This document shows, one piece after another, positions 1 through 64,000 of a DNA stretch of 64,000 nucleotides; the first letter of the stretch is position 1; every line of letters starts with the position of its first letter. The notes beneath the pieces were generated by a model that worked only from the letters and a program-made list of their open reading frames with translations, had not been told where the DNA came from and did not search any database. The DNA comes from Leuconostoc lactis (lineage in GTDB: Bacteria; Bacillota; Bacilli; Lactobacillales; Lactobacillaceae): positions 1,500,501-1,564,500 of the forward strand of contig NZ_CP042420.1 in the NCBI RefSeq assembly GCF_007954625.1, given 5' to 3'. The translations under genes and the position numbers were made by a program.

Positions 1-346
1 CCAATACCACAATCGGTAGCAAAAAAATGAGCCCAAATTCTGCGACAACCTGTACACCAATCCACAATAAGGATGGACTTAGCATCACAAACATTATTTG
101 GTTGAGTGCCAGACCAGTATCTCTTAGTCGACGTGTCAGCAAAGCCATATCTGGTACCAGTTTGATAACAGAAAATATCGCAAGACTTTGAAATCCCCAA
201 TACCATGACTGAAAAAAGATGACAGGTATCGCTAATAGCATGAGTTCCAGAACCACATTAATGGCCCGCATCCACCAAAAGTCCAACCGGTAGGCGCCTT
301 CACGAAAATTCAACCCCAGTCGCCAATATTGCCAAGACCTGCTCAT
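1..346 (-). CDS. DUF805-like membrane protein (3' part outside window)
   Basis: Reading minus from an ATG at 346 gives an open frame that runs off the left edge. It starts MSRSWQYWRLGLNFREGAYR and has several hydrophobic stretches, with a cytoplasmic-looking RRLRDTG motif near residue 75. A short aromatic N-terminus, membrane segments and an R-R-L-x-D-T-G motif are typical of DUF805 membrane proteins, whose function is unknown. GGAGAGG lies just upstream of the ATG. It follows the frr terminator, so it is probably transcribed separately. Family call is moderate because the C-terminus is not visible. Confidence 0.6.
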   Translation of the reverse strand, partial: MSRSWQYWRLGLNFREGAYRLDFWWMRAINVVLELMLLAIPVIFFQSWYWGFQSLAIFSVIKLVPDMALLTRRLRDTGLALNQIMFVMLSPSLLWIGVQVVAEFGLIFLLPIVVL

Positions 347-367
347 CACCTCTCCAATCATTTAAAC

Positions 368-398
368 AAAAAGACTTGGTGTGTTACCAAGTCTTTTT
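368..398 (-). terminator. Rho-independent terminator after frr
   Basis: A perfect 13-bp stem (AAAAAGACTTGGT with its complement) around a 5-nt loop, with a T-run on either strand. It closes the pyrH-frr unit. Confidence 0.85.
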
Positions 399-445
399 GT
401 GTCATGTGTTTATCACACACTACTTAAGAAAAATACTAACGTGTG

Positions 446-991
446 TTAGATTGTTAGCAATTCTTTTTCTTTTTCGGCTGCAATCGCATCAATTGCCTTA
501 ATGTTGTCATCCGTCAACTTTTGGATAGCATCTTCAGCTTTACGGGCAACGTCTTCAGGCAATTCCTTGTCCTTTTTCACGCTATCCATTGCATCACGAC
601 GCACATTACGAACTGAAACTTTCGCCTTTTCAGCTTCAGCTTTCACTTGCTTAGCTAATTCCTTACGACCTTCTTCTGTCATTTGTGGAATCGCCAAACG
701 CACAATATTCCCATCTGAAGCTGGATTTAGTCCAAGATCAGACATGTTAATTGCCCGAATGATTTCGTCAAGCACTGACTTATCAAATGGTGTGATCAAC
801 AAGATACGTGCTTCTGGTACTGAGATTGACGCCACTTGATTCAAGGGTGTCATTGCCCCATAATATTCCACTTCAATGCGATCCAAAATACGTGGGTTCG
901 CACGTCCTGTCCGGATACTACCAAGTTCACGTTGTAATGCATCTTGTGCGCCTTGCATACGCGCCTTTGCATCTGTTATATCAAAAGCCAT
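446..991 (-). CDS. frr: Ribosome recycling factor
   Basis: Releases 70S ribosomes from mRNA after termination together with EF-G. The 181-residue length is normal for RRF. The tip motif RTGRANP (residues 27-33), the hinge region EYYGAMTPLNQVASI and the lysine-rich helical C-terminus are family features. Its start overlaps the pyrH stop (TAATG), and its AGGAGG lies inside the end of pyrH, so the two genes are translationally coupled. A strong terminator follows. Confidence 0.97.
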   Translation of the reverse strand: MAFDITDAKARMQGAQDALQRELGSIRTGRANPRILDRIEVEYYGAMTPLNQVASISVPEARILLITPFDKSVLDEIIRAINMSDLGLNPASDGNIVRLAIPQMTEEGRKELAKQVKAEAEKAKVSVRNVRRDAMDSVKKDKELPEDVARKAEDAIQKLTDDNIKAIDAIAAEKEKELLTI

Positions 992-1716
992 TATTTTCCT
1001 CCTGTAACTGTTGTTCCAATATTTTCACCCAATACGACACGCTTCAAATTGCCAGGGGTGTTCAGGTTAAAGACCACAAGTGGCATGTTATTATCCATTG
1101 AAAGTGAGCTTGCGGTTGAGTCCATCACTTTCAAACCTTTTTGCAAAATATCTAAGTGTGTTAATTCAGTAAATTTAACGGCATCCGCATTCTTGTTTGG
1201 ATCAGAATCATAGACGCCGTCCACACCGTTCTTACCCATCAAAATGGCATCCGCGTTAATTTCATTAGCACGCAAAGCTGCCGTTGTATCTGTTGAGAAG
1301 TAAGGTGAACCTGTTCCGGCTGCAAAAATCACAATCCGACCTTTTTCAAGGTGACGAATCGCGCGCCCACGAATATAAGGTTCGGCAATTTGTTGCATCG
1401 TAATGGCTGTTTGTACACGTGTATCAACGCCAGCACGTTCCAAGGCATCTTGTAACACCAAAGCATTCATGGTTGTGCCAAGCATCCCCGTGTAATCGGC
1501 ACGAGAACGTTCCATCCCAACTTTTGATGCGGGTTCACCACGCCAAAGGTTACCACCGCCGACAACAATGGCGATTTGTGTGCCAAGATCGTGTACTTCT
1601 TTCAAATCTTGCGCAATTTCAGAAACTACGGCAAGGTCGATGCCTTGCCCTTTGTCGCCAGCTAATGCTTCGCCCGAAAGTTTCATCAATACACGTTTGT
1701 ATTTAATATCAGTCAT
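991..1716 (-). CDS. pyrH: UMP kinase
   Basis: Phosphorylates UMP to UDP; a hexameric enzyme of the amino-acid kinase fold. The 241 residues show the phosphate loop KLSGEALAG (12-20), GGGNLWRG near 53-60, and the UMP-binding [19 protein letters not shown] segment. It heads a two-gene unit with frr, as in most Firmicutes. The RBS GAGGT precedes the ATG. It has its own extended -10 promoter behind the tsf terminator. Confidence 0.97.
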
Positions 1717-1744
1717 GATTTACCTCATTTTCATTATCTAGTCC

Positions 1745-1750
1745 ATTATA
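1745..1750 (-). promoter_or_regulatory. Promoter -10 for pyrH-frr
   Basis: On the minus strand the sequence TGGTATAAT is a perfect extended -10 (TGnTATAAT) about 30 nt ahead of pyrH and just after the tsf terminator. No good -35 is visible. Confidence 0.6.
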
Positions 1751-1767
1751 CCAAAATTTCCCGCAAA

Positions 1768-1799
1768 AAAAGTGCGTTATATGAAAATAACGCACTTTT
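1768..1799 (-). terminator. Rho-independent terminator after tsf
   Basis: 13-bp stem AAAAGTGCGTTAT with its complement, 6-nt loop, T-run on the minus strand. Confidence 0.85.
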
Positions 1800-1807
1800 A
1801 TAAGCAA

Positions 1808-2683
1808 TTAACCCAATTGCTTAGCAACTTCTTCGGCCAAATCAGTCACTTTCTTTTCGATACCATCACCAACTTGGTAACGGACAAATGACTTTACTGA
1901 ACCATTTTGTGATGCAATAAATTCGGCAACAGTTTGATCACCATTCTTAACGAACGCTTGATCCAACAATGAAATTTCAGCCAAGAACTTCTTGATACGA
2001 CCTTCAACCATCTTTTCCTTGATGTTGTCAGGCTTACCAGCCAAGTCTTCAGAAGCTAATTGAACAGCCTTTTCCTTTTCAACAACTTCAGCAGGTACAT
2101 CAGCGTCTGATACGTATTGTGGTGCAATGGCAGCAACGTGCATTGCGATGTCCTTAGCAGCTTCTTCAGAGGCACCTTCAACAACAACCAATGCTGAAAT
2201 TGAACCTGCCAAGTGAGAATAAGCACCGAAGTTTTCTGAATCTGCCTTTTCAACAACTGTGAAACGACGCAAAGTGATCTTTTCACCAGTAATTTGTGTT
2301 GTACCGATGATCTTTTCGTTCAAAGTTTGACCAGCTTCAACTTCCAAAGCCAAAGCAGCTTCAACGTCTGCTGGTGAGTTTTCAACGATTGTGTTAGCAA
2401 CAGTCTTCAACAAATCGTTGAATTCAGCGTTACCAGCCACGAAGTCAGTTTCTGAGTTCAATTCGATGATGGCAGCCTTGTTACCCTTAACGGCAACGTA
2501 AGTCATACCTTCAGCAGCAATACGGTCGCCCTTCTTAGCGGCCTTAGCCATACCCTTTTCACGGAGCAAGTCGATTGCCTTGTCAAGGTCACCGTCAGCT
2601 TCAACCAAAGCCTTCTTCGCATCCATCATACCAACAGATGTCTTATCACGTAGTTCTTTTACTTGTGCAGCAGTAATTGCCAT
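1808..2683 (-). CDS. tsf: Elongation factor Ts
   Basis: Guanine-nucleotide exchange factor for EF-Tu. The 291 residues begin with the UBA-like N-domain ([19 protein letters not shown]), followed by the core motif ETDFVAGN near 79-86 that contacts EF-Tu. It sits after rpsB, the usual partner, but here a terminator and a fresh promoter separate them. The RBS GAGGAG precedes the start. Length and sequence are ordinary. Confidence 0.97.
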
Positions 2684-2715
2684 TATATTGCTCCTCTAAA
2701 AATGTTTATAAGTTT

Positions 2716-2721
2716 ATTATA
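2716..2721 (-). promoter_or_regulatory. Promoter -10 for tsf
   Basis: TGCTATAAT on the minus strand is a perfect extended -10 about 30 nt before tsf; the -35 is poor. Confidence 0.6.
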
Positions 2722-2751
2722 GCATGATTTGTTCTGGTTTCGAACAAATAA

Positions 2752-2792
2752 AAATGCCGTTTCCGCGTCCCAAACAGGTCCGCAGGAACGGC
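2752..2792 (-). terminator. Rho-independent terminator after rpsB
   Basis: GCCGTT(T)CC...GGAACGGC hairpin with one bulge, extended by CGC/GCG, followed on the minus strand by ATTTTTATTT. Confidence 0.8.
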
Positions 2793-2815
2793 AAATGTCA
2801 TTTAAATCTTACTGA

Positions 2816-3592
2816 TTAGTTGTTGCCTTCTTCGACAATGCTAACAATTTCTTCGATTGATTCTGTTGTTTCATCGCCTTCAACGAATGCATCTTCAGGT
2901 GCTGAATCTTGACCTTGACGACCTTCGATAATAGCATCAGCCATCTTTGAAGTGATCAAACGAACGGCACGAATAGCGTCATCGTTTGCAGGAATCTTAA
3001 CGTCAACCACTTCAGGGTTAGCGTTTGTGTCGATCATTGCCACAACAGGAATGTTCAACATGTTAGCTTCCTTAACGGCGATTTCTTCCTTCTTAGGATC
3101 AACAACGAACAAAACGTCTGGCAAACCAGGCATGTCCTTGATACCACCCAAGAACTTGTTCAACTTTTCGCGTTGCTTGTTCAACAACACAACTTCCTTC
3201 TTAGGCAATTGGTCAAATGTGCCGTCTTCGGCCATTGCTTCCAAATCCTTCAAACGTTGGATACGTGTCTTGATTGTGTTCCAGTTTGTCAAAGTACCAC
3301 CCAACCAACGGTGGTTGATGTAGTATTGACCAGCGCGTGTTGCTTCTTCAGCAATTGCGTCTGAAGCTTGCTTCTTTGTCCCAACGAACAAGAAAGTTGC
3401 GCCATCAGCTGATGCGTTACGCATGAAGTTGTAAGCTTCATCAACTAACTTAACTGTCTTTTGCAAATCGATGATGTGAATACCATTACGTTCTGTAAAG
3501 ATAAATTCATCCATCTTTGGGTCCCAACGACGTGTTTGGTGACCGAAGTGTACTCCTGCTTCGAGGAGTTCTTTCATTGAAATAACTGCCAT
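2816..3592 (-). CDS. rpsB: 30S ribosomal protein S2
   Basis: Small-subunit protein needed for S1 docking and 30S activity. The start is set at [19 protein letters not shown] because a perfect AGGAGG lies 8 nt upstream; an in-frame ATG 15 codons earlier has no such site. This gives 258 residues, with [15 protein letters not shown] and the [10 protein letters not shown] segment typical of S2, and an acidic C-terminal tail. A leader of about 100 nt precedes it, a usual place for S2 autoregulation. Confidence 0.97.
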
Positions 3593-3698
3593 GATGTGGC
3601 CTCCTAGGTTTTTTCCGCCGACAAATTCGACATTCACACTGACATTGCTGCACCTATGTGAACTCGTTTGCCGTGTGTATTTGTTGCTTTTGACAACA
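3593..3698 (-). ncRNA. rpsB mRNA leader (possible S2 autoregulatory leader)
   Basis: About 100 nt lie between the predicted transcription start and the rpsB ribosome binding site, without an open frame and with short self-complementary stretches. Ribosomal protein S2 leaders are known in Firmicutes; I see the right position and length but did not match a consensus. Confidence 0.35.
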
Positions 3699-3704
3699 GT
3701 TAAT

Positions 3705-3732
3705 ATTATACAGTGTTTCAGATATAAATCAA
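3705..3732 (-). promoter_or_regulatory. rpsB promoter
   Basis: TTGATT (3727-3732) and TATAAT (3705-3710) on the minus strand with a 16-bp spacer. Confidence 0.75.
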
Positions 3733-3733
3733 G

Positions 3734-4015
3734 CTATTTTTCCCAAATTGTGGCTGAAACACCACGTGTCACTAGGAAAGCTTCTTTTTTAGCGCGGGTT
3801 AACCGTTTAAAAGCCGCTTCGGCACGTAACGCATCGCCTTTCGTGGCAAAACTTTCCGAATAAATGAGTTGCAACGGATGTCGTGATTTAACTCGGGTGA
3901 ATTTCGCGCCTTGCCCTTTTTCGTGCGTGGCTAACCGCCGCTGCACATCATCGGTAAAGCCACCATAAAAGTAGCCATCCGCTGTATAAAGCACATAAAA
4001 AAAGTAGGGTTTCAT
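3734..4015 (-). CDS. GIY-YIG nuclease-like protein (YazA type, UPF0213)
   Basis: Small 93-residue GIY-YIG domain protein. FYVLYTADGYFYGGFTDDVQRRL is the domain core, with Y-V-L in place of G-I-Y and F-Y-G-G in place of Y-I-G, plus the conserved arginine; a later glutamate-rich helix follows. The start is placed at the ATG that overlaps the methyltransferase stop (ATGA), not at a GTG three codons earlier. The yabB-yazA pairing is conserved in Bacilli, which supports the call. The substrate is unknown; a role in repair or RNA processing is only suggested. Confidence 0.85.
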   Translation of the reverse strand: MKPYFFYVLYTADGYFYGGFTDDVQRRLATHEKGQGAKFTRVKSRHPLQLIYSESFATKGDALRAEAAFKRLTRAKKEAFLVTRGVSATIWEK

Positions 4016-4776
4016 TTTGGCCACGCTTGTCCGTACAAAATCGTCTTAACCGTCTCTGTGTAATCATTATCGGCGGTATAGGCCACAATGGGTGGCATAA
4101 TCCGCACACCACCTGGTTTCCCAGCTTTGATGGCTTCGACGAGTACCATATTGGCTTCTCGATCAGCCTTGCCATAAACAAACTGCACGCGTTTAATCAT
4201 CAACTTGCGCTGCGCAAAGGTAGCAAAAATGTCAGCCAACCGATCTGGCCGGTGCACCATATAGAACTTGCCGTTGTTTTTAAGTAATTTATTGGCAACC
4301 TGCGCCAAACCAGGCAAATCAATCGTGACCTCGTGCCGAGCAATCTCATAATGTTGGTCGTTATTAGTCTTCGTCGTGTCATTTAAGGGAAAATAAGGGG
4401 GATTAGATAGCACCGTTTCGGCTGATCCTGGTTGAATGACATCAAAAATGGCTTTCATATCTGCTTGTACCACCGACACACGATCTTGCAAGCCATTGAG
4501 TGCCACACTACGTTGCGCCATTTCAGCGAGTTCGGGTTGAATCTCAACTAAGGTGATTGGCCCCGTCACCTTTGGGGCATAAAACAAGCCAACTGCCCCA
4601 GTGCCAGCACCGAGATCGACAGTCAAGCCGCTGCCTTTGCCTTTCACGCCAGCAAAATAAGCCAATAAAATGGCATCGAGCGAATAGGCGAACATATCTG
4701 GATTTTGAATAATACGAATGTTTTGTGCTGGTAAACCATCAAGTCGTTCACCTTGTTTAAGAATTGGTTCAATCAT
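4012..4776 (-). CDS. tRNA1(Val) adenine-37 N6-methyltransferase family (YabB/TrmN6)
   Basis: SAM-dependent methyltransferase of the TrmN6/YabB group, expected to methylate A37 in a tRNA. DLGAGTGAVGL is the SAM loop and SNPPYF the N6-adenine catalytic motif. The start is put at MIEPILKQGERLDGL, giving 254 residues and matching the family's N-terminus; a frame extension of 20 residues upstream lacks a ribosome site and overlaps the divergent plsC promoter. It is co-transcribed with the GIY-YIG gene through an ATGA overlap. Confidence 0.88.
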   Translation of the reverse strand: MIEPILKQGERLDGLPAQNIRIIQNPDMFAYSLDAILLAYFAGVKGKGSGLTVDLGAGTGAVGLFYAPKVTGPITLVEIQPELAEMAQRSVALNGLQDRVSVVQADMKAIFDVIQPGSAETVLSNPPYFPLNDTTKTNNDQHYEIARHEVTIDLPGLAQVANKLLKNNGKFYMVHRPDRLADIFATFAQRKLMIKRVQFVYGKADREANMVLVEAIKAGKPGGVRIMPPIVAYTADNDYTETVKTILYGQAWPK

Positions 4777-4805
4777 TGTTTTTTTCTCGCGATATCGTGT
4801 AAAAT
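4776..4805 (+). promoter_or_regulatory. plsC promoter
   Basis: TTGTTT (4776-4781), 18-bp spacer, TAAAAT (4800-4805), about 30 nt ahead of plsC and overlapping the divergent methyltransferase start. Confidence 0.5.
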
Positions 4806-4834
4806 AGTTAGGACAGTTTATGAGGTGAATTAGC

Positions 4835-5470
4835 ATGAAATTTTATGACGTACTCCACGGCATTGTCGTTGGCTTGATTTGGACAATTAACGGTCGCATT
4901 AAATATATGCACCGTGATCGTCTCCCCGTCAACGATAATTATATCCTTGTTGGCCCTCACCGTTCTTGGTGGGATCCCGTTTGGTATGCCGTAGCCGCCT
5001 ATCCCAAGCACTTCATTTTTATGGCAAAAATTGAATTGTTTAAGTTCCCCCCACTTGCTTGGCTCATCCGATCCGCTGGTGCGTTCCCTGTGGATCGTGA
5101 AAACGTTGGGCCCAGTGTGATTAAAGTCCCAGTGCGTGAATTGAAATCTGGTAACCGGTCACTGATCATGTTCCCTTCTGGTTCACGCCACAGTGCGGAA
5201 CTCAAATCTGGCACCATCTTAATTGCCAAGATGTCTGGTAAAGCCATTGTACCGGCTGTGTATCAAGGCCCAGTTAAGTTTAGTCAACTTTTCAAGCGCA
5301 ACAATACGACGATTAATTTCGGGGAACCGATTGTGGTTGATCGCAAGGATAAGTTGGACAAAGAAAACATTACCAAATATACACAAATGATTCAAGATGC
5401 GTTTGATCGCTTAGACCAAGAAATCAATCCTGATTTTGTCTATGTTGATCCAAAACGCGAAAAAAAATAA
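4835..5470 (+). CDS. plsC: 1-acyl-glycerol-3-phosphate acyltransferase
   Basis: Acylates lysophosphatidic acid to phosphatidic acid at the inner face of the membrane. In 211 residues, the catalytic HX4D box is HRSWWD (about 43-48) and the later FPSGSR block replaces the more usual FPEGTR. A hydrophobic N-terminal region would anchor it. GAGGTG precedes the ATG. It is one of few plus-strand genes here and is transcribed alone, ending at a shared bidirectional terminator with yneF. Confidence 0.9.
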   Translation: MKFYDVLHGIVVGLIWTINGRIKYMHRDRLPVNDNYILVGPHRSWWDPVWYAVAAYPKHFIFMAKIELFKFPPLAWLIRSAGAFPVDRENVGPSVIKVPVRELKSGNRSLIMFPSGSRHSAELKSGTILIAKMSGKAIVPAVYQGPVKFSQLFKRNNTTINFGEPIVVDRKDKLDKENITKYTQMIQDAFDRLDQEINPDFVYVDPKREKK

Positions 5471-5490
5471 GCCTTCTGGCTTATTTTTTT
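5461..5490. terminator. Bidirectional terminator between plsC and yneF
   Basis: AAAAAAATAAGCC / GGCTTATTTTTTT stem with a TTCT loop; A- and T-runs serve both converging genes. Confidence 0.85.
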
Positions 5491-5714
5491 TGTGCACGTT
5501 CGCTTTGTTGCTTCATTTGTGCCATCATTTGTGCCAACTTCTTTTGTGATGGCTTTTGTCCCATTGACATCATCATTGATTTCATCATTTCTTCTGAAAT
5601 CGGTGGGTTTTTGGCAAGATAATTCTTCATGGCGTTACGTGCAAGGAAGAAACCTGCGATCAAGCCGATAACCAAGCCAATAACGAAAATCAAGATTGAA
5701 AGTCCTGTGTTCAT
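5481..5714 (-). CDS. yneF: YneF-family membrane protein (UPF0154)
   Basis: A 77-residue single-pass protein. Residues 4-25 ([20 protein letters not shown]) form the membrane helix, followed by [19 protein letters not shown], the UPF0154 hallmark, and a Met/Gln/Lys-rich tail. Function is unknown in all species. AAGGGG precedes the ATG. Transcribed alone from an extended -10 promoter divergent from lexA. Confidence 0.88.
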
Positions 5715-5750
5715 GGTTAAATAACCCCTTAATAAAATTGTCTACCAACC

Positions 5751-5756
5751 ATTATA
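5751..5756 (-). promoter_or_regulatory. Promoter -10 for yneF
   Basis: TGTTATAAT on the minus strand, a perfect extended -10 about 35 nt before yneF. Confidence 0.55.
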
Positions 5757-5914
5757 ACACAAAATTCAGGTCGACAGGACGATTAGCCAGATGAATACAG
5801 CCCGTAAAATATCTTATTGTCACATTTTTTAGCCATCACACCGTCATCCGTGGTCGTCGTTTTCAAATTTTTGTTAAAGATTCCCCCTATTTATAGGACG
5901 TTATTGCCGAAAAA

Positions 5915-5928
5915 CGAACAAACGTTTG
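5915..5928. promoter_or_regulatory. LexA SOS box
   Basis: CGAACAAACGTTTG fits the Gram-positive SOS box (CGAAC-n4-GTTYG). It overlaps the -35 of the lexA promoter, so LexA should repress its own gene. Confidence 0.9.
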
Positions 5929-5954
5929 ATTTCTGTTCCCACTTTCGCTATAAT
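5926..5954 (+). promoter_or_regulatory. lexA promoter
   Basis: TTGATT (5926-5931), 17-bp spacer, TATAAT (5949-5954). Confidence 0.85.
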
Positions 5955-5996
5955 GAAGTCATATTAAATCACTTATCATTAAGGAATATACCCATC

Positions 5997-6638
5997 ATGG
6001 CAATCAAAATTCAAGAAAGCAAACAACTCCAAGTGTTGCGCTTTATTCATGAAGCGCAAACCAATAACGGTTATCCGCCAACGGTTCGCGAAGTTGGTGA
6101 AGCAGTCGGTCTCTCGTCTTCTTCTACAATCCACGGGCACATCGAACGCCTAGTGAAGAAAGGCTACTTATTAAAAGATGCTTCAAAACCACGCGCCCGT
6201 GCGATTGAAGTAACGGATTTAGGACTAGAAGCGTTAGGTGTGTCAACCACACCTGGTCGCATTCCTGTTCTTGGTCAAGTAACAGCCGGTACGCCCATTC
6301 TCGCGGTTGAAGAAGAAGCGACTGAGTTTTTCCCAATTCCAGATAACTTGATGCAGTTTGATGGCGATATGTTTATGCTCAACGTCCGCGGGAACTCAAT
6401 GGTGAACATCGGTATCTTAGACGGTGACAAAGTCATTGTGCGTAAGCAAGATAACGCTGATAATGGTGATGTGGTTGTCGCAATGAATGACGATGACGAA
6501 GCCACCGTTAAGCGTTTCTTCCGTGAAGCCGATCATTTCCGGTTACAACCTGAAAATGACGCTATGGCACCCATTATTTTAGATAGTGTCACCATTCTTG
6601 GTAAAGTCATTGGCTTATACCGCGATGCCATTTATTAA
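5997..6638 (+). CDS. lexA: LexA SOS repressor
   Basis: Represses DNA-damage genes and self-cleaves when RecA is activated. The start is [10 protein letters not shown], giving 213 residues; a longer open frame upstream runs through the promoter and SOS box, so it is not coding. The winged HTH spans about 1-70 ([23 protein letters not shown]). The cleavage site is Ala97-Gly98 and the protease dyad Ser133 (GNSMV) and Lys172. Autoregulation is indicated by the SOS box on its promoter. A terminator follows. Confidence 0.97.
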
Positions 6639-6640
6639 TC

Positions 6641-6677
6641 AAAAAAGCTGAACGACTCTCGTCGTTCAGCTTTTTTT
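6641..6677. terminator. Bidirectional terminator between lexA and pyrE
   Basis: 16-bp stem AAAAAAGCTGAACGAC with its complement around TCTC; serves converging lexA and the pyr operon. Confidence 0.88.
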
Positions 6678-6683
6678 ACTTGT

Positions 6684-7316
6684 TTAAGCTTGCCAATCAG
6701 CTGGTGATTGTTGCCATGCTTTTAACGTTGCCAATTGCGAGGCGTTCAAATCGCCTCGCGCAATGGCAGCATCAATGAGTTGTGAATAGGTTGTCAAGGA
6801 TTGAAATGTTAATCCGGCTTGTGCAAAGTTAGCCACGCCAGCGGGCAATTCATATGAAAAGATTGAGACAACACCCAATACGTCAGCGCCTGACTTGCGA
6901 ACCGCTTCAACAGCACCTAAAACTGACCCACCAGTTGAAATTAAATCATCAATGAGGACCACTTTTTTACCAGCCACGTCAGCCCCTTCTGTTTGCCGAC
7001 CGGCACCGTGATCTTTTGGCTTTGAGCGGACATAAATCATGGGCTTGTTCAACGTTTCGGCTACCCAAGCCGCGTGTGGGATACCAGCCGTGGCGACACC
7101 ACCGATGATTTCAACATCCCCATAATGGGTCGTAATGAGTTCTGCCAAACCCTTAAAAATATTTTGACGAACTTCAGGAAAGCCAATCGTCATTCGGTTA
7201 TCCGTATAAATTGGGCTTTTAATACCAGAGGCCCAAGTAAAGGGAGCTTCCGGTGAAAACTTCACGGCCCCAATCTTTAATAAATCATTTGCGACTTGTG
7301 TTGCATATTCTGTCAT
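6684..7316 (-). CDS. pyrE: Orotate phosphoribosyltransferase
   Basis: Converts orotate plus PRPP to OMP. 210 residues; the PRPP-binding loop VVLIDDLISTGGS is at 119-131 and the flexible-loop segment RSKPKDHGAGRQTEG near 97-111. Last gene of the pyrimidine operon; its ATG overlaps the pyrF stop (ATGA), so coupling to pyrF, the next enzyme in the path, is expected. A terminator shared with lexA ends the transcript. Confidence 0.96.
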   Translation of the reverse strand: MTEYATQVANDLLKIGAVKFSPEAPFTWASGIKSPIYTDNRMTIGFPEVRQNIFKGLAELITTHYGDVEIIGGVATAGIPHAAWVAETLNKPMIYVRSKPKDHGAGRQTEGADVAGKKVVLIDDLISTGGSVLGAVEAVRKSGADVLGVVSIFSYELPAGVANFAQAGLTFQSLTTYSQLIDAAIARGDLNASQLATLKAWQQSPADWQA

Positions 7317-8011
7317 GCTTCATTTCCCCATTCTGCCATAACGCGTTGGTAAGCAACAACTGGCGTTTGTGCTTTTGTAATTGAACGACCGACAACCAGA
7401 CCCGTGGCACCTGACTCGCGGGCAACGGCTGGTGTTGTAATGCGTGCTTGGTCATCAGCGGCATCACCGGCCAAACGAATGCCAGGTGTAATGCGTAGGA
7501 AATCATCAGCCGTCACAGCCCGAATGAGTCCAGCTTCCCCTGGCGCACTAATCGTGCCATCCACCCCAGCGGCATAGGCCAACTTCGCCAAATGCTGCAC
7601 ACTATCAGCCATTGATAATGGCGTTTGCTGCGTTGCTTGCATCTCCGCTTCTGAAAATGAGGTGAGTTGTGTGACTGCCAGAATTTTCATGTTGGCGCCT
7701 TTATTAGCAACCGCCTGCGCCAACATTTTGGTCCCACCAGCGGCATGAACGGTCAAATATTGCACGTCCAGTTGCGCAAGGCGTGCCACAGCATGCCCAA
7801 CGGTATTTGGAATATCGTAAAGTTTAAGATCTAAAAAGACGGTAAAGCCTTGTTGGCGTAATTCACGCACAAATTCTGGTCCGGCTGCGTAAAACAGTTC
7901 CATCCCAACCTTCACAGCTGGTTGTTCGGGTAAGTCACGAAATGGTACCAAAAACGCTTGCGCACTGGCAGCATCCGGAAAATCTAAGGCAATAAAAACA
8001 GGTGCAGTCAT
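7313..8011 (-). CDS. pyrF: Orotidine-5'-phosphate decarboxylase
   Basis: Makes UMP from OMP. The start chosen is MTAPVFIALDF, with AAAGGA upstream; two earlier in-frame ATGs would add 3-5 residues. The catalytic DxKxxD is Asp61-Lys63-Asp66 within LDLKLYDIPNT, and the phosphate-binding Arg is in the C-terminal GLVVGRSI. 232 residues, normal for the family. Overlaps pyrE by 4 nt. Confidence 0.96.
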   Translation of the reverse strand: MTAPVFIALDFPDAASAQAFLVPFRDLPEQPAVKVGMELFYAAGPEFVRELRQQGFTVFLDLKLYDIPNTVGHAVARLAQLDVQYLTVHAAGGTKMLAQAVANKGANMKILAVTQLTSFSEAEMQATQQTPLSMADSVQHLAKLAYAAGVDGTISAPGEAGLIRAVTADDFLRITPGIRLAGDAADDQARITTPAVARESGATGLVVGRSITKAQTPVVAYQRVMAEWGNEA

Positions 8012-8028
8012 CAGCATTCCTTTCAACT

Positions 8029-8958
8029 TCAGTTCTGTGAGTTTTTAAACGTGTTCGTCACGGCTTGCACATCGTCAAAACCATAGCGATCGAGGGCTTC
8101 AGGCAGCGCTGCAATGATGTCTAACATCGTGTCTGGTTTTTCGGCCAACACGGAACCGACTTGGACAGCACTCGCACCAGCCATCAGCATTTCTAAGGCG
8201 TCATCGACTGTGCGAATCCCACCAACTCCAATCACTGGAATTGTCACAGTTTGGGCAACTTCATATACAAACCGGACTGCGATCGGATGAATCGCTGCCC
8301 CAGACATACCACCTGTACCACGTGCTAATTGTGGCGCACGGGTATTCAAGTCAAAGCGCATCCCTACTACCGTGTTAATCAAGACAATGCCGTCAGCACC
8401 CGCTGCTTCAACCGCTTTAGCAATCGGTTTGATATCCGTCACATTAGGTGACAACTTGGCATATATTGGCAAATCCGTCACAGTTTTTACCGCCGTAATC
8501 ACTTCTGCTGCAGCTTGTGCATCCACCCCAAAGGCCATACCCCCACGATCCACGTTTGGACATGATAGGTTCACCTCAATGGCCGTGATATGCCCCGTTG
8601 TAGATAACAACTTTGCTAAATCACGATACTCTTGAACGGATTCACCTGCAATAGATGCCATCACTGGGAGTTCACCGGCATATTTTGCCGTAATTTTTGG
8701 CAATAAATCAGCCATGACCTGCTCAACACCTGGATTAGCCAAACCAACAGAGTTCATCACCCCACTGGTGATGTTAATAACCCAAGGTTGTGGATTCCCT
8801 GCACGTTGCGCCATGGTAATCGTCTTTGTCACCAAGGCACCTGTTTTTTCAATCCCGTACATATCTTCCAGGCCAAAATATACAGCCCCTGCTGAATTCA
8901 TAATCGGATTTTTCAAGTCTAAGCCTGGTAACTTTACTGCTAAGCGTTGCTGTGTCAT
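8029..8958 (-). CDS. pyrD: Dihydroorotate dehydrogenase, class 1 (PyrDB-like)
   Basis: Oxidises dihydroorotate to orotate using FMN, in the cytosol. In 309 residues, the catalytic base is Cys133 in NLSCPN, and GTGGMSGAAI and GVGGIRT are FMN-phosphate loops. The S-C-P-N motif is that of class 1B, which normally pairs with the Fe-S/FAD subunit PyrK, but no pyrK is present in this operon. The same gene order without pyrK occurs in Lactobacillus plantarum. The electron acceptor here is therefore uncertain. Confidence 0.92.
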   Translation of the reverse strand: MTQQRLAVKLPGLDLKNPIMNSAGAVYFGLEDMYGIEKTGALVTKTITMAQRAGNPQPWVINITSGVMNSVGLANPGVEQVMADLLPKITAKYAGELPVMASIAGESVQEYRDLAKLLSTTGHITAIEVNLSCPNVDRGGMAFGVDAQAAAEVITAVKTVTDLPIYAKLSPNVTDIKPIAKAVEAAGADGIVLINTVVGMRFDLNTRAPQLARGTGGMSGAAIHPIAVRFVYEVAQTVTIPVIGVGGIRTVDDALEMLMAGASAVQVGSVLAEKPDTMLDIIAALPEALDRYGFDDVQAVTNTFKNSQN

Positions 8959-9008
8959 TTTCTTCTCCTAATTTGTCTCACTGGACAATTTTATTAGTAC
9001 TGCAGGTA

Positions 9009-12000
9009 TTATTTCATTTCATTGACTGTAAAACTACGACTTTCCAGGACATCCAAGAAAGCACTAACGGTATCTAATGCCGTAAAGAGTGGGACAGCGT
9101 TTTCGATGGCCGCATTTCGAATCAAACGCCCGTCTGATTCAGCTCGGTCATCGGCTTGTGTCGTGTTAATCACGACTTGGAGCTTTTGTGCACGCAGGGC
9201 TTCGACTGAATTGTTGTCAGATTCAGCAATTTTATCCAACGTTTCAACAGGCATGTCTTGACTAGCAAGATAAGCACCTGTCCCGGCCGTTGCAAACAAG
9301 GCAAATCCAAGGTCGTTGAAACGACGGGCTAATGTTAACGCTTCTTCCTTATCGTCATCAGCGACTGTAAAGAGAACATTGCCATATTGTGGTACTTTAA
9401 TGTTTGAGGCCACAAAGGCTTTATACAAAGCTTTTGGCAAAGTTGCATCTGAGCCCATGACTTCACCAGTTGACTTCATTTCTGGCCCAAGTAGTGAATC
9501 AACGTCTGGTAATTTCGTAAATGAGAAGATTGGTGCTTTCACATGGACCATATCATCAGCTGGCACCAAACCCGTTTCAAAGCCCATATCTGCCAACTTT
9601 TCACCCAACATCACACGAGTAGCCAGTTGTGCCAATGGGATGTGAGTCACCTTTGAAATGAATGGCACCGTACGTGAAGCTCGTGGGTTCACTTCAATCA
9701 CGTAAGCCGTGTCTTCATGAATCACGAACTGTACGTTCATCAACCCAATCGTCCCCATGGCCTTTGCCAAATTAATGGCTGCTTGCGTCATTTCATCTTG
9801 GACTTTTTGTGACAAGTACTGTGGTGGGTACACTGACATTGAATCGCCTGAATGAACACCTGCACGTTCGATATGCTCCATGATACCTGGAATAACTGCG
9901 GTTTCACCATCTGACAGAACGTCCACTTCTGCTTCTTGTCCTACCAAGTAAGAATCAATCAAAACGGGGTGGTCATTTGACACCTTCACAGCACGTTGCA
10001 TATAGTCTTGTAATTCATCATCTGATGAGACAATCTCCATTGCCCGACCACCTAACACATAAGATGGGCGAATCAACACCGGATAGCCAATCTCTTGGGC
10101 CGCTGCTAAGGCCTCTGCAACTGTGGTAGCTGTTTTACCAATGGGTTGTGGCAATTGTAATTGTTTAATGACTTGATCAAAGGCTTCACGATCTTCGGCA
10201 CGATTCAAGTCTTCAACGGTTGTGCCTAGAATATGGACACCATTTTCAAACAAGGGTTGTGCCAAATTGATCGCTGTTTGACCACCAAACTGCACCACAA
10301 CACCCAAAGGTTGTTCTAAGTCAATCACATTCAAAACATCTTCAAGCGTCAAAGGCTCAAAGTATAACTTGTCTGAGATTGAAAAATCTGTTGAGACCGT
10401 TTCAGGGTTCGAGTTCATGATAATGGCTTCGTAACCGGCCCGTTGGATCGCCTTAACGGCATGCACGGTCGCGTAATCAAATTCCACGCCTTGCCCGATA
10501 CGAATTGGTCCTGAACCGAGTACGATAACAGATGGCTTATCCGACTTCACGGATTCATTTTCACGTTCATAAGTGGCATAGAAATAAGGCGTTTGTGACT
10601 CAAATTCAGCTGCCACCGTATCCACCATCTTATAAACTGGGATAATGCCGGCTTCTTGGCGTAGTTGACGAATTTCTGCCGTTGATTTTTGCCAGAGACC
10701 TGCAATGGTTTCATCTGCAAAACCATTTTTCTTCGCGTAGTGTAGGTAATCTAAATCACCAACATGCGCTGCCAAATCACGTTCGATTTCAATGATGTGT
10801 GACACCTTATCCAGGAAGAATTCATCGATTTGTGTTTTATCATGAATTGTTTCGATGCTGACACCACGACGCAACAAGTCAGCAATCATGAACAAACGAT
10901 CATCACGTGCAGGCATCAAAGCATCAAGCAACGCTTCATCTGTCATATCATCATATGTGATGTCATTTAAGCCTGTTGCACCGATTTCAAGCGATCGCAC
11001 GGCTTTTAACATGGCTTCTTCCATGTTACGACCAATTGCCATGACTTCACCAGTGGCCTTCATTTGCGTGCCTAAACGGCGATCCGCTGTGGCAAACTTA
11101 TCAAATGGCCAACGTGGAATTTTAAAGACCACATAGTCTAATGCTGGTTCAAATTCGGCCTTAGTCGTGCCAGTGACAGGGTTAATAATTTCATCTAACG
11201 TCAACCCAACCGCAATTTTGGCAGCCATTTTAGCAATTGGATAACCTGTTGCTTTGGAAGCCAACGCTGATGACCGTGAAACACGTGGGTTGACTTCAAT
11301 AATGTAATACTTATAAGACTTTGGATCCAACGCCATTTGAATATTCACGCCACCTTCAATTTTCAAGGCGCGGATGATTTTCAAGGCTGAATCACGCATC
11401 ATTTGCACTTCACGATCTGACAAAGTTTGCACTGGTGCCGTCACAATTGAATCACCCGTGTGGATACCAACAGGATCAAAGTTTTCCATGGATGCCACGA
11501 CCAGCGCATTATCATTGGCATCACGCATCACTTCAAATTCAATTTCTTTATAGCCCGCAATTGAACGTTCAATCAACACTTGCGTCACAGGTGACAATTC
11601 CAAACCATTGGCGGCAATTTCGACTAACTCGTCATGCGTGGTTGCAATCCCACCACCCGTACCACCTAAGGTATAGGCAGGACGAACAATCACTGGATAG
11701 CCATGCGTGTCGGCAAATGCCAAGGCTTGTTCCAAAGTAGTCGCAATCGTTGATTCAGGAATCGGTTCATTCAAACGTTCCATCAAATCCTTAAACGCTT
11801 CACGGTCTTCCGCTTCTTCAATAGCCGTGAGCTTTGTCCCTAGCAATTCGATATGCAAATCATCCAAGATACCTGCTTCAGACAAATCCTTGGCCATGTT
11901 CAAGCCAGTTTGGCCACCAAGTGTTGGTAGAATGGCATCTGGTCGCTCCTTACGCAAAATACGTTCGATGAAATCAATTGAAATTGGTTCAACATAAACC

Positions 12001-12188
12001 TTATCAGCGATTTCTGCATCCGTCATAATTGTGGCGGGGTTTGAGTTCACCAAAATGACTTGGTAGCCTTCTTCCTTCAAGCTCAAGGCTGCTTGCGTCC
12101 CTGAATAATCAAATTCAGCAGCTTGTCCAATCACAATTGGGCCAGAACCAATCACCAATACTTTGTTAATGTCTGTACGCTTAGGCAT
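9009..12188 (-). CDS. carB: Carbamoyl-phosphate synthase large subunit
   Basis: Uses ammonia from CarA, bicarbonate and two ATP to make carbamoyl phosphate. Starts at [17 protein letters not shown] (1059 residues), with AAGGAG 10 nt upstream, inside the end of carA; a frame extension of ten codons is unlikely. Two homologous ATP-grasp halves are visible, each opening with a GSGP nucleotide motif ([28 protein letters not shown]), followed by the C-terminal allosteric MGS-like domain (about 930-1059). Overlaps carA by 8 nt. Confidence 0.97.
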
Positions 12189-13269
12189 TTTGTGTTGTCT
12201 CCTTTTGTGCTTCAGCAATCATGTTCAAAAAATCATCGAATAAATATTCCGCATCGTGTGGCCCTGGGGCAGCATCAGGATGGAATTGAACTGAGAAAGC
12301 GTGGTGGTTCTTGAGGCGCAAGCCTTCAACTGTTAAATCGTTGATTTCTTCATGGGTTACTTCGAGGTTGGTGTCCCCCAAGCTATCACGATCCACGGCA
12401 TAGCCGTGGTTTTGTGAGGTAAAGTCCAAACGTTCATGGGTCAAATGGCGCACAGCGTGGTTAAAGCCACGATGGCCAAATTTCATTTTATAAGTTTGGG
12501 CGCCGTTAGCCAGCGCAAATAACTGATGACCGAGGCAAATCCCCATCAATGGCAACTGCTCTTGTAACGTTTGAATGGTTGGAATGGCATACGCAGCATC
12601 TTCAGGGTTACCAGGGCCATTTGACAAAAGTACGCCGTCTGGATTCGCTGCTAGCACCGTTTCGGCTGAAACATCTGCTGGAAAGACCATCACGTTAGCG
12701 CCACGTTTTGCTAAAGCGCGCAAAATCGAGTTCTTCAAACCAAAATCAATCAAGGCGATTGACACACCATCCGTTGGATTTTGATATTGCGTCTTCGTCG
12801 TCGCTTCGGCAACCAAATCTGCTGATGTTTCAAAATCACGCAATTGCGCAAACACATCATCCGTCACTTCATCAACCAAAGCCGCCTTCATGGCGCCTTG
12901 GTCACGCAATTCACGCGTCAAAGCACGCGTATCAACGCCAGTAATCCCTGGCATCCCCATGCGTTCAGCCCATTCCGTCAAACTCATCATTTGTCGCCAG
13001 TTACTTGGGCGACGGGCAATTTCATGTACAACAATGGCTGAGGCTGCTGGCCGTAAACTTTCAAAGTCATCACGGTTGATGCCGTAATTACCAATTAAAG
13101 GATAAGTGAAGACAATCATTTCACCACGATAGGATAAATCTGTGATTGATTCTTGATAGCCTGACATACCGGTGTTAAATACCAGTTCGGCCATCACGTC
13201 TGTCTCAGCCCCAAAGGCTTCACCTTCATAGATCGATCCATTTTCAAGTACTAAATATCGCTTTTTCAT
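12181..13269 (-). CDS. carA: Carbamoyl-phosphate synthase small (glutaminase) subunit
   Basis: Class I glutamine amidotransferase that feeds ammonia to CarB. The start [20 protein letters not shown] is chosen because it matches the family N-terminus and has AAGGG upstream; an ATG 14 codons earlier overlaps the pyrC stop and is an alternative. The nucleophile is in GICLGHQ. The His of the triad is in [12 protein letters not shown], where the family's usual Glu after Pro is Asp. 362 residues. Part of the pyr operon. Confidence 0.95.
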
Positions 13270-13307
13270 TTGTCCCTTATCCTTACTGTAATTTACGTTC
13301 TGCAGTG

Positions 13308-14576
13308 TCATGCTTGATACACAAGGTCACCAGCAACCCAAGTCGCCATTGTGCGACCATAAACTGGCCAACCCACAAACGGCGTGTTTATACCGAGTGA
13401 TTTAAAGTCTGCTTCAGCAATCGTGTCCCGTGCTGCTAAATCAAACAAGACCAAATCGGCCGTTTCGCCAGCAGCAATTTGGGTTGGCGCTTGCAAACCA
13501 AAGGTCGTAGCCGGCGCAATCAACATGCGGTGGATCAACGTTTCCAACGTCATTACCCCTGATTTCACCAAATGCGTATAAAGCAATTGGAAGCTCGTTT
13601 CAATGCCCGTAATGCCGAATGGGGCTGTTTTAAAGGATTGTGCCTTTTCTGCCGTCCCGTGTGGCGCATGGTCAGTCGCTACCATGTCAATCGTGCCGTC
13701 CAGCAAACCTGCTAACACCGCTTCACGATCGGCTTGCGAACGTAGCGGTGGATTCATCTTGAACAAGGCGTTATCCCCAGTAATATCTGAATCAGCTAAT
13801 AAAAGATGGTGTGGTGATACTTCAGCCGTCACATGCACGCCTTGTGCCTTCGCTAAACGCACGAGTTCAACAGACGTTTTCGTTGAAATATGAGCCACGT
13901 GGTAATGCACCCCAGTTGCTTGCGCTAGGACAAGATCACGTGCAAGCTGTGCGCTTTCGGCTAATCCTGTAATACCTGGTAATTGCAATTTATTGGCCGT
14001 TTCGCCAGCATTCATCACGCCACCATGGAGTAAGGAATCATCTTCTAAGTGCGCAACCAATGGCTTATTGACGCTAGCTGCTGCCGTCATGGCTTGCAGC
14101 ATCGTATCGGCTGTTTGCACCCCTTTCCCATCATTACTGAAGGCAACTGCCCCAGCGGCTGACATGCCTGCAATATCTGAAACCGTCTGGTCCGTTAATC
14201 CAGCTGAAATAGCGCCATATTGTTCGACATGGACAACCCCGTTTTTGGCATTTAACGCAACCTGTTGGGCAACCCGTTCAGGACTATCCGGTACTGGATT
14301 GAGATTTGGCATGGCAACAACGGTTGTAAAACCGCCGCGAGCCGCTGCTGCCGAACCAGAAGCAATCGTTTCTTTATACGTAAAGCCTGGTTCACGGAAA
14401 TGCACATGCACGTCCACCAAGCCATTGGTCAGAAAAGCGCCATTGGCATCAAATACCTCTGCCGTAGGGGCTGTGATTGTTTCGGCGACTTGCGCAATTT
14501 TTTGACCATCGATCAAGACATCGTGTTGCTTAAGCTCACCGTCTACGAGCAGGTTTGCGTTTTTAATCAGCTGCAT
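13308..14576 (-). CDS. pyrC: Dihydroorotase
   Basis: Cyclises carbamoyl aspartate to dihydroorotate; zinc amidohydrolase. 422 residues. DVHVHFREPG (about 56-65) holds two metal histidines, later ones lie in HVAHIS and HVTAEVSPHHL, and the catalytic Asp is in MVATDHAPHG. A type I (PyrC of Gram-positives) length. It overlaps the end of pyrB by 14 nt with GGAG inside pyrB, and its stop overlaps a possible upstream carA start. Confidence 0.96.
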   Translation of the reverse strand: MQLIKNANLLVDGELKQHDVLIDGQKIAQVAETITAPTAEVFDANGAFLTNGLVDVHVHFREPGFTYKETIASGSAAAARGGFTTVVAMPNLNPVPDSPERVAQQVALNAKNGVVHVEQYGAISAGLTDQTVSDIAGMSAAGAVAFSNDGKGVQTADTMLQAMTAAASVNKPLVAHLEDDSLLHGGVMNAGETANKLQLPGITGLAESAQLARDLVLAQATGVHYHVAHISTKTSVELVRLAKAQGVHVTAEVSPHHLLLADSDITGDNALFKMNPPLRSQADREAVLAGLLDGTIDMVATDHAPHGTAEKAQSFKTAPFGITGIETSFQLLYTHLVKSGVMTLETLIHRMLIAPATTFGLQAPTQIAAGETADLVLFDLAARDTIAEADFKSLGINTPFVGWPVYGRTMATWVAGDLVYQA

Positions 14577-15474
14577 GTTCAGTCTCCATTGTATATTCTA
14601 AGATTGCCATTCTGGCATAAACACCGTTCGTCATTTGCTCAAAGATGCGAGATTTTGGGGCTTCCACCAAGTCGTCTGCGATTTCGACATCGCGATTGAC
14701 TGGGGCTGGATGCATCACAATCGCAGTCGCTTTCAAACGTGCATAACGCGCCTGATTTAAGCCATATTGTTCGTGATACTGTCTAGCTGAAAAACTTAAG
14801 TTTTCCGTTTGGGTAATCCGTTCATGCTGAACGCGGAGAAACATGACCACATCCTGTTTGTCCCAATCTTCATCAATGGCGACGAAGTGACCAAATTGTT
14901 GAAAATCATCAGGTAACCAACTGTCCGGTCCTGAGAATGTGACGTTGGCACCTAATTGATGTAGGATTTCCGCATTGGAGCGTGCCACCCGTGAATGTAA
15001 CAAATCGCCAACAATTCGGATATGCAACCCATCAAAATGACCAAATTGTTCATAAATGGTCACCAAGTCAAGCAAACTTTGAGAAGGATGTTGTCCACTC
15101 CCATCACCCGCGTTGACTAATTGTGGGATGGGATGGCCAGCTGCTTCAAGCACTGGCACATACCAATCATTGACGGCATGCCGGACTACCGCAACATCAA
15201 TGCCGATCGCTTTGAGGGTTTTGAGGGTATCTGCTAAACTTTCCCCTTTTGACATCGAACTGGTTTGTGGATCAAGCACAATTTGATGATAGCCCAGCTT
15301 GTTTTCAGCCATCTGAAAACTTGTATGCGTTCGGGTTGAATTTTCAAAAAAAAGATTGGCAACGGTGAATGGTACCTGGTTTGGCGTTGCACCAGCTTTT
15401 AAGGCCAATGCCCGTTGCACCAACTTTAACACATCACCACGATCGAGTGCATTTATATTCAGAAAATTTCGCAT
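14563..15474 (-). CDS. pyrB: Aspartate carbamoyltransferase, catalytic chain
   Basis: Joins carbamoyl phosphate and aspartate, the first committed step. 303 residues; carbamoyl-phosphate loop ENSTRTHTSF near 49-58, MSKGESLADTLKTL, and the aspartate-domain HPAPVNRDVEI. First gene of the operon, right behind the PyrR attenuator. GAGGGG precedes the ATG. No regulatory chain gene (pyrI) is present, as usual in Firmicutes. Confidence 0.96.
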   Translation of the reverse strand: MRNFLNINALDRGDVLKLVQRALALKAGATPNQVPFTVANLFFENSTRTHTSFQMAENKLGYHQIVLDPQTSSMSKGESLADTLKTLKAIGIDVAVVRHAVNDWYVPVLEAAGHPIPQLVNAGDGSGQHPSQSLLDLVTIYEQFGHFDGLHIRIVGDLLHSRVARSNAEILHQLGANVTFSGPDSWLPDDFQQFGHFVAIDEDWDKQDVVMFLRVQHERITQTENLSFSARQYHEQYGLNQARYARLKATAIVMHPAPVNRDVEIADDLVEAPKSRIFEQMTNGVYARMAILEYTMETEHAAD

Positions 15475-15615
15475 AATACCCCTCTTTATACAAAAACCGC
15501 GTAAGTCGGCAGACTTACGCGGTTCTAGAAAATTACGGTCAATAGTATAGACTACGACCCCGAGTATCTAAATGCCTTGCAAGTCTCTCTGGACTTAATT
15601 AAAGGTTTTATCGTT
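15475..15615 (-). promoter_or_regulatory. PyrR-regulated attenuator leader of the pyr operon
   Basis: The leader holds a PyrR binding loop (15575-15596; minus-strand AGTCCAGAGAGACTTGCAAGG, near-identical to the AGUCCAGAGAGGCU-GCAAGG consensus) and a terminator directly before pyrB. UMP-bound PyrR should stabilise the anti-antiterminator and stop transcription. pyrR itself is not in the window. Confidence 0.93.
15491..15524 (-). terminator. Attenuator terminator before pyrB
   Basis: 13-bp stem AACCGCGTAAGTC with its complement, 4-nt loop, TTTTTG on the minus strand. Confidence 0.9.
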
Positions 15616-15621
15616 TCACAT

Positions 15622-15650
15622 ATAGTAGCATTTTTTTGGCTCAGTTGCAA
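15622..15650 (-). promoter_or_regulatory. pyr operon promoter
   Basis: TTGCAA (15645-15650), 17-bp spacer, TACTAT (15622-15627) with an extended TG ahead of the -10. Confidence 0.7.
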
Positions 15651-15653
15651 ATG

Positions 15654-16286
15654 CTATTTTGCAAAGAAATGCTTATTTTGTTGGTTGACGTTTGCTTTAG
15701 CTGTTTGATTTGAGTTCCAGAATGGGACAATCACCTTACCTTCAATATGCTTAGCATCAACGAAACCAAAGTAACGGCCGTCATTAGAAACTGAGCGATG
15801 ATCACCCATTACGAAATATTCTCCGGCTGGCACTTTCACCTTGTTACGATCCTTCTTTTGCCACAAATCACTTGCTGAAAGACTCGCTAATGACCAGTTC
15901 TTACCAAATGACATCTCTGTGCCTTCGGTCCGTTCATTAATCCCAATATAGTCTTGGTTAACTTGCTTACCGTTAACGTAAAGATTTGAGTCCTTATAAG
16001 AGATGGTATCCCCAGGAACACCAATAATACGCTTCACGTAATCTTTTTCACCAGGCCGAATTCTTGGATCTTCCTGACGCGCATCAAAAACAACCACATC
16101 GCCTCGTTGATACTTAGCAATCTTATTCAAAATCACTAACTCGTTGTTTTGCAAATTAGGCGTCATTGATGGGCCACTGACGTGAACAAAAGTAAATAGA
16201 AACGTGCGAATCAAGATGACAATAATTAACGCTGTACCAATTGGCACAAGCCATTCTTTGAAAAACTCAAAAAACTTCTTTAACAT
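15654..16286 (-). CDS. lepB: Signal peptidase I
   Basis: Removes Sec signal peptides at the outer face of the membrane. About 210 residues with one N-terminal helix (WLVPIGTALIIVILIRTFLF). The catalytic Ser is in SGPSM (about residue 40) and the Lys base in DYVKRIIGVPGD (about 85); box E is MGDHRSVSNDGRYFG. Two adjacent ATGs (16289 and 16286) are possible; the second has better spacing to GAGG. It lies downstream of the YheA-like gene. Confidence 0.95.
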   Translation of the reverse strand: MLKKFFEFFKEWLVPIGTALIIVILIRTFLFTFVHVSGPSMTPNLQNNELVILNKIAKYQRGDVVVFDARQEDPRIRPGEKDYVKRIIGVPGDTISYKDSNLYVNGKQVNQDYIGINERTEGTEMSFGKNWSLASLSASDLWQKKDRNKVKVPAGEYFVMGDHRSVSNDGRYFGFVDAKHIEGKVIVPFWNSNQTAKANVNQQNKHFFAK

Positions 16287-16338
16287 CATTTTCCTCTTTC
16301 ATAACACAGTACGCTGTCATCACGTACTATGCTGTAAT

Positions 16339-16692
16339 TTAGCGACGCAAAGCTGCGTAAGCATCCGCTACTGGCTTTGTGACAATATGATTTAACTCAG
16401 TCAACAATGTATTCAAAGCTTGTTCAGCCGACAACAATGCCGTGATTGTGTCATTTTTTTGTACTTTTTCAGCAACAGCATTCCACTCTTTTTCTTGTTC
16501 CACTGTTGGTTGTTGTTGCGTTTGCATCATTTGTTGCACAGCCATTTGGATGTCTTGGAATTGATCAAACAATGCCTTCGCTTCTGCATCAGCTTGGATC
16601 GCATCAAATGCTGCTTGCCAGGCTGTATATTGTGGGGTTGTCTTTAAAACATTTGCCATTTCGTTGGCGTTGTCATAAATGTTAACTGTCAT
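16339..16692 (-). CDS. YheA/YmcA-family protein (UPF0342)
   Basis: A 117-residue, all-helical, charged protein without membrane segments. The NIYDNANEMANVLKTTPQY start and the central Gln-rich helix (QQMMQTQQQ) fit the YlbF/YmcA/YheA superfamily, some members of which act in RNase Y-linked RNA maturation. YheA-type paralogues have no fixed function. GAGGATAATAAT precedes the ATG. Confidence 0.8.
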   Translation of the reverse strand: MTVNIYDNANEMANVLKTTPQYTAWQAAFDAIQADAEAKALFDQFQDIQMAVQQMMQTQQQPTVEQEKEWNAVAEKVQKNDTITALLSAEQALNTLLTELNHIVTKPVADAYAALRR

Positions 16693-16731
16693 ATTATTAT
16701 CCTCTTATTTTTAATTTTTTACGTCACGTGA

Positions 16732-18804
16732 TTATTGGCCACCAAAGAGGCCTTTAACTGCTTGCCAAGCTTTGCCAGCACCATTAACTGCTTGATTGAC
16801 CCCATTTGAGAAATCCGATCCCAAACGGCCCCAATCAATCCCTTGACTCGCCTGATTGTTATTATTTGACGCGCTATTTGGATTGGTGACTGAGAAGTCC
16901 GTCTCTGGCGTATTAGGCAAAACTTGTTGGAGTGAGTATTTCACCAATGGACCCATTGTTGCGGTTAGGCCCAAAGGTAAACTATTATCTTTATTCTTCG
17001 TATCTAAGCCCATCCAATAGGCAGACACCACATCTTTCGTGTAGGCCAGCGCCCATGAGTCCTTCGATGATTGGGCATTTTGCGTATCATTGGAATTTTC
17101 AGTGGTCCCTGTTTTACCTGCAATGGTAAAGCCGCGTGGCGCGGCGCCAAGACCCGTCCCGTTGGTGTAAGTTCCAAGCATCATCCGCGTCATATTGTCA
17201 GCAACACGTGAGCTGATGACACGTGTTTGCTTTGCTTTTGGCTGTGAGACAATCACTTTACCTGTGGCATCGACAATCTTAGTAATGAAGTGCGCATCAC
17301 TCATCACCCCATCATTGGCAAAAGCGGTGTAAGCTTGTGCCATTTGAATGGGTGACACACCGTTCGTTAAGCCGCCCAATGCCAATGAGAGATTTTTATC
17401 TTTCTCGGTTAACGGCAAGCCAAACTTTCTGGCACTGACATACCCAGCATTAACACCAATTTTATTAAGTAAGTAAACAGCCGGCACGTTATACGAGTGC
17501 GCCAGGGCTGAATACATCGGTACGTCTGCTGTTTGCACATCTAAGGCATTATGCACCGAATAATGGTTCGTCCCAAAGGTCCGCGTCGTGTTTGGTAGCA
17601 TGGTATCGATGCTGTAACCGCGTTCTAAAGCTGGCGCATAAACGGCAATCGGCTTAATGGCCGAACCTGGCGAAAGCTTTGACTGCGTGGCATAATTAAA
17701 GCCGCGGAAGGTATGCGTCTCTTCTCGCGCACCAACGAGCGCGCGCACGCCACCAGTTTTGGCATTCAGAATCACACTAGCCGCCTGCGCGTCAGTATTG
17801 TAATTAAACATCGCTGGATTATCAAAATCCGTTTGCAAATGCTTCTGATCTTGCTGGTTCAACGTTGTATAAATCTTATAGCCACGGTTCATGACGTCTG
17901 TTTCGGTCAACCCATACGTTTGAATCGCTTCATTGATGACGGCATCAAAGAACCACGGATAACGATAATTATTTTGACTATTATACGTATCGCGTAACGT
18001 CATCGGCGCGGCTTTGGCCAACTTATACTCAGAGGCCGATAACTTTTTATTGGCAACCATTGTGCCAAGTACCACATTCCGCCGGTCGAGCGCGGCTTGT
18101 GGGTGATCAATCGGATTATACAATGCCGGACTTGGCAACATGGCCGTTAAGGTTGCTGCTTGAGACGTGGTTAAATCACGGGCATGCACTCCAAAATACT
18201 TTTGCGCGGCATCTTCAACACCCCAAACACCATGACCAAACCAAGCATTATTCAGATACATGGTGAGAATCTGATTTTTGGTATACACTTGCTCAACCTG
18301 CATCGACAAGAAAATTTCCTTGGCTTTACGCGTCATCGTTTGTTCTTGCGTCAAGTAGGCATTCTTCACCAACTGTTGTGTTAAGGTTGAGCCACCACCG
18401 GCGATTGCTGACGAGCCCGTCAACTTATTTTTCAAGTTGAGAACCACCGCCCGCAAAATGCCTTTAATGGAAAAGCCATGTTCTTTGTAAAAATTACGAT
18501 CTTCACTCGATATGACCGCATCACGCATATTTTGCGAAATACTATCATAACTGACATAAGTCCCTTTTTGCGAATACAATTCACCCGCTTTATCACCCGC
18601 ATCATCATACACTGACGTGGTTTGCGCCAGCGTAGCTTGCAGGTTCTGCACGCGGGCAGTTTTCGCGAGGACCACTAGATACACACTCATTAGTAGAAAA
18701 CCGGTCAAAAAGATAACCACCAGCAATCGCCACAACTGCCAACGCTGGGCAACCGGCCTGATCTTATCACGCATTTTCTGAATCAATTGCTTCAACGCCT
18801 TCAT
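16732..18804 (-). CDS. Class A penicillin-binding protein (PBP1A type)
   Basis: Bifunctional peptidoglycan polymerase. 690 residues: a cytoplasmic N-terminus, one helix (about 27-50), a GT51 transglycosylase domain with SSEDRNFYKEHG and GGGSTLTQQLVKN, then a transpeptidase domain with SxxK (SPGSAIKP), SYN (HSYNVPA) and KTG (GKTGTTEN). The C-terminal end is Asn/Gln-rich and probably flexible. Starts 3 nt after the argR stop, so it is co-transcribed with argR, an unusual partner. Confidence 0.95.
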   Translation of the reverse strand: MKALKQLIQKMRDKIRPVAQRWQLWRLLVVIFLTGFLLMSVYLVVLAKTARVQNLQATLAQTTSVYDDAGDKAGELYSQKGTYVSYDSISQNMRDAVISSEDRNFYKEHGFSIKGILRAVVLNLKNKLTGSSAIAGGGSTLTQQLVKNAYLTQEQTMTRKAKEIFLSMQVEQVYTKNQILTMYLNNAWFGHGVWGVEDAAQKYFGVHARDLTTSQAATLTAMLPSPALYNPIDHPQAALDRRNVVLGTMVANKKLSASEYKLAKAAPMTLRDTYNSQNNYRYPWFFDAVINEAIQTYGLTETDVMNRGYKIYTTLNQQDQKHLQTDFDNPAMFNYNTDAQAASVILNAKTGGVRALVGAREETHTFRGFNYATQSKLSPGSAIKPIAVYAPALERGYSIDTMLPNTTRTFGTNHYSVHNALDVQTADVPMYSALAHSYNVPAVYLLNKIGVNAGYVSARKFGLPLTEKDKNLSLALGGLTNGVSPIQMAQAYTAFANDGVMSDAHFITKIVDATGKVIVSQPKAKQTRVISSRVADNMTRMMLGTYTNGTGLGAAPRGFTIAGKTGTTENSNDTQNAQSSKDSWALAYTKDVVSAYWMGLDTKNKDNSLPLGLTATMGPLVKYSLQQVLPNTPETDFSVTNPNSASNNNNQASQGIDWGRLGSDFSNGVNQAVNGAGKAWQAVKGLFGGQ

Positions 18805-18807
18805 ACC

Positions 18808-19278
18808 TTAACCTATCAAAGCTGACCAGCGAGCCGTCAGCACTTCCGCGCTTGCTTCATCTGGACTGGTGACATAAATGGTGTCAAAACCGGCCAACGT
18901 TGCGACAACTTCTGACAAATGGGCATCGTCAATAATCCCTGCAACAGCATTACCACTAGAATCTGTCGTCTTAATAATCGTCATAAATTGCACGCGCTTG
19001 ACAAAAATGGCATATTCAGCAATTGCTGAATCCACAGCATTTGCTGTCACCGGATTACCAGTTTGCTCATCATCTGATGATAGTTGTTGATAGCGTAGTT
19101 GGCCGTCAATATCTTTAATGCGGACAATTCCTAATGCTCGAATATCACGAGAAATTGTTGTTTGCGTCGTCTCAACTTGATTTTTCAATAACTCACTGAG
19201 TAAATCTTCTTGGCTTGTAATCACTTGATTTTGAATAATCTCAAGGATTAAGGCCTGCCGTTGTTGTTTTGAAATCAT
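18808..19278 (-). CDS. argR: ArgR-family arginine repressor
   Basis: Arginine-responsive DNA-binding regulator. 156 residues: N-terminal winged HTH (ETTQTTISRDIRALGIVRI) and C-terminal trimerisation/arginine domain ending VVATLAGFDTIYVTSPDE. In classical ArgR the ligand motif is GTIAGDDT; here it reads ATLAGFDT, one of the two aspartates being Phe, as in some lactic acid bacterial paralogues that need a partner subunit. Its place next to argS supports an arginine role. TAGGAG precedes the ATG. Confidence 0.9.
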   Translation of the reverse strand: MISKQQRQALILEIIQNQVITSQEDLLSELLKNQVETTQTTISRDIRALGIVRIKDIDGQLRYQQLSSDDEQTGNPVTANAVDSAIAEYAIFVKRVQFMTIIKTTDSSGNAVAGIIDDAHLSEVVATLAGFDTIYVTSPDEASAEVLTARWSALIG

Positions 19279-19338
19279 ATTTTTCTCCTACATGAGAATA
19301 AATGCTACTACTTTAAGCAGCGGCCACGCAACACCTGG

Positions 19339-21030
19339 TTACATTTCTTCTGGCGCTTTCACACCAAGCAAACGCAAGCTTTCTGTCAACACAATTGTAA
19401 CGGCTTCAACCAAGGCTAAACGTGCTTGCAATTGGTCATCATCCGTCAAAATCTTTGAGTTGGCATAGTACTTATTAAAGGCGCGTGATAGCGTCAAAGC
19501 ATACTTGGCAATGATGCTAGCTTCGCGTTGTTGCCAAGCACGTTGCACCGTAGCAGGGAAGCTGTTCAACGTCGTGATAATATCCCAAGTCATTGGGTCA
19601 TCAAGCGTCACCGCATCCAAGCTAACTGAAACAGGCGCCTTACGCAAAATTGACTTAGCACGGGCATTGGTATATTGCACGTATGGTCCCGTATCACCTT
19701 CAAAGCGCACCACTTCTTCCAAGTTAAAGTCAAAGTTGTTGGTACGGTCATTCATCAAATCGTGGAAGACGACGGCACCCGCACCAACTTGTTCGGCAAC
19801 CTCTTCCTTATTTTCAAGAGTTGGGTTCTTTTCTTGGATTTGCTTCAAAGCCAAATCATGGGCGTCATTTAAGACGTCCTTCAACAAGACAACATCACCC
19901 TTACGCGTTGACATTTTCTTACCGTTAAAGGTGATCAAGCCAAAGGAAATGTGTTCAACATCATCGGCCCACTCAAAGCCCATCAATGACAACACAGCCT
20001 TCATTTGAACGAAATGTTCCCGTTGTTCACCACCCACAACATACAAAGACTTGGCAAAATCATACGTATCCTTACGGTAAACTGCCGCCGCCAAATCACG
20101 GGTCATGTACAAAGTCGCCCCATCTGTGCGCTTAATCATGGCAGGTGTCAAGTTCGGGTTGATATCTGACAAATCAACAATTTGCGCCCCTTGCGACGTG
20201 ACCAACAAGTCCTTTTCCGTCAACTGGTCCACAACTGTGTCCATTTTGTCATTGTAGAATGCTTCACCGTTGAATGAATCAAACCCAATGTCTAAGCGAT
20301 CATAGATTTCTGTAAATTCTTTCAGTGATTCTTCACGGAACCATGCCCATAATGCCAACGCTTCTTCGTCACCATCTTCAAGCTTTTTAAACCAAGCCCG
20401 ACCAGCATCGTTCAAACTGTCATCTTCCTTGGCCTTGTCGTGGAATTCAACGTAATAACGCAACAACGTCGCAATCGGATCAGCTTTCACTTCATCTTCT
20501 GATCCCCAAGTCTTGTAAGCATAAATCAACTTACCAAACTGTGTGCCCCAATCACCCAAATGGTTGATTTTGATGGGTTGGTAACCGTTTTTGGCTGTGA
20601 TATTGGCCAAAGCGTTCCCAATCACAGTCGAACGCAAGTGGCCCATTGACATTGGCTTGGCAATGTTCGGTGATGACATGTCAATCGTGACATTTTCACC
20701 TTGACCGTCGGTGTTGTTACCGTAGTCTGCCTTTAATGTCAAAATCGTTTGCAAGGTCTCACGAGATGTTGCCACTTTATCCAAAAAGAAATTGACATAA
20801 GGGCCAGTTGCGACAACCTTTTCAAAACCAGTTTGGTCAATTTCTGCCACAATATTAGCGGCGATTTGTTGTGGCGCTTGTCGCAAAACTTTGGCCAACG
20901 TAAACGTTGGAAATGCGACATCACCTAATTCTGATGATTTTGGTGCTTCTAATTTTTCAGCAATTTCTGATGCTGTTAAATCTGTCAACACTGCTGCAAG
21001 TGCTGAGACAACTTGTGTGTTATCTGCCAT
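19339..21030 (-). CDS. argS: Arginyl-tRNA synthetase
   Basis: Class I synthetase charging tRNA-Arg. 563 residues. The HIGH-type signature is MSMGHLRST (about 127-135) and the KMSKS-type is KKMSTRKGD. N-terminal Arg-tRNA synthetase additional domain and C-terminal DALR domain (ending LLGVKAPEEM) are present. It has a T-box leader, so uncharged tRNA-Arg should induce it; argR lies downstream. Confidence 0.96.
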   Translation of the reverse strand: MADNTQVVSALAAVLTDLTASEIAEKLEAPKSSELGDVAFPTFTLAKVLRQAPQQIAANIVAEIDQTGFEKVVATGPYVNFFLDKVATSRETLQTILTLKADYGNNTDGQGENVTIDMSSPNIAKPMSMGHLRSTVIGNALANITAKNGYQPIKINHLGDWGTQFGKLIYAYKTWGSEDEVKADPIATLLRYYVEFHDKAKEDDSLNDAGRAWFKKLEDGDEEALALWAWFREESLKEFTEIYDRLDIGFDSFNGEAFYNDKMDTVVDQLTEKDLLVTSQGAQIVDLSDINPNLTPAMIKRTDGATLYMTRDLAAAVYRKDTYDFAKSLYVVGGEQREHFVQMKAVLSLMGFEWADDVEHISFGLITFNGKKMSTRKGDVVLLKDVLNDAHDLALKQIQEKNPTLENKEEVAEQVGAGAVVFHDLMNDRTNNFDFNLEEVVRFEGDTGPYVQYTNARAKSILRKAPVSVSLDAVTLDDPMTWDIITTLNSFPATVQRAWQQREASIIAKYALTLSRAFNKYYANSKILTDDDQLQARLALVEAVTIVLTESLRLLGVKAPEEM

Positions 21031-21089
21031 GTGTCCATATCCTTTTTTATATTAGTTTTTATTATACCGTATTTTTTGCCTGCAAAATA

Positions 21090-21127
21090 AAAACTCGTCT
21101 CTTGATGTATCACAAGAGACGAGTTTT
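21090..21127 (-). terminator. T-box terminator
   Basis: 15-bp stem (AAAACTCGTCTCTTG with its complement), 8-nt loop, T-run on the minus strand. Confidence 0.88.
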
Positions 21128-21257
21128 CACCCGCGGTACCACTCTAATAGCTTTCGCCACTCAATATCTAATTGTTTGACTCCAAATACGCGCCGTTTCC
21201 TTCATTATCTGACTCACACCCACTCAGACTCGCTGGTAATGAATTACCGAAACATCT
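21090..21257 (-). promoter_or_regulatory. T-box riboswitch of argS
   Basis: The T-box core TGGTACCGCGG (complement at about 21131-21141) precedes a terminator and argS. The stem I region upstream contains a CGGCGCG stretch with Arg-type codons; I cannot fix the specifier by eye. Its 5' part touches the end of the DUF2187 gene. Confidence 0.9.
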
Positions 21258-21527
21258 TTATTCTTCAACGTCAGCCTCAGCAGTTTTTGGTACTGGGGCA
21301 TGCTTAATCACTTCAATTTCATCCATTCGAACCACTGCACGATGATTCATTTCGTTAACAGTGGGTTGGTCAGCCGGATCATTTTCCGTAATTTCAACCA
21401 ACAATGAATTTTCATAAACTTTTTCAACTTGTCCAGTAAATGGCTTTTCCAAATTACCATAAGCTGGTGCGAGTAAAATGTCGCCAATATGATATTTAGA
21501 GGCCTTGTTTTCTTCTTCGTCTGCCAT
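21258..21527 (-). CDS. DUF2187-family protein
   Basis: Start set at MADEEENKASKYHIGD, giving 89 residues with an SH3/KOW-like core (GDILLAPAYGNLEKPFTGQVEKVYENSLLVEI) and acidic tail; this fits DUF2187, function unknown. The start has no Shine-Dalgarno. The frame stays open upstream to a TTG at 21608 with a hydrophobic stretch, but a cytosolic DUF2187 protein would not need it. A perfect AGGAGG lies about 100 nt upstream, in front of a different short frame. Confidence 0.7.
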   Translation of the reverse strand: MADEEENKASKYHIGDILLAPAYGNLEKPFTGQVEKVYENSLLVEITENDPADQPTVNEMNHRAVVRMDEIEVIKHAPVPKTAEADVEE

Positions 21528-21558
21528 GTTTGTCAGCTGTGACGTATTGGCTGTTGCT

Positions 21559-21621
21559 TTATAAGTCAACAGCGCAATTGCAAGGACAATGCGCATTGCG
21601 ATTTTCAACTGTCCTAGTCAC
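21559..21621 (-). CDS. Short upstream reading frame, 20 codons, Cys-rich
   Basis: A GTG frame directly behind AGGAGG with a 5-nt spacer reads MTRTVENRNAHC then PCNCAVDL and stops. An ATG-TGA start-stop sits one base out of frame at the same place. It could be a leader or upstream ORF controlling the DUF2187 gene, which lacks its own ribosome site. No homology is claimed. Confidence 0.35.
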   Translation of the reverse strand: MTRTVENRNAHCPCNCAVDL

Positions 21622-21673
21622 ATTTTCCTCCTGTAATCGATGTGTAACACCATATTTTACCACAAAAACGCCG

Positions 21674-22867
21674 CTATTTCAACGTGCTAATCCGTTGCAT
21701 AATCTCACGCGCCAAGGTTAATTTATCTGCTTGGGGTAAAGTTTCTGCTGGCTGATTTGGCGTTAAGATCGTAATCACATTATCATCCGATGAAAAGCCA
21801 ATGTTTGGCGAACTGACATCATTGACGATCAACATATCTGCCTGCTTCTTTTTCAACTTGGCTTGCCCATAGGCAATCACATCTTGGGTCTCGGCCGCAA
21901 AGCCAACAACCAACTGGTGGGCTGATTTTTGCTGCCCCGCCATTTTCAAGATATCAGGATTTTGGACAAGGGTTATCGTCAAACCGCCATCCCCTTGCTT
22001 CTTGATTTTATCTTGGGCCAGTGTGGCAGGCTTAAAGTCTGACACTGCTGCAGCCCCAATAAAAATATCTGCGGTCGGAAAAGCCGCCATCACGGCCTCA
22101 TACATCGCTTGAGTTGAATCAACCATGACCTTGGTGACGCCAAAAATAGTCTGGCGATCAACCGTGGTGATGAGCGTAACCTCGGCCCCATTTTCGGCGG
22201 CAGCTTGGGCTAACGCATAGCCCATTTTACCACTTGATTTATTGGTTAAAAAACGCACCGGATCTAGCGCTTCACGCGTCCCACCAGCCGTAATCACAAT
22301 CTTTTTGCCACGCAGATGGCCTGTTTGGGCGCGGAGTCGGATGGCCGCTTCTGCCAAAATGGCTTCTGGCTCTGGCAAGCGCCCTTTGGCGGCATACCCT
22401 TCTGCCAAAAAGCCCTCGGCTGGTTCAATCACCAACCAACCATCGGCCGCAAGTGTTGCCAAATTGCGGACAACCGCGGGATTGGTTAACATCACGTCAT
22501 TCATGGCCGGTGCAATAATCTTTTTAGCTGTTGAGGCCATAATGGTTGCGGTTGGTGCATCATCAGCCAACCCGTTAGCCAACTTACCAATCATGTTTGC
22601 TGTGGCGGGGACGACGAAAATGATATCCGCCCACTTAGCCCAGTCAATATGCACCACCTCAGTCGTATGGCCAACAAATAAATCAGTTAGCACGTCATGC
22701 CCAGATAGAATGGCAAGTGTTTTACTGGTAATAAATTCTTGTGCTGATTGCGTCATCGCAACCCGTACATGGGACTGATCCTTCACGAGTAAACGGACAA
22801 AACTAGCAGCCTTATAAGCTGATACACTGCCTGTGACGACGACCAGCACATTTTTTTCTTTAAACAT
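21674..22867 (-). CDS. coaBC: Bifunctional PPC decarboxylase / phosphopantothenate-cysteine ligase
   Basis: Two consecutive steps of coenzyme A synthesis. Start at MFKEKNVLVVVTGSVSAYKA (397 residues). N-terminal flavoprotein: TGSVSAYKA, the catalytic His in VVHIDWAKWAD, the PAMN loop (IIAPAMNDVM). C-terminal ligase: KIVITAGGTREALDPVRFLTNKSSG and the CTP site AAVSDFKP. Transcribed alone; AAGG precedes the start. Confidence 0.95.
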   Translation of the reverse strand: MFKEKNVLVVVTGSVSAYKAASFVRLLVKDQSHVRVAMTQSAQEFITSKTLAILSGHDVLTDLFVGHTTEVVHIDWAKWADIIFVVPATANMIGKLANGLADDAPTATIMASTAKKIIAPAMNDVMLTNPAVVRNLATLAADGWLVIEPAEGFLAEGYAAKGRLPEPEAILAEAAIRLRAQTGHLRGKKIVITAGGTREALDPVRFLTNKSSGKMGYALAQAAAENGAEVTLITTVDRQTIFGVTKVMVDSTQAMYEAVMAAFPTADIFIGAAAVSDFKPATLAQDKIKKQGDGGLTITLVQNPDILKMAGQQKSAHQLVVGFAAETQDVIAYGQAKLKKKQADMLIVNDVSSPNIGFSSDDNVITILTPNQPAETLPQADKLTLAREIMQRISTLK

Positions 22868-22989
22868 TTTCCTTACCAAGCACAGCAAAGCGTGTGCATG
22901 CCTTTAATTCTTGTGACCGCAGCTAAAATACCCGTCACTCACTGAAAAAATTGTAACATATTCTCACAACCCCTGCTGATGTCACGCAA

Positions 22990-23015
22990 AAAAGCGCTGG
23001 ATTAACAGCGCTTTT
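22990..23015 (-). terminator. Terminator after the SPFH gene
   Basis: AAAAGCGCTG / CAGCGCTTTT stem with a 6-nt loop and T-run on the minus strand; touches the SPFH stop codon. Confidence 0.8.
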
Positions 23016-23829
23016 ATTTTAGGCCTTTATCAAACAACTTGCCAGCCACCGGTAATTGGCCAAGCGTTGCCATTTTCTTACTATCCACAACGACCAAATT
23101 CGTGGGTGAATTAGCTAACGTCGCGAAAGCGTTAATAGATTGGTTTTGGAAGTACTTGTCATCCGCCCCCGCCAAACCAGCTTGCACCGTATCGATTCGG
23201 TAACGTTCGGCATCCGCACGTGTTTTAGTGGCATCAGCTTCTGCTTTCGCCGTCGCCATCAACGCGTCATTTTTAGCCTTAGTTGTGAGTTCGATAGAGC
23301 GTGCCTCACCTTCGGCTTTCGCAATGGTTGCCACCCGTTCACGATCAGCCGTTAACTGCTTATCCATCGCTTCTTGGATGGAAGCTGATGGTCGTAATTC
23401 ATCAATGTTGATACGATCAACATTAATGCCGTACGTGTTCGTTAAATCACCAATTGCTGAGGCGAGCTGAACGTTAATTTTGGTCGTAGATCCCAAAGCT
23501 TCATTCAATTCCATTCGACCAATGATATCACGCAAGTGACCACGCACAAGTTGCGCCATCGATTCAACCGAATCCGTATTTTCATACATATATTTCACCG
23601 CATCCGTGACATGGTAGTTCAACGTGACACTGGCTTTAATATCAGCATTATCCGCCGTAATGACTGAATAATCTGGTAATCGCAATGGCCGCATGGCCAA
23701 ACTGACATTTCGAATGCGTTGGACAAATGGCACATAAAAGTGAAGCCCAGCTTCTTTCCGCGTGCGATACTTACCAAGCGTTTCAACTAAACCTGCGTTG
23801 TTTTGTGGCACAATTTTAAAAAATAGCAT
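23014..23829 (-). CDS. SPFH/band-7 domain protein
   Basis: Start at MLFFKIVPQNNAGLVETLGKY, behind GGGGGAG; 271 residues. The band-7 domain covers about 1-160 (VSLAMRPLRLPDYSVITADN, LRDIIGRMELNEAL), followed by an Ala/Glu/Lys-rich coiled coil (about 170-220). There is no clear long N-terminal membrane helix, only LFFKIV. Such proteins form membrane-associated scaffolds or act with proteases. It is co-transcribed with a ribbon-helix-helix protein just upstream, 16 nt apart. Confidence 0.88.
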   Translation of the reverse strand: MLFFKIVPQNNAGLVETLGKYRTRKEAGLHFYVPFVQRIRNVSLAMRPLRLPDYSVITADNADIKASVTLNYHVTDAVKYMYENTDSVESMAQLVRGHLRDIIGRMELNEALGSTTKINVQLASAIGDLTNTYGINVDRINIDELRPSASIQEAMDKQLTADRERVATIAKAEGEARSIELTTKAKNDALMATAKAEADATKTRADAERYRIDTVQAGLAGADDKYFQNQSINAFATLANSPTNLVVVDSKKMATLGQLPVAGKLFDKGLK

Positions 23830-23845
23830 CTTTCTCCCCCGTGTA

Positions 23846-24220
23846 TTAAGATTCGTAAACAGCAATGACTGGCTTTAATTCACGCAACGTTAAAATATTG
23901 CCAGTCGCTTCAATCACAACATATTGCCGATCCACTTTAGCCGTCGCAGCATTATCTATCAAATAACGATAATAAATACCCGACACCAAGACTAATCGAT
24001 TAAACAAATCAAAGTTTTCCCCTGAAATAATTTGACCGACAATTTGCCGCTCCTCAAAAGTTTCTGGTTGCGCGCCTGCTTCGAGCAACTTCGTCAAATA
24101 ACTATTCAGGGAACGACCTTCTTGCGCCGCCTGTTCCGCTAATATTTCATGCAATTCTGGCGCAATCCGCAATGGAATACGACCTGATTTATGAGTTTTT
24201 TCTTCGTCAATCTTTTTCAT
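23846..24220 (-). CDS. Ribbon-helix-helix (HicB-like) DNA-binding protein
   Basis: 124 residues. Residues 13-46 (GRIPLRIAPELHEILAEQAA, then EGRSLNSYLTKLLEAG) form a ribbon-helix-helix motif of the kind seen in HicB-like antitoxins. The C-terminal half is unassigned. No toxin gene is adjacent; the partner is the SPFH gene. The ATG has no Shine-Dalgarno and lies next to a promoter -10, while long inverted repeats flank the promoter, pointing to autoregulation. Confidence 0.7.
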   Translation of the reverse strand: MKKIDEEKTHKSGRIPLRIAPELHEILAEQAAQEGRSLNSYLTKLLEAGAQPETFEERQIVGQIISGENFDLFNRLVLVSGIYYRYLIDNAATAKVDRQYVVIEATGNILTLRELKPVIAVYES

Positions 24221-24223
24221 ATA

Positions 24224-24274
24224 TTAATGATATCACATTTATGTCAAAGAAGACAATATGTGATATCTCATTAA
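24224..24274. promoter_or_regulatory. Inverted-repeat operator candidate upstream of the RHH gene
   Basis: GATATCACAT (24229-24238) and ATGTGATATC (24258-24267) are exact complements, and with flanking TTAAT / CATTAA the arms reach 15-17 nt. On the minus strand, TTGTCT-18-TATCAT overlaps the arms. The arrangement suits paired RHH dimers. Confidence 0.6.
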
Positions 24275-24304
24275 AAAAACACGCCTGATACGGGCGTGTT
24301 TTTT
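24272..24304. terminator. Terminator after murE
   Basis: AAAAAACACGCC / GGCGTGTTTTTT stem with a 7-nt loop, at the murE stop codon. Confidence 0.82.
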
Positions 24305-25790
24305 AGGCATTATTCGCATTTAAAACGTTTTGGACAACCGCATAGTCGCCAATATAGGGTTCGTCAACACCGTTAATCTTTTGATACGGGTCCTCACCTT
24401 TTCCGGCAACAATCACGATATCATGCGGGTTGGCCTGTGCAATCGCCTGTTGAATGGCTTGGATACGATCCATTTCAAAATGTACCGTCACATCAGGATT
24501 GGTAATGTGGGCCGCAATTTCTTTGGCAATGGCCATTGGCGATTCAAATTGTGGATCATCAGCCGTCAAAAAGACCGTATCCGCAAACTCTGACACCACC
24601 CGACCAAAGTCAGCACGGCGTGACACACCTTTATTGCCTGGTGCGCCAATCACCACTGAAACTTTACCATCAGGATATTGACTCTGCGCAAATTGTAGCA
24701 GTGCCCGCATCGACGCGTAGTTGTGGGCGTAGTCGACAAATGCAACCCCATGATCTGGAATCGGTAAGCTCAACATACGACCAGGAATAAAGACCGTATC
24801 TAAACCAGCCACCATATCAGCATGCTGGGCACCCGCCAAGGCAGTCATCATCAACGCCGCTAAAGCGTTTGATTCATTAAAATCACCTGGCAAATTCAAA
24901 CGATAAGTCCCGTTCATCTCAGCCAAATCACTCTCAGCAACCGTGAAACGACTCTCATGAATCGCACTTTCAAGAGACTGATACGTGTACGCGCCACCTT
25001 GATCGGCTTGACTATAAGTATAGACGTGATCATGATGCGTTTTGGCGTGTGCTAACACGGCCGATAACTGATCACTTGCTGCATTAACAATAACCTGTTC
25101 AGCATGATCTAGCAACATCATTTTATGCGCTAAATAGTCTTCAAAGCTGGGATGTTCATTTGGTCCAATGTGATCAGGTGAAATGTTCAAAAAGGCACCA
25201 ACTTGAAATTCTAGGCCGTAGACACGTTGTTTGAGATAAGCCTGTGAGCTGACCTCCATAACCAAATGCGTCATATCATTATCAACAGCGCGGCGCATAT
25301 CTTTGAAGAGTTCATAAGATTCCGGTGTGGTCAAATCTGACTTTTTCTTATCAGCTGGTTGATTGCCAGTAATGCGATCAACCGTTGAAAACAGCGCTGT
25401 ATGCTGATGCGTCATGTGCTGTAAGATTTGAAAGGCCATGTACGCCGCGGTTGTTTTGCCTTTTGTCCCCGTAAAGGCGCCAATCCACAAGTCGTTTTGT
25501 GGATAGTCAAAAAAGGCCATCGATAAGACTGACAACGCCTTTTGGACATCCGTGACTTGCCATTGTGGCAAATCAACCGGTAGCAGTTCTTCCGTGACTA
25601 AACCAGTCACGCCAGCGGCTTGCGCCAAATACTCTACCCGAAATGCCCCTTTGACAACAAATAACGTCTGGTCTTTGACTTGACGGGTATCATAATGTAA
25701 AAAATCAAATGTTTGATCGCTATCCGGCTTAGCGACTAACAAATGATGGGCAGTGAGTAATTGTTCAATTGTTTTACTTGTGAGTTCCAT
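24303..25790 (-). CDS. murE: UDP-MurNAc-tripeptide ligase (probably L-lysine adding)
   Basis: Adds the third amino acid to the peptidoglycan precursor. 495 residues with the three Mur-ligase domains; the ATP loop is TGTKGKTTAAY near 105-115. The third-residue specificity motif is DDPQ (TADDPQFESP), not the DNPR of diaminopimelate enzymes, which favours L-lysine. No Shine-Dalgarno precedes the ATG and a perfect TATAAT ends 7 nt before it, so the mRNA may be leaderless. Confidence 0.93.
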   Translation of the reverse strand: MELTSKTIEQLLTAHHLLVAKPDSDQTFDFLHYDTRQVKDQTLFVVKGAFRVEYLAQAAGVTGLVTEELLPVDLPQWQVTDVQKALSVLSMAFFDYPQNDLWIGAFTGTKGKTTAAYMAFQILQHMTHQHTALFSTVDRITGNQPADKKKSDLTTPESYELFKDMRRAVDNDMTHLVMEVSSQAYLKQRVYGLEFQVGAFLNISPDHIGPNEHPSFEDYLAHKMMLLDHAEQVIVNAASDQLSAVLAHAKTHHDHVYTYSQADQGGAYTYQSLESAIHESRFTVAESDLAEMNGTYRLNLPGDFNESNALAALMMTALAGAQHADMVAGLDTVFIPGRMLSLPIPDHGVAFVDYAHNYASMRALLQFAQSQYPDGKVSVVIGAPGNKGVSRRADFGRVVSEFADTVFLTADDPQFESPMAIAKEIAAHITNPDVTVHFEMDRIQAIQQAIAQANPHDIVIVAGKGEDPYQKINGVDEPYIGDYAVVQNVLNANNA

Positions 25791-25797
25791 AAGCTTT

Positions 25798-25803
25798 ATT
25801 ATA
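25798..25803 (-). promoter_or_regulatory. Promoter -10 for murE
   Basis: TATAAT on the minus strand, 7 nt before the murE ATG and just after the antiporter terminator; weak -35. Confidence 0.55.
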
Positions 25804-25842
25804 CAAAAAAAGTTGCCCCCAGAACAGGCGCAACGTTTTTTT
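25804..25842 (-). terminator. Terminator after the antiporter gene
   Basis: GTTGC...GCAAC stem flanked by A6 and T7 runs. Confidence 0.75.
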
Positions 25843-25844
25843 AA

Positions 25845-26984
25845 TTATTTCACAAGGACTTTTCTCAGCGCGATTGGTGCAAAAATCGTCGTGACTAGGA
25901 TAATAATTGCCAATTCAGAATACGCATCCTGACCAATAACGTGAGCTTGCAAGCCGATATTAGCCACAATCAAGGCCATTTCACCACGTGACACCATCCC
26001 CAAACCAATGACATTGGCATCATAATAACTCATACCGGTCATTTTGGCACCTAATCCAGAACCGACCCACTTTGTCAAAATAGCGGCTAATGACATCACG
26101 AGTAGCAGCCCCCACTTATCACCAAATCCGTCAAATGAAATCTTTAAGCCGATACTTGCAAAAAAGATTGGAATAAATAGGCCGTACCCAATCGGCACCA
26201 TCTCAGACATCATCTTGTGAGCTTGTGGTAGGTTGGCAATGGCCACCCCGATAAAGAATGACCCAACCACAGCAGAAATACCAGCAAACTCAGCAACTGT
26301 GCCGGCGCCCAAAGCCAGCAACATCCCAACCAAACCACTCATAGCTGGCAAACTCATGGTCGTTGCCACCCGTACAAATGTTGGCAACACATAGCGACTC
26401 ACAACATATAACCCCACGAAAAAGCCAATTGCTAATAGACCTTGGAGCCAAAGTGGTTGCTGATGATCAGCTTGACCACCGAAAATCGCAATGAAGCCAG
26501 ACAAGCTCGCAACTGCTAAAATATCATCCGCTACGGCTGCACCAAGAATGGTCACCCCGGCTCTTGTTTTGAGTTGGCGATATTCATTTAAGACTTCCGC
26601 CGTAATTGAGACTGATGTCGCGGCAAACACCACACCCCAAAATATCGCTTGTTTCGTATCAAAATGATACGCTTGGGCGAGGAAGTAAAAGACCACCATC
26701 GGGAAGACGGCGCCTAAAACGGCTACCATCAGTGACGGCTTGATGTTTGCTTTTAATTGCTTGATATCGGTTTCCAGTCCGACAATAAACATCAAAATCA
26801 TAACCCCGATTTCAGCCATAAATTCAATACTATGCGAAATCTGAACAATGTTCAACAAACTCGGCCCCAGTACCACGCCCGCTAACAATTGGCCAACAAC
26901 AATCGGCATCCCGATGCGTTGTGCCCCTAAGCCCATGATAATGGCTGCGGCTAACATTAAAAATAAATCTAAATAAAATGTCAT
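25845..26984 (-). CDS. CPA2-family Na+(K+)/H+ antiporter
   Basis: Start at MTFYLDLFLMLAAAIIMGLG behind AAGGG; 379 residues with about 12 membrane helices. GMPIVVGQLLAGVVLGPSLL is the typical early CPA2 helix pair, and the paired-acid region VADDILAVASL is the ion site. It lacks a C-terminal TrkA-N or TrkA-C domain, so it resembles GerN/NapA-type exchangers. Cation specificity cannot be told. Single-gene unit. Confidence 0.9.
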   Translation of the reverse strand: MTFYLDLFLMLAAAIIMGLGAQRIGMPIVVGQLLAGVVLGPSLLNIVQISHSIEFMAEIGVMILMFIVGLETDIKQLKANIKPSLMVAVLGAVFPMVVFYFLAQAYHFDTKQAIFWGVVFAATSVSITAEVLNEYRQLKTRAGVTILGAAVADDILAVASLSGFIAIFGGQADHQQPLWLQGLLAIGFFVGLYVVSRYVLPTFVRVATTMSLPAMSGLVGMLLALGAGTVAEFAGISAVVGSFFIGVAIANLPQAHKMMSEMVPIGYGLFIPIFFASIGLKISFDGFGDKWGLLLVMSLAAILTKWVGSGLGAKMTGMSYYDANVIGLGMVSRGEMALIVANIGLQAHVIGQDAYSELAIIILVTTIFAPIALRKVLVK

Positions 26985-27135
26985 ATTCCCTTGCTGTATT
27001 GCGTGCTGCAATACATCCTTTCTACATGATTGTACTGGTTTTATCAGATAACAAAAAGAGCAAACACAAAAAACTAACGTTGCTCCCCCACAAACGTTCG
27101 CCTTGAGTGTTTACTCAACCAGTTTAACGATTCAA

Positions 27136-28263
27136 TTATTTTTCTGCTGCTTCACGTGCTAGTTTTGCCGCATTGGCTGCTGCCATTTCGGCACTAGCTG
27201 CTGCATTATCACGATAAATGTGCTGATCAGCAGCAACAGCCGCATAGACACGCGCCAATTCGCGATCTAACACCTCACGCACTTCATCAGTCGCATGAGT
27301 TTCCATCAACATTTGTCGCAAAGCTGACGCATGCGCAAAGCCACGCAAATAAATCTTAAAGTAACGCTTCAAAGCTTCAAAATGCTTGGGCGTTACCGTA
27401 GCATTTACCTCATCAAATAAGTCTAATTGCAACTTTAACAAGGCAATTGATTCTTCCAAAGTATGTTGGCGCGGACTTTTTTCAAACGCATAAGGGTTTT
27501 CAAAAATACCACGACCGATCATAATCCCGTCAACGCCTGGATGGGCTTTAGCTAACGCTTCCCCTTCGGCACGTGACTTGATATCACCATTGATTTGGAG
27601 CAATGTGTTTGGCGCAATGGCATCACGCATCGCCACGATTTCATCAATTAATTCAAAATGTGCGGGTGCTTTTGACATTTCTTTGCGCGAACGCAAGTGA
27701 ACCGTCAACACCGCAACATCTTGCTGCAAAATCACGGGCAACCAGTCACGGAATTCCATGGGATCATAAAAGCCGAGACGTGTCTTAACTGACACTGGTA
27801 GCCCAGATTCTTTGGCAGCCGAGACGAGTTGTGCTGCCAAATCTTGGTGGCGAATCAAATCTGACCCAGCACCGTTTTTAACGACAGTTGGATCAGGACA
27901 ACCCATGTTCAAATCAACTGCTCGATAACCCATGTCGGGCAATAATTTTGCTGCCCCAGCAATATCTTCTGGTCGTGAGCCCCAAATTTGCGCCACTGGT
28001 TGTGTTTCGTTTTCAGCGACGGCCAAACGCCCTTGCACGGAAAACTTTGCTTTGGGATGAATCATTGAACTTGCGTTCGTAAATTCTGTAAAGTAAACAT
28101 CAGGGGCACCAGCTTTTTCAACCACACGACGGAAAATCGTATCCGTCACGGCCTCCATTGGTGCCAAACTGAAGAATGGTCGCTTTTCAGACGAGTCATG
28201 GCCTTTTTGTGCATTAGCCACAACTTCGTCCCAGAAAAGCGGTTGCGGAGACGATTGCGTCAT
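27136..28263 (-). CDS. tRNA-dihydrouridine synthase
   Basis: FMN enzyme reducing uridines in tRNA D-loops. 375 residues. FSLAPMEAVTDTIFRRVV opens the TIM barrel, the catalytic Cys is in NMGCPDPTVVKNGAGSDL, and the flavin-phosphate end is GIMIGRGIFENPYAF. The C-terminal helical domain ends in an Ala/Glu-rich tail. AAGGAG precedes the ATG. Exact position specificity (DusB or another type) is not fixed. Confidence 0.9.
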   Translation of the reverse strand: MTQSSPQPLFWDEVVANAQKGHDSSEKRPFFSLAPMEAVTDTIFRRVVEKAGAPDVYFTEFTNASSMIHPKAKFSVQGRLAVAENETQPVAQIWGSRPEDIAGAAKLLPDMGYRAVDLNMGCPDPTVVKNGAGSDLIRHQDLAAQLVSAAKESGLPVSVKTRLGFYDPMEFRDWLPVILQQDVAVLTVHLRSRKEMSKAPAHFELIDEIVAMRDAIAPNTLLQINGDIKSRAEGEALAKAHPGVDGIMIGRGIFENPYAFEKSPRQHTLEESIALLKLQLDLFDEVNATVTPKHFEALKRYFKIYLRGFAHASALRQMLMETHATDEVREVLDRELARVYAAVAADQHIYRDNAAASAEMAAANAAKLAREAAEK

Positions 28264-28346
28264 GAAGATTTCTCCTTATTTAATGTAAGTCAACACATAC
28301 TATCATACCATATTTCGAGATAAATCTCAAAAACGCTGCTCACAGC

Positions 28347-29672
28347 TTAAATGCGCTCATCTTTTTGCAGGGCGCTTAGCGTATAAAAGGATCCCGTCAC
28401 CACAATCAATGCCTGTGATGATTCACGGACCCGCATGGCCAATGAAATCGCAGCCGAAGCATCATTGGCAATCTCAACTTCGACTTTCGGGTAGGTCATA
28501 ATAATGGTAGCAGCCAATTCTTCCGCTGACAAAGCCCGCGATTTATTTTTCGGCGTGACGGTGATCACCCGCTGGACAACTGGAATAATTTCATCCAACA
28601 TTTCATGGTAGTCTTTATCTTTTAAGACCCCTAAAATTAACGTGGGTTTGATTTTCAAATGCCAAGCATTTAACGCCGCCACCAAACCGGTGATCCCGTC
28701 AACATTATGGGCGGCATCAAATAAAATGTTTTTTTCTGGGTGATAGTTCATCCGACCAATCAAGCTCACGTTGGCTAAGCCGGCCTGCGTTTTCTCAGTA
28801 GTAAACGTATACCCCATTGTTTTCAAAGCGGCTTTAATTTGTAAGACAATCCCAAAATTATGTACCTGAAACGCCCCAGGCATACTTAAAAAATAACCTG
28901 GTGTGCCATTAATAATAAGATCCACACCGGCTGGCGTCGTGTTGGCAATAATAATTTGATCTGGTGTATGCTCAAACCACTTAGCGCCAACCGCCTCAGC
29001 CTGCGCCTTTAAAACACGATGCACAGTCAAGTCTTGGCCGGCATAATCAATCACCACGGTCCCTGGTTTGATAATGGCCGCTTCGTTTTCAGCGATATCT
29101 TGGAGACTACGGCCAATCGTGAGCTGGTGATCAACACTAATTTTAGTAAAAACAGTCAACATCGGGGTGGCAATCGCATTCGTTGCATCTCTTAATCCGC
29201 CCAAACCTGCTTCAAAAATAACAAAATCGACTGCATTATCGACAAAATGCAACAGTGAAATGACGGTAAAATACTCAAAATACGTCAAATGATCGGCAGA
29301 TACCCCATGGCGTTTAAAACAAGCCACCAGATCTTGATAATGACGGAGAAAATCACTTTTTGAAATCATCTCATCATCAACGGTGATTTGCTCACGATCT
29401 GACAGAATGTAAGGACTCGAAAAATGGCCATAAGAATAGCCATTAGCCTGTAAAATAGCCCCCAGCATAGCACCTGTAGAACTCTTGCCATTCGTGCCGG
29501 CAATGTGGATGATCTTGAGTTTTTGGTCTGGATGCCCAAGCCATGCTAATACTTCTTTCACCACCGCCACACGTGTATCGTCTAACACATGCCAGTGATT
29601 ATCCAAACTGTTAATCACCCGCTTATAGTTTGCTGCAACCCGTGCGGCACGCCGCTCTCCCAATTTAGCCAC
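28347..29672 (-). CDS. folC: Folylpolyglutamate synthase / dihydrofolate synthase
   Basis: Adds glutamates to folates. 441 residues beginning at a GTG with GGAGG 6 nt upstream. The Mur-ligase-like ATP loop is HIAGTNGKSSTGAML near 57-71, and the second domain has LFDAAHNVDG. Downstream of the phosphodiesterase but behind that gene's terminator. A short GCTG/CAGC hairpin with T5 at the stop codon may end the transcript. Confidence 0.92.
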   Translation of the reverse strand: MAKLGERRAARVAANYKRVINSLDNHWHVLDDTRVAVVKEVLAWLGHPDQKLKIIHIAGTNGKSSTGAMLGAILQANGYSYGHFSSPYILSDREQITVDDEMISKSDFLRHYQDLVACFKRHGVSADHLTYFEYFTVISLLHFVDNAVDFVIFEAGLGGLRDATNAIATPMLTVFTKISVDHQLTIGRSLQDIAENEAAIIKPGTVVIDYAGQDLTVHRVLKAQAEAVGAKWFEHTPDQIIIANTTPAGVDLIINGTPGYFLSMPGAFQVHNFGIVLQIKAALKTMGYTFTTEKTQAGLANVSLIGRMNYHPEKNILFDAAHNVDGITGLVAALNAWHLKIKPTLILGVLKDKDYHEMLDEIIPVVQRVITVTPKNKSRALSAEELAATIIMTYPKVEVEIANDASAAISLAMRVRESSQALIVVTGSFYTLSALQKDERI

Positions 29673-29755
29673 ATCCAGCCTCCGACAATTAATATGCCCT
29701 TAATTTTATCACATGTCACCGCAAATATTACCTTGTGCAGCAAATAATTTGCAAT

Positions 29756-29781
29756 CAAAAAAGACGATTTACATCGTCTTT
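29756..29781 (-). terminator. Terminator at the end of the ugp operon
   Basis: AAAGACGAT / ATCGTCTTT around TTAC, T6 on the minus strand; overlaps the phosphodiesterase stop codon. Confidence 0.78.
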
Positions 29782-30479
29782 GGAAAATCGGTAAATATGG
29801 CATAAGCGCCCCAATCAGCTAACCGCTGTGCCATCGCTTCATCGTTAACTGTCCATACATTGACACCCAACTGATTAGCTAATAACAGTTGAACGGCCGC
29901 TTCAGTGAGGCCATTAACATCAGGATGGACGTAGGTGGCACCAACCGAACGTGCGAGCGCGACCGTGTTATCTGAAATTGGCTCTGCCAGTAACAGTCCA
30001 ATCGCAATTTTTGGCATTAGTTCATGAAATTTTTTAAGTAATTTCACATCAAAACTCGACACAATAATCTGATTTTCACGATTAATGCGATGAATAGCTT
30101 GATGCAAACGCATAAGATAAAAATTCTGCTGCTCACCGCGGACATTCGTCTTGAGCTCAAAGTTCACATTGATGTGATGTTCATTGATAAAATCAATTAG
30201 CCAATCCAACGTGACGATGCGTTCTCCAGTAAATGCTGGCGCAAACCATTGTCCAAAATCAAGCTTTTGTAACCCCATCAGTGAATTGTGATTGACCGTC
30301 CCATTGCCATTTGAAGTGCGATCGACTTTACTATCATGAATCAACACCAGATGACCATCAGACGTCATATCAATATCAGTTTCTAACCAATTGACCCCAA
30401 GGGGTAACATCAGTTCAAACGCGGCCCGCGTATTTTCGGGTGCTTGAGCAGATATACCGCGATGCGCAATTTTTATCAT
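29769..30479 (-). CDS. Glycerophosphodiester phosphodiesterase
   Basis: Hydrolyses glycerophosphodiesters to glycerol-3-phosphate and an alcohol. 236 residues without a signal peptide, thus cytosolic. IAHRGISAQAPENT holds the catalytic HR, LETDIDMTSDGHLVLIHDS the metal ligands and second His; the barrel ends VNVWTVNDEA. Last gene of a ugpC-ugpA-ugpE-ugpB unit, so it likely works on diesters imported by that transporter. Confidence 0.92.
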   Translation of the reverse strand: MIKIAHRGISAQAPENTRAAFELMLPLGVNWLETDIDMTSDGHLVLIHDSKVDRTSNGNGTVNHNSLMGLQKLDFGQWFAPAFTGERIVTLDWLIDFINEHHINVNFELKTNVRGEQQNFYLMRLHQAIHRINRENQIIVSSFDVKLLKKFHELMPKIAIGLLLAEPISDNTVALARSVGATYVHPDVNGLTEAAVQLLLANQLGVNVWTVNDEAMAQRLADWGAYAIFTDFPKTM

Positions 30480-30488
30480 GCGTCTTCC

Positions 30489-31841
30489 TCACTTTTTTAA
30501 ATGATTTGCAGCATTATAAGCTGCCAGCGCTTGATTAGTCGCATCTTCAGCCACTTGAAGACTTTTATCAATCGGCGCCCCGTTGGCAATGGATTGCATC
30601 GCCGTTTCCATATTAGTCCGAGCAATTGGCATAATTGGCACCAACGGCCCAGCTGTTACTGGATTTTTTTGACTGGTTGCGAGTTGTTGCGTCGCAACAC
30701 CCAAATTAGGATCTTTAGCGACCGCGGTGGTGATCTGCGGCAAATCTTTGGCGTGCTTGTTCACGGCAAGATACCCTGTTGCCAAACGCCATTGGGCTTG
30801 TGATTCGGCCGATGCCATGAATTTCAAGAAGTCCGCCGTGCCTTGTTTGACTGTTGCGGGTTGGTTCTTATTTGCCCACAACGCCGCCCCACCTAACGCG
30901 AGCCCGTTGCGTGGCACACCATCAGCATGTGGCAAATACGTCACACCGAGTTTAAACTTAGCATTGGCTTGCAAGTCACCAGTTGACGCTGACGATTGCA
31001 TGAAAATCCCCAACTTGCCTGCTAAAAACGCTGTCTGTTGGTTCGCTTCGGCAATGTCACCGGACCCGTAATTCACAAATGACTTATCCTGAATAGCTTG
31101 CGTCATAAATTGCATTAAACGCTTCGCTGCCGGCGTATTAAGATTAATTTTTGTCGCATACTGGCCAGCTGCGCGACCATTGTCATGATTGGCCAACAGT
31201 TGATTTTGGTTAGCGGTTAATTCTTCAAATAACCAACCGTACGCTTCAATCGTCATCCCCTTGGTTTGGCCACCCGTCTTGTCAGTAATTGCTTTGGCCA
31301 AATTCAAGACGTCCGTATAGCTGGGATCTTGTGGCAAAGGTGTTAAGCCTAACTGCTTGACGAGACCTTTATTATAATACAAAACTGGCGTTGATGAATT
31401 AAAAGGCATGGCTTGCAGCTGCTGATTGACAGTATAGTAGCGCGCAATATTATCTTCAATTTGATCCGTTGTTTGCGCGGTTAATAACTGATTCATAGGT
31501 ATCGTGCTTTTCGTGGCTAACATCGTACTTGTGGCAATTTCTTGGGCTTGCACAATCGCTGGTGCTGCTGAAGATTGCGCCACGTTTAAATATTTTGGCA
31601 AGGACTCTGTATAGGCACCTTGATATTCCGGTACGACCGTGTATTTGCTTTGTGACGCATTATATTTGGCCACTAATTGCTTCAAAGCAGCGGCCGGTTT
31701 GCCACCCATCGAATGCCAGAAAACAATGGTTGTGCGTTGATTAGCACTGGCTGTTGGTGTTTTGCCATGGGTAATGCCGATGACAATCACAGCCAGTATC
31801 GTCAGACATACGATTATAATGGTGGTCACTTTTTTCATCAT
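30489..31841 (-). CDS. ugpB: Glycerol-3-phosphate ABC transporter substrate-binding protein
   Basis: 450-residue extracellular binding protein of family 1. TTIVFWHSMGGKPAAALKQLV is the typical UgpB opening, and GNALAGGAAL-like NGLALGGAALWA lies near 290. The N-terminus is a hydrophobic segment (TTIIIVCLTILAVIVIGIT) but there is no lipobox cysteine after it, so it may be membrane-anchored through the uncleaved helix or released. Co-transcribed with the permeases. Confidence 0.9.
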   Translation of the reverse strand: MMKKVTTIIIVCLTILAVIVIGITHGKTPTASANQRTTIVFWHSMGGKPAAALKQLVAKYNASQSKYTVVPEYQGAYTESLPKYLNVAQSSAAPAIVQAQEIATSTMLATKSTIPMNQLLTAQTTDQIEDNIARYYTVNQQLQAMPFNSSTPVLYYNKGLVKQLGLTPLPQDPSYTDVLNLAKAITDKTGGQTKGMTIEAYGWLFEELTANQNQLLANHDNGRAAGQYATKINLNTPAAKRLMQFMTQAIQDKSFVNYGSGDIAEANQQTAFLAGKLGIFMQSSASTGDLQANAKFKLGVTYLPHADGVPRNGLALGGAALWANKNQPATVKQGTADFLKFMASAESQAQWRLATGYLAVNKHAKDLPQITTAVAKDPNLGVATQQLATSQKNPVTAGPLVPIMPIARTNMETAMQSIANGAPIDKSLQVAEDATNQALAAYNAANHLKK

Positions 31842-32659
31842 GATTTCACCGCCCCGTCAATTAATCCTGATTTAAAGGCTTTTTGTGATACTAACAAGAC
31901 TGCCAAACTTGGGAGCATCATTAAAATGGCGCTAGCCATGATGAGGCCCCAAGAATTAACCGCCTCAGTCGCTTGTAACTGGCGTAGGCCGATTTGTACC
32001 GTGCGGACGTTATCACTATAACTGGTGATCAGTGGCCAAAGATACATATTCCAAGTCGTCAAAAATGAATACGCTGCCAAGGTCAGCAAACTCGTTTTGG
32101 CGTAAGGTAAGACGGCGCGGTATAAAAATTGAGCATGGCCAATACCTTCGACTAACGCTGATTCACGTAACGCCATGGGAACCTGCATAAACGCCTGTCG
32201 CAATAAAAATGTGCCAAACGCGGTGGCAAAAAATGGCAATGCCAATGCGGCATAATGATTTAAAAACCCAAGCCAACGTAACGTTTGAAAGTTTGGAATT
32301 AATTGTGCTTCAAACGGGAGCATCATCGTTGCAATAAAAGCATAAAAGATAACATTTTTACCTTTAAATGGGATAAAGACAAATGCGTAAGCGGCTAGTG
32401 CTGAAAAAACAACCTGCCCCACCATGACCAAACTCGCCACCACAAATGAATTGAATAAATACCGCAAAATCGGTGTTTGTGTCAGCGCTTGGCGATAATT
32501 ATCAAAAGACAACGCGGTTGAAAAATATTGGCCGTTTAAAATCGCTGTATTTGGCAGTAACGAAACCCAAACGCCCACCAGTACCGGCGCAAAAATCAAG
32601 AATGACAGGCATAGTAAGAGCGTATAACGCCAGATTTTTTCTTGTGTTGGTATAATCAT
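31838..32659 (-). CDS. ugpE: Glycerol-3-phosphate ABC transporter permease UgpE
   Basis: 273-residue MalG-type permease with six helices. The EAA loop that docks the ATPase reads ALRESALVEGIGHAQFLYRAVLP. Overlaps both neighbours by 4 nt (ATGA), so it is tightly coupled to ugpA and ugpB. Confidence 0.93.
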   Translation of the reverse strand: MIIPTQEKIWRYTLLLCLSFLIFAPVLVGVWVSLLPNTAILNGQYFSTALSFDNYRQALTQTPILRYLFNSFVVASLVMVGQVVFSALAAYAFVFIPFKGKNVIFYAFIATMMLPFEAQLIPNFQTLRWLGFLNHYAALALPFFATAFGTFLLRQAFMQVPMALRESALVEGIGHAQFLYRAVLPYAKTSLLTLAAYSFLTTWNMYLWPLITSYSDNVRTVQIGLRQLQATEAVNSWGLIMASAILMMLPSLAVLLVSQKAFKSGLIDGAVKS

Positions 32660-33585
32660 TGATACATCACCCGCTTTTCTGTGAGTTTGAATTGCGCCAT
32701 GGTCACCAGCGCAATCAAAAGCGCTAAAATAATCGATTCCGTCGAGGCTTTGCCAATATTGAGGTTCACAAAAGCATCCCGATAAATCTGATAAACAATC
32801 AAATTCGTATGATTATTTGGGCCGCCTTTGGTCAATAAATCCACTTGTCCAAACGTCTGAAAGGCATTAATCATCGTCACCGTGGCCACAAAAAACAAAG
32901 TGGGACTAATGTGAGGGAGCGTAATATAGCGAAACTTAAGCCAAGGTGTAATCCCTTCAATTTCAGCCGTTTCGTATAAATGGGTTGGCACATTTTCTAA
33001 TGCACCAGAAATAGCCAAGAAAGCAAACCCGACATTCATCCACACAACCGTCAAAATCACAGCAACCAATGCCCAGACGTTACCAGTCAGCCAGTGAATC
33101 GGCGGTAAATGTAAGGCGTTTAGGATCATATCAGATACGCCAGTCGTTGGTTGAAAGAAGAACAACCATAAAACTGACGCCACGGACACTGAAACACCCA
33201 TCGTTGACGCAAATAAAGTTCTAAAAATGACCGTCCCGCGCAAATGCTTACGAGCCAAATTTGCTAAAGCTAACGCACAAATCGTGGTCAAGCTAGTCAC
33301 GGCAACCACAAATATTAAAGTCACGCCTAAACTTGTCAAAAAGACCGGATCTTTAAGAATCGTCGTATAATTTGCAAAACCAACAAATTTAACCGGCTCT
33401 CCTAACGCGTTGGTTAAAAAGAAGCTATAATAAACGGTTTTAACCAGCGGATAAAAAATAAAGACGCCAAGAAAAATAAGAGACGGTGTGAGAAAACCCA
33501 GGGCCACCAAATGCGTTCTCAGCGCTTGGCGCCAGCGTTGCTTGGTGCCTACTTGGTGATAAATTGCCGGTGTTACTTGTGCCAT
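32656..33585 (-). CDS. ugpA: Glycerol-3-phosphate ABC transporter permease UgpA
   Basis: MalF-type permease. Start set at MAQVTPAIYHQVGTKQRWRQ (309 residues), one nucleotide after the ugpC stop and behind GGGGGTG; the frame also extends 23 codons into ugpC but that part is not membrane-permease-like. The EAA loop is LYETAEIEGITPWLKFRYITLP. Six helices expected. Confidence 0.93.
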   Translation of the reverse strand: MAQVTPAIYHQVGTKQRWRQALRTHLVALGFLTPSLIFLGVFIFYPLVKTVYYSFFLTNALGEPVKFVGFANYTTILKDPVFLTSLGVTLIFVVAVTSLTTICALALANLARKHLRGTVIFRTLFASTMGVSVSVASVLWLFFFQPTTGVSDMILNALHLPPIHWLTGNVWALVAVILTVVWMNVGFAFLAISGALENVPTHLYETAEIEGITPWLKFRYITLPHISPTLFFVATVTMINAFQTFGQVDLLTKGGPNNHTNLIVYQIYRDAFVNLNIGKASTESIILALLIALVTMAQFKLTEKRVMYQ

Positions 33586-33586
33586 A

Positions 33587-34642
33587 TCACACCCCCACCG
33601 TGGCGAGCATTTTGCCAGCCAAATCAAAATAGTGCAATGCTGATCGTGGGACATACAGCGTGATAAATTGTTGCGCCGTCAGATCATGTTGGCCAGCAAT
33701 TTTAAATTGCAAGGATTCTTCTCGGCCGTTAATTGTCCCAAACAATAAGGTTTCCGACCCGATTTGTGTCACCGTTGTGACCCAGAAATCAATCGCTAAA
33801 TCATCCGCATTTTCAGGTGTGAGTCGGGCTGCTTCTGGTCGAATGCCAACCAAAGCATCCGGATCGTAGGACGTATCAATGACAACCCCGTGATTTTGCC
33901 AGTCCGTCACGCCAGGTAGCACATTCATTTTTGGTGTCCCAAAGAACTGGGCCACAAACGTATTGGCTGGTAGTTGATAAAGCTGCATCGGCGTACCAAT
34001 TTGTTGCACCACCCCATCATTTAAAATCATCACCCGATCTCCCATCGTCATGGCTTCGGTCTGATCATGGGTAACGTAGACCACCGTGATGCCGAGTTTA
34101 CGTTGCAAGGCTTTAATGTCATAACGCATACTTTCTCGTAATTGGGCATCTAGGTTGGAGAGCGGTTCGTCCATTAAAATGATCTCTGCGCCGGATACAA
34201 TACTCCGCGCTAAGGCCACGCGTTGACGCTGACCACCGGACAATTCACGCGGATAGCGATACGCATAATCGGTCATATTGACCATCTCTAAGGCATCGGA
34301 TAGCCGTTGAAGCTGGGTAGCGCTGTCTACCTTCCGGGCTTTTAATCCAAAAGTAATGTTATCAGCGACGGTCATATTGGGATAAAGCGCATAGTTTTGA
34401 AACACCATGGACAAATGACGGGCCTTTGGTGGCAAATCATTCATACGCTCCCCATCAATGATTAAATCACCATCAGTAATGGGTTCTAAGCCAGCAATCA
34501 TTCTTAAAAGGGTTGATTTACCCGACCCAGATGGGCCAACCATCACAAAAAACTCACCTGGCATAATCGACACCGTGACATCTTTAATCACCGCTTCTTG
34601 CTGCTGATCATAGACTTTTTGTAGTCGTTTCAACTCAATCAT
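33587..34642 (-). CDS. ugpC: ABC transporter ATP-binding protein (UgpC/MsmK type)
   Basis: 351 residues. Walker A GPSGSGKS near 37-44, signature LSGGQRQRVALARS, Walker B ILMDEPLSNLD, H-loop in VYVTHDQTEAM. C-terminal TOBE/MalK-like regulatory domain (about 235-351). First gene of the operon; UgpC-like ATPases are often shared among sugar systems. Upstream 34643-34748 holds a TTGACA without a well-placed -10. Confidence 0.93.
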   Translation of the reverse strand: MIELKRLQKVYDQQQEAVIKDVTVSIMPGEFFVMVGPSGSGKSTLLRMIAGLEPITDGDLIIDGERMNDLPPKARHLSMVFQNYALYPNMTVADNITFGLKARKVDSATQLQRLSDALEMVNMTDYAYRYPRELSGGQRQRVALARSIVSGAEIILMDEPLSNLDAQLRESMRYDIKALQRKLGITVVYVTHDQTEAMTMGDRVMILNDGVVQQIGTPMQLYQLPANTFVAQFFGTPKMNVLPGVTDWQNHGVVIDTSYDPDALVGIRPEAARLTPENADDLAIDFWVTTVTQIGSETLLFGTINGREESLQFKIAGQHDLTAQQFITLYVPRSALHYFDLAGKMLATVGV

Positions 34643-34748
34643 ACAAATCCCTACCTTTCCTAATGGTTTAATCGTAACAAGACCATGTCAACACCAAGTC
34701 AGCTAAATGATTAAAATATGTAAACAATTGTAAAGCGTCAGCCAACAA

Positions 34749-34780
34749 AAAAAGCCAAGATGATAACATCTTGGCTTTTT
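34749..34780 (-). terminator. Terminator after the hydroxyacid dehydrogenase gene
   Basis: 14-bp stem AAAAAGCCAAGATG with its complement around ATAA. Confidence 0.85.
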
Positions 34781-34787
34781 GCAACGG

Positions 34788-35729
34788 TTAATACCCCTTA
34801 TCTAAATTCACAACATTATAAGTTAGGCTGCCATCAGCAACAAAACCTGGGATATTTTTCTTAAATAACCGAAAGAGACCACCTGTCCGGCCATAGTTTT
34901 CATGTTCACCCCAACTGGTATGCTGCGTTAACAAAATCTGTGGTCGTTCAAACAAGGGATGGTGTGTTGGCAAAGGTTCAGGGGTCGTGACATCAAGGGC
35001 CGCAAAGCGCACACGCGAATCATCAATTGCCGCTAACAAGGCGTCTTGATCTAAAGTCGTACCACGGCCAATGTTAACAAAGAGGAACAATTCATTCACT
35101 TGTTCAAAAAAGTATTCATCAAAGAAGTTTTCTGTGTCTTTTGTGCCTGGCAGCCCATCCACAACAACGCGAGCTTTTGAAAGCCCCTCTTGATAATTTG
35201 TAATCGGATAAACTTCATCAAAGCCTGGCACAGCACGGCCTGTCGTGTTGACACCATAAACAGTGCCCCCAAATCCTTTAATTTGCGCTGCAATTTGCTG
35301 CCCAATGCGACCCGTTCCAAAAACTAAGACCGGCAGTTCACTAACCATATACTGATCGGTAAACGGTTCCCAGTGTTGTCGGGTCGCGTACACATTTAAA
35401 CCACGGGCAAAATATAAAATGTAACTCAACACCGTTTGTGCAATGGGTTCGGCTTTCAGACCACTCGCATTGGTCACCATAATGCCGCGTTCTTTAAGGG
35501 TTTGTAAGGGTAAATAGTCCACGCCGGCCGATTGGGTCTGAATCCATTTCAATTTTGAATCTGGCTGAGCCAGTATCTTATCGCCAATGCGATTATCCCA
35601 AGCATAGCTAATCACAACATCGGAAATTTGTGCATCAGTAATCGTGTCTGGCGTCACAACGTCAATATCGTGTTCAGCCAAAAACGCACGATCTTCTTCA
35701 CTAATGGCTTTCACTGCTAGAAGTAACAT
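34788..35729 (-). CDS. D-isomer 2-hydroxyacid dehydrogenase
   Basis: NAD(P)-dependent reductase of 2-oxo acids. Start at MLLLAVKAISEEDRAFL with GGAG upstream; 313 residues. NAD loop VLVFGTGRIGQQIA; the NIGRGTTLDQDAL segment and late HHPLFERPQILLTQHTSWGEHE carry the catalytic region with His. Substrate is unknown; the divergent branched-chain aminotransferase locus makes a 2-oxo acid from amino acids possible, but this is inference. Confidence 0.87.
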   Translation of the reverse strand: MLLLAVKAISEEDRAFLAEHDIDVVTPDTITDAQISDVVISYAWDNRIGDKILAQPDSKLKWIQTQSAGVDYLPLQTLKERGIMVTNASGLKAEPIAQTVLSYILYFARGLNVYATRQHWEPFTDQYMVSELPVLVFGTGRIGQQIAAQIKGFGGTVYGVNTTGRAVPGFDEVYPITNYQEGLSKARVVVDGLPGTKDTENFFDEYFFEQVNELFLFVNIGRGTTLDQDALLAAIDDSRVRFAALDVTTPEPLPTHHPLFERPQILLTQHTSWGEHENYGRTGGLFRLFKKNIPGFVADGSLTYNVVNLDKGY

Positions 35730-35818
35730 CTGATTTTCTCCAATCTGTTTTCTAGTGCTATCATAACGCATTATTTTCTAACGGTTCGCGTGATTTTAAT
35801 GAGTTTTAAATTAAAATG

Positions 35819-35847
35819 TTGACATTTAATTATCTTCGTGCCATAAT
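35819..35847 (+). promoter_or_regulatory. Promoter of the leader-peptide attenuator
   Basis: TTGACA (35819-35824), 17-bp spacer, CATAAT (35842-35847). Confidence 0.85.
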
Positions 35848-35877
35848 TTAAAACAACAAATCAAAGGAAATAAAACG

Positions 35878-35943
35878 ATGTACTTATCAGCAACTGACAA
35901 CTTCACAATCGTCATTAAGATCAACGCCGTCATTATTATGTGA
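35878..35943 (+). CDS. Branched-chain attenuator leader peptide
   Basis: 21-residue peptide MYLSATDNFT followed by IVIKINAVIIM, behind AAAGGA. Eight of the last eleven residues are Ile, Val or Met, and six of them Ile/Val-type codons read consecutively near the stop. Three alternative hairpins and a terminator follow. This is the layout of an amino-acid attenuator: slow reading of Ile/Val codons would change folding downstream. The 355-nt gap before the membrane gene is fully taken up by this leader. Confidence 0.8.
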   Translation: MYLSATDNFTIVIKINAVIIM

Positions 35944-36058
35944 CTTCTCGCTGGTCTGTTTTCGCTACCAGTCGAGAAGGTTTCTCGACTGGCGCGGAAT
36001 TGTTGTTGACAACATTTTCAAGAGGCGCTAGTACCCCACTAGCGCCTCTTTTCTTTTT
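35944..36058 (+). promoter_or_regulatory. Attenuator hairpins and terminator
   Basis: Segment 1 (35944-35955) can pair with segment 2 (35967-35979); segment 2 alternatively pairs with segment 3 (35982-35992) through a perfect 11-bp stem. A strong terminator (36020-36050, 13-bp stem AAGAGGCGCTAGT, then TTTCTTTTT) follows. Segment 3 contains GGCGC that could invade the terminator arm. Confidence 0.75.
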
Positions 36059-36126
36059 GATTTAATGGCACTGTACTACTGTTACGTTGGCGAGCACGTC
36101 AACAGTCCACCACGGAGGAGAATCAC

Positions 36127-37260
36127 ATGGATCTAACTGCAAATGCAACCCCAACAATGGCCGAAGACGCCATATCACTGACCGACAAAAAGGTCAAACC
36201 ACAGACATTTAGAGACGTGGTGTTTGACGTTTCTACTGGCATTTCTAATGCAATTTTAGCGGTGCTTGGCATGGGCCTCCTGATGGCTTCCTTAGGCAAT
36301 TTATTCCATTACACACCACTTATCCAAGCCGGCCTGATGGGGCAAAAAATGTTAGCCCCCGCCCTAGGTGTAGGTATTGCCATTATGATGCGCGCCAACA
36401 TCTTAACGACTGGTGCTGCGCTGATTGCGGCAACAGTCGGCTCAAACGCAGTTTACTTCACGACAACAGTTGTGCCTGGCACCCATACCGCAACTGGTTG
36501 GTTAGCCAATCAGCCAGCTGGTTCGTTAGTGATGACATCAGGACAACCCATCTCGGCGGTCCTTGCGGCGATTTTAGCCGTCTTGGTTGGCAACTGGCTA
36601 ACTGGTAAAACACCACTCGACATGATGCTGGTCCCTTTGGCGGCAACACTAGCTGGTACGTTCTTTGGTCTCGGGACAGCCGCCGTTACAACGCCGTTCT
36701 TGAACTGGGTTTCTGAATCACTGGCTTCAACCATGAAAGTGAATCCATTCCTTGGCGCCTTTGTTGTCGCTGTCGTTTGGTTCCTCTTCTTAATGACACC
36801 CGCTTCTTCAGCAGCATTGGCCATTGCCGTCATGCTCGATCCGCTTTCCGGTGGCGCTGCCATGATTGGCACCACAGCTGGTTTCGTTGTTTATACGGCC
36901 ATGGGTTGGACACAAAATGATCTTGGGGCCAATTTTGCCCAAACGATTGTGACACCAAAAGTCCAATTTCCAAACCTATTGAAGAGCCCATTGTTAATGT
37001 TTGGCCCCGCCTTTATTGCCGGCTTGTCTGCCATGGTGGCGGTTGGGGTTTTCCATTTGAAAGTGCCATTTGCCATCGCCGGTCTTGGTTTAAACGGCTT
37101 CATTGCCCCATTGGCACTGGCTTCAACCAATCCGACGGGCCTCTTATTGTTGGTCGTCTTTGGGATCGTTATCCCAGTGGTTGCCTGCATGGTCATGTAT
37201 TATAGCCTGAAGAAAATGGGTAAAACGCATGAAAATGATTTACATTTAGATGTTGTTTAA
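36127..37260 (+). CDS. PTS EIIC-type multi-pass membrane protein
   Basis: 377 residues with about ten hydrophobic segments, rich in Ala, Gly and Val. Blocks such as MRANILTTGAALIAATVGSN and GQPISAVLAAILAVLVGNWLTG resemble the PTS_EIIC_2-type integral membrane proteins; no IIA or IIB gene is near. The gene is controlled by a branched-chain leader peptide and followed by a branched-chain aminotransferase, so transport of a branched-chain amino acid or oxo acid is a fair guess. GGAGGAG precedes the ATG. Confidence 0.65.
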   Translation: MDLTANATPTMAEDAISLTDKKVKPQTFRDVVFDVSTGISNAILAVLGMGLLMASLGNLFHYTPLIQAGLMGQKMLAPALGVGIAIMMRANILTTGAALIAATVGSNAVYFTTTVVPGTHTATGWLANQPAGSLVMTSGQPISAVLAAILAVLVGNWLTGKTPLDMMLVPLAATLAGTFFGLGTAAVTTPFLNWVSESLASTMKVNPFLGAFVVAVVWFLFLMTPASSAALAIAVMLDPLSGGAAMIGTTAGFVVYTAMGWTQNDLGANFAQTIVTPKVQFPNLLKSPLLMFGPAFIAGLSAMVAVGVFHLKVPFAIAGLGLNGFIAPLALASTNPTGLLLLVVFGIVIPVVACMVMYYSLKKMGKTHENDLHLDVV

Positions 37261-37281
37261 TTTTTAATGACGCGTTATAGT
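37253..37281 (+). promoter_or_regulatory. Possible ilvE promoter
   Basis: TTGTTT (37253-37258), 17-bp spacer, TATAGT (37276-37281), at the end of the membrane gene; would give attenuation-independent expression. Confidence 0.45.
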
Positions 37282-37318
37282 AGAATTATTATAATTTTAT
37301 CAGAAAGAAGAATAGATT

Positions 37319-38359
37319 ATGTCACAAAAGAAAGCACAACCCTCTGATTTCAACTGGTCTGAACTTGGTTTCGCCTACCATGACCTGCCCTACCGTTTCC
37401 GTGCCTACTATAAAGACGGCAAGTGGAGTGAAGGCGGCCTAGAAACCGACTCAAATTTGCCAGTCAATGAAGCAGCCACGGGCCTTCATTATGGCCAAAA
37501 TATTTTTGAAGGCCTCAAGGTTTATCGGCGTAAAGATGGTGGTGCTAATCTATTCCGCCCTGATCGTAATGCCAAGCGATTCCAAGATTCAGCTGCTCGT
37601 TTGATGATGGCCCCCGTACCTGAAGAATTATTCCTCCGTGGATTACGTGAAGTGACCAAGGCAAACCAAGACTTTATTCCACCTTATGGCACAGGTGCGA
37701 CGCTTTATCTGCGTCCCTTCGAATTCGGTGGTGGCCCAGTGGTTGGGGTGCATCCTGCTGACAATTATGTCTTTGAAGTTTACGCCACACCAGTAGGTGC
37801 CTACTATAAGGGTGGTTTAACGCCAACTGCTTATGTGACAAATCATTATGATCGTGCCGCCCATGGCGGCACAGGGGCAGCTAAGGCTGGTGGTAACTAC
37901 GGTGCTTCTATGATTGCTGGTCATGAAGCGCATGCAGCTGGTTACTCTGATGTGGTCTACCTTGACCCACGTTTGCATGAAAATATTGAAGAACTCGGGT
38001 CAGCTAACTTCTTTGGCATTACCAAAGATGGGCGTTTCTTAACACCAAAGTCCCCTTCAATCTTGCCATCAGTTACCAAGTATTCATTGTTGGCTGTGGC
38101 TGAAGAACTTGGCCTTAAGGCGGAAGAAACAACGATTTCAATCAATGATTTAGATCAATTTGCAGAAGCTGGTGCCATGGGGACAGCCGCTGTCATCTCA
38201 CCGGTTGGTTCAATTACACACAACGGTAAAAAGCACGTCTTCTATTCAGAAACAGAAGTTGGACCATGGACGCAAAAGTTGTATGACCGCCTCACAGCGA
38301 TTCAATATGGCGATGAGAAAGGCCCTGAAGGTTGGGCTGTTGATGTCCCACTTGATTAA
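37319..38359 (+). CDS. ilvE: Branched-chain amino acid aminotransferase
   Basis: PLP fold-type IV enzyme transferring amino groups between Leu/Ile/Val and 2-oxoglutarate. 346 residues. The PLP lysine is in GAAKAGGNYGAS (about 190-201), and the LHYGQNIFEGLKVYRR and substrate-end GTAAVISPVGSI blocks are typical. 58 nt after the membrane gene; read from the attenuator and perhaps a weak promoter of its own. Terminator follows. Confidence 0.95.
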   Translation: MSQKKAQPSDFNWSELGFAYHDLPYRFRAYYKDGKWSEGGLETDSNLPVNEAATGLHYGQNIFEGLKVYRRKDGGANLFRPDRNAKRFQDSAARLMMAPVPEELFLRGLREVTKANQDFIPPYGTGATLYLRPFEFGGGPVVGVHPADNYVFEVYATPVGAYYKGGLTPTAYVTNHYDRAAHGGTGAAKAGGNYGASMIAGHEAHAAGYSDVVYLDPRLHENIEELGSANFFGITKDGRFLTPKSPSILPSVTKYSLLAVAEELGLKAEETTISINDLDQFAEAGAMGTAAVISPVGSITHNGKKHVFYSETEVGPWTQKLYDRLTAIQYGDEKGPEGWAVDVPLD

Positions 38360-38364
38360 ATACC

Positions 38365-38393
38365 AAAACCTAGACTTAACGTCTAGGTTTTTT
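38365..38393 (+). terminator. Terminator after ilvE
   Basis: AAAACCTAGAC / GTCTAGGTTTT with a 5-nt loop and T6. Confidence 0.85.
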
Positions 38394-38423
38394 AATTTGT
38401 TGACATTTTTTCTGATTAACCTG

Positions 38424-38452
38424 TTGACAACTTTTTTTCGAGTTGGTATACT
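38424..38452 (+). promoter_or_regulatory. tRNA-Glu promoter
   Basis: TTGACA (38424-38429), 17-bp spacer, TATACT (38447-38452). Confidence 0.85.
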
Positions 38453-38491
38453 AATATAGTTGTCTGATACAGATCAGACATTACTGACCAT

Positions 38492-38563
38492 GGCTCGTTG
38501 GTCAAGTGGCTAAGACGCTGCCCTTTCACGGCGGAATCGAGAGTTCGATTCTCTCACGAGCTA
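38492..38563 (+). tRNA. tRNA-Glu (anticodon UUC)
   Basis: 72-nt cloverleaf: acceptor GGCTCGT/ACGAGCT (one G-U), anticodon loop CTTTCAC, T-arm GAGAG-TTCGATT-CTCTC, discriminator A; CCA is not encoded. Confidence 0.95.
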
Positions 38564-38568
38564 TATCA

Positions 38569-38595
38569 AGTCGCAACTTCGGTTGCGGCTTTTTA
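38569..38595 (+). terminator. Terminator after tRNA-Glu
   Basis: AGTCGCAAC-TTCG-GTTGCGGCTTTTT, a UUCG tetraloop hairpin. Confidence 0.85.
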
Positions 38596-38612
38596 TGTGT
38601 CTTTTTAATCAA

Positions 38613-38643
38613 AAAATAACAGCCTTGTCGGCTGTTATTTTTG
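38613..38643 (-). terminator. Terminator after yutD
   Basis: AAATAACAGCC / GGCTGTTATTT hairpin with T-run on the minus strand, at the yutD stop. Confidence 0.8.
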
Positions 38644-39165
38644 TTTAATGACGAAAGCGCGTTTCCCGGGCTTTTTATTATTTGACTTGGCCGTTTTGTG
38701 AGCAATCGGCGGTTTTGTAACCCGCTTTTCCTTTTCTGAATTCGATTTACGACGCTGGTTGCGGCGTGAGCGATTCGCATTTTTAGGTCGCGCTTCTTGT
38801 TCTAGCGGTCGTGGATTGACATTTTCTAGCACAAAGTACGGTGCCCCAAAGTTCACATATTCATAAAGATAATCTTGTAGGGCTTCAATTTTATCATCAT
38901 TGGCAACGTTTTTATCATTGCGATAAAAACCCTTCAAACGTAATTGTTCAGCAGAAATATCACCGACAATATAGTCATATTGCGCCAACAATGGCGTGTA
39001 ACGCACCGCAAGCATATCAAGGTCGAATGCCGACTTAAAATCTTCCACCAGTTCAAGTGTTAAGCGGTCAATTTCAATTTCATCCCCTTCTCGGGTAATG
39101 GCATACGCCTGTTTACGTTCTGCCTGTTGTAGTAAAGTCCGTTCTTTCAAAGTATCGCGATCCAT
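38635..39165 (-). CDS. yutD: YutD-family protein (DUF1027)
   Basis: 176 residues. The core YTPLLAQYDYIVGDISAEQLRLKGFY matches YutD proteins of Bacilli, whose function is unknown. The C-terminal third (about 120-176) is Arg/Lys/Asn/Ser-rich and low-complexity, beyond the usual domain, suggesting nucleic-acid contact or disorder. Downstream of the nucleotidase-like gene with a 23-nt gap, so likely co-transcribed. Confidence 0.85.
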   Translation of the reverse strand: MDRDTLKERTLLQQAERKQAYAITREGDEIEIDRLTLELVEDFKSAFDLDMLAVRYTPLLAQYDYIVGDISAEQLRLKGFYRNDKNVANDDKIEALQDYLYEYVNFGAPYFVLENVNPRPLEQEARPKNANRSRRNQRRKSNSEKEKRVTKPPIAHKTAKSNNKKPGKRAFVIKQK

Positions 39166-39188
39166 GTTGTCAACCGCCTTTCATATTT

Positions 39189-40538
39189 TTAAACATGCGC
39201 ATATTTTGCTTGATAATACTGCCCCATGAGTTCACGTAACAATAAGTCTTGCGCAATGGTTACTGATGCTTGTTGAATCACTGGAAAAAAAGGGACCCAT
39301 TTATAGTGATCAAGTGTTGCAATTTGATATTGTCGCGCGGGGTCAAGTTTATGGCCATCAAGCCAAATTTGACCGTGCCGATCACGATCTAATCCACTAA
39401 ATCGCATATACCCAAACACCTTACCACGAAAACCACTGCCTTTGACCGGTAACATCGCCAGTTCGGCCTGCTGGTCGCTAATGGTCGTCACTAACTGACT
39501 AATCTCGTCACCCGACAGTGTCATCACCATAGGGTTGATGGCATGTGGCATACTTTCAAGTAGTTCATAGTCACTCAGCTCACCTGCTGGTAACTCATCC
39601 ACAAACATACCGGTTGAGACCATTGCAATTGGTACATTAAAATACGCTTTTAGTGCACGCAACGCATCATAACTCTGCTCATCAGCTGAAATATCACGTG
39701 GCAAACGGGTCACAACGCGCTGTTTTAACAGTGATTGCCCCGTCTGTAACCAACCGTGCACCGCTGAATAATCATCATCAGCCTCTGCCATTTCATAAGT
39801 CGGTGTTACCTGCGCTTGTTGGGACACAATCTGATGATTGCGCAACGTCAAGGTAATATCGCCAACATGGTTCCCATAGCGACCTGCTGCTGCCAACAAA
39901 GTCCCATTAACCATTTTACCATGTGGCAGCAAATGATGGGTATGCGCACCAATCACAACGTCAATAGGGTATTTTGCCCCAATTTTTTCATCGGTCGGCA
40001 ACCCTAAATGCGATAATAACACGACCACATCGGCCTGTGCCCGCAATGTCGGCAACAATGCCTGAATCGTTTCGTCAACAGCCTGCGGATACCAACCAAG
40101 CATTGGATAAGTTAACGTATACGGTGCTGTTAAGGCAAAGACCCCCACCCGTGTCCCAGCCGGCGTGGTCATGATTTTATATGGCTTCGCCCACGATGGC
40201 TGTTCGCCTGCTGGTGAGGCTTTTAAATTGCTCAAAATTACATCAAAATTGGCGTCTTGATACAACGTTGCCATCGCCTCATGCGGTAAAACTAAGCCCT
40301 CATTATTGCCAATTGTCACGCCATCATAATGCACTTGATTCATTAGTGCGACATTTCCTTGACCCATCGTGGCATCAGTGAGCGGATGTAGGCGATCGAT
40401 GGCATCCCCAATATCAAACGTATAGTGCGTCGTTGGAGCTGCTTGTGCGTCTAACAAAAAACGCTGAATCCGCGGCCAATTTTCAAGGTGCGAATGCACA
40501 TCATTGGTGTGTAATAAATGAATGGTTTCAGTTGCCAT
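39189..40538 (-). CDS. 5'-nucleotidase/2',3'-cyclic phosphodiesterase family (YunD-like)
   Basis: 449 residues without a signal peptide. LLHTNDVHSHLENWPRI holds the first metal ligands, GNNEG stands where GNHE is usual, then VVLLSHLG and VVIGAHTHH. The C-terminal 5-nucleotidase domain covers about 280-440. The cytosolic form resembles Bacillus YunD. Linked to yutD; substrate unproven. Confidence 0.86.
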   Translation of the reverse strand: MATETIHLLHTNDVHSHLENWPRIQRFLLDAQAAPTTHYTFDIGDAIDRLHPLTDATMGQGNVALMNQVHYDGVTIGNNEGLVLPHEAMATLYQDANFDVILSNLKASPAGEQPSWAKPYKIMTTPAGTRVGVFALTAPYTLTYPMLGWYPQAVDETIQALLPTLRAQADVVVLLSHLGLPTDEKIGAKYPIDVVIGAHTHHLLPHGKMVNGTLLAAAGRYGNHVGDITLTLRNHQIVSQQAQVTPTYEMAEADDDYSAVHGWLQTGQSLLKQRVVTRLPRDISADEQSYDALRALKAYFNVPIAMVSTGMFVDELPAGELSDYELLESMPHAINPMVMTLSGDEISQLVTTISDQQAELAMLPVKGSGFRGKVFGYMRFSGLDRDRHGQIWLDGHKLDPARQYQIATLDHYKWVPFFPVIQQASVTIAQDLLLRELMGQYYQAKYAHV

Positions 40539-40567
40539 CGGTCTCCTTTCTACTCTCTGTCATGATG

Positions 40568-41185
40568 TTATTGTCGTTGTAAATAATCGCGTCGTTTACC
40601 TAAAATAATCGCGACCACTTCTGCCTCACTTAACGGTGCGCCAAAAGGCACACTGTCTGTCGGTAAATAATCACGATCGGGTGAATCAATCCCGACGTTA
40701 ATATTTTCTTTATGGTGGATGCTAGCATGATGAATATGACCATGTAAGTTGATCTTATTCTTAGTCAAACCAAATAACAACGGATAATGTGTTAAAAAGA
40801 CTTCGTAGTGGGCAAATTTCATGCGCGTACCGACTTCATGGACGCTAAATTTTGGCCGTCCCTTGTCGTCTATGTCATTATGCGCCAATAAATATTTCAA
40901 AAACGCTGACGTGTCGTGATTACCTTTGATCAGCACCAGCCGGCCATTAAGCCGTTGCAAATAGACCAACATTTCCGCCATCATTTGCTTCGCTGGTCGA
41001 TCAACTGCCAGCATGATATCACCTAAATGATACACCGTATCGGTTGATTTTACCCGCGCATTCCAATTAGCAACAATGGTTTCATTCATTTGGTCAACGG
41101 TCACAAATTGCTCTCGTGGCGCAAAAAAGCCCCCATACAGTAAGTCACGATGAAAAAAATGGGTATCAGCCGTAAAGAAATTCAT
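40568..41185 (-). CDS. Calcineurin-like metallophosphoesterase
   Basis: 205 residues with the full motif set: TADTHFFHRD, YHLGDIM, KGNHDTS, VFLTHYPL and HGHIHH. Similar to small bacterial phosphohydrolases of the YfcE-neighbour type used on nucleotides or diesters; the substrate is unknown. Lies 30 nt upstream of the nucleotidase gene and is likely in the same unit. Confidence 0.85.
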   Translation of the reverse strand: MNFFTADTHFFHRDLLYGGFFAPREQFVTVDQMNETIVANWNARVKSTDTVYHLGDIMLAVDRPAKQMMAEMLVYLQRLNGRLVLIKGNHDTSAFLKYLLAHNDIDDKGRPKFSVHEVGTRMKFAHYEVFLTHYPLLFGLTKNKINLHGHIHHASIHHKENINVGIDSPDRDYLPTDSVPFGAPLSEAEVVAIILGKRRDYLQRQ

Positions 41186-41211
41186 CTCGTCCCTCTTCTA
41201 CCACAATGGGC

Positions 41212-41239
41212 AAAAAGACGTTGCGTTGAGCAACGTCTT
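41212..41239 (-). terminator. Terminator after the 148-residue gene
   Basis: AAGACGTTG / CAACGTCTT stem with T5 on the minus strand. Confidence 0.75.
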
Positions 41240-41684
41240 AATGCGCCAATTGATACAAATAATCTGAAAAATCTTGCAAATTTGCTGGAAAGGCGTTTAA
41301 CCCCCAAATAATCCGTTCCTGCGCACCAGGGGCTTTAAACCTAACCCCCCACTCATCATTTAAGCTCGGATCCGGATAAGCAGGGCCACGGTAAGCCGTC
41401 ATCCATGTCTCAAGATATTGCCAAGCAGTCTCAGCAATATCATCCCACTGTGCAGTCATATCCAACCAGTCTTCGCGGTAACGCCAATTAAATGGCTCAC
41501 CAGCCGCATTAAAATGCGGATTGTAAAAATCAAAGTCTGGATCTGTAATATTTTTAACAGGTTGCGTCTTATCTGCAATTTGTAAAAAGGCATGCCCTTC
41601 ATGGCGCTTAAGATAAACGTAGTCAAAACCCGTTGCCAAGTTACCACGATAGAAAACCAAAAAATCTAATCGCCGACTTGCCAT
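41238..41684 (-). CDS. Uncharacterised protein, 148 residues
   Basis: Start at MASRRLDFLVFYRGNLATGF, two bases after the prolidase stop, with GAGG inside the prolidase end. Rich in Trp, Tyr, Phe and Asp, soluble, with no motif I recognise; blocks HAFLQIADKTQP and NPHFNAAGEPFNWRYREDWL stand out. Codon use is like the host's. Translationally linked to the prolidase. Confidence 0.65.
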   Translation of the reverse strand: MASRRLDFLVFYRGNLATGFDYVYLKRHEGHAFLQIADKTQPVKNITDPDFDFYNPHFNAAGEPFNWRYREDWLDMTAQWDDIAETAWQYLETWMTAYRGPAYPDPSLNDEWGVRFKAPGAQERIIWGLNAFPANLQDFSDYLYQLAH

Positions 41685-41685
41685 A

Positions 41686-42780
41686 TTATGCCTCAATCAC
41701 TAGCAAGTCCTTAGGCAAACTTGCCGTTAAGTTTTCATAACCAGTTGGTGTCACAATCACATCGTCTTCGATCCGCACGCCACCCTTACCAGCTAAGTAA
41801 ATTCCTGGTTCAATCGTGAGTAAGTGACCAGCTTGCATTTCATCACTTGAACGCGCACTTAGCGCTGGCCCTTCATGAATGTCTAAGCCCACACCATGAC
41901 CTGTTGAGTGGTTGTAGGCTTCGCCATAACCATGTTCAGTAATGTATTCACGCGCGACACGGTCAACTTCACTACCAGAAATACCTGGCTTAATCACATC
42001 AATGGCATTTTCATTCGCTTGCTTGACAATATGATAAATTTTTTGCAATTCTTCATCCACTTCGCCAATCGCAATGGTCCGTGTAATATCTGATGTGTAA
42101 TCATCAACATAGTAACCAAAGTCAATCGTCACCAATTCACCAGGTGCAATCACTTTATCAGTGGCTTCCCCATGAGGCAAGGCCGCACGATAACCAGATG
42201 CCACAATCGTATCAAATGACGCTTTTTCTGCGCCATAAAACTTTTGCAAACGATCCAATTCATTCGCCACTTGACGTTCTGTCATACCAGGCTTAATGAA
42301 AGCCATCAAATCATTAAAGGCCTTAATTGAGGCATCTGCTGCACGGCGTAGCGCAGCCAATTCAGCTTCATCTTTCACTTCACGAAGTGCTTCAATCGCT
42401 TCTGGTACGGCATCAAAGCTGATATCAGCTGGTAGGAGTTCATCCATCACATCATAAACAGCATAAGGCATGCTGGCCTCAAAGCCCAACCGCTTAATGC
42501 CAAATTCAACCGCTGTTTGAGCGGCTGCTTCATAATACGCCCGTGTGACCATAAAATCGACCCCTTCAGGCAAACGATCCTTATAGTCTTCTTCATAGCG
42601 GGCATCAGTAATCAGACGTGCCCGATTGGGACCAACCACGACCACACCATCGCCAGTGCCACCGTCAAACCCTGTCAAATACTTTGTGTTGGCGCCTTGA
42701 TAGACCACCAACCCATCGAGATCGAGCTTTTTTAAGAGTTTTTGTAATTTAGCAATGCGTGATTCAAAATAGTTCGTCAT
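41686..42780 (-). CDS. pepQ: Xaa-Pro dipeptidase / aminopeptidase P-type peptidase
   Basis: M24 metallopeptidase cleaving X-Pro bonds. Start at MTNYFESRIAKLQKLLKKL (364 residues), AAGGA 11 nt upstream; an ATG four codons earlier is possible. Creatinase-like N-domain, then metal ligands in DFGYYVDDYTSDITRT, HSTGHGVGLDIHEGP, LTIEPGIY and GVRIEDDVIV. Prolidase versus aminopeptidase P cannot be separated by sight. Has an extended -10 promoter TGTTATAAT at 42817-42822. Confidence 0.9.
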   Translation of the reverse strand: MTNYFESRIAKLQKLLKKLDLDGLVVYQGANTKYLTGFDGGTGDGVVVVGPNRARLITDARYEEDYKDRLPEGVDFMVTRAYYEAAAQTAVEFGIKRLGFEASMPYAVYDVMDELLPADISFDAVPEAIEALREVKDEAELAALRRAADASIKAFNDLMAFIKPGMTERQVANELDRLQKFYGAEKASFDTIVASGYRAALPHGEATDKVIAPGELVTIDFGYYVDDYTSDITRTIAIGEVDEELQKIYHIVKQANENAIDVIKPGISGSEVDRVAREYITEHGYGEAYNHSTGHGVGLDIHEGPALSARSSDEMQAGHLLTIEPGIYLAGKGGVRIEDDVIVTPTGYENLTASLPKDLLVIEA

Positions 42781-42816
42781 ATCGCAACACATCCTTTTTA
42801 TTTAATCGATGCTTCT

Positions 42817-42822
42817 ATTATA
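42817..42822 (-). promoter_or_regulatory. Promoter -10 for pepQ
   Basis: TGTTATAAT on the minus strand about 37 nt before the start. Confidence 0.5.
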
Positions 42823-42856
42823 ACACAATCTCATAATTATTAATTTAAGCTCATAA

Positions 42857-42888
42857 AAAAGACACAACCTTAATTGGTTGTGTCTTTT
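42857..42888 (-). terminator. Terminator after rpmA
   Basis: 13-bp stem AAAAGACACAACC with its complement, 6-nt loop. Confidence 0.85.
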
Positions 42889-42896
42889 AATCGAAA

Positions 42897-43214
42897 TTAC
42901 TTAGCAGCTGCCAAGATTTCGTTGTATTGTTCACGTGTGTAAACAGATACTTGGCGCTTGTCACGACCCTTACGTTCGAACTTAACAACACCGTCTGTCA
43001 AAGCAAACAATGTGTCATCGCCACCCTTTTTAACGTTCACACCTGGATAGATGTGTGTACCACGTTGGCGATAAATGATTGAGCCAGCCTTCAAAGCTTG
43101 TCCGTCAGCAACCTTAGTTCCTAGACGACGACCAGCTGAATCACGACCGTTGGCTGAAGATCCGCCACCCTTGTGGTGCGCGAACATTTGTAAGTTTTCT
43201 TGATTCATCAACAT
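42897..43214 (-). CDS. rpmA: 50S ribosomal protein L27
   Basis: 105 residues. [21 protein letters not shown] is the L27 core start near the peptidyl-transferase centre. In front of it is the extension [11 protein letters not shown], the Firmicute type that must be removed after Phe by the cysteine protease Prp for L27 to work. The prp gene, usually between rplU and rpmA, is missing here; the gap is only 28 nt. Follows rplU. Confidence 0.95.
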
Positions 43215-43242
43215 AAGTCTATTTCTCCTTTACAAGTAATGA

Positions 43243-43542
43243 TTACGCGATTGAATCAATCTTCACGCGTGTATATGGTTGGCGGTGGCCTTGCTTAGAA
43301 TGCATGTTCTTCTTGGCCTTGTACTTGAAAGTGATAACCTTCTTTTGCTTACCTTGCTTTTCAACAGTACCAGTAACCTTAGCACCGTCAACGAAAGGTG
43401 TTCCAACCTTGCCATCAACCAAAACAACTTGGTCAAAAGTTACCTTTTCACCTTCAGCTGCATCCAACTTTTCGACGAAGATTGTGTCGCCTTCAGCGAC
43501 CTTATATTGCTTGCCGCCTGTAACAATAACTGCGTATGCCAT
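43243..43542 (-). CDS. rplU: 50S ribosomal protein L21
   Basis: 99 residues; [21 protein letters not shown] and the basic end [19 protein letters not shown] are typical of L21. AAGGAG precedes the ATG. First gene of an rplU-rpmA unit behind an L21-type leader and a strong promoter. Confidence 0.96.
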
Positions 43543-43645
43543 TATTGAATTCTCCTTATACTTAGACTCACCATCCCAGGCGGGCCGGCTCTAGTCCGAC
43601 ACGTACTTCAACCTGTTCTGAGTGGTTGTAGCTCTGCTAACAACT
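43543..43645 (-). ncRNA. L21 leader (ribosomal protein leader RNA)
   Basis: About 100-nt untranslated leader with a GC-rich block (GCCGGCCCGCCTGG region on the minus strand) and several short hairpins, in the exact place of the Firmicute L21 leader ahead of rplU. Judged by position and overall pattern, not by a covariance search. Confidence 0.7.
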
Positions 43646-43650
43646 TTTCA

Positions 43651-43679
43651 ATTATAACAAATCTTAAACATTTCGTCAA
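43651..43679 (-). promoter_or_regulatory. rplU promoter
   Basis: TTGACG (43674-43679), 17-bp spacer, TATAAT (43651-43656) on the minus strand. Confidence 0.85.
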
Positions 43680-43696
43680 GAACGGGCATCACAATC

Positions 43697-44272
43697 TCAA
43701 TTGGTCATGTCAAAATCAAACAAATTTAAACCAGTTTGACTTACCGCAGTGGTATTCACGCGCAAAATATCCGTGAATTCCTGCAAGAGCGCGACTTGAT
43801 CTAAATCCATATTATCTAACAACCATTTTGAGATTAAGGCCCAAAAGGCGCCGATGACCGCTTCCCACTGATAGACCATTTGCCGATGATACGCCTCATC
43901 TTCAAGGTTGCCGAGTTGCGTCAACATTTGCGTTCGCATACGTGACATCAAGGTGGCAAAATAAATCCCATCACTATGCAAATTCAACACCGCATTATAA
44001 AAGGCAGCGCGGGCACTAATCGCCTGAATCATTTTAGCGACACGGAATTGACCTTGAATATGTTGGGTAAATTCGACCAATAAGTTATTATTCACTTCTG
44101 AAATCAAATGTTCCTTATTTTTGTAGTACTTATAAAAAGTACCCCGCGTCACTTGCGCACGGCTCAAAAGTGTGGTGATTGAAAAATCCGGTTGGCTCGT
44201 AATTAAGCTTACCGTTGCTTCTTCAATCGCTTTTTTGGTTCTTAAAACACGAGCATCTTCTCTTTTAACCAT
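43697..44272 (-). CDS. TetR-family transcriptional regulator
   Basis: 191 residues. HTH in FSITTLLSRAQVTRGTFYKYYKNKEHL (about 30-56) is typical TetR, with YKYYKNKEHL as the helix 3-4 junction. The C-terminal ligand domain is unassigned. Follows the 172-residue membrane-anchored gene by 29 nt and probably shares its transcript; its target is not evident. Confidence 0.87.
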   Translation of the reverse strand: MVKREDARVLRTKKAIEEATVSLITSQPDFSITTLLSRAQVTRGTFYKYYKNKEHLISEVNNNLLVEFTQHIQGQFRVAKMIQAISARAAFYNAVLNLHSDGIYFATLMSRMRTQMLTQLGNLEDEAYHRQMVYQWEAVIGAFWALISKWLLDNMDLDQVALLQEFTDILRVNTTAVSQTGLNLFDFDMTN

Positions 44273-44301
44273 TCCACTTCTCCATACGCAACAAGTCGTT
44301 C

Positions 44302-44820
44302 TTACTCGTCGTTTCTTGCACCAATTTTATAGATAGCTGATTCAATATTAAGATCTGTTTTCATTTGTTTGACGATATCTGCCCGTTGCGCTGAACTCTT
44401 ATTCAAGGCATTCACCGATAGCGTTATAATTGTATCAAACTTATCATGAAATCGTGACGCCACACTACCATCAATGTTGTAGTGACCCTTTTGCGCGGCA
44501 TGCACAATCGTGATAATGCCCTGATCGCCATAGAAAGCATCGCGTAAGGCTTGTGCATCAGCACTACTCAAGTTCTCGCTATTATCTTTAATAATCACAT
44601 TGCCGGCGTTTTCAATGGCAGTCATTGTCTTTGGCTTATTATAATCAAACCGATCCAACGTTTGTACGAAATCTTTAATTTCACGCTGCGAGCGTTGTAA
44701 TTGTTTATAGTCCGACTTTGGCATCGAAACACCAGCGTACTTGGGTTGCTGATTTGCGATAAACAATGCGGATAATAGCACAACGACGATCACGCCAAGG
44801 GCAATAAATGCTTTTCTCAT
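44302..44820 (-). CDS. Uncharacterised membrane-anchored protein
   Basis: 172 residues with an N-terminal signal-anchor (AFIALGVIVVVLLSALFIANQ) and an extracellular helical domain rich in Lys, Asp and Gln. No cysteine lipobox. I do not recognise the family. Upstream of the TetR gene, which may regulate it. Confidence 0.65.
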   Translation of the reverse strand: MRKAFIALGVIVVVLLSALFIANQQPKYAGVSMPKSDYKQLQRSQREIKDFVQTLDRFDYNKPKTMTAIENAGNVIIKDNSENLSSADAQALRDAFYGDQGIITIVHAAQKGHYNIDGSVASRFHDKFDTIITLSVNALNKSSAQRADIVKQMKTDLNIESAIYKIGARNDE

Positions 44821-44935
44821 GAGTTACTTCTCCATGTCTTCATTGTATATAGTATACTATGAATTTCTAATGAACAAAATAGGCGCATTCATTCTTTATC
44901 AATCGCGTCATTTATGCTATGATATTAATTGTATT

Positions 44936-45009
44936 GCGCTGGTAGCTCAGCTGGATAGAGCAGCCGGTTTCTACCCGGCAGGTCGAGGGTTCGACTCCCC
45001 CCCAGCGCA
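44936..45009 (+). tRNA. tRNA-Arg (anticodon UCU)
   Basis: 74-nt cloverleaf: acceptor GCGCTGG/CCAGCGC, D-arm with CTGGATAGAG, anticodon arm GCCGG-TTTCTAC-CCGGC, T-arm with GTTCGACT, discriminator A; no CCA. It marks the border of the prophage region and is the likely integration target. Confidence 0.95.
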
Positions 45010-45014
45010 TTTTC

Positions 45015-45049
45015 ACCGCTTTACCACAATTGTTGGTAGAGCGGTTTTT
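45015..45049 (+). terminator. Terminator after tRNA-Arg
   Basis: ACCGCTTTACCA / TGGTAGAGCGGT hairpin followed by TTTTT. A second hairpin AAAACCCT/AGGGTTTT follows at 45057-45081. Confidence 0.75.
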
Positions 45050-45136
45050 AATTGTGAAAACCCTTGATACGTCAGGGTTTTGAGTGTTCACAAGAGTATA
45101 ATTAAATTCATTTAAATTCACTATTTTTATAGTTTA

Positions 45137-45164
45137 TGGCTACAAAATGGCTACAATGGCTACA
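45137..45164 (+). repeat. Three direct repeats of TGGCTACA
   Basis: TGGCTACA at 45137-45144, 45148-45155 and 45157-45164. The place, between tRNA-Arg and prophage genes, suits integrase arm-binding sites. Confidence 0.5.
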
Positions 45165-45303
45165 CAAAAAAAGACCCAACCAGGGAGTGTTCATTCACTG
45201 TTATCAAGGCGCTGACAACCATTTGTAGCAAATGTGTACCAAAACAAAATTCAGAAACCATCCAACACAACCGAATTAACGGTCAGTTTTTTATCGTTAA
45301 TAA

Positions 45304-45333
45304 AAAACGACCTACATCAGATATAGGTCGTTT
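45304..45333 (-). terminator. Terminator-like hairpin in the prophage end
   Basis: AAACGACCTA / TAGGTCGTTT stem with T-run on the minus strand. Confidence 0.6.
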
Positions 45334-45337
45334 ATAT

Positions 45338-45480
45338 TTATCCAAAAACCCAGTGCTTAATCATAAATGTGGAGAATTTATAGAACATATCTTCAAACAT
45401 GTTCCAAGGAAAGGGATAATGAGTTTTCTTATTGTAGAGAAAACTATGATTAAACACTGGGTCAGCGTAGATACGCTATA
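45338..45480. other. Structured element with two divergent 20-codon frames
   Basis: A 17-bp inverted repeat (45349-45365 and 45445-45461, one mismatch) encloses two smaller hairpins (45383-45404 and 45422-45445). One frame runs minus 45400-45338, the other plus 45418-45480; both are 20 codons and both contain MIKHWV, encoded by the repeat arms. On the minus strand the single mismatch becomes a G-U pair and T5 follows the stem. No known RNA or peptide family recognised. The rest of the 45050-45572 gap shows no gene. Confidence 0.4.
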
Positions 45481-45531
45481 AATAAATTTACCACACTATT
45501 GTGTTTTTTTCAAAATATATTTATTTTCAAC

Positions 45532-45571
45532 AAAAAAAACACCCAACCAGAAATTAATCCGGTTGGGTGTT
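45532..45571 (-). terminator. Terminator next to IS copy 1
   Basis: AACACCCAACC / GGTTGGGTGTT stem with a long T-run on the minus strand; the IS begins right behind it. Confidence 0.75.
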
Positions 45572-45650
45572 TGGTGCTTATGCTAGTTTCATGGAGTGGT
45601 TTTTAGAACCATTTCCTGTAAAATGAAACCAGCAGGAGCGTCTTTTTATT

Positions 45651-45956
45651 ATGACTACACGAAATTATTATTCCCCTGAACAGAAGGCAGCTATCGCTGC
45701 CCTACATTGGGATGAAAAACAAACATTAAGCCAAATTTCACGTGAAAATAAAATCTCAATAAGCGCCGTTCGGCGCTGGGTCCGTGAGTATTCACCTGCG
45801 GTGAGTGACAATGGCGAAAAAATTACCAAGAAAACAGTCTCTGAACTTGAAGCGAGAATTGCCGAACTCGAACAAGATAACCAAATTTTGCGTGAAGCAG
45901 TCACTTTAATGGACAAATACTCACGTGAACAGATAAAAAAATCCAACCGACGATGA
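45651..45956 (+). CDS. IS3-family OrfA
   Basis: 101 residues: an HTH (ISRENKISISAVRRWVREYSP) and a C-terminal leucine-zipper-like coil (LEARIAELEQDNQILREAVTL). A slippery A AAA AAA heptamer at 45935-45941 lies in frame near the end, so a -1 shift should make the OrfAB transposase; orfB overlaps by 4 nt. Confidence 0.92.
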   Translation: MTTRNYYSPEQKAAIAALHWDEKQTLSQISRENKISISAVRRWVREYSPAVSDNGEKITKKTVSELEARIAELEQDNQILREAVTLMDKYSREQIKKSNRR

Positions 45957-46831
45957 GTTTAGCGGAGCGCGCCGTCGTCGATATGTCTGAAAATGCGAAA
46001 TATTCTCAAACCAAGTTGCTTGCGGTCATGAATGTGCCCTCAAGCACTTTTTATTCGCACAAAGCTCCAAAATCGCCCACAGAACACGATTTACAAGACG
46101 CTCTGATAATCGAGAAAATTCAAGAAATCGTTGACGCGCACGAGTTCAATAATTCCTACGGAATTAAGCGTATGGTGCAGGAATTGGCCGATCAATATGA
46201 CATACATACCGGTGAACACCGTGTTCATCGCTTGATGCAGAAGATTGAATATAAGTCTGTTATCACTCAGTCTTATAAAGGAAATCGCGGCCGTCCAGTT
46301 GTTGAACGCGACAATCTGGTTAAAGACATTATCATTGAACGACCATACCAAGTTCTCACAACTGATGTAACTTACCTGGTGATGCCAGATAAGCAGAAAC
46401 TCTATAAAGCCAGCGTTCTAGACTGGTTTACCGGTGATGTCATTGGTGCCGTCGTTGGCTATGATATGACATCTGATTTAACTAAACGAGCACTTCAAAC
46501 AGCTATGCGTCAAATTCCTAAATCGATTCTCAACGCCGAAACATCAATCATTTTGCACTCAGATAACGGTTCCCACTTCATCAGTGAGGAATACGAAGAT
46601 ACCGTCTCATTTTATGGCCTCATGCACTCATTCAGCTCACCGGGGCATCCCGAGCACAACACAATCATCGAAAACTATCACTCATTTTTCAAATCAGAAT
46701 TCTTCAACCCACGTCGCTTAAGTTGGTCAATCAATGCGATTATTGCAGGAGCGCACCGCTATGACTACTGGTGGAACACCACCAGAATATCTACAAAGAC
46801 CCGTCCGGCAGCTATACCACTTGCTGCTTAA
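45953..46831 (+). CDS. IS3-family OrfB (DDE integrase domain)
   Basis: 292 residues. N-terminal HTH_21 region, then rve domain with the DDE set: D in TTDVTYL, D in LHSDNGSHF, E in HNTIIENYHSFFK. It lies in the -1 frame of orfA; the frame is open back to the A7 slip site. Intact in both IS copies, so both may be active. Confidence 0.94.
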   Translation: MSLAERAVVDMSENAKYSQTKLLAVMNVPSSTFYSHKAPKSPTEHDLQDALIIEKIQEIVDAHEFNNSYGIKRMVQELADQYDIHTGEHRVHRLMQKIEYKSVITQSYKGNRGRPVVERDNLVKDIIIERPYQVLTTDVTYLVMPDKQKLYKASVLDWFTGDVIGAVVGYDMTSDLTKRALQTAMRQIPKSILNAETSIILHSDNGSHFISEEYEDTVSFYGLMHSFSSPGHPEHNTIIENYHSFFKSEFFNPRRLSWSINAIIAGAHRYDYWWNTTRISTKTRPAAIPLAA

Positions 46832-47073
46832 CATAATGCCGGTTATCGGCACTAGCCGGTACGACGCCGTTTATAAGCCGTCACTTGTGAATTTCAAAAA
46901 TTCGCCTTGTGAAGGCTTATTTGTTGCACGATACAACTTGTGAAATCCGGCTGGTTCACAATCTATACCACCTGTTTTCTCTCACTGGTAGGGCTCGGCC
47001 CTGTTCCACCTACAAAAACACCCAGAAATCACGCCGTTTTAAGCTGAAATCCGGGTTTTGAAAAATTTTCGGA

Positions 47074-47295
47074 GTGCGGTACCTCTCGGTGCCAAAAAAG
47101 CCTGTCCATAATCTTGACATCAGCGCCGTGTTCGAAGACGACCCGACTACCATTCCAGCCCGTAAAGACATTCTAGGCGAAGCAATTAATACGCTTAACG
47201 AAAAGGTAAAAGAAATTGTTGATGCCCGTGATTATTTACAGTGGAAAATTGACAACTATGATTCTTACATGATTGAATCCGAAAATAAATTATAG
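47074..47295 (+). pseudogene. MerR-like C-terminal fragment (IS passenger)
   Basis: A GTG frame of 73 residues ends AINTLNEKVKEIVDARDYL-type helix followed by WKIDNYDSY, which resembles the C-terminal dimerisation helix of MerR regulators (L-x-x-H/K...L-x-x-K-I-x-x-Y). The N-terminal DNA-binding part is missing, so this looks like a captured gene end. The same fragment is in copy 2. A strong terminator follows. Confidence 0.5.
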
Positions 47296-47300
47296 AAAAC

Positions 47301-47337
47301 AAACGAGGTCCGGGCGATGATTGCCTGGACCTCGTTT
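47301..47337 (+). terminator. Terminator inside the IS
   Basis: AAACGAGGTCC(G)GGC / GCC(T)GGACCTCGTTT stem; belongs to the passenger and also occurs in copy 2. Confidence 0.75.
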
Positions 47338-47407
47338 ATTCTTTTTGATTAAACTTTCGGGGTAGCTCCGGCCCCTCGCGGGGCTATCTAAAAACCACTC
47401 CAAAGTA

Positions 47408-47413
47408 TTGACA
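47408..47413 (+). promoter_or_regulatory. Outward-facing -35 at the IS right end
   Basis: TTGACA pointing out of the element, also present in copy 2 at 55567-55572. In copy 1 TATTAC lies 16 bp beyond. Confidence 0.4.
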
Positions 47414-47504
47414 TTATTCCCTTTTAAGTTATTACCCATGGTTATTTTTTATATGATATTCTTATCCAACGTAAATGAAAATAGTCCATCGCTAGTGAAA
47501 TATA

Positions 47505-48653
47505 TCACTCACTGACAGCCCTTATGACCCCATAATTAACATAGGTTTTATTTCTCTTTTTAGATTTATCAAAGTCAAGCAGACCTATTTCCGAAAGATA
47601 TTCTAAATTATTTCTAGCTGTTACCACAGATATATTAAGTAAATCAGACATTTTAGCTGCATTTACAAAAGGTTCTTTAATTGTCATGATAAATGTATTT
47701 TGTATAGAATCTGTTACTCTCCCAGATGCTTTTATTTTTGACAATCCACTAGTTATTAGTTGACTGATCTTTGTAAGTTTATTCAACAGACGCTCTGCCA
47801 TTCGATCACTCGCTTCAATAAAAAAGTCTATCCATGAAAACCAGTCAGGATCATTTCCACGTATTCCGTTCAATAAATTATAATATTTTATTTTTTCTTT
47901 TTCAATCTCTTCACTAACAAAGAAAACTGGATTACTTAACAAATCATTCCCCATTGTATTTAAGACAATCAACATTCTACCAACGCGTCCATTTCCATCA
48001 AGAAAAGGGTGTATAGATTCAAATTGAGCATGTAAAATTGCTGTTTTTATCAAAACATTGGTATTTTCATCTAAAATAATTTCATCTGAATCAAGATCTT
48101 TTAGATTGTCGAAACTATTATGATGTTCCCCGTTGATAAAATATTCTAAATTTGTCATATACTCTGCTATTTCATTAGCTGGAACGGGAATATATACCGC
48201 ATGCTCTATTTTATTATCTGGACCAATAAAATTTTGAATTTTTCTATATTCCCCCTTAGCGGAATTAGTACCCCTAACTGCACCATCCATCAATACAGAA
48301 TGTATTTGTTGAATTAATCTAGTAGAAATCGGATTTCCAGCCTTAATCAAATCGATGCCTAATTCTAAGGCTTTATGATAGTTTTCAACCTCTAAAACAT
48401 TACTACTTTTTTTAGATTTTGAACTTTCATCGATCATATCCGCAAAAGTAACTTGTGTACCCTCGACACGAGTAGATTGAACTGACTCGTTTAACGCTAA
48501 TAATTCAATTAGGTTCATATCAATCATTGAATGTGAAAACTCTGAGTTTAGCCTTCCCAACTTTGCGCTAAGATTTGCTACTTTTTGATACAATGTCAAT
48601 GCTTGCTTAGTCGTTACTTTAACAGGAAGTTTACTTAAACCTTGTAATACCAT
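47505..48653 (-). CDS. Fic-domain protein (class II)
   Basis: 382 residues. The Fic motif HPFLDGNGRVGR (about 240-251) is complete, so AMP transfer to a target hydroxyl is expected. An N-terminal STRVEG fits the inhibitory-helix motif [S/T]xxxE[G/N] of class II Fic proteins. A C-terminal winged-helix (MSDLLNISVVTARNNLEYLSEIGLL) follows. It is AT-rich, lies beyond the lysis genes at the prophage end and has its own promoter, as lysogenic accessory genes do. Target unknown. Confidence 0.88.
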   Translation of the reverse strand: MVLQGLSKLPVKVTTKQALTLYQKVANLSAKLGRLNSEFSHSMIDMNLIELLALNESVQSTRVEGTQVTFADMIDESSKSKKSSNVLEVENYHKALELGIDLIKAGNPISTRLIQQIHSVLMDGAVRGTNSAKGEYRKIQNFIGPDNKIEHAVYIPVPANEIAEYMTNLEYFINGEHHNSFDNLKDLDSDEIILDENTNVLIKTAILHAQFESIHPFLDGNGRVGRMLIVLNTMGNDLLSNPVFFVSEEIEKEKIKYYNLLNGIRGNDPDWFSWIDFFIEASDRMAERLLNKLTKISQLITSGLSKIKASGRVTDSIQNTFIMTIKEPFVNAAKMSDLLNISVVTARNNLEYLSEIGLLDFDKSKKRNKTYVNYGVIRAVSE

Positions 48654-48689
48654 TATATTTTCCTCTCTGTTTAATTATTATCAACAATA

Positions 48690-48718
48690 ACTATAACCTT
48701 TATAGTAAAATAAATCAA
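48690..48718 (-). promoter_or_regulatory. Fic gene promoter
   Basis: TTGATT (48713-48718), 17-bp spacer, TATAGT (48690-48695). Confidence 0.7.
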
Positions 48719-48827
48719 TTATTTTTACTAATTTGCTATATTTTCTTTTTTAAGAAAAGTAAATCGCGTATTCTTTCTTTATTATAAATTATGCTAGAGC
48801 TCATGATTACGTTAAAAGCTTAGAAAA

Positions 48828-48868
48828 TAAAAAACACCCAACCAGATAATCCAGTCGGGCGGGTTTTA
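48828..48868 (-). terminator. Terminator of the phage late operon
   Basis: AAAACCCGCCCGAC...GTTGGGTGTTTT hairpin with T-run on the minus strand, after the holin gene. Confidence 0.75.
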
Positions 48869-48874
48869 ATATAT

Positions 48875-49348
48875 TCAATTTTGTAAGGCGTTGACCTTTG
48901 CTTGTGCATCAGCTAATGCCTTTTGTGCTTTGGCCAATTCATCAGCCTTGGCTACTTCACTAGCTTGTTGTGCAGCTGTCTCTTGCGCTTTAGCTTGTTC
49001 AGATGTCATTTGTGGGTATGTCTGATTCAACTCATTAATCAATAGAGCGTATTCTTTTTCAATAGCGTTCTTGATTAGAGTTTCATTCGCATTTGAAAGT
49101 CCTAATGTTAATAGCGCTTTTTTAACGATATCAACGGCACCAGACTTCTTTGCTTCGCCCTCTAAATATTGCGTCACACCTAACTTTTGCATAGCTACGA
49201 TTGCAGCCTTAGCAAGTGGTGATAGAACATTAATCAACGTTGTGGCTTTGCTATTACCAGTAATGACTTTACCAATCCAACCACCAATGATTGGAATAGC
49301 TGGCAAAGCGATTGCGATAATAACATCTGAAATACTATTTACTTGCAT
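48875..49348 (-). CDS. Phage holin, LLH family
   Basis: 157 residues. One hydrophobic N-terminal segment (VIIAIALPAIPIIGGWIG) followed by a helical, Ala/Gln/Lys-rich tail with coiled-coil character (AQETAAQQASEVAKADELAKAQ). This matches the LLH (phage_holin_6) type. Lies 9 nt downstream of the endolysin. Confidence 0.82.
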   Translation of the reverse strand: MQVNSISDVIIAIALPAIPIIGGWIGKVITGNSKATTLINVLSPLAKAAIVAMQKLGVTQYLEGEAKKSGAVDIVKKALLTLGLSNANETLIKNAIEKEYALLINELNQTYPQMTSEQAKAQETAAQQASEVAKADELAKAQKALADAQAKVNALQN

Positions 49349-49357
49349 GTGATCTCC

Positions 49358-50461
49358 TTATTTGATTGTTGCAAACGACTTCATCATCCACACTGGTTCG
49401 CCGTTCATTTGCACTTCAACTGCCGTAGCCGTTTGGCTTAGCACCTTATACTTGTTGTCAAGCGTGAAGTATTCCATACGTCCGTTGTTGCCTTGGATCG
49501 TTTGATTACGTAGCTTGTGGCCGTACTTGTCGGTCAAAGTAATAGCACCAACAGGCATGTAGTTATTGTAGTCGATGACAGGAATGCCCATGTCTTTGTT
49601 GACACCGTAATACTTGCCCTGCCACTTCTTCCATACGTCCGCTACATAAACGCCGCTAAATGTCGCATATTGCGTCTTATCAGCGGTTGCTGCTGGTTGT
49701 TCATCAGTTGGTCGGTTAGTTGGCTTAGCTACATCTTCAGCTGGTGTGTTGTTATCCAATGAACCAACTACCATAACGTTACCATCAACACCAAAATGGT
49801 TATCACCATACTGCCACATCTTGACGTTGCTCATATTTGGGAAGTATTGCATAGGTGGCGTTGCTTGGTTAGCTGTTGTTAGATACCAAGCTACCCATAG
49901 GGCATTGGGATAACGTGCATTCACTCTGGATAAGTCTATATTAGCGTTCATATAGTAATAGCCAGAGTACAACATTGGCTTATAACCAGCAGCGTAAATC
50001 TGATCCATGAACGTCAAGATAGCTGTGGTGTTGTTAGCCTTGTTAGCACCTGCACCTTCTTCATAGTCCAAGGCAATGTAGCTACCCTTAGCTAATCCGG
50101 CGTTCTGCGCGTCTTGTACTGCTAATTTTGCGTGATAACTCGCTTCACTAACTGAATCACCAAATTCACCCCAGAAATAACCACCGGTTTGCATACCAAC
50201 GGCATCAGCGTTATGAATTTGTGCGTAGGCTTTAGGGTTCACATAATGACTACCCTCACCACCGCCACGTCCACCTAATTTAACCATAGTGAACTTATCG
50301 CCATAGCTCTTAAACTGGCTGAAATAGCTTGTCGTTGTACCTTGATAACTAGCAACATCAATACCCAATGTATTGGCTGATACGCTACCTGCGCCCATAA
50401 TAAAAGCGACTACCGCTGTTGCAGTAATCGCCAAGTGTTTCAGCTTATTAGATTGTTTCAT
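49358..50461 (-). CDS. Phage endolysin, GH25 muramidase with signal peptide
   Basis: 367 residues. A Sec signal (KLKHLAITATAVVAFIMGAGSVSA) ends around residue 29. The GH25 domain (about 30-220) shows GIDVASYQ and IALDYEEG with the catalytic acids, and MWQYG near its end. A C-terminal domain (about 260-367) is probably wall-binding. The signal means export without a holin pore is possible, as in Oenococcus phage fOg44. Overlaps the upstream gene by 4 nt. Confidence 0.92.
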   Translation of the reverse strand: MKQSNKLKHLAITATAVVAFIMGAGSVSANTLGIDVASYQGTTTSYFSQFKSYGDKFTMVKLGGRGGGEGSHYVNPKAYAQIHNADAVGMQTGGYFWGEFGDSVSEASYHAKLAVQDAQNAGLAKGSYIALDYEEGAGANKANNTTAILTFMDQIYAAGYKPMLYSGYYYMNANIDLSRVNARYPNALWVAWYLTTANQATPPMQYFPNMSNVKMWQYGDNHFGVDGNVMVVGSLDNNTPAEDVAKPTNRPTDEQPAATADKTQYATFSGVYVADVWKKWQGKYYGVNKDMGIPVIDYNNYMPVGAITLTDKYGHKLRNQTIQGNNGRMEYFTLDNKYKVLSQTATAVEVQMNGEPVWMMKSFATIK

Positions 50462-50727
50462 TTTCTTCCTCCCGTGATGCGATCATGTTCAATGACCACA
50501 ATGCGTGTCTCGTGACTGTCTACACGTGTTTCGAGTGTTTCAAGCTTGAGTTTTTGCTCCTTGATAGCCGTAGTCTGCGCCTCGACGTTAAAGCTAAGGC
50601 GGTCAATCGACTTAGACAAAGGCTCAATCATTTGTTTAAACGTGCTTTTGAATAGGTAGAAAAATACCCCGAATACAACCGCGCCAGCACCACCCATTTC
50701 GCCGATCAAAATTAAAGTTCGTTCCAT
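50458..50727 (-). CDS. Small phage membrane protein, holin-like
   Basis: 89 residues: an N-terminal helix (MGGAGAVVFGVFFYLFKSTF) followed by a coiled coil (SFNVEAQTTAIKEQKLKLETLETRV). The layout is that of XhlA-type lysis helpers turned around, or of small phage baseplate/lysis proteins. Sits between the tail fibre and the endolysin. Confidence 0.6.
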   Translation of the reverse strand: MERTLILIGEMGGAGAVVFGVFFYLFKSTFKQMIEPLSKSIDRLSFNVEAQTTAIKEQKLKLETLETRVDSHETRIVVIEHDRITGGRK

Positions 50728-50741
50728 TTATCACTCCTGTC

Positions 50742-53582
50742 TTAAAATTGTAACTTACGTGTGACTGCGTCAGCAATCAATTGATGACCTAAGTCCCCTG
50801 GGTGAGAAGAACGACCGGTATTATCAATAACACGAGTGTTTCCGTCAGCGTCAGTTTGAACAGCTCCCAAATAACTAGTCGTACCGCTCATACGAGGAAT
50901 TGCACTAATGTCAACAAAAATAGCGTTATTTGTATCAGTCGCATTCTTAATGTCGCCAATCAAATTACCAAAAGTTTGATACCAAAGTCCAATCCAAACG
51001 ATCGTTGCATTTGGTGATGATAGTCTAATATTTTTGATCAACTGTCCTGCATCATTTTTAAATGTTGCATTCTTTTCTGGTGTATTGATGTTGTCACCGA
51101 GCTGAATAATAACTAAGTCGGTGTCAGAGGTTAATTGTGGAGCTAAGTCCTTAGTAAATACAGTGTTTCTGTCAGCTGTTGTTGTCGCGTTTTCCCACTG
51201 TCCCAGTCCAAATCGGTTAAATGTTGCGTTAGGATTTACATTGGTTACATAATTCTTAATGTGAGCGAACCAATCCGAATTAGGATTACTTGCAGCAAGG
51301 CCAAAGTTACCCCAGTTATAAGTCAATGAATTACCAAAGGCCACTACGTGAGACGGAATTGTTGTCTTCGTTGTCAAGTTCCCATTCTCATCAACCTTTA
51401 AGAAAAACTTCTTACCTGACGCTGATTTAATAAAAATGTTGTCCATGAAAGGAACAATAGTATCGACACTTTCAGATATACTTTGAATTTTAGCGTCAAC
51501 TTCGTTTGCTCTATCGCTCAAACTTTTTTCTACAACGGTATAACTGAATGGAATAATCTTATCGCTTTCATAGAATTGATTTCCGCTATACGCTCCATCA
51601 TTAAGCACGTGAGTTGTATCTCTGATAAGTGCCTTGCTGAATAGTGGAACGTCAGCAGTTGGCGTATACAGTCCAACATTGTTCAATTTGATAAACATTC
51701 TTTGACCAGCAGAGATAACTAATTTGTTCTTTTCATATCGAATTTTATTAAGTCCAGCCTTTACTGATAAACCGGGGATATTCCAAGTATTATTAACAAA
51801 AAGACTATTCTGATCTATGCTTCCAACACGTAAATCAACAGTCGTATCAATTGGTGAATAAATTGTTACATCTTTAAGATAGACATCTTTAGTAAATAAC
51901 GGCGCATCGCTAGGTGTTCCTAGTTCAAGACCAGCATAATTACTATTTGTTGTAGTTGTTGACAACTCCAACAACTTAGGCGATTGACCAAATGATGCTT
52001 CTTGGCGAACAGTTGTATTCTCTAAAATGGAATTGGTTGTATCTCGTGTTTTTGAGAATCCCATAGACGATGACGCTGTGATGTCTTTGATGTGAAACCA
52101 ACTATTACCAGATGAACTGACCAAAATCCACGTATTGCTCGTGTTAAATCCCATCGACACCAATTTAGACTTTTTTACAACAAAAATCTTATTATCATTA
52201 GTGTTCTCATAAACCCCTTGTGATACCATGAATTCATTTGTTTTAAGACTTGTGATTGCTCCAGTTGTCATGTTAATTAGACTGATACCAATTTTAGAAA
52301 TAGGACTTCCTGTCATTTTCACAGTGACGTATAAATCATTTAAACCATCCCAAAAAGTGTTAAATCTAATACCTTGATTTAGCGAAGTCACTGTTACACC
52401 GTCGTAGTCATTGTTCAACAAAAGGGTTCCGTCAGACAAAACCGTCTTTCTGATTGGTCCCCAATTAACGGCGCTAGGAATGATATTGTTGTCTCCGTTA
52501 GTTGTATTCTCAATATCTAATGACTTGATTTGCTCTGAAAACGGAATATTAACGCCGTTTTTGTTTAGATATAAATCTTTAATTGTTACAGTGTAGTCTC
52601 CGCCAATAGCAATAAGAATATTAAAGTGACTTGGAATGTCAGCATAAGTTAATGATTTCAAATTAAACCGTGCAGTCACTTTTTTCATAGTTGTTGTTTG
52701 TGTCGTATTGACAAATTTTACTGTCTTACCGTTAAAAAATGACCCATCATCTTTTGCTATCATCCACCCGAAAGTAGCAGCTGGAGAATCAACACGAGAC
52801 GTCATATAACTAAAATTAATTGTTAAATCGTCAGCATAAGTAACACCGTCTGGTAAGTCAACTGGAATTAAAATTCCGCTGTTCCCAGCACTTCCTGTGA
52901 ACATAATAGTATGGTTGAGCGATGTGAATGATGACGGCCGGTTCCAACCAGAAATGTTTTTGTCATTCGCATAAGTATCTCTGATGTCGCGCGGTGTTAT
53001 GTAATTAACGTTTTTTGACACAATTGTGTCATTTGAAATACCAACCGATTGATAAACACCTGCATCTTGCCAACTTCCATTAGCCCAAATAAACTTGTGA
53101 CCGTTGTCGGCTGTCACAAATAGCCCAGTCTTCCCTGTTGGGTATTTTGATTGTAATGCAGCAAGATTAGCAAACGTTTCAGGAACAGCACTTATTTGAG
53201 CTAACTTACTATTAATATTGCTATTCAAATAATTTTCCTGATTATCCATTCGCTCTTTTAACGTTGGATATGTTTGGCTACTTGAATCAGTTCTTGCATT
53301 TTTGACTTCAACAGTAACTTTATCAATGCCGGCATTCTGGGCTTGTTCGTGTAATCCGAGAGTCTCAAAGCCGCCTCTCGCTTCTTCAACCTCCGCATTG
53401 TTGTTTCCCCCTGTATCTCCAAAAAGTTTAATTAATGAATCTGGTAATTGAGCAAGCGCACTTCTAACATCTTTCCCGTACTGCTTGTGTAATATTGCAG
53501 ACTTAATTGTCTGAACGTCTTGCAATGAGCTATCATCAAAACTACTTGTATCACGATAATCTACTGTATCTCTATCAACCAT
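50742..53582 (-). CDS. Phage tail fibre / baseplate protein with SGNH hydrolase domain
   Basis: 946 residues. N-terminal part (about 1-120) is a helical, baseplate-attaching region; the middle is beta-rich. The C-terminal 200 residues are an SGNH/GDSL hydrolase: block I VVAFGNSLTYNW, block III VIIQLGDNIN, block V HPGDLGH. It may deacetylate cell-wall polysaccharide at the receptor. GGAG lies upstream; overlaps the tail endopeptidase gene by 8 nt. Confidence 0.85.
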   Translation of the reverse strand: MVDRDTVDYRDTSSFDDSSLQDVQTIKSAILHKQYGKDVRSALAQLPDSLIKLFGDTGGNNNAEVEEARGGFETLGLHEQAQNAGIDKVTVEVKNARTDSSSQTYPTLKERMDNQENYLNSNINSKLAQISAVPETFANLAALQSKYPTGKTGLFVTADNGHKFIWANGSWQDAGVYQSVGISNDTIVSKNVNYITPRDIRDTYANDKNISGWNRPSSFTSLNHTIMFTGSAGNSGILIPVDLPDGVTYADDLTINFSYMTSRVDSPAATFGWMIAKDDGSFFNGKTVKFVNTTQTTTMKKVTARFNLKSLTYADIPSHFNILIAIGGDYTVTIKDLYLNKNGVNIPFSEQIKSLDIENTTNGDNNIIPSAVNWGPIRKTVLSDGTLLLNNDYDGVTVTSLNQGIRFNTFWDGLNDLYVTVKMTGSPISKIGISLINMTTGAITSLKTNEFMVSQGVYENTNDNKIFVVKKSKLVSMGFNTSNTWILVSSSGNSWFHIKDITASSSMGFSKTRDTTNSILENTTVRQEASFGQSPKLLELSTTTTNSNYAGLELGTPSDAPLFTKDVYLKDVTIYSPIDTTVDLRVGSIDQNSLFVNNTWNIPGLSVKAGLNKIRYEKNKLVISAGQRMFIKLNNVGLYTPTADVPLFSKALIRDTTHVLNDGAYSGNQFYESDKIIPFSYTVVEKSLSDRANEVDAKIQSISESVDTIVPFMDNIFIKSASGKKFFLKVDENGNLTTKTTIPSHVVAFGNSLTYNWGNFGLAASNPNSDWFAHIKNYVTNVNPNATFNRFGLGQWENATTTADRNTVFTKDLAPQLTSDTDLVIIQLGDNINTPEKNATFKNDAGQLIKNIRLSSPNATIVWIGLWYQTFGNLIGDIKNATDTNNAIFVDISAIPRMSGTTSYLGAVQTDADGNTRVIDNTGRSSHPGDLGHQLIADAVTRKLQF

Positions 53583-55041
53583 TTGTGTTAATCTCCTTAT
53601 TTTCTAGCATTTTTATTCTTTTCTCAAAATCATCAGTTAAAGTCTTCTGACTATCCTGATATGCAGTGTAATCAGATAACGGTACATAATTTAAATTAGA
53701 TATTTGTGTTCCTAAGTCGTTGACACTCTCACTCAAATCATTTAATTTTTGAGTTATACCACTCAAATTAGCATCGTCAACATCTTTTTTAATATTTTCA
53801 ATCAACGAAGTCTGATCGTTGATTGTTTTCTCCATTTCCTCTGCTTGTGAATTTAATTGATTAATTTTTGCACCATAACTAACAATTTTTGAGTTCAAGG
53901 TTGAGACTTTTTTAGCGGCATTTTTATTTTCAAGTTGGTATCGACTTAAAGATATTTCTTTATCAGCAATGGTTAGACTCGATTTAGTCCAATCGTTGAA
54001 ATCAATTTCTTTAGCCGTAATCCTTAATAATTGTTCCGTAGCCACAAATTCGTTGATAAATAAATACTTATCAGAAACGTTGAATGTTTCAAAGTCCGTC
54101 AATTCTAATGCACTAATCGCCCAACTTTCAGTAGCACTAACTTGTGCTGACACCCATTGTTTAGCCTTCGTCAGCAATATAGCTGGTGTATTCACATCTT
54201 CCCAAGTCACAGATTTACGAACAATTCCGAACTCGCTCTGTAATGTCGGTATATCAATGTAGTCTTTACCGCCATTCACGCTCGTAATGTCGATTCGCGG
54301 TGTACTAGTATTCGTCTCATCACCGTTAGTGCTTTGAATATTTGCGCCAAGCGGTACTAACTGTGTGATGACTTCTGTGGGGTCAATCTTGACACTGGCT
54401 GATTGCATGTTAGTCGCTATCTTAATCGGGGTATCGTTTTCGTGTGTTGTACCAACGTCTTGCAAATAATCAATGTAATTAACCCCATTGACGTATTCAA
54501 CAACAATATAACCACCTAAACGACTGACTAATTTATCCTTTATTGTGTCCCATGTTGTTGAGCCGTCATCAATATAGCGATAAACGTTATCTGTTGAATT
54601 AGTAACCGTTACATTACGAACTGTAAATTGTTTATATACCGGAACTTGGTTATTATGTGTATCGATCAAACTTTGAAAGAATTGTTTGGGTGTTGTGTTT
54701 TGAATCTTAGCCCATCGTTGAGAGGTGTCTTGCAGATAGTTCTGAATTGACTCAAAAGAAAAAGACTGCAGAAATTGTCCGCTGTCTTTCATCTCTCTTG
54801 TAATATCTAACGCCCTGCCACGAAATATGCGATTGTTATCTTGAAATACATCAATAACAGTCTGTAACGGAACAACATTGCCGAATAAATAGTTATCTTG
54901 ATTCACCGTTAATTGCAAATCGTCAATTTCTGACTCTTTAAGGTTTAACTTTCCGCCTGAAATGTGTTTATCAATAGTTGGATCGTATACAACAGTGCCT
55001 ACTGTATCAGTCGGCTTATCATAAGCAATAATTTTGTACAT
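53575..55041 (-). CDS. Phage tail protein, prophage endopeptidase (Tal) type
   Basis: 488 residues. The first 330 residues resemble the gp27/Tal-like baseplate hub of siphophages (YKIIAYDKPTDTVGTVVYDP, TWDTIKDKLVSRLGGYIVVEY), followed by a long coiled coil (about 385-480). It lacks a lytic domain. Its start abuts the cut distal tail gene, the usual order Dit-Tal-receptor protein. Confidence 0.82.
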   Translation of the reverse strand: MYKIIAYDKPTDTVGTVVYDPTIDKHISGGKLNLKESEIDDLQLTVNQDNYLFGNVVPLQTVIDVFQDNNRIFRGRALDITREMKDSGQFLQSFSFESIQNYLQDTSQRWAKIQNTTPKQFFQSLIDTHNNQVPVYKQFTVRNVTVTNSTDNVYRYIDDGSTTWDTIKDKLVSRLGGYIVVEYVNGVNYIDYLQDVGTTHENDTPIKIATNMQSASVKIDPTEVITQLVPLGANIQSTNGDETNTSTPRIDITSVNGGKDYIDIPTLQSEFGIVRKSVTWEDVNTPAILLTKAKQWVSAQVSATESWAISALELTDFETFNVSDKYLFINEFVATEQLLRITAKEIDFNDWTKSSLTIADKEISLSRYQLENKNAAKKVSTLNSKIVSYGAKINQLNSQAEEMEKTINDQTSLIENIKKDVDDANLSGITQKLNDLSESVNDLGTQISNLNYVPLSDYTAYQDSQKTLTDDFEKRIKMLENKEINTNG

Positions 55042-55556
55042 TAAATCATCTCCTCACGATAAAACACAAATTTGATTGTGCCGTTTCCGGATAGCGTTAA
55101 TACATTATTACCAACACCCAAAACCAATTGTGTACTATCGTATGTTCCGTTTGATAGTTCAAAACTGCCAAAGTCTCCACTAACTTCAATCGTTCCATTT
55201 ACCTTAATCTTGCTTTTAACCGACCGTGAACCGATGTTGTACAGCGTAATTGATTGTGTACCCTTAACTGTAAATTCAGTGTCTTGAAATATCCAATTAG
55301 GAAAATAAACATCATCCCAAATATCAGAACCCTCGCTATTGTTGCCGATGGCAAACGGATAAACATTAAAAGTAATCGTTACTTTTAGCGTTCTCATCTT
55401 TTCATCATCATCAAAACTAATACCATCCACTTTACCAAACCAATGGAATGACTTGTCGTGTGTATCATATAGCGGTTGAATACCTAATGGTACTAACTGC
55501 CGTTTAACGTCGCTTTCCAGAACCTTCCTATCGGAATATTCCTGGTTGAATAACAT
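55041..55556 (-). pseudogene. Distal tail (Dit) protein, C-terminal fragment
   Basis: 171 residues from an ATG one base inside the IS junction. IWDDVYFPNWIFQDTEFTVKG and the beta-rich GTIEVSGDFGSFEL end resemble the C-terminal half of Dit/sipho-tail proteins, which are normally about 250-280 residues. The N-terminal part and upstream tape-measure gene are gone, replaced by IS copy 2. The ATG has no ribosome site, so expression is doubtful. Confidence 0.72.
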
Positions 55557-55684
55557 CAGGGAATAATGTCAATACTTTGGAGTGGTTTTTAGATAGCCCC
55601 GCGAGGGGCCGGAGCTACCCCGAAAGTTTAATCAAAAAGAATAAACGAGGTCCAGGCAATCATCGCCCGGACCTCGTTTGTTTT

Positions 55685-55906
55685 CTATAATTTATTTTCG
55701 GATTCAATCATGTAAGAATCATAGTTGTCAATTTTCCACTGTAAATAATCACGGGCATCAACAATTTCTTTTACCTTTTCGTTAAGCGTATTAATTGCTT
55801 CGCCTAGAATGTCTTTACGGGCTGGAATGGTAGTCGGGTCGTCTTCGAACACGGCGCTGATGTCAAGATTATGGACAGGCTTTTTTGGCACCGAGAGGTA
55901 CCGCAC
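55685..55906 (-). pseudogene. MerR-like C-terminal fragment (copy 2)
   Basis: Identical 73-residue frame to that in copy 1; see there. Confidence 0.5.
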
Positions 55907-56148
55907 TCCGAAAATTTTTCAAAACCCGGATTTCAGCTTAAAACGGCGTGATTTCTGGGTGTTTTTGTAGGTGGAACAGGGCCGAGCCCTACCAGTGAGA
56001 GAAAACAGGTGGTATAGATTGTGAACCAGCCGGATTTCACAAGTTGTATCGTGCAACAAATAAGCCTTCACAAGGCGAATTTTTGAAATTCACAAGTGAC
56101 GGCTTATAAACGGCGTCGTACCGGCTAGTGCCGATAACCGGCATTATG

Positions 56149-57027
56149 TTAAGCAGCAAGTGGTATAGCTGCCGGACGGGTCTTTGTAGATATTCTGGTG
56201 GTGTTCCACCAGTAGTCATAGCGGTGCGCTCCTGCAATAATCGCATTGATTGACCAACTTAAGCGACGTGGGTTGAAGAATTCTGATTTGAAAAATGAGT
56301 GATAGTTTTCGATGATTGTGTTGTGCTCGGGATGCCCCGGTGAGCTGAATGAGTGCATGAGGCCATAAAATGAGACGGTATCTTCGTATTCCTCACTGAT
56401 GAAGTGGGAACCGTTATCTGAGTGCAAAATGATTGATGTTTCGGCGTTGAGAATCGATTTAGGAATTTGACGCATAGCTGTTTGAAGTGCTCGTTTAGTT
56501 AAATCAGATGTCATATCATAGCCAACGACGGCACCAATGACATCACCGGTAAACCAGTCTAGAACGCTGGCTTTATAGAGTTTCTGCTTATCTGGCATCA
56601 CCAGGTAAGTTACATCAGTTGTGAGAACTTGGTATGGTCGTTCAATGATAATGTCTTTAACCAGATTGTCGCGTTCAACAACTGGACGGCCGCGATTTCC
56701 TTTATAAGACTGAGTGATAACAGACTTATATTCAATCTTCTGCATCAAGCGATGAACACGGTGTTCACCGGTATGTATGTCATATTGATCGGCCAATTCC
56801 TGCACCATACGCTTAATTCCGTAGGAATTATTGAACTCGTGCGCGTCAACGATTTCTTGAATTTTCTCGATTATCAGAGCGTCTTGTAAATCGTGTTCTG
56901 TGGGCGATTTTGGAGCTTTGTGCGAATAAAAAGTGCTTGAGGGCACATTCATGACCGCAAGCAACTTGGTTTGAGAATATTTCGCATTTTCAGACATATC
57001 GACGACGGCGCGCTCCGCTAAACTCAT
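56149..57027 (-). CDS. IS3-family OrfB (copy 2)
   Basis: Same 292-residue DDE protein as in copy 1, no change. Confidence 0.94.
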   Translation of the reverse strand: MSLAERAVVDMSENAKYSQTKLLAVMNVPSSTFYSHKAPKSPTEHDLQDALIIEKIQEIVDAHEFNNSYGIKRMVQELADQYDIHTGEHRVHRLMQKIEYKSVITQSYKGNRGRPVVERDNLVKDIIIERPYQVLTTDVTYLVMPDKQKLYKASVLDWFTGDVIGAVVGYDMTSDLTKRALQTAMRQIPKSILNAETSIILHSDNGSHFISEEYEDTVSFYGLMHSFSSPGHPEHNTIIENYHSFFKSEFFNPRRLSWSINAIIAGAHRYDYWWNTTRISTKTRPAAIPLAA

Positions 57028-57329
57028 CGTCGGTTGGATTTTTTTATCTGTTCACGTGAGTATTTGTCCATTAAAGTGACTGCTTCACGCAAAATTTGGT
57101 TATCTTGTTCGAGTTCGGCAATTCTCGCTTCAAGTTCAGAGACTGTTTTCTTGGTAATTTTTTCGCCATTGTCACTCACCGCAGGTGAATACTCACGGAC
57201 CCAGCGCCGAACGGCGCTTATTGAGATTTTATTTTCACGTGAAATTTGGCTTAATGTTTGTTTTTCATCCCAATGTAGGGCAGCGATAGCTGCCTTCTGT
57301 TCAGGGGAATAATAATTTCGTGTAGTCAT
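57024..57329 (-). CDS. IS3-family OrfA (copy 2)
   Basis: Same 101-residue protein and slip site as copy 1. Confidence 0.92.
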   Translation of the reverse strand: MTTRNYYSPEQKAAIAALHWDEKQTLSQISRENKISISAVRRWVREYSPAVSDNGEKITKKTVSELEARIAELEQDNQILREAVTLMDKYSREQIKKSNRR

Positions 57330-57393
57330 AATAAAAAGACGCTCCTGCTGGTTTCATTTTACAGGAAATGGTTCTAAAAACCACTCCATGAAA

Positions 57394-57567
57394 CTAGCAT
57401 AAGCACCTTGTTGGATTATCATTGATCTGAGTTGCTGCAGCAAGAATGTCTATAACTTTATCATCGTCACAGAACCCTTTAACCAAAATAACATGTATAC
57501 CGTCGTCCAGATACGATTGTTTTATCTCTCTAAATAATTTTTTATCTTCTTCTTCGAAAATTCCCAT
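57394..57567 (-). pseudogene. Phage gene cut by IS copy 2
   Basis: A frame with AAAGGAG at its start encodes MGIFEEEDKKLFREIKQSYL and continues to about codon 53, where it enters the IS and stops four codons later (CLC). An acidic, soluble small phage protein of unknown function that has lost its 3' end. Confidence 0.6.
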
Positions 57568-57618
57568 ATTATTTTCTCCTTTTGCAGTAATTATACTACT
57601 AGAGAGATGTGGGTTGGA

Positions 57619-57798
57619 TTAGAAATTATTGAATCGTTTAGACATCTTATCAAATTCCTTGTCGAAGTCTTTTTCAAACTTCTTGCGACGATCATTCATT
57701 CTCATCATATATCTAATTACAAAGGTAATTAATAACACGGCTGCAAATAACCAAAGTAGTCCGAAAACAATCGCAATAATCAATAATGTGTTAATCAT
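57619..57798 (-). CDS. Small phage membrane protein
   Basis: Start at MINTLLIIAIVFGLLWLFAA behind AGGAG; 59 residues. One long helix (about 3-29), then a strongly charged tail (RRKKFEKDFDKEFDKMSK). No family recognised. Follows the phosphoesterase gene closely. Confidence 0.6.
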   Translation of the reverse strand: MINTLLIIAIVFGLLWLFAAVLLITFVIRYMMRMNDRRKKFEKDFDKEFDKMSKRFNNF

Positions 57799-57808
57799 AA
57801 TTTTTCTC

Positions 57809-59008
57809 CTAAACGTGCCACTCGGCAACTAACTTGTCACTATCATATTCAAGTACATATAGCTCTTTCTTGGATAACGTCCAACCGTTCATGATTTCAT
57901 AATTGTCATTCGGTTTAACTGTTCCAAGTTGTCGACTAATCACGCCTCCCTCATCCACTGTCTTTTCCTTGTGGAAGTGACCTTTGTGAATTTCACGACT
58001 GTGAGCTAGTGACCAGGCACCACCAAACTCATTTGCAAATAGCATGGGTAGGTTTTTAGGTGCTAAATCACCATGGGCTAACATGATACCCACGTTATCC
58101 AATAAATAGGCATCACGGAACTGGATATTGTTCTTGACAACGACTTGTGGGTACTTGGCTTTCAAATACTCCATGAACATGTACTCCATGTTGCCTGAAT
58201 GATTGCCAGCCATTTGTTTGATGTGAAGTGTTGTGCTGTTTTTCAGGGCAGCAGTGACCAACACGTCAAAGAACTGTTTAGCGTCCTCAACGGCTTGTAC
58301 CATATTAACTTCATCAAGCAATGTGCCTTTCAAAGTCTGTGATGACCACATCTGACTAGAATGGAATAGATCACCTAGCTGCTCAATCACAATCGTTTTG
58401 TAACCCTTATTGATAAGCTCTAACAGCCTATCTAAGTGACCTTTAACATCTTCTAGTGTAGTTATACCAAAATGCAAATCAGGAAGCGGTACAACCAAAT
58501 TGTGCGTGTCTCGTGCAACCTGATTGACCGTGTATGGCTTAATGTCTGCTTTGAACAGATTAGCAATATCTTGTGGCATTAATTCATCACCTGACTTAGG
58601 CTTAACCGTAATCTTAGACTGATACAAATCAATCAAGCCATTCTCTTGGCTATTCTGTTGCCAAAAGTTGTTGCGTGCTGATACGATATCCCATTCAGTT
58701 GGATCAAAGCCGTGCGCTCTCAATACAAAGTCAGGGTCTTTAGCCTGTTCAGAAGTCATTTGCATAGTAGTAGATGATGTTGTGCTACCGTCTTTGTTGA
58801 TGACGATTTCAGTACCACGTTTCACATCTTTAACCTTGTTGTGCTTTGATTGTGTTTGTACACCACGATATCGTTGCACTGACCGCCGACTAACATTCAA
58901 GCCGTAATTATCAAAGAAATAATCGATAACCTGACGCGTGTCCATACCTTGCTCGTACAACCTTTTGACTAACACCCTATATTCACTGGTCCATTTAAAA
59001 TATGCCAT
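57809..59008 (-). CDS. Phage metallophosphoesterase with N-terminal HTH
   Basis: 399 residues. The N-terminus is a homeodomain-like HTH (EYRVLVKRLYEQGMDTRQVI to SRRSVQRYRG). The phosphoesterase set follows: VPLPDLHFG, EQLGDLFHSS, QMAGNHSGN, MLAHGD, HKGHFHKE. Similar proteins lie near terminase genes in other siphophages, which fits the lost module next door. A role in DNA end processing is inference. Confidence 0.78.
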   Translation of the reverse strand: MAYFKWTSEYRVLVKRLYEQGMDTRQVIDYFFDNYGLNVSRRSVQRYRGVQTQSKHNKVKDVKRGTEIVINKDGSTTSSTTMQMTSEQAKDPDFVLRAHGFDPTEWDIVSARNNFWQQNSQENGLIDLYQSKITVKPKSGDELMPQDIANLFKADIKPYTVNQVARDTHNLVVPLPDLHFGITTLEDVKGHLDRLLELINKGYKTIVIEQLGDLFHSSQMWSSQTLKGTLLDEVNMVQAVEDAKQFFDVLVTAALKNSTTLHIKQMAGNHSGNMEYMFMEYLKAKYPQVVVKNNIQFRDAYLLDNVGIMLAHGDLAPKNLPMLFANEFGGAWSLAHSREIHKGHFHKEKTVDEGGVISRQLGTVKPNDNYEIMNGWTLSKKELYVLEYDSDKLVAEWHV

Positions 59009-59010
59009 AC

Positions 59011-59190
59011 TTAAAACCTCACGTGTTTACGATAATCAATATTCCGGTTGTCGTAAATTTCTGCTTTCTTCTGTGCCTCTGCGCGCCTGTGTCTTTCTAC
59101 GCTCGTACGCTTATAGTCTTCTGCGTGCTGCTTATTGACTTTTGTCGCGTCACGAATATGAATGAGGCGCTTTTTAGTTTTCTCGTCCAT
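59011..59190 (-). CDS. Small basic phage protein, paralogue A
   Basis: 59 residues, MDEKTKKRLIHIRDATKVNK onward, ending YDNRNIDYRKHVRF, with GAGGT ahead of the ATG. Very rich in Arg and Lys. Its end matches that of the 56-residue protein at 60751-60921 (N-K/R-N-I-N/D-Y-Q/R-K-H-M/V-R). Directly upstream of the phosphoesterase. Confidence 0.6.
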   Translation of the reverse strand: MDEKTKKRLIHIRDATKVNKQHAEDYKRTSVERHRRAEAQKKAEIYDNRNIDYRKHVRF

Positions 59191-59203
59191 GTTTTACCTC
59201 ATC

Positions 59204-59235
59204 AAAAAAGCCCAACCTACAATGTAAGTCGGACT
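59204..59235 (-). terminator. Terminator of the accessory cassette
   Basis: AGTCCGACTTA-CATTG-TAGGTTGGGCT stem with G-U pairs and T6 on the minus strand. Confidence 0.6.
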
Positions 59236-59299
59236 GTTGTGCATTATGTAGTAAAAAACTACCGTTAGATTTAACTAACTAGCGCTACCAAATATTTTT

Positions 59300-59944
59300 T
59301 TATTTTTGTAAACTCTGCCAACGTATAAATGCTTCTTCATTTTGAACCAATTTGAAATACTCGGTGTCTCTATTTAGCATAGCAACCGTGAGTTCCTCGT
59401 TCTGCTTATTGTTCATACCTTTAATAACACCGTTTAATAAATCTGTTAGTGGTTCTCCAATTCCACGTTTAAAATTAAATCCAAGTGTTTGCAAAACGTT
59501 TAAGGTATTTCTTGAAAGCAATGGCTTTATTTTGTCAATATCAGTTAACATTTTTTCGTTATTATTCGGCACAATTTTCTCTATTGTAGGTACAACCGTT
59601 TCCGCAACAAAGTTCAAGTCTTCATCTGAAAGCTTTTGTGAAACCAATTCATCTTTCAATGACTCTGATATCATTTGCAAATCTTGCTTATCACTCAACA
59701 AATCTTGAATAATATCCGTCAGTTCAGCAATTGTTTCTTTGTCATTTCTTTGAGCCTTTGATGTTGCTATTTTGTCATGGACAATTGTTGCAGTGTTTCT
59801 AATGGCGATAGCTGCCAATTGACCGACAACTTTACTAGTTTCTGGATCCATATTTTTATTACCTACCTTGATTTTATTATTTACATTATAACAAGGCAGC
59901 TCTAACGGAACTATATCAAATGATGATTTTTTTACTGTTTCCAT
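59300..59944 (-). CDS. Uncharacterised accessory phage protein, 214 residues
   Basis: Helical, no membrane segment, rich in Asn, Lys, Asp and Ile. The MDPETSKVVGQLAAIAIRNT start at residue 32 has a site too and could be the true start; GGAG precedes the first ATG. Blocks DIIQDLLSDKQDLQMISESLKDEL suggest coiled coil. AT-rich and flanked by terminators together with the DUF4145 gene. I do not recognise a family. Confidence 0.55.
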   Translation of the reverse strand: METVKKSSFDIVPLELPCYNVNNKIKVGNKNMDPETSKVVGQLAAIAIRNTATIVHDKIATSKAQRNDKETIAELTDIIQDLLSDKQDLQMISESLKDELVSQKLSDEDLNFVAETVVPTIEKIVPNNNEKMLTDIDKIKPLLSRNTLNVLQTLGFNFKRGIGEPLTDLLNGVIKGMNNKQNEELTVAMLNRDTEYFKLVQNEEAFIRWQSLQK

Positions 59945-60022
59945 GATTTTTCTCCAAACAAAAGGTCCAACATGCGCATCTGTTTTAGATTCGCAAATCG
60001 GACCTCACGTTAATTAGGTTTA

Positions 60023-60646
60023 TTAAGAATTTGTCTCTTTGGTTGAGCCACTTTCTTTATTCATCAGAGCTGGATATTCATAATTCATTTTAAGCAGCAT
60101 TTCACAAAATTTAATCATTTTCTCAGCGTCTGCTTTAGTATTAACCACAATTTGGTGAGTTGCCACGTTACCAAACTTTCTAATTGAATCTATCCATTCC
60201 CCGCTGTTTTGTGAAACATAATGATTATCTTTCAAATAATTTACATAATAAACAAAGTTTTTATTTTCATCAGCTCCTAAATCAACACCCACATGCATGA
60301 GCAACTTTCTACAAAGTAAAATTACACCTGTATAGGATTGAACAGAAAACGATTTCCTAGCCTCTTCATAAACACTATTAACGTTATTGGGTATATCATG
60401 AACTGAATTTCCATAATTAACTCCCGGAACCTGTATATCGTTATAAATAAAACTTGGCATTTTGCAATTAGTGCATATAAAAACACCTTGTGGAAATACA
60501 TTTTGATTTTGGCCATAGTTCAACTCGCCCAAATACATTCCCTCATCACTAGTAATTTTAGATCCACAATACCCGCATGTATATGTTGCTTCCATAATTT
60601 CTTTCGAGCTCCATCTATATTCCGTCTCATCATATAAATTTCTCAT
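60023..60646 (-). CDS. DUF4145-containing protein with zinc ribbon
   Basis: 207 residues. N-terminal zinc ribbon CGYCGSK...FICTNCKMPSF (two CxxC), then a DUF4145 domain (VYEEARKSFSVQSYTGVILL, LLMHVGVDLG, KFGNVATH). DUF4145 often occurs with restriction or other defence genes. It has AGGAG and a TATAAT at 60674-60679. Inserted in the phage with the 214-residue gene between two terminators, so it is probably expressed on its own. Confidence 0.75.
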   Translation of the reverse strand: MRNLYDETEYRWSSKEIMEATYTCGYCGSKITSDEGMYLGELNYGQNQNVFPQGVFICTNCKMPSFIYNDIQVPGVNYGNSVHDIPNNVNSVYEEARKSFSVQSYTGVILLCRKLLMHVGVDLGADENKNFVYYVNYLKDNHYVSQNSGEWIDSIRKFGNVATHQIVVNTKADAEKMIKFCEMLLKMNYEYPALMNKESGSTKETNS

Positions 60647-60713
60647 AATTCATCTCCTAATTTGTTTTTCTTAATTATAAGATAAATCTATGTTTATATG
60701 TTGAGCTATACCA

Positions 60714-60738
60714 ATAAAAAAACACCCGTTAAGGTGTT
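60714..60738 (-). terminator. Terminator upstream of the accessory cassette
   Basis: AACACC-TTAACG-GGTGTT with T7 on the minus strand, after the small basic gene. Confidence 0.65.
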
Positions 60739-60750
60739 AGTGTTTGTTAC

Positions 60751-60921
60751 CTAAAACTCACGCATATGTTTTTGGTAATTAATATTCTTATTCTCAAACA
60801 GCTCAGTACGCGCCTTTTGACGCTCCAATGTTCCCCGTTTTTTTGGCATCTTTTTGTGTCGTGTATTTACTTCTGCCGATCGAGTGGACCGCCTAATAAG
60901 TCTCAAATCGTCTTCATTCAT
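60751..60921 (-). CDS. Small basic phage protein, paralogue B
   Basis: Start at MNEDDLRLIRRSTRSAEVNT behind GGAG (56 residues). Very basic, with a KKMPKKRGTLERQKARTELF middle and an ENKNINYQKHMREF end shared with the 59-residue protein at 59011. Function unknown; nucleic-acid binding is a guess from charge. Confidence 0.6.
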   Translation of the reverse strand: MNEDDLRLIRRSTRSAEVNTRHKKMPKKRGTLERQKARTELFENKNINYQKHMREF

Positions 60922-61036
60922 GATGTTCTCCAAATAAAAAAATCAAATGTGACTAAAATCTATTTTATCACAATTTCTTTGGTTATGTACGACCGGCAGG
61001 CAAGCTGGTCATTAAGTTGTGTTTGCGTTTCCGCAA

Positions 61037-61121
61037 CGACAGGACAGGGAGTCGCACCCTGTAACCGATATTTCTAACCCAAAACGACTCAAATTCTGGG
61101 GCGCTCTTGCGCAACCTGCCA
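61037..61121 (-). tRNA. tRNA-like sequence 1 (degenerate or unusual)
   Basis: 85 nt. Acceptor TGGCAGG/CCTGTCG (with G-U), D-like arm GCGC/GCGC with only a 4-nt loop, a 7-bp anticodon-like stem CCCAGAA/TTTTGGG with a 9-nt loop, and a 6-bp T-stem ACAGGG/CCCTGT with loop TGCGACT. Not a standard tRNA; anticodon undecided. Confidence 0.35.
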
Positions 61122-61206
61122 AAGACGTGGTGAGGATTTGCACCCCACAGTTTTAAGACTTTCGATTGTTCTAGTTGTCTTGCTTTACCTATTCCGCCAC
61201 ACGTCT
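61122..61206 (-). tRNA. tRNA-Leu-like sequence 2 (degenerate or unusual)
   Basis: 85 nt, a normal Leu-tRNA length. Acceptor AGACGTG/CACGTCT is perfect, D region GCGGAATAGGTAAAGC is Leu-like, T-stem is 6 bp (GTGGGG/CCTCAC) with loop TGCAAAT. The anticodon arm does not form a normal 5-bp stem, only AAGAC/GTCTT around 17 nt. Confidence 0.4.
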
Positions 61207-61232
61207 CGTTTTTATGCACCGGTGCAGTGCAA

Positions 61233-61277
61233 TGTGAATGATCAGGACTCGAACCTGACGCGTGGCCATACATTCAC
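61233..61277 (-). other. tRNA minihelix-like sequence 3
   Basis: 45 nt with acceptor-like GTGAATG/CATTCAC and a T-arm GTCAGG-TTCGAGT-CCTGAT, but no room for D and anticodon arms. Either a deleted tRNA or a tRNA mimic. Confidence 0.4.
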
Positions 61278-61370
61278 CCCAGAGTTTACCTAACTAGTAT
61301 GGAGTCGCTTTCAAATGAAGTCGCAACTCAGATAAAATCTGTATCGTATTATACCACCTCGTCAGGCGAA

Positions 61371-61442
61371 TGGTCACACACAGAATTGAACTGCAATCTC
61401 TGGGACTTCACTCCAGCGCTCTACCATTTGAGCTATATGACC
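61371..61442 (-). tRNA. Phage tRNA-Phe (anticodon GAA)
   Basis: 72-nt cloverleaf on the minus strand: acceptor GGTCATA/TGTGACC, D-arm GCTC/GAGC with AAATGGTA, anticodon loop GTGAAGT (one weak pair at the stem top), T-arm with TTCAATT, discriminator A. Part of a prophage tRNA cluster filling 60960-61500. Confidence 0.82.
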
Positions 61443-61561
61443 AAATTTGGGTGCTGGCTCACTCTGTACCGGTGTCTTACTAACCAGCTCCCAAATATGC
61501 TTTTAGGGATGAGCAATAACCCGCTTTGTTTAATCTTGCATGCTACTAATATACCGTATAT

Positions 61562-62038
61562 TTATTCACTGTGTTTATACTCGTTATCTACTGATACTAT
61601 CAAATCTAGTTCATCAGCAGTCCACAACGCTAGTTTTAGATATGCAGTATTAAGTAGTTTACTCAAGTTAGCGTTTGAATACCCTGTCAAATCTGCCAGT
61701 TCATCAAAGCTCATCCGCATGAAGTGCCTGTTGTACAGTAGATTACCAAACCTGCCGTCCATATTCCTGACTGCTCTCAAGATGACCTGCACTTTCCATT
61801 TAGCAGTTTGCGACTCGCTCATCTTTTCCATGAAGTTAATTGTTGCGTCTTCTGTGTGATTACCAAACGATGTCACTCTCGGCATATCTGAAATCGTGGG
61901 CGAATGATACATCAAGTCATTAGGTGTGAGATGAGCCAAGTCAATTAAGTCTTTAAACTCACTTGAACGATTGATGGCAGTCGGATCACCGAAGAACAGC
62001 GCAACTTTTTTAATTGTTCGTTTACGGTCATACTGCAA
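61562..62038 (-). CDS. Phage transcriptional regulator, ArpU/RinA-like
   Basis: 158 residues. The C-terminal half has a sigma-4-like HTH (MSFDELADLTGYSNANLSKL). The position at the end of the early region, before tRNAs and the packaging genes, is that of ArpU/RinA late regulators. The sequence match is weak, so the call rests mostly on place and HTH. Confidence 0.6.
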   Translation of the reverse strand: MQYDRKRTIKKVALFFGDPTAINRSSEFKDLIDLAHLTPNDLMYHSPTISDMPRVTSFGNHTEDATINFMEKMSESQTAKWKVQVILRAVRNMDGRFGNLLYNRHFMRMSFDELADLTGYSNANLSKLLNTAYLKLALWTADELDLIVSVDNEYKHSE

Positions 62039-62050
62039 ATTCTTTCTCCT

Positions 62051-62242
62051 CTACACCTCCACTGGTGTTGCTCGACCCATCTTAAACACTTGCGTCTTCA
62101 ACTTAGGCATGCGGAACATCTGCGTGTTCGCGTTAGCTACGGCATCTTCTAAGTTCCAGTAACTTGAACCCGACGTCTCCCATGGGTCGTTGTCTGAATA
62201 ACGATAGCCAACTATGAATACCTGCTTGTCTACTACTTTCAT
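62051..62242 (-). CDS. Small phage protein, 63 residues
   Basis: Mixed alpha/beta-looking, FIVGYRYSDNDPWETSGSSY near the start. No family recognised. Its ATG overlaps the stop of the upstream XRE-type gene (4 nt). Confidence 0.6.
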   Translation of the reverse strand: MKVVDKQVFIVGYRYSDNDPWETSGSSYWNLEDAVANANTQMFRMPKLKTQVFKMGRATPVEV

Positions 62243-62520
62243 TTCACACCATCCGTAAACCTATCTAGTGTAAAATCGAGTGCCATTGCAATCTTGGCAA
62301 GCGAACTAAAGTACGGGTCGCGTCGTTGTCCGCTAACAATCACCCTGACGTTTGTTGGATCACTTAGACCTGCTCGTCTGGCTACTTCGCTATAAGTGTA
62401 TTCATTGTCTATCATGGCCTGTGCGATAACTCGCCCATAATGGGTGTTGTATACAGAATTTGCGTAATAATACAATAATTCTTTCTTTGATGAGGTTCTG
62501 AAAGCACGTTTTGTTACCAT
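62239..62520 (-). CDS. XRE-like HTH phage protein
   Basis: Start at MVTKRAFRTSSKKELLYYYA, 1 nt after the stop of the gene before; 93 residues. The HTH lies in YTYSEVARRAGLSDPTNVRVIV followed by LAKIAMALDFTLDRF, the XRE pattern. A GTG nine codons earlier is an alternative start. Regulator of the early/late switch is possible but unproven. Confidence 0.7.
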   Translation of the reverse strand: MVTKRAFRTSSKKELLYYYANSVYNTHYGRVIAQAMIDNEYTYSEVARRAGLSDPTNVRVIVSGQRRDPYFSSLAKIAMALDFTLDRFTDGVK

Positions 62521-62521
62521 A

Positions 62522-62680
62522 TCAATCACCAACCCTTCCGTAGTCACCGACCACGATCGCTTTCTTATCTGGCGCCGTGAGGGATAGTGTACCGTTCAGC
62601 TTTTCAGCCTGTGCATTTGCTCCCTCAAACGTATCGAACGTTTCAATTGTGTGTCCGTCAATTCTCACGTCATATTTCAT
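62522..62680 (-). CDS. Small phage protein, 52 residues
   Basis: Start at MKYDVRIDGHTIETFDTFEG with GGAGG 6 nt upstream, inside the end of rusA. Two beta-hairpin-like halves, no family recognised. Overlaps rusA by 11 nt. Confidence 0.55.
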   Translation of the reverse strand: MKYDVRIDGHTIETFDTFEGANAQAEKLNGTLSLTAPDKKAIVVGDYGRVGD

Positions 62681-63095
62681 GTGTTGCCTCCATTTCATAA
62701 ATTTCAAGTCGCGGATTCAACTTATCAAGATAGAAATCATGATCAAATCCGCCAACGTTTTTAACATTGTCATTTTCTAAAAATGCTTTTCCGCGTAGCT
62801 TTGCTGTCTGCATGCCGTCAAAGATAAACTTTTGTGTAAATGCCCAGTTGTCGGGATCAATGCGCCGGTCTTCTAAGTACCAATCAAACTTCAGCTTAGC
62901 TGGCCATGTGAATAACACGTCATCTACCATGGCTTGCAGAAACACACCGCGTGCATAAGCTGTACCAATACGTTTTAGTTTTGCAGCAATGTATTTGCTC
63001 TTGCGTTCTGCTTCAATATATTTATTCAAAGTTAGTGGCTTCAAATGCGTGAGATCAAGCGTGACTTTTTTATATCCGATTATTTGTTGACCCAA
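62670..63095 (-). CDS. RusA-family Holliday junction resolvase
   Basis: 141 residues. LTLNKYIEAERKSKYIAAKLKR and the catalytic block RRIDPDNWAFTQKFIFDGM with its aspartates are RusA features. It resolves branched DNA before packaging. Overlaps the HNHc-like gene and the next small gene in the same transcript. Confidence 0.88.
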   Translation of the reverse strand: MGQQIIGYKKVTLDLTHLKPLTLNKYIEAERKSKYIAAKLKRIGTAYARGVFLQAMVDDVLFTWPAKLKFDWYLEDRRIDPDNWAFTQKFIFDGMQTAKLRGKAFLENDNVKNVGGFDHDFYLDKLNPRLEIYEMEATHEI

Positions 63096-63771
63096 ATCGT
63101 CGTCCTCTGCTTTCTAGTTGCTGGATAATCTCGTCCGTGACGTGAACACCATTCACGTGGTACTTACTCTTGAATGCCGTTAACCCGATCTTGTGCAATT
63201 CCGTATGGTGTATATGGCTTAGACTGAATACCGTGTTATCGACATTGCTAATTTTGTTGCGGTCACGACCCATACCGACTGCATGCTCACCGTGAGCCAT
63301 CTCAACTGGTCGTGAACCGTCAATGACATCAAAGCCTTCCATCAATGCCCGATACTCCCAATGCGCTATCTCTTCTGGTTCTAGTGCATCCAGTGGCATA
63401 AAACTTAGTGGCACGTTATGATCAGCTACAAAGTCCAACATGAACGTGATCAATCCGGCCGCTACTGATTTCTCTACATCACGTAACGAAAACTCATCTA
63501 ATTCTTGCCAATATTCATACGATAGCTTGAACCATTGTTTGACAAATTCCGGTGCATCGCCTGACCACTTTGAAATGTCATTGAACATTGCGTAAATGAA
63601 CCGTCGTTGCTTAGCAGTGATTTCACGGTCATCTCTCACTTGTATTTCAATCAATGTCTGATTAAACAGATTGAATGTCGACTGAAATTTATTCGCGTCT
63701 TCTTCATCACGAAACCTGAATGTGATGTCTCGTCCATCTTTCTTGATCGGGTATGCCTGAAATTCTTTCAT
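63070..63771 (-). CDS. Putative HNHc nuclease (HNHc_6 type)
   Basis: 233 residues. The middle EITAKQRRFIYAMFNDISKW and the C-terminal HAVGMGRDRN...SLSHIHHTELHKIG...KYHVNGVHV pattern with spaced histidines match the phage HNHc_6 group. Found between ssb and rusA, the usual replication-module site. Confidence 0.78.
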   Translation of the reverse strand: MKEFQAYPIKKDGRDITFRFRDEEDANKFQSTFNLFNQTLIEIQVRDDREITAKQRRFIYAMFNDISKWSGDAPEFVKQWFKLSYEYWQELDEFSLRDVEKSVAAGLITFMLDFVADHNVPLSFMPLDALEPEEIAHWEYRALMEGFDVIDGSRPVEMAHGEHAVGMGRDRNKISNVDNTVFSLSHIHHTELHKIGLTAFKSKYHVNGVHVTDEIIQQLESRGRRFGSTNNRI

Positions 63772-63783
63772 GGCACTACCTTC

Positions 63784-64000
63784 TTAGAACGGTAGTTGTG
63801 AGTCATCAAATTCCATTTTGCCGTTGTCGCTATTTGCAAATGGATCAGCATTATTCATTTGGGTCGGTTGTTTAGTTGCCCCACCTTTCGGTTCCAATAG
63901 GTCAAAACTTGTGGCGTTTAATTCATTAACGTAGACACGTTGTCCGCTGTTGTTTTCATAATTTCGTGTCTGCCATTCGCCACCCATACCGACAAGTGAT
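63784..64000 (-). CDS. ssb: Single-stranded DNA-binding protein (C-terminal part)
   Basis: The frame continues past the right edge. LVGMGGEWQTRNYENNSGQR and VYVNELNATSFDLLEPK are the last OB-fold strands, then a Gln/Asn-rich linker and the acidic tip FDDSQLPF for partner binding. A phage ssb in the replication module. Confidence 0.92.
   Translation of the reverse strand, partial: SLVGMGGEWQTRNYENNSGQRVYVNELNATSFDLLEPKGGATKQPTQMNNADPFANSDNGKMEFDDSQLPF

Follow-up and report, generated by a model that had tools for sequence, protein, structure and literature searches.

An isoleucine/valine leader-peptide attenuator that appears to switch on an EIIC-fold membrane carrier in Leuconostoc

In Leuconostoc lactis, a gene for an EIIC-like membrane protein lies upstream of the branched-chain aminotransferase gene ilvE and downstream of a short open reading frame (ORF) rich in Ile and Val codons. 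This arrangement raises the questions of how the gene is controlled and what its product carries. Analyzing a 64,000-nt stretch of the genome (the window), we found that an RNA switch appears to turn on the membrane carrier when protein synthesis stalls for shortage of Ile or Val.

The consensus promoter and the 21-codon peptide ending in an Ile/Val run that an earlier note on this DNA had described are both present (Table 1), and a sequence like that of the promoter precedes the leader in Leuconostoc relatives, as judged by eye. Seven of the last 11 residues of the peptide (IVIKINAVIIM) are Ile or Val (binomial P of ~2e-4, based on the window's own composition). The 183 nt between the leader stop codon and the start of the PF13303 gene contain overlapping hairpins (35944-35999) and, after them, an intrinsic terminator (36020-36050, then a T tract), as the same note had also reported; the 274-nt leader fold has a z of −5.5 and is better than 200/200 shuffles. 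With a translatable short ORF carrying control codons and an intrinsic terminator before the gene, the locus has two of the defining parts of a leader-peptide attenuator. This attenuator probably also controls ilvE, which may in addition be transcribed from its own promoter, as a separate promoter-like site matching 10 of 12 consensus positions is located at 37267-37295. The encoded PF13303 protein is 95% identical to an L. lactis protein and 93% identical to an L. holzapfelii protein. In Leuconostoc, the D-2-hydroxyacid dehydrogenase gene is a neighbor in 12 of 19 loci, and ilvE and the dehydrogenase gene are both absent from 6 of 19. In two Leuconostoc loci without ilvE (L005:5248-7092 and L012:5231-7075), an amino acid permease-like gene lies 3' of the carrier gene; that of L005 is AA_permease_2 and that of L012 is similar by eye. 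Elsewhere on the minus strand of the window, we noted an ABC transporter at 31838-34642 consisting of two ORFs that look permease-like by eye and an ATPase matching UgpC best in NCBIfam, below cut-off, a PyrR binding site at 15489-15609 (Rfam, 54.9 bits versus a cut-off of 54), and a ribosomal protein L21 leader at 43554-43637 (Rfam).

Table 1. Features of the leader region and flanking genes (window coordinates)
Feature	Position	Strand	Details	Basis
D-2-hydroxyacid dehydrogenase gene, divergent	34788-35771	−		Pfam 2-Hacid_dh
Promoter	35819-35847	+	TTGACA-17-CATAAT, TG before −10	11/12 consensus positions
RBS of leader ORF	35863-35868	+	AAAGGA	Read from sequence
Leader peptide	35878-35943	+	MYLSATDNFTIVIKINAVIIM, Ile/Val control codons	21 codons + stop
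Arm A	35918-35933	+	Within leader codons; AGAUCA and GUCAU pair with B region	Fold and shuffle test
Arm B	35940-35957	+	Abuts leader stop codon; 35944-35955 for B:C	
Arm C	35967-35979	+		B:C, 5 pairs, and C:D, 3 pairs, changed on both sides
Arm D	35982-35999	+	35982-35992 pairs with C; 35988-35995 (ACUGGCGC) pairs with E	
Arm E	36020-36032	+	Terminator 5' arm; GCGCUAGU (36025-36032) pairs with D	
Arm F and T tract	36038-36058	+	Intrinsic terminator; arm F at 36038-36050	13-bp stem
PF13303 (PTS_EIIC_2) membrane protein gene	36127-37260	+	377 aa, glucose-superfamily EIIC fold	
ilvE, branched-chain aminotransferase	37319-38359	+		TIGR01123 and NF009897 above cut-off

Of 19 Leuconostoc genomes, the window's own included, 18 have an intact leader peptide; in the 19th (L088), the leader is truncated by the end of the contig, leaving only C to F. 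The leader ORF is also found in 15 of the 16 loci L001-L016 from Leuconostoc, Convivina and Fructobacillus, a set whose species overlap heavily with those of the 19 genomes; it is cut by a contig end in L008 and was read by eye and by script in L016. Across these leaders, the N-terminal half is variable, whereas the ribosome binding site (RBS), the start, the stop position and the Ile/Val tail (Leu in the paralogue leaders described below) are kept, with tails such as NVVIII, NAVIIM, QIVIII and ISIIII directly before the stop codon. Other genera of the same family have the tails LAVIID, SLIIIS, NEIIIR, TVIIIN and NVLIII. ILV-rich leaders precede the homologue in 22/22 fetched loci of family f138 and also in L163, L052 and L079. 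The conservation of leader codons in relatives, on which the earlier note had staked its reading, is therefore evident, with the Ile/Val tail retained in all 18 readable Leuconostoc genomes.

The hairpins and the terminator of the earlier arm inventory are confirmed, but one more arm, upstream within the leader codons, had been missed; it pairs with the first hairpin arm, giving an attenuator of six arms, A to F. The A:B hairpin is more stable than shuffles in 16/16 representatives (fraction of ≤0.043 each). Because this hairpin forms in folds that include the leader codons, we dropped a five-segment model without arm A, in which the untranslated leader would be on. The pairings fall into two sets: A:B, C:D and E:F for termination, and B:C and D:E for read-through, the antiterminator being formed by ACUGGCGC pairing with GCGCUAGU. 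Thus, segment 3, which had been thought not to directly overlap the terminator arm, does pair with the terminator 5' arm.

The check for covariation of the leader in relatives that the earlier note had called for was done on an alignment of 16 Leuconostoc leaders, and B:C, C:D and E:F are each supported by double-sided changes (6 pairs for E:F; Table 1). In the read-through structure (B:C and D:E), 89.5% of cells are paired and 21 are changed on both sides, while the corresponding values for the terminating structure (C:D and E:F) are 90.5% and 29; these counts of double-changed cells were reached by 0/500 column shuffles, with the caution for the tool that kinship alone can beat shuffles without structure. 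When the structures were slid by 1 to 3 columns, 27 to 54% of cells were paired versus about 90%. Shuffles did reach two others of the tool's five measures: as many double-changed pairs were obtained in 61/500 (read-through) and 16/500 (terminating) shuffles, and as many pair types in 4/500 and 229/500, respectively.

D:E is paired in 99.2% of cells in the 16 leaders, and six of its eight pairs are invariant within Leuconostoc; because it hardly varies there, its support in this genus is constraint and not covariation. Over 11 lineages, the arms differ widely, including a 12-bp CUGACUAGUACG:CGUAUUAGUUAG duplex in L124 and a long pairing in L121, and the D:E duplex exceeds shuffles with a combined Fisher P of ~7e-7. 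Individually, both tests give significance for L118, L121, L124 and L129; the result is borderline (0.01 to 0.14) for the window, L016, L114 and L120, and L119, L125 and L014 are clearly not significant, the script having picked the wrong arm in L014. When each D region was tested against foreign E arms as well as its own, the cognate E ranked first in 1 of 15 cases and among the top three in 9 of 15, with mean energies of −13.6 for cognate and −10.0 for foreign arms. By computation, the leader is therefore of the six-arm his type, with D:E supported over the 11 lineages combined and not in each.

We simulated the position of the ribosome by folding the nascent RNA, before F is made, with everything masked as far as 12 nt beyond the first base of the A-site codon, 12 nt being taken as the ribosome footprint. 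All folding is equilibrium folding of the masked nascent RNA and not kinetics. Without a ribosome, C:D was held (off) in 22 of 28 leaders, the other 6 (L001, L003, L004, L009, L011 and L105) being predicted to be on. With a ribosome stalled at −5 to −3, 24 of 28 leaders switched to B:C (on), the exceptions being L012, L117, L119 and L125; L012, L015, L117 and L119 had no stall window anywhere. With the ribosome at the stop codon, all 28 leaders were off. The window leader is on with codons 11 to 19 (I11 to I19) in the A site; the codons closest to the stop (I20 in this leader) lie outside the predicted read-through range. In the leader of the Leu-type paralogue of the same genome, described below, codons 12 to 17 (TLLLNL) are on. 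Outside the Leuconostoc group, the off/on/off pattern is full in L079, partial in L052, L163 and L190, and absent in L168, L169, L180, L185 and L186.

Control codons are enriched among the positions that give read-through: 138/220 control codons versus 162/397 others in 30 Ile/Val leaders (odds of 2.4), and 51/71 versus 48/159 in 12 Leu leaders (odds of 5.9), both at the +12 footprint; the trend is also seen at +10 and +14. We note that the P values of this enrichment overstate the case because the sequences are related and the control codons cluster near the stop codon. When the gain specific to stalling was compared with shuffles of each sequence, 6 of 10 leaders were at or below ~5% (16/300 for the window), while L014 (37/300), L129 (47/300), L005 (218/300) and L124 (263/300) did not pass. 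A cruder count of terminator-arm pairs against masked nucleotides, run on 17 leaders, was clean for the window, with the switch at 10 to 11 nt, and not clean for L119, L120, L124, L125 and L129. Mutually exclusive structures selected by ribosome position are thus obtained by computation alone, with mixed results in the per-sequence shuffle test.

These data support that the leader is a ribosome-mediated attenuator of the his-operon type that follows an Ile/Val starvation logic, a reading in which we have high confidence. The proposal of an Ile/Val attenuator is thereby upheld by conservation, by base changes that keep pairs and by the computed window on the Ile/Val block; the response in cells, the direction of transport and the substrate we infer. 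With enough charged tRNA, the ribosome would reach the stop codon and cover A and B, upon which C:D and then the terminator E:F would form. If the leader were not translated, A:B, C:D and E:F would form, and the gene would be off as well. If Ile or Val were short, the ribosome would stall at codons 11 to 19, covering A and leaving B free; B would pair with C, and D would be freed to pair with E before F is made, so that RNA polymerase would read through. The ribosome geometry led us away from the inverse logic, in which plentiful Ile/Val would turn the gene on.

All 19 Leuconostoc genomes encode a second PF13303 member (45 to 48% identical); its leader has LLLNLLLI, LLLNLQLI or LLRNLLLI at its end and similar arms by eye. 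In the Leu leader, D:E is GUUAGGA:UCCUAAC; the Leu alignment (A2) varies little, and its three double-changed pairs were reached by 277/500 shuffles. Among the 12 paralogue loci examined, which have short flanks, 7 have a LivJ-like gene 3' of the paralogue (best NCBIfam match a branched-chain ABC substrate-binding subfamily, below cut-off), and none has an ilvE match. Three Ligilactobacillus loci (L017, L043 and L047) have a T-box ahead of the homologue, scoring below the Rfam gathering threshold; its specifier is CUC (Leu) in L017 from the alignment, and L043 is alike by eye. In the same three loci, a divergent gene for a relative of 2-oxo-acid hydratases also carries a T-box, the specifier of which is AUC (Ile). 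A scan of 16 loci at the gathering threshold gave a T-box in L017 only, namely the divergent one, and this threshold also missed those in L043 and L047.

Many Lactobacillaceae homologues show neither leader nor T-box, including, by eye and among the loci listed, those of Lactiplantibacillus, Secundilactobacillus and Lentilactobacillus. Homologues without either element, from many Lactobacillaceae among L018-L080 and from L126-L128, share a 5' untranslated region with repeated TTCTCAT, TTCTAAT or TTTTAAT soon after the −10 (by eye), possibly a novel RNA or DNA element. In a phylum-wide PF13303 sample, 63 of 299 genomes gave 30 loci, of which 27 could be scanned; a T-box motif was found in 0 of these 27, a D-2-hydroxyacid dehydrogenase gene preceded the PF13303 gene in 0 of the 30, and short ILV-rich ORFs in L148, L158 and L160 were judged not to be convincing leaders. 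A gene for an HpaH/MhpD-like 2-oxo-acid hydratase, with matches below the NCBIfam cut-offs, accompanies the carrier gene at L016:5153-5950, L121:3742-4057 and L043:2337-3137; it occurs together with ilvE in L121 and has its own Ile-type T-box in Ligilactobacillus. The other two PF13303 genes of the genome (L130, G000:C1:744000-746500, and L131, G000:C1:910500-913000) each lie 3' of a D-2-hydroxyacid dehydrogenase gene.

What, then, does the membrane protein carry? PF13303 is its sole domain, and the protein is predicted to have an EIIC fold, its model matching glucose-superfamily EIIC structures; no solved structure was matched by sequence. Compared with the glucose-superfamily EIICs PtsG, MalT and ChbC, it is 11 to 14% identical, lacks EIIA and EIIB domains and has a branched-chain-coded leader. 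Sugar PTS EIICs have a conserved Glu and His at the sugar site. In 22 aligned members of the family, we found no invariant or near-invariant His or Glu, with the qualification that an hhalign comparison with two sugar EIICs of the same genome gave no mapping of positions between them. Neither ilvC nor ilvD had a match in the genome, while both families were matched in 14/14 controls. In a host without ilvC and ilvD, the carrier would most likely import either a branched-chain amino acid itself or a 2-oxo (or 2-hydroxy) acid, the latter to be aminated by IlvE. Judging from regulation and context, the membrane protein likely carries branched-chain amino or 2-oxo acids. The suggestion of a branched-chain rather than a sugar substrate is supported by the Leu leader on the paralogue, the Leu T-box on a homologue, the ilvE and livJ neighbors, and the absence of EIIA and EIIB from the protein.

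The best surviving alternative, which we nevertheless consider improbable, is that the RNA element is real, that the protein transports sugar as a PTS permease or acts as a regulator and that the control reflects only the neighboring ilvE. The family name, PTS_EIIC_2, and the match of the model to glucose-superfamily EIIC structures are as this alternative predicts, but EIIA and EIIB domains were found neither in the protein nor in the four neighboring proteins scanned, 6 of 19 Leuconostoc loci have no ilvE yet keep the leader ahead of the EIIC gene, and the paralogue has a Leu leader with no ilvE match in the 12 loci examined. Slightly less probable again is that the attenuator is real and the protein is an exporter or part of a catabolic route from branched-chain amino acid to 2-oxo acid to 2-hydroxy acid, in an operon that is on when Ile/Val are plentiful. 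IlvE, the divergent dehydrogenase and the two further PF13303 genes that follow dehydrogenase genes would suit such a route; however, termination at the stop codon in 28/28 leaders and read-through upon stalling in 24/28 amount to induction by starvation, a host without ilvC and ilvD is not expected to burn scarce Ile/Val, and a homologue has a Leu T-box, an element that switches on when tRNA is uncharged. That the conserved leader is instead a T-box, riboswitch or protein-binding leader with an incidental ORF is very hard to credit: the only point in its favor is that T-boxes are generally frequent in Firmicutes, whereas the leader has no Rfam match at the gathering threshold and chance-level matches in a permissive scan (T-box RF00230 in neither), and the ORF keeps its RBS, start, stop position and tail as its N-terminal half varies.

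Returning to a branched-chain carrier under attenuation, we propose, tentatively and as something somewhat short of an even chance, that a PF13303 subfamily annotated as sugar PTS EIICs comprises non-phosphorylating EIIC-fold branched-chain carriers, with Ile/Val and Leu paralogues labelled by the codons of their own his-type attenuators, and that in an Ile/Val auxotroph the Ile/Val member would import 2-oxo/2-hydroxy acids that IlvE, with the neighboring dehydrogenase, would make into amino acids. The dehydrogenase genes ahead of the other two PF13303 genes of this genome give a hint that 2-oxo/2-hydroxy acids may be substrates of the wider PF13303 family.

The switch plan itself is known. 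In the his operon of enterobacteria, AB, CD and EF terminate, and BC and DE read through when the ribosome covers A (PMC10989985). The Leuconostoc leader has the same A-F cascade but Ile/Val or Leu codons instead of His codons, with A within the control codons and B abutting the stop codon, and its target is a membrane carrier and not a biosynthetic operon; we claim no sequence relation. Among Firmicutes, Listeria Rli60 is a ribosome-mediated attenuator of ilv-leu with a branched-chain leader peptide, in which ATG and RBS mutants lower expression (PMC5864092). It resembles the Leuconostoc leader in peptide and terminator/antiterminator, and the effect of start and RBS mutants is as we would predict for the latter; Rli60 controls biosynthesis genes, whereas the Leuconostoc target is a carrier in a host without ilvC or ilvD. 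For the Staphylococcus aureus ilvD attenuator, which has a Leu/Ile leader peptide and also controls biosynthesis, the proposed antiterminator sequesters the poly-U tail and leaves the terminator stem intact (PMC5794164), in contrast to that of Leuconostoc, which takes up the terminator 5' arm. The lactococcal leu-ilv attenuator, the example given in the earlier note, is mentioned as predicted in PMC5794164 and likewise belongs to a lactic acid bacterium, but to a biosynthetic operon; such attenuators are thus known beyond Lactococcus, in Listeria and S. aureus. In bacilli, His leader-peptide attenuators replace T-boxes at hisS and hisZ (PMC2965389), which are Firmicute attenuators too but for another amino acid and tRNA-synthetase-type genes. 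For Firmicute branched-chain amino acid transporters under T-box control, a starvation control used for substrate prediction, the families named are LIVCS and NSS (PMC2494555). They share starvation control with the Leuconostoc carrier; the term EIIC is absent from the main text of that paper. In the literature searched, we recognized no description of the leader or of PF13303 as an amino acid carrier, PF13303 appearing once in passing, and found none of the target, the hosts or the Ile/Val-Leu paralogue pair.

The leader thus points to a possible substrate for a carrier family that is classed with sugar transporters. Ile/Val and Leu paralogues on one RNA plan, together with T-boxes on some homologues, make the idea of an EIIC-fold branched-chain carrier directly testable, and Leuconostoc and several other genera join the Firmicutes with leader-peptide attenuators. 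If the idea is true, a phosphotransferase fold would be working outside the PTS.
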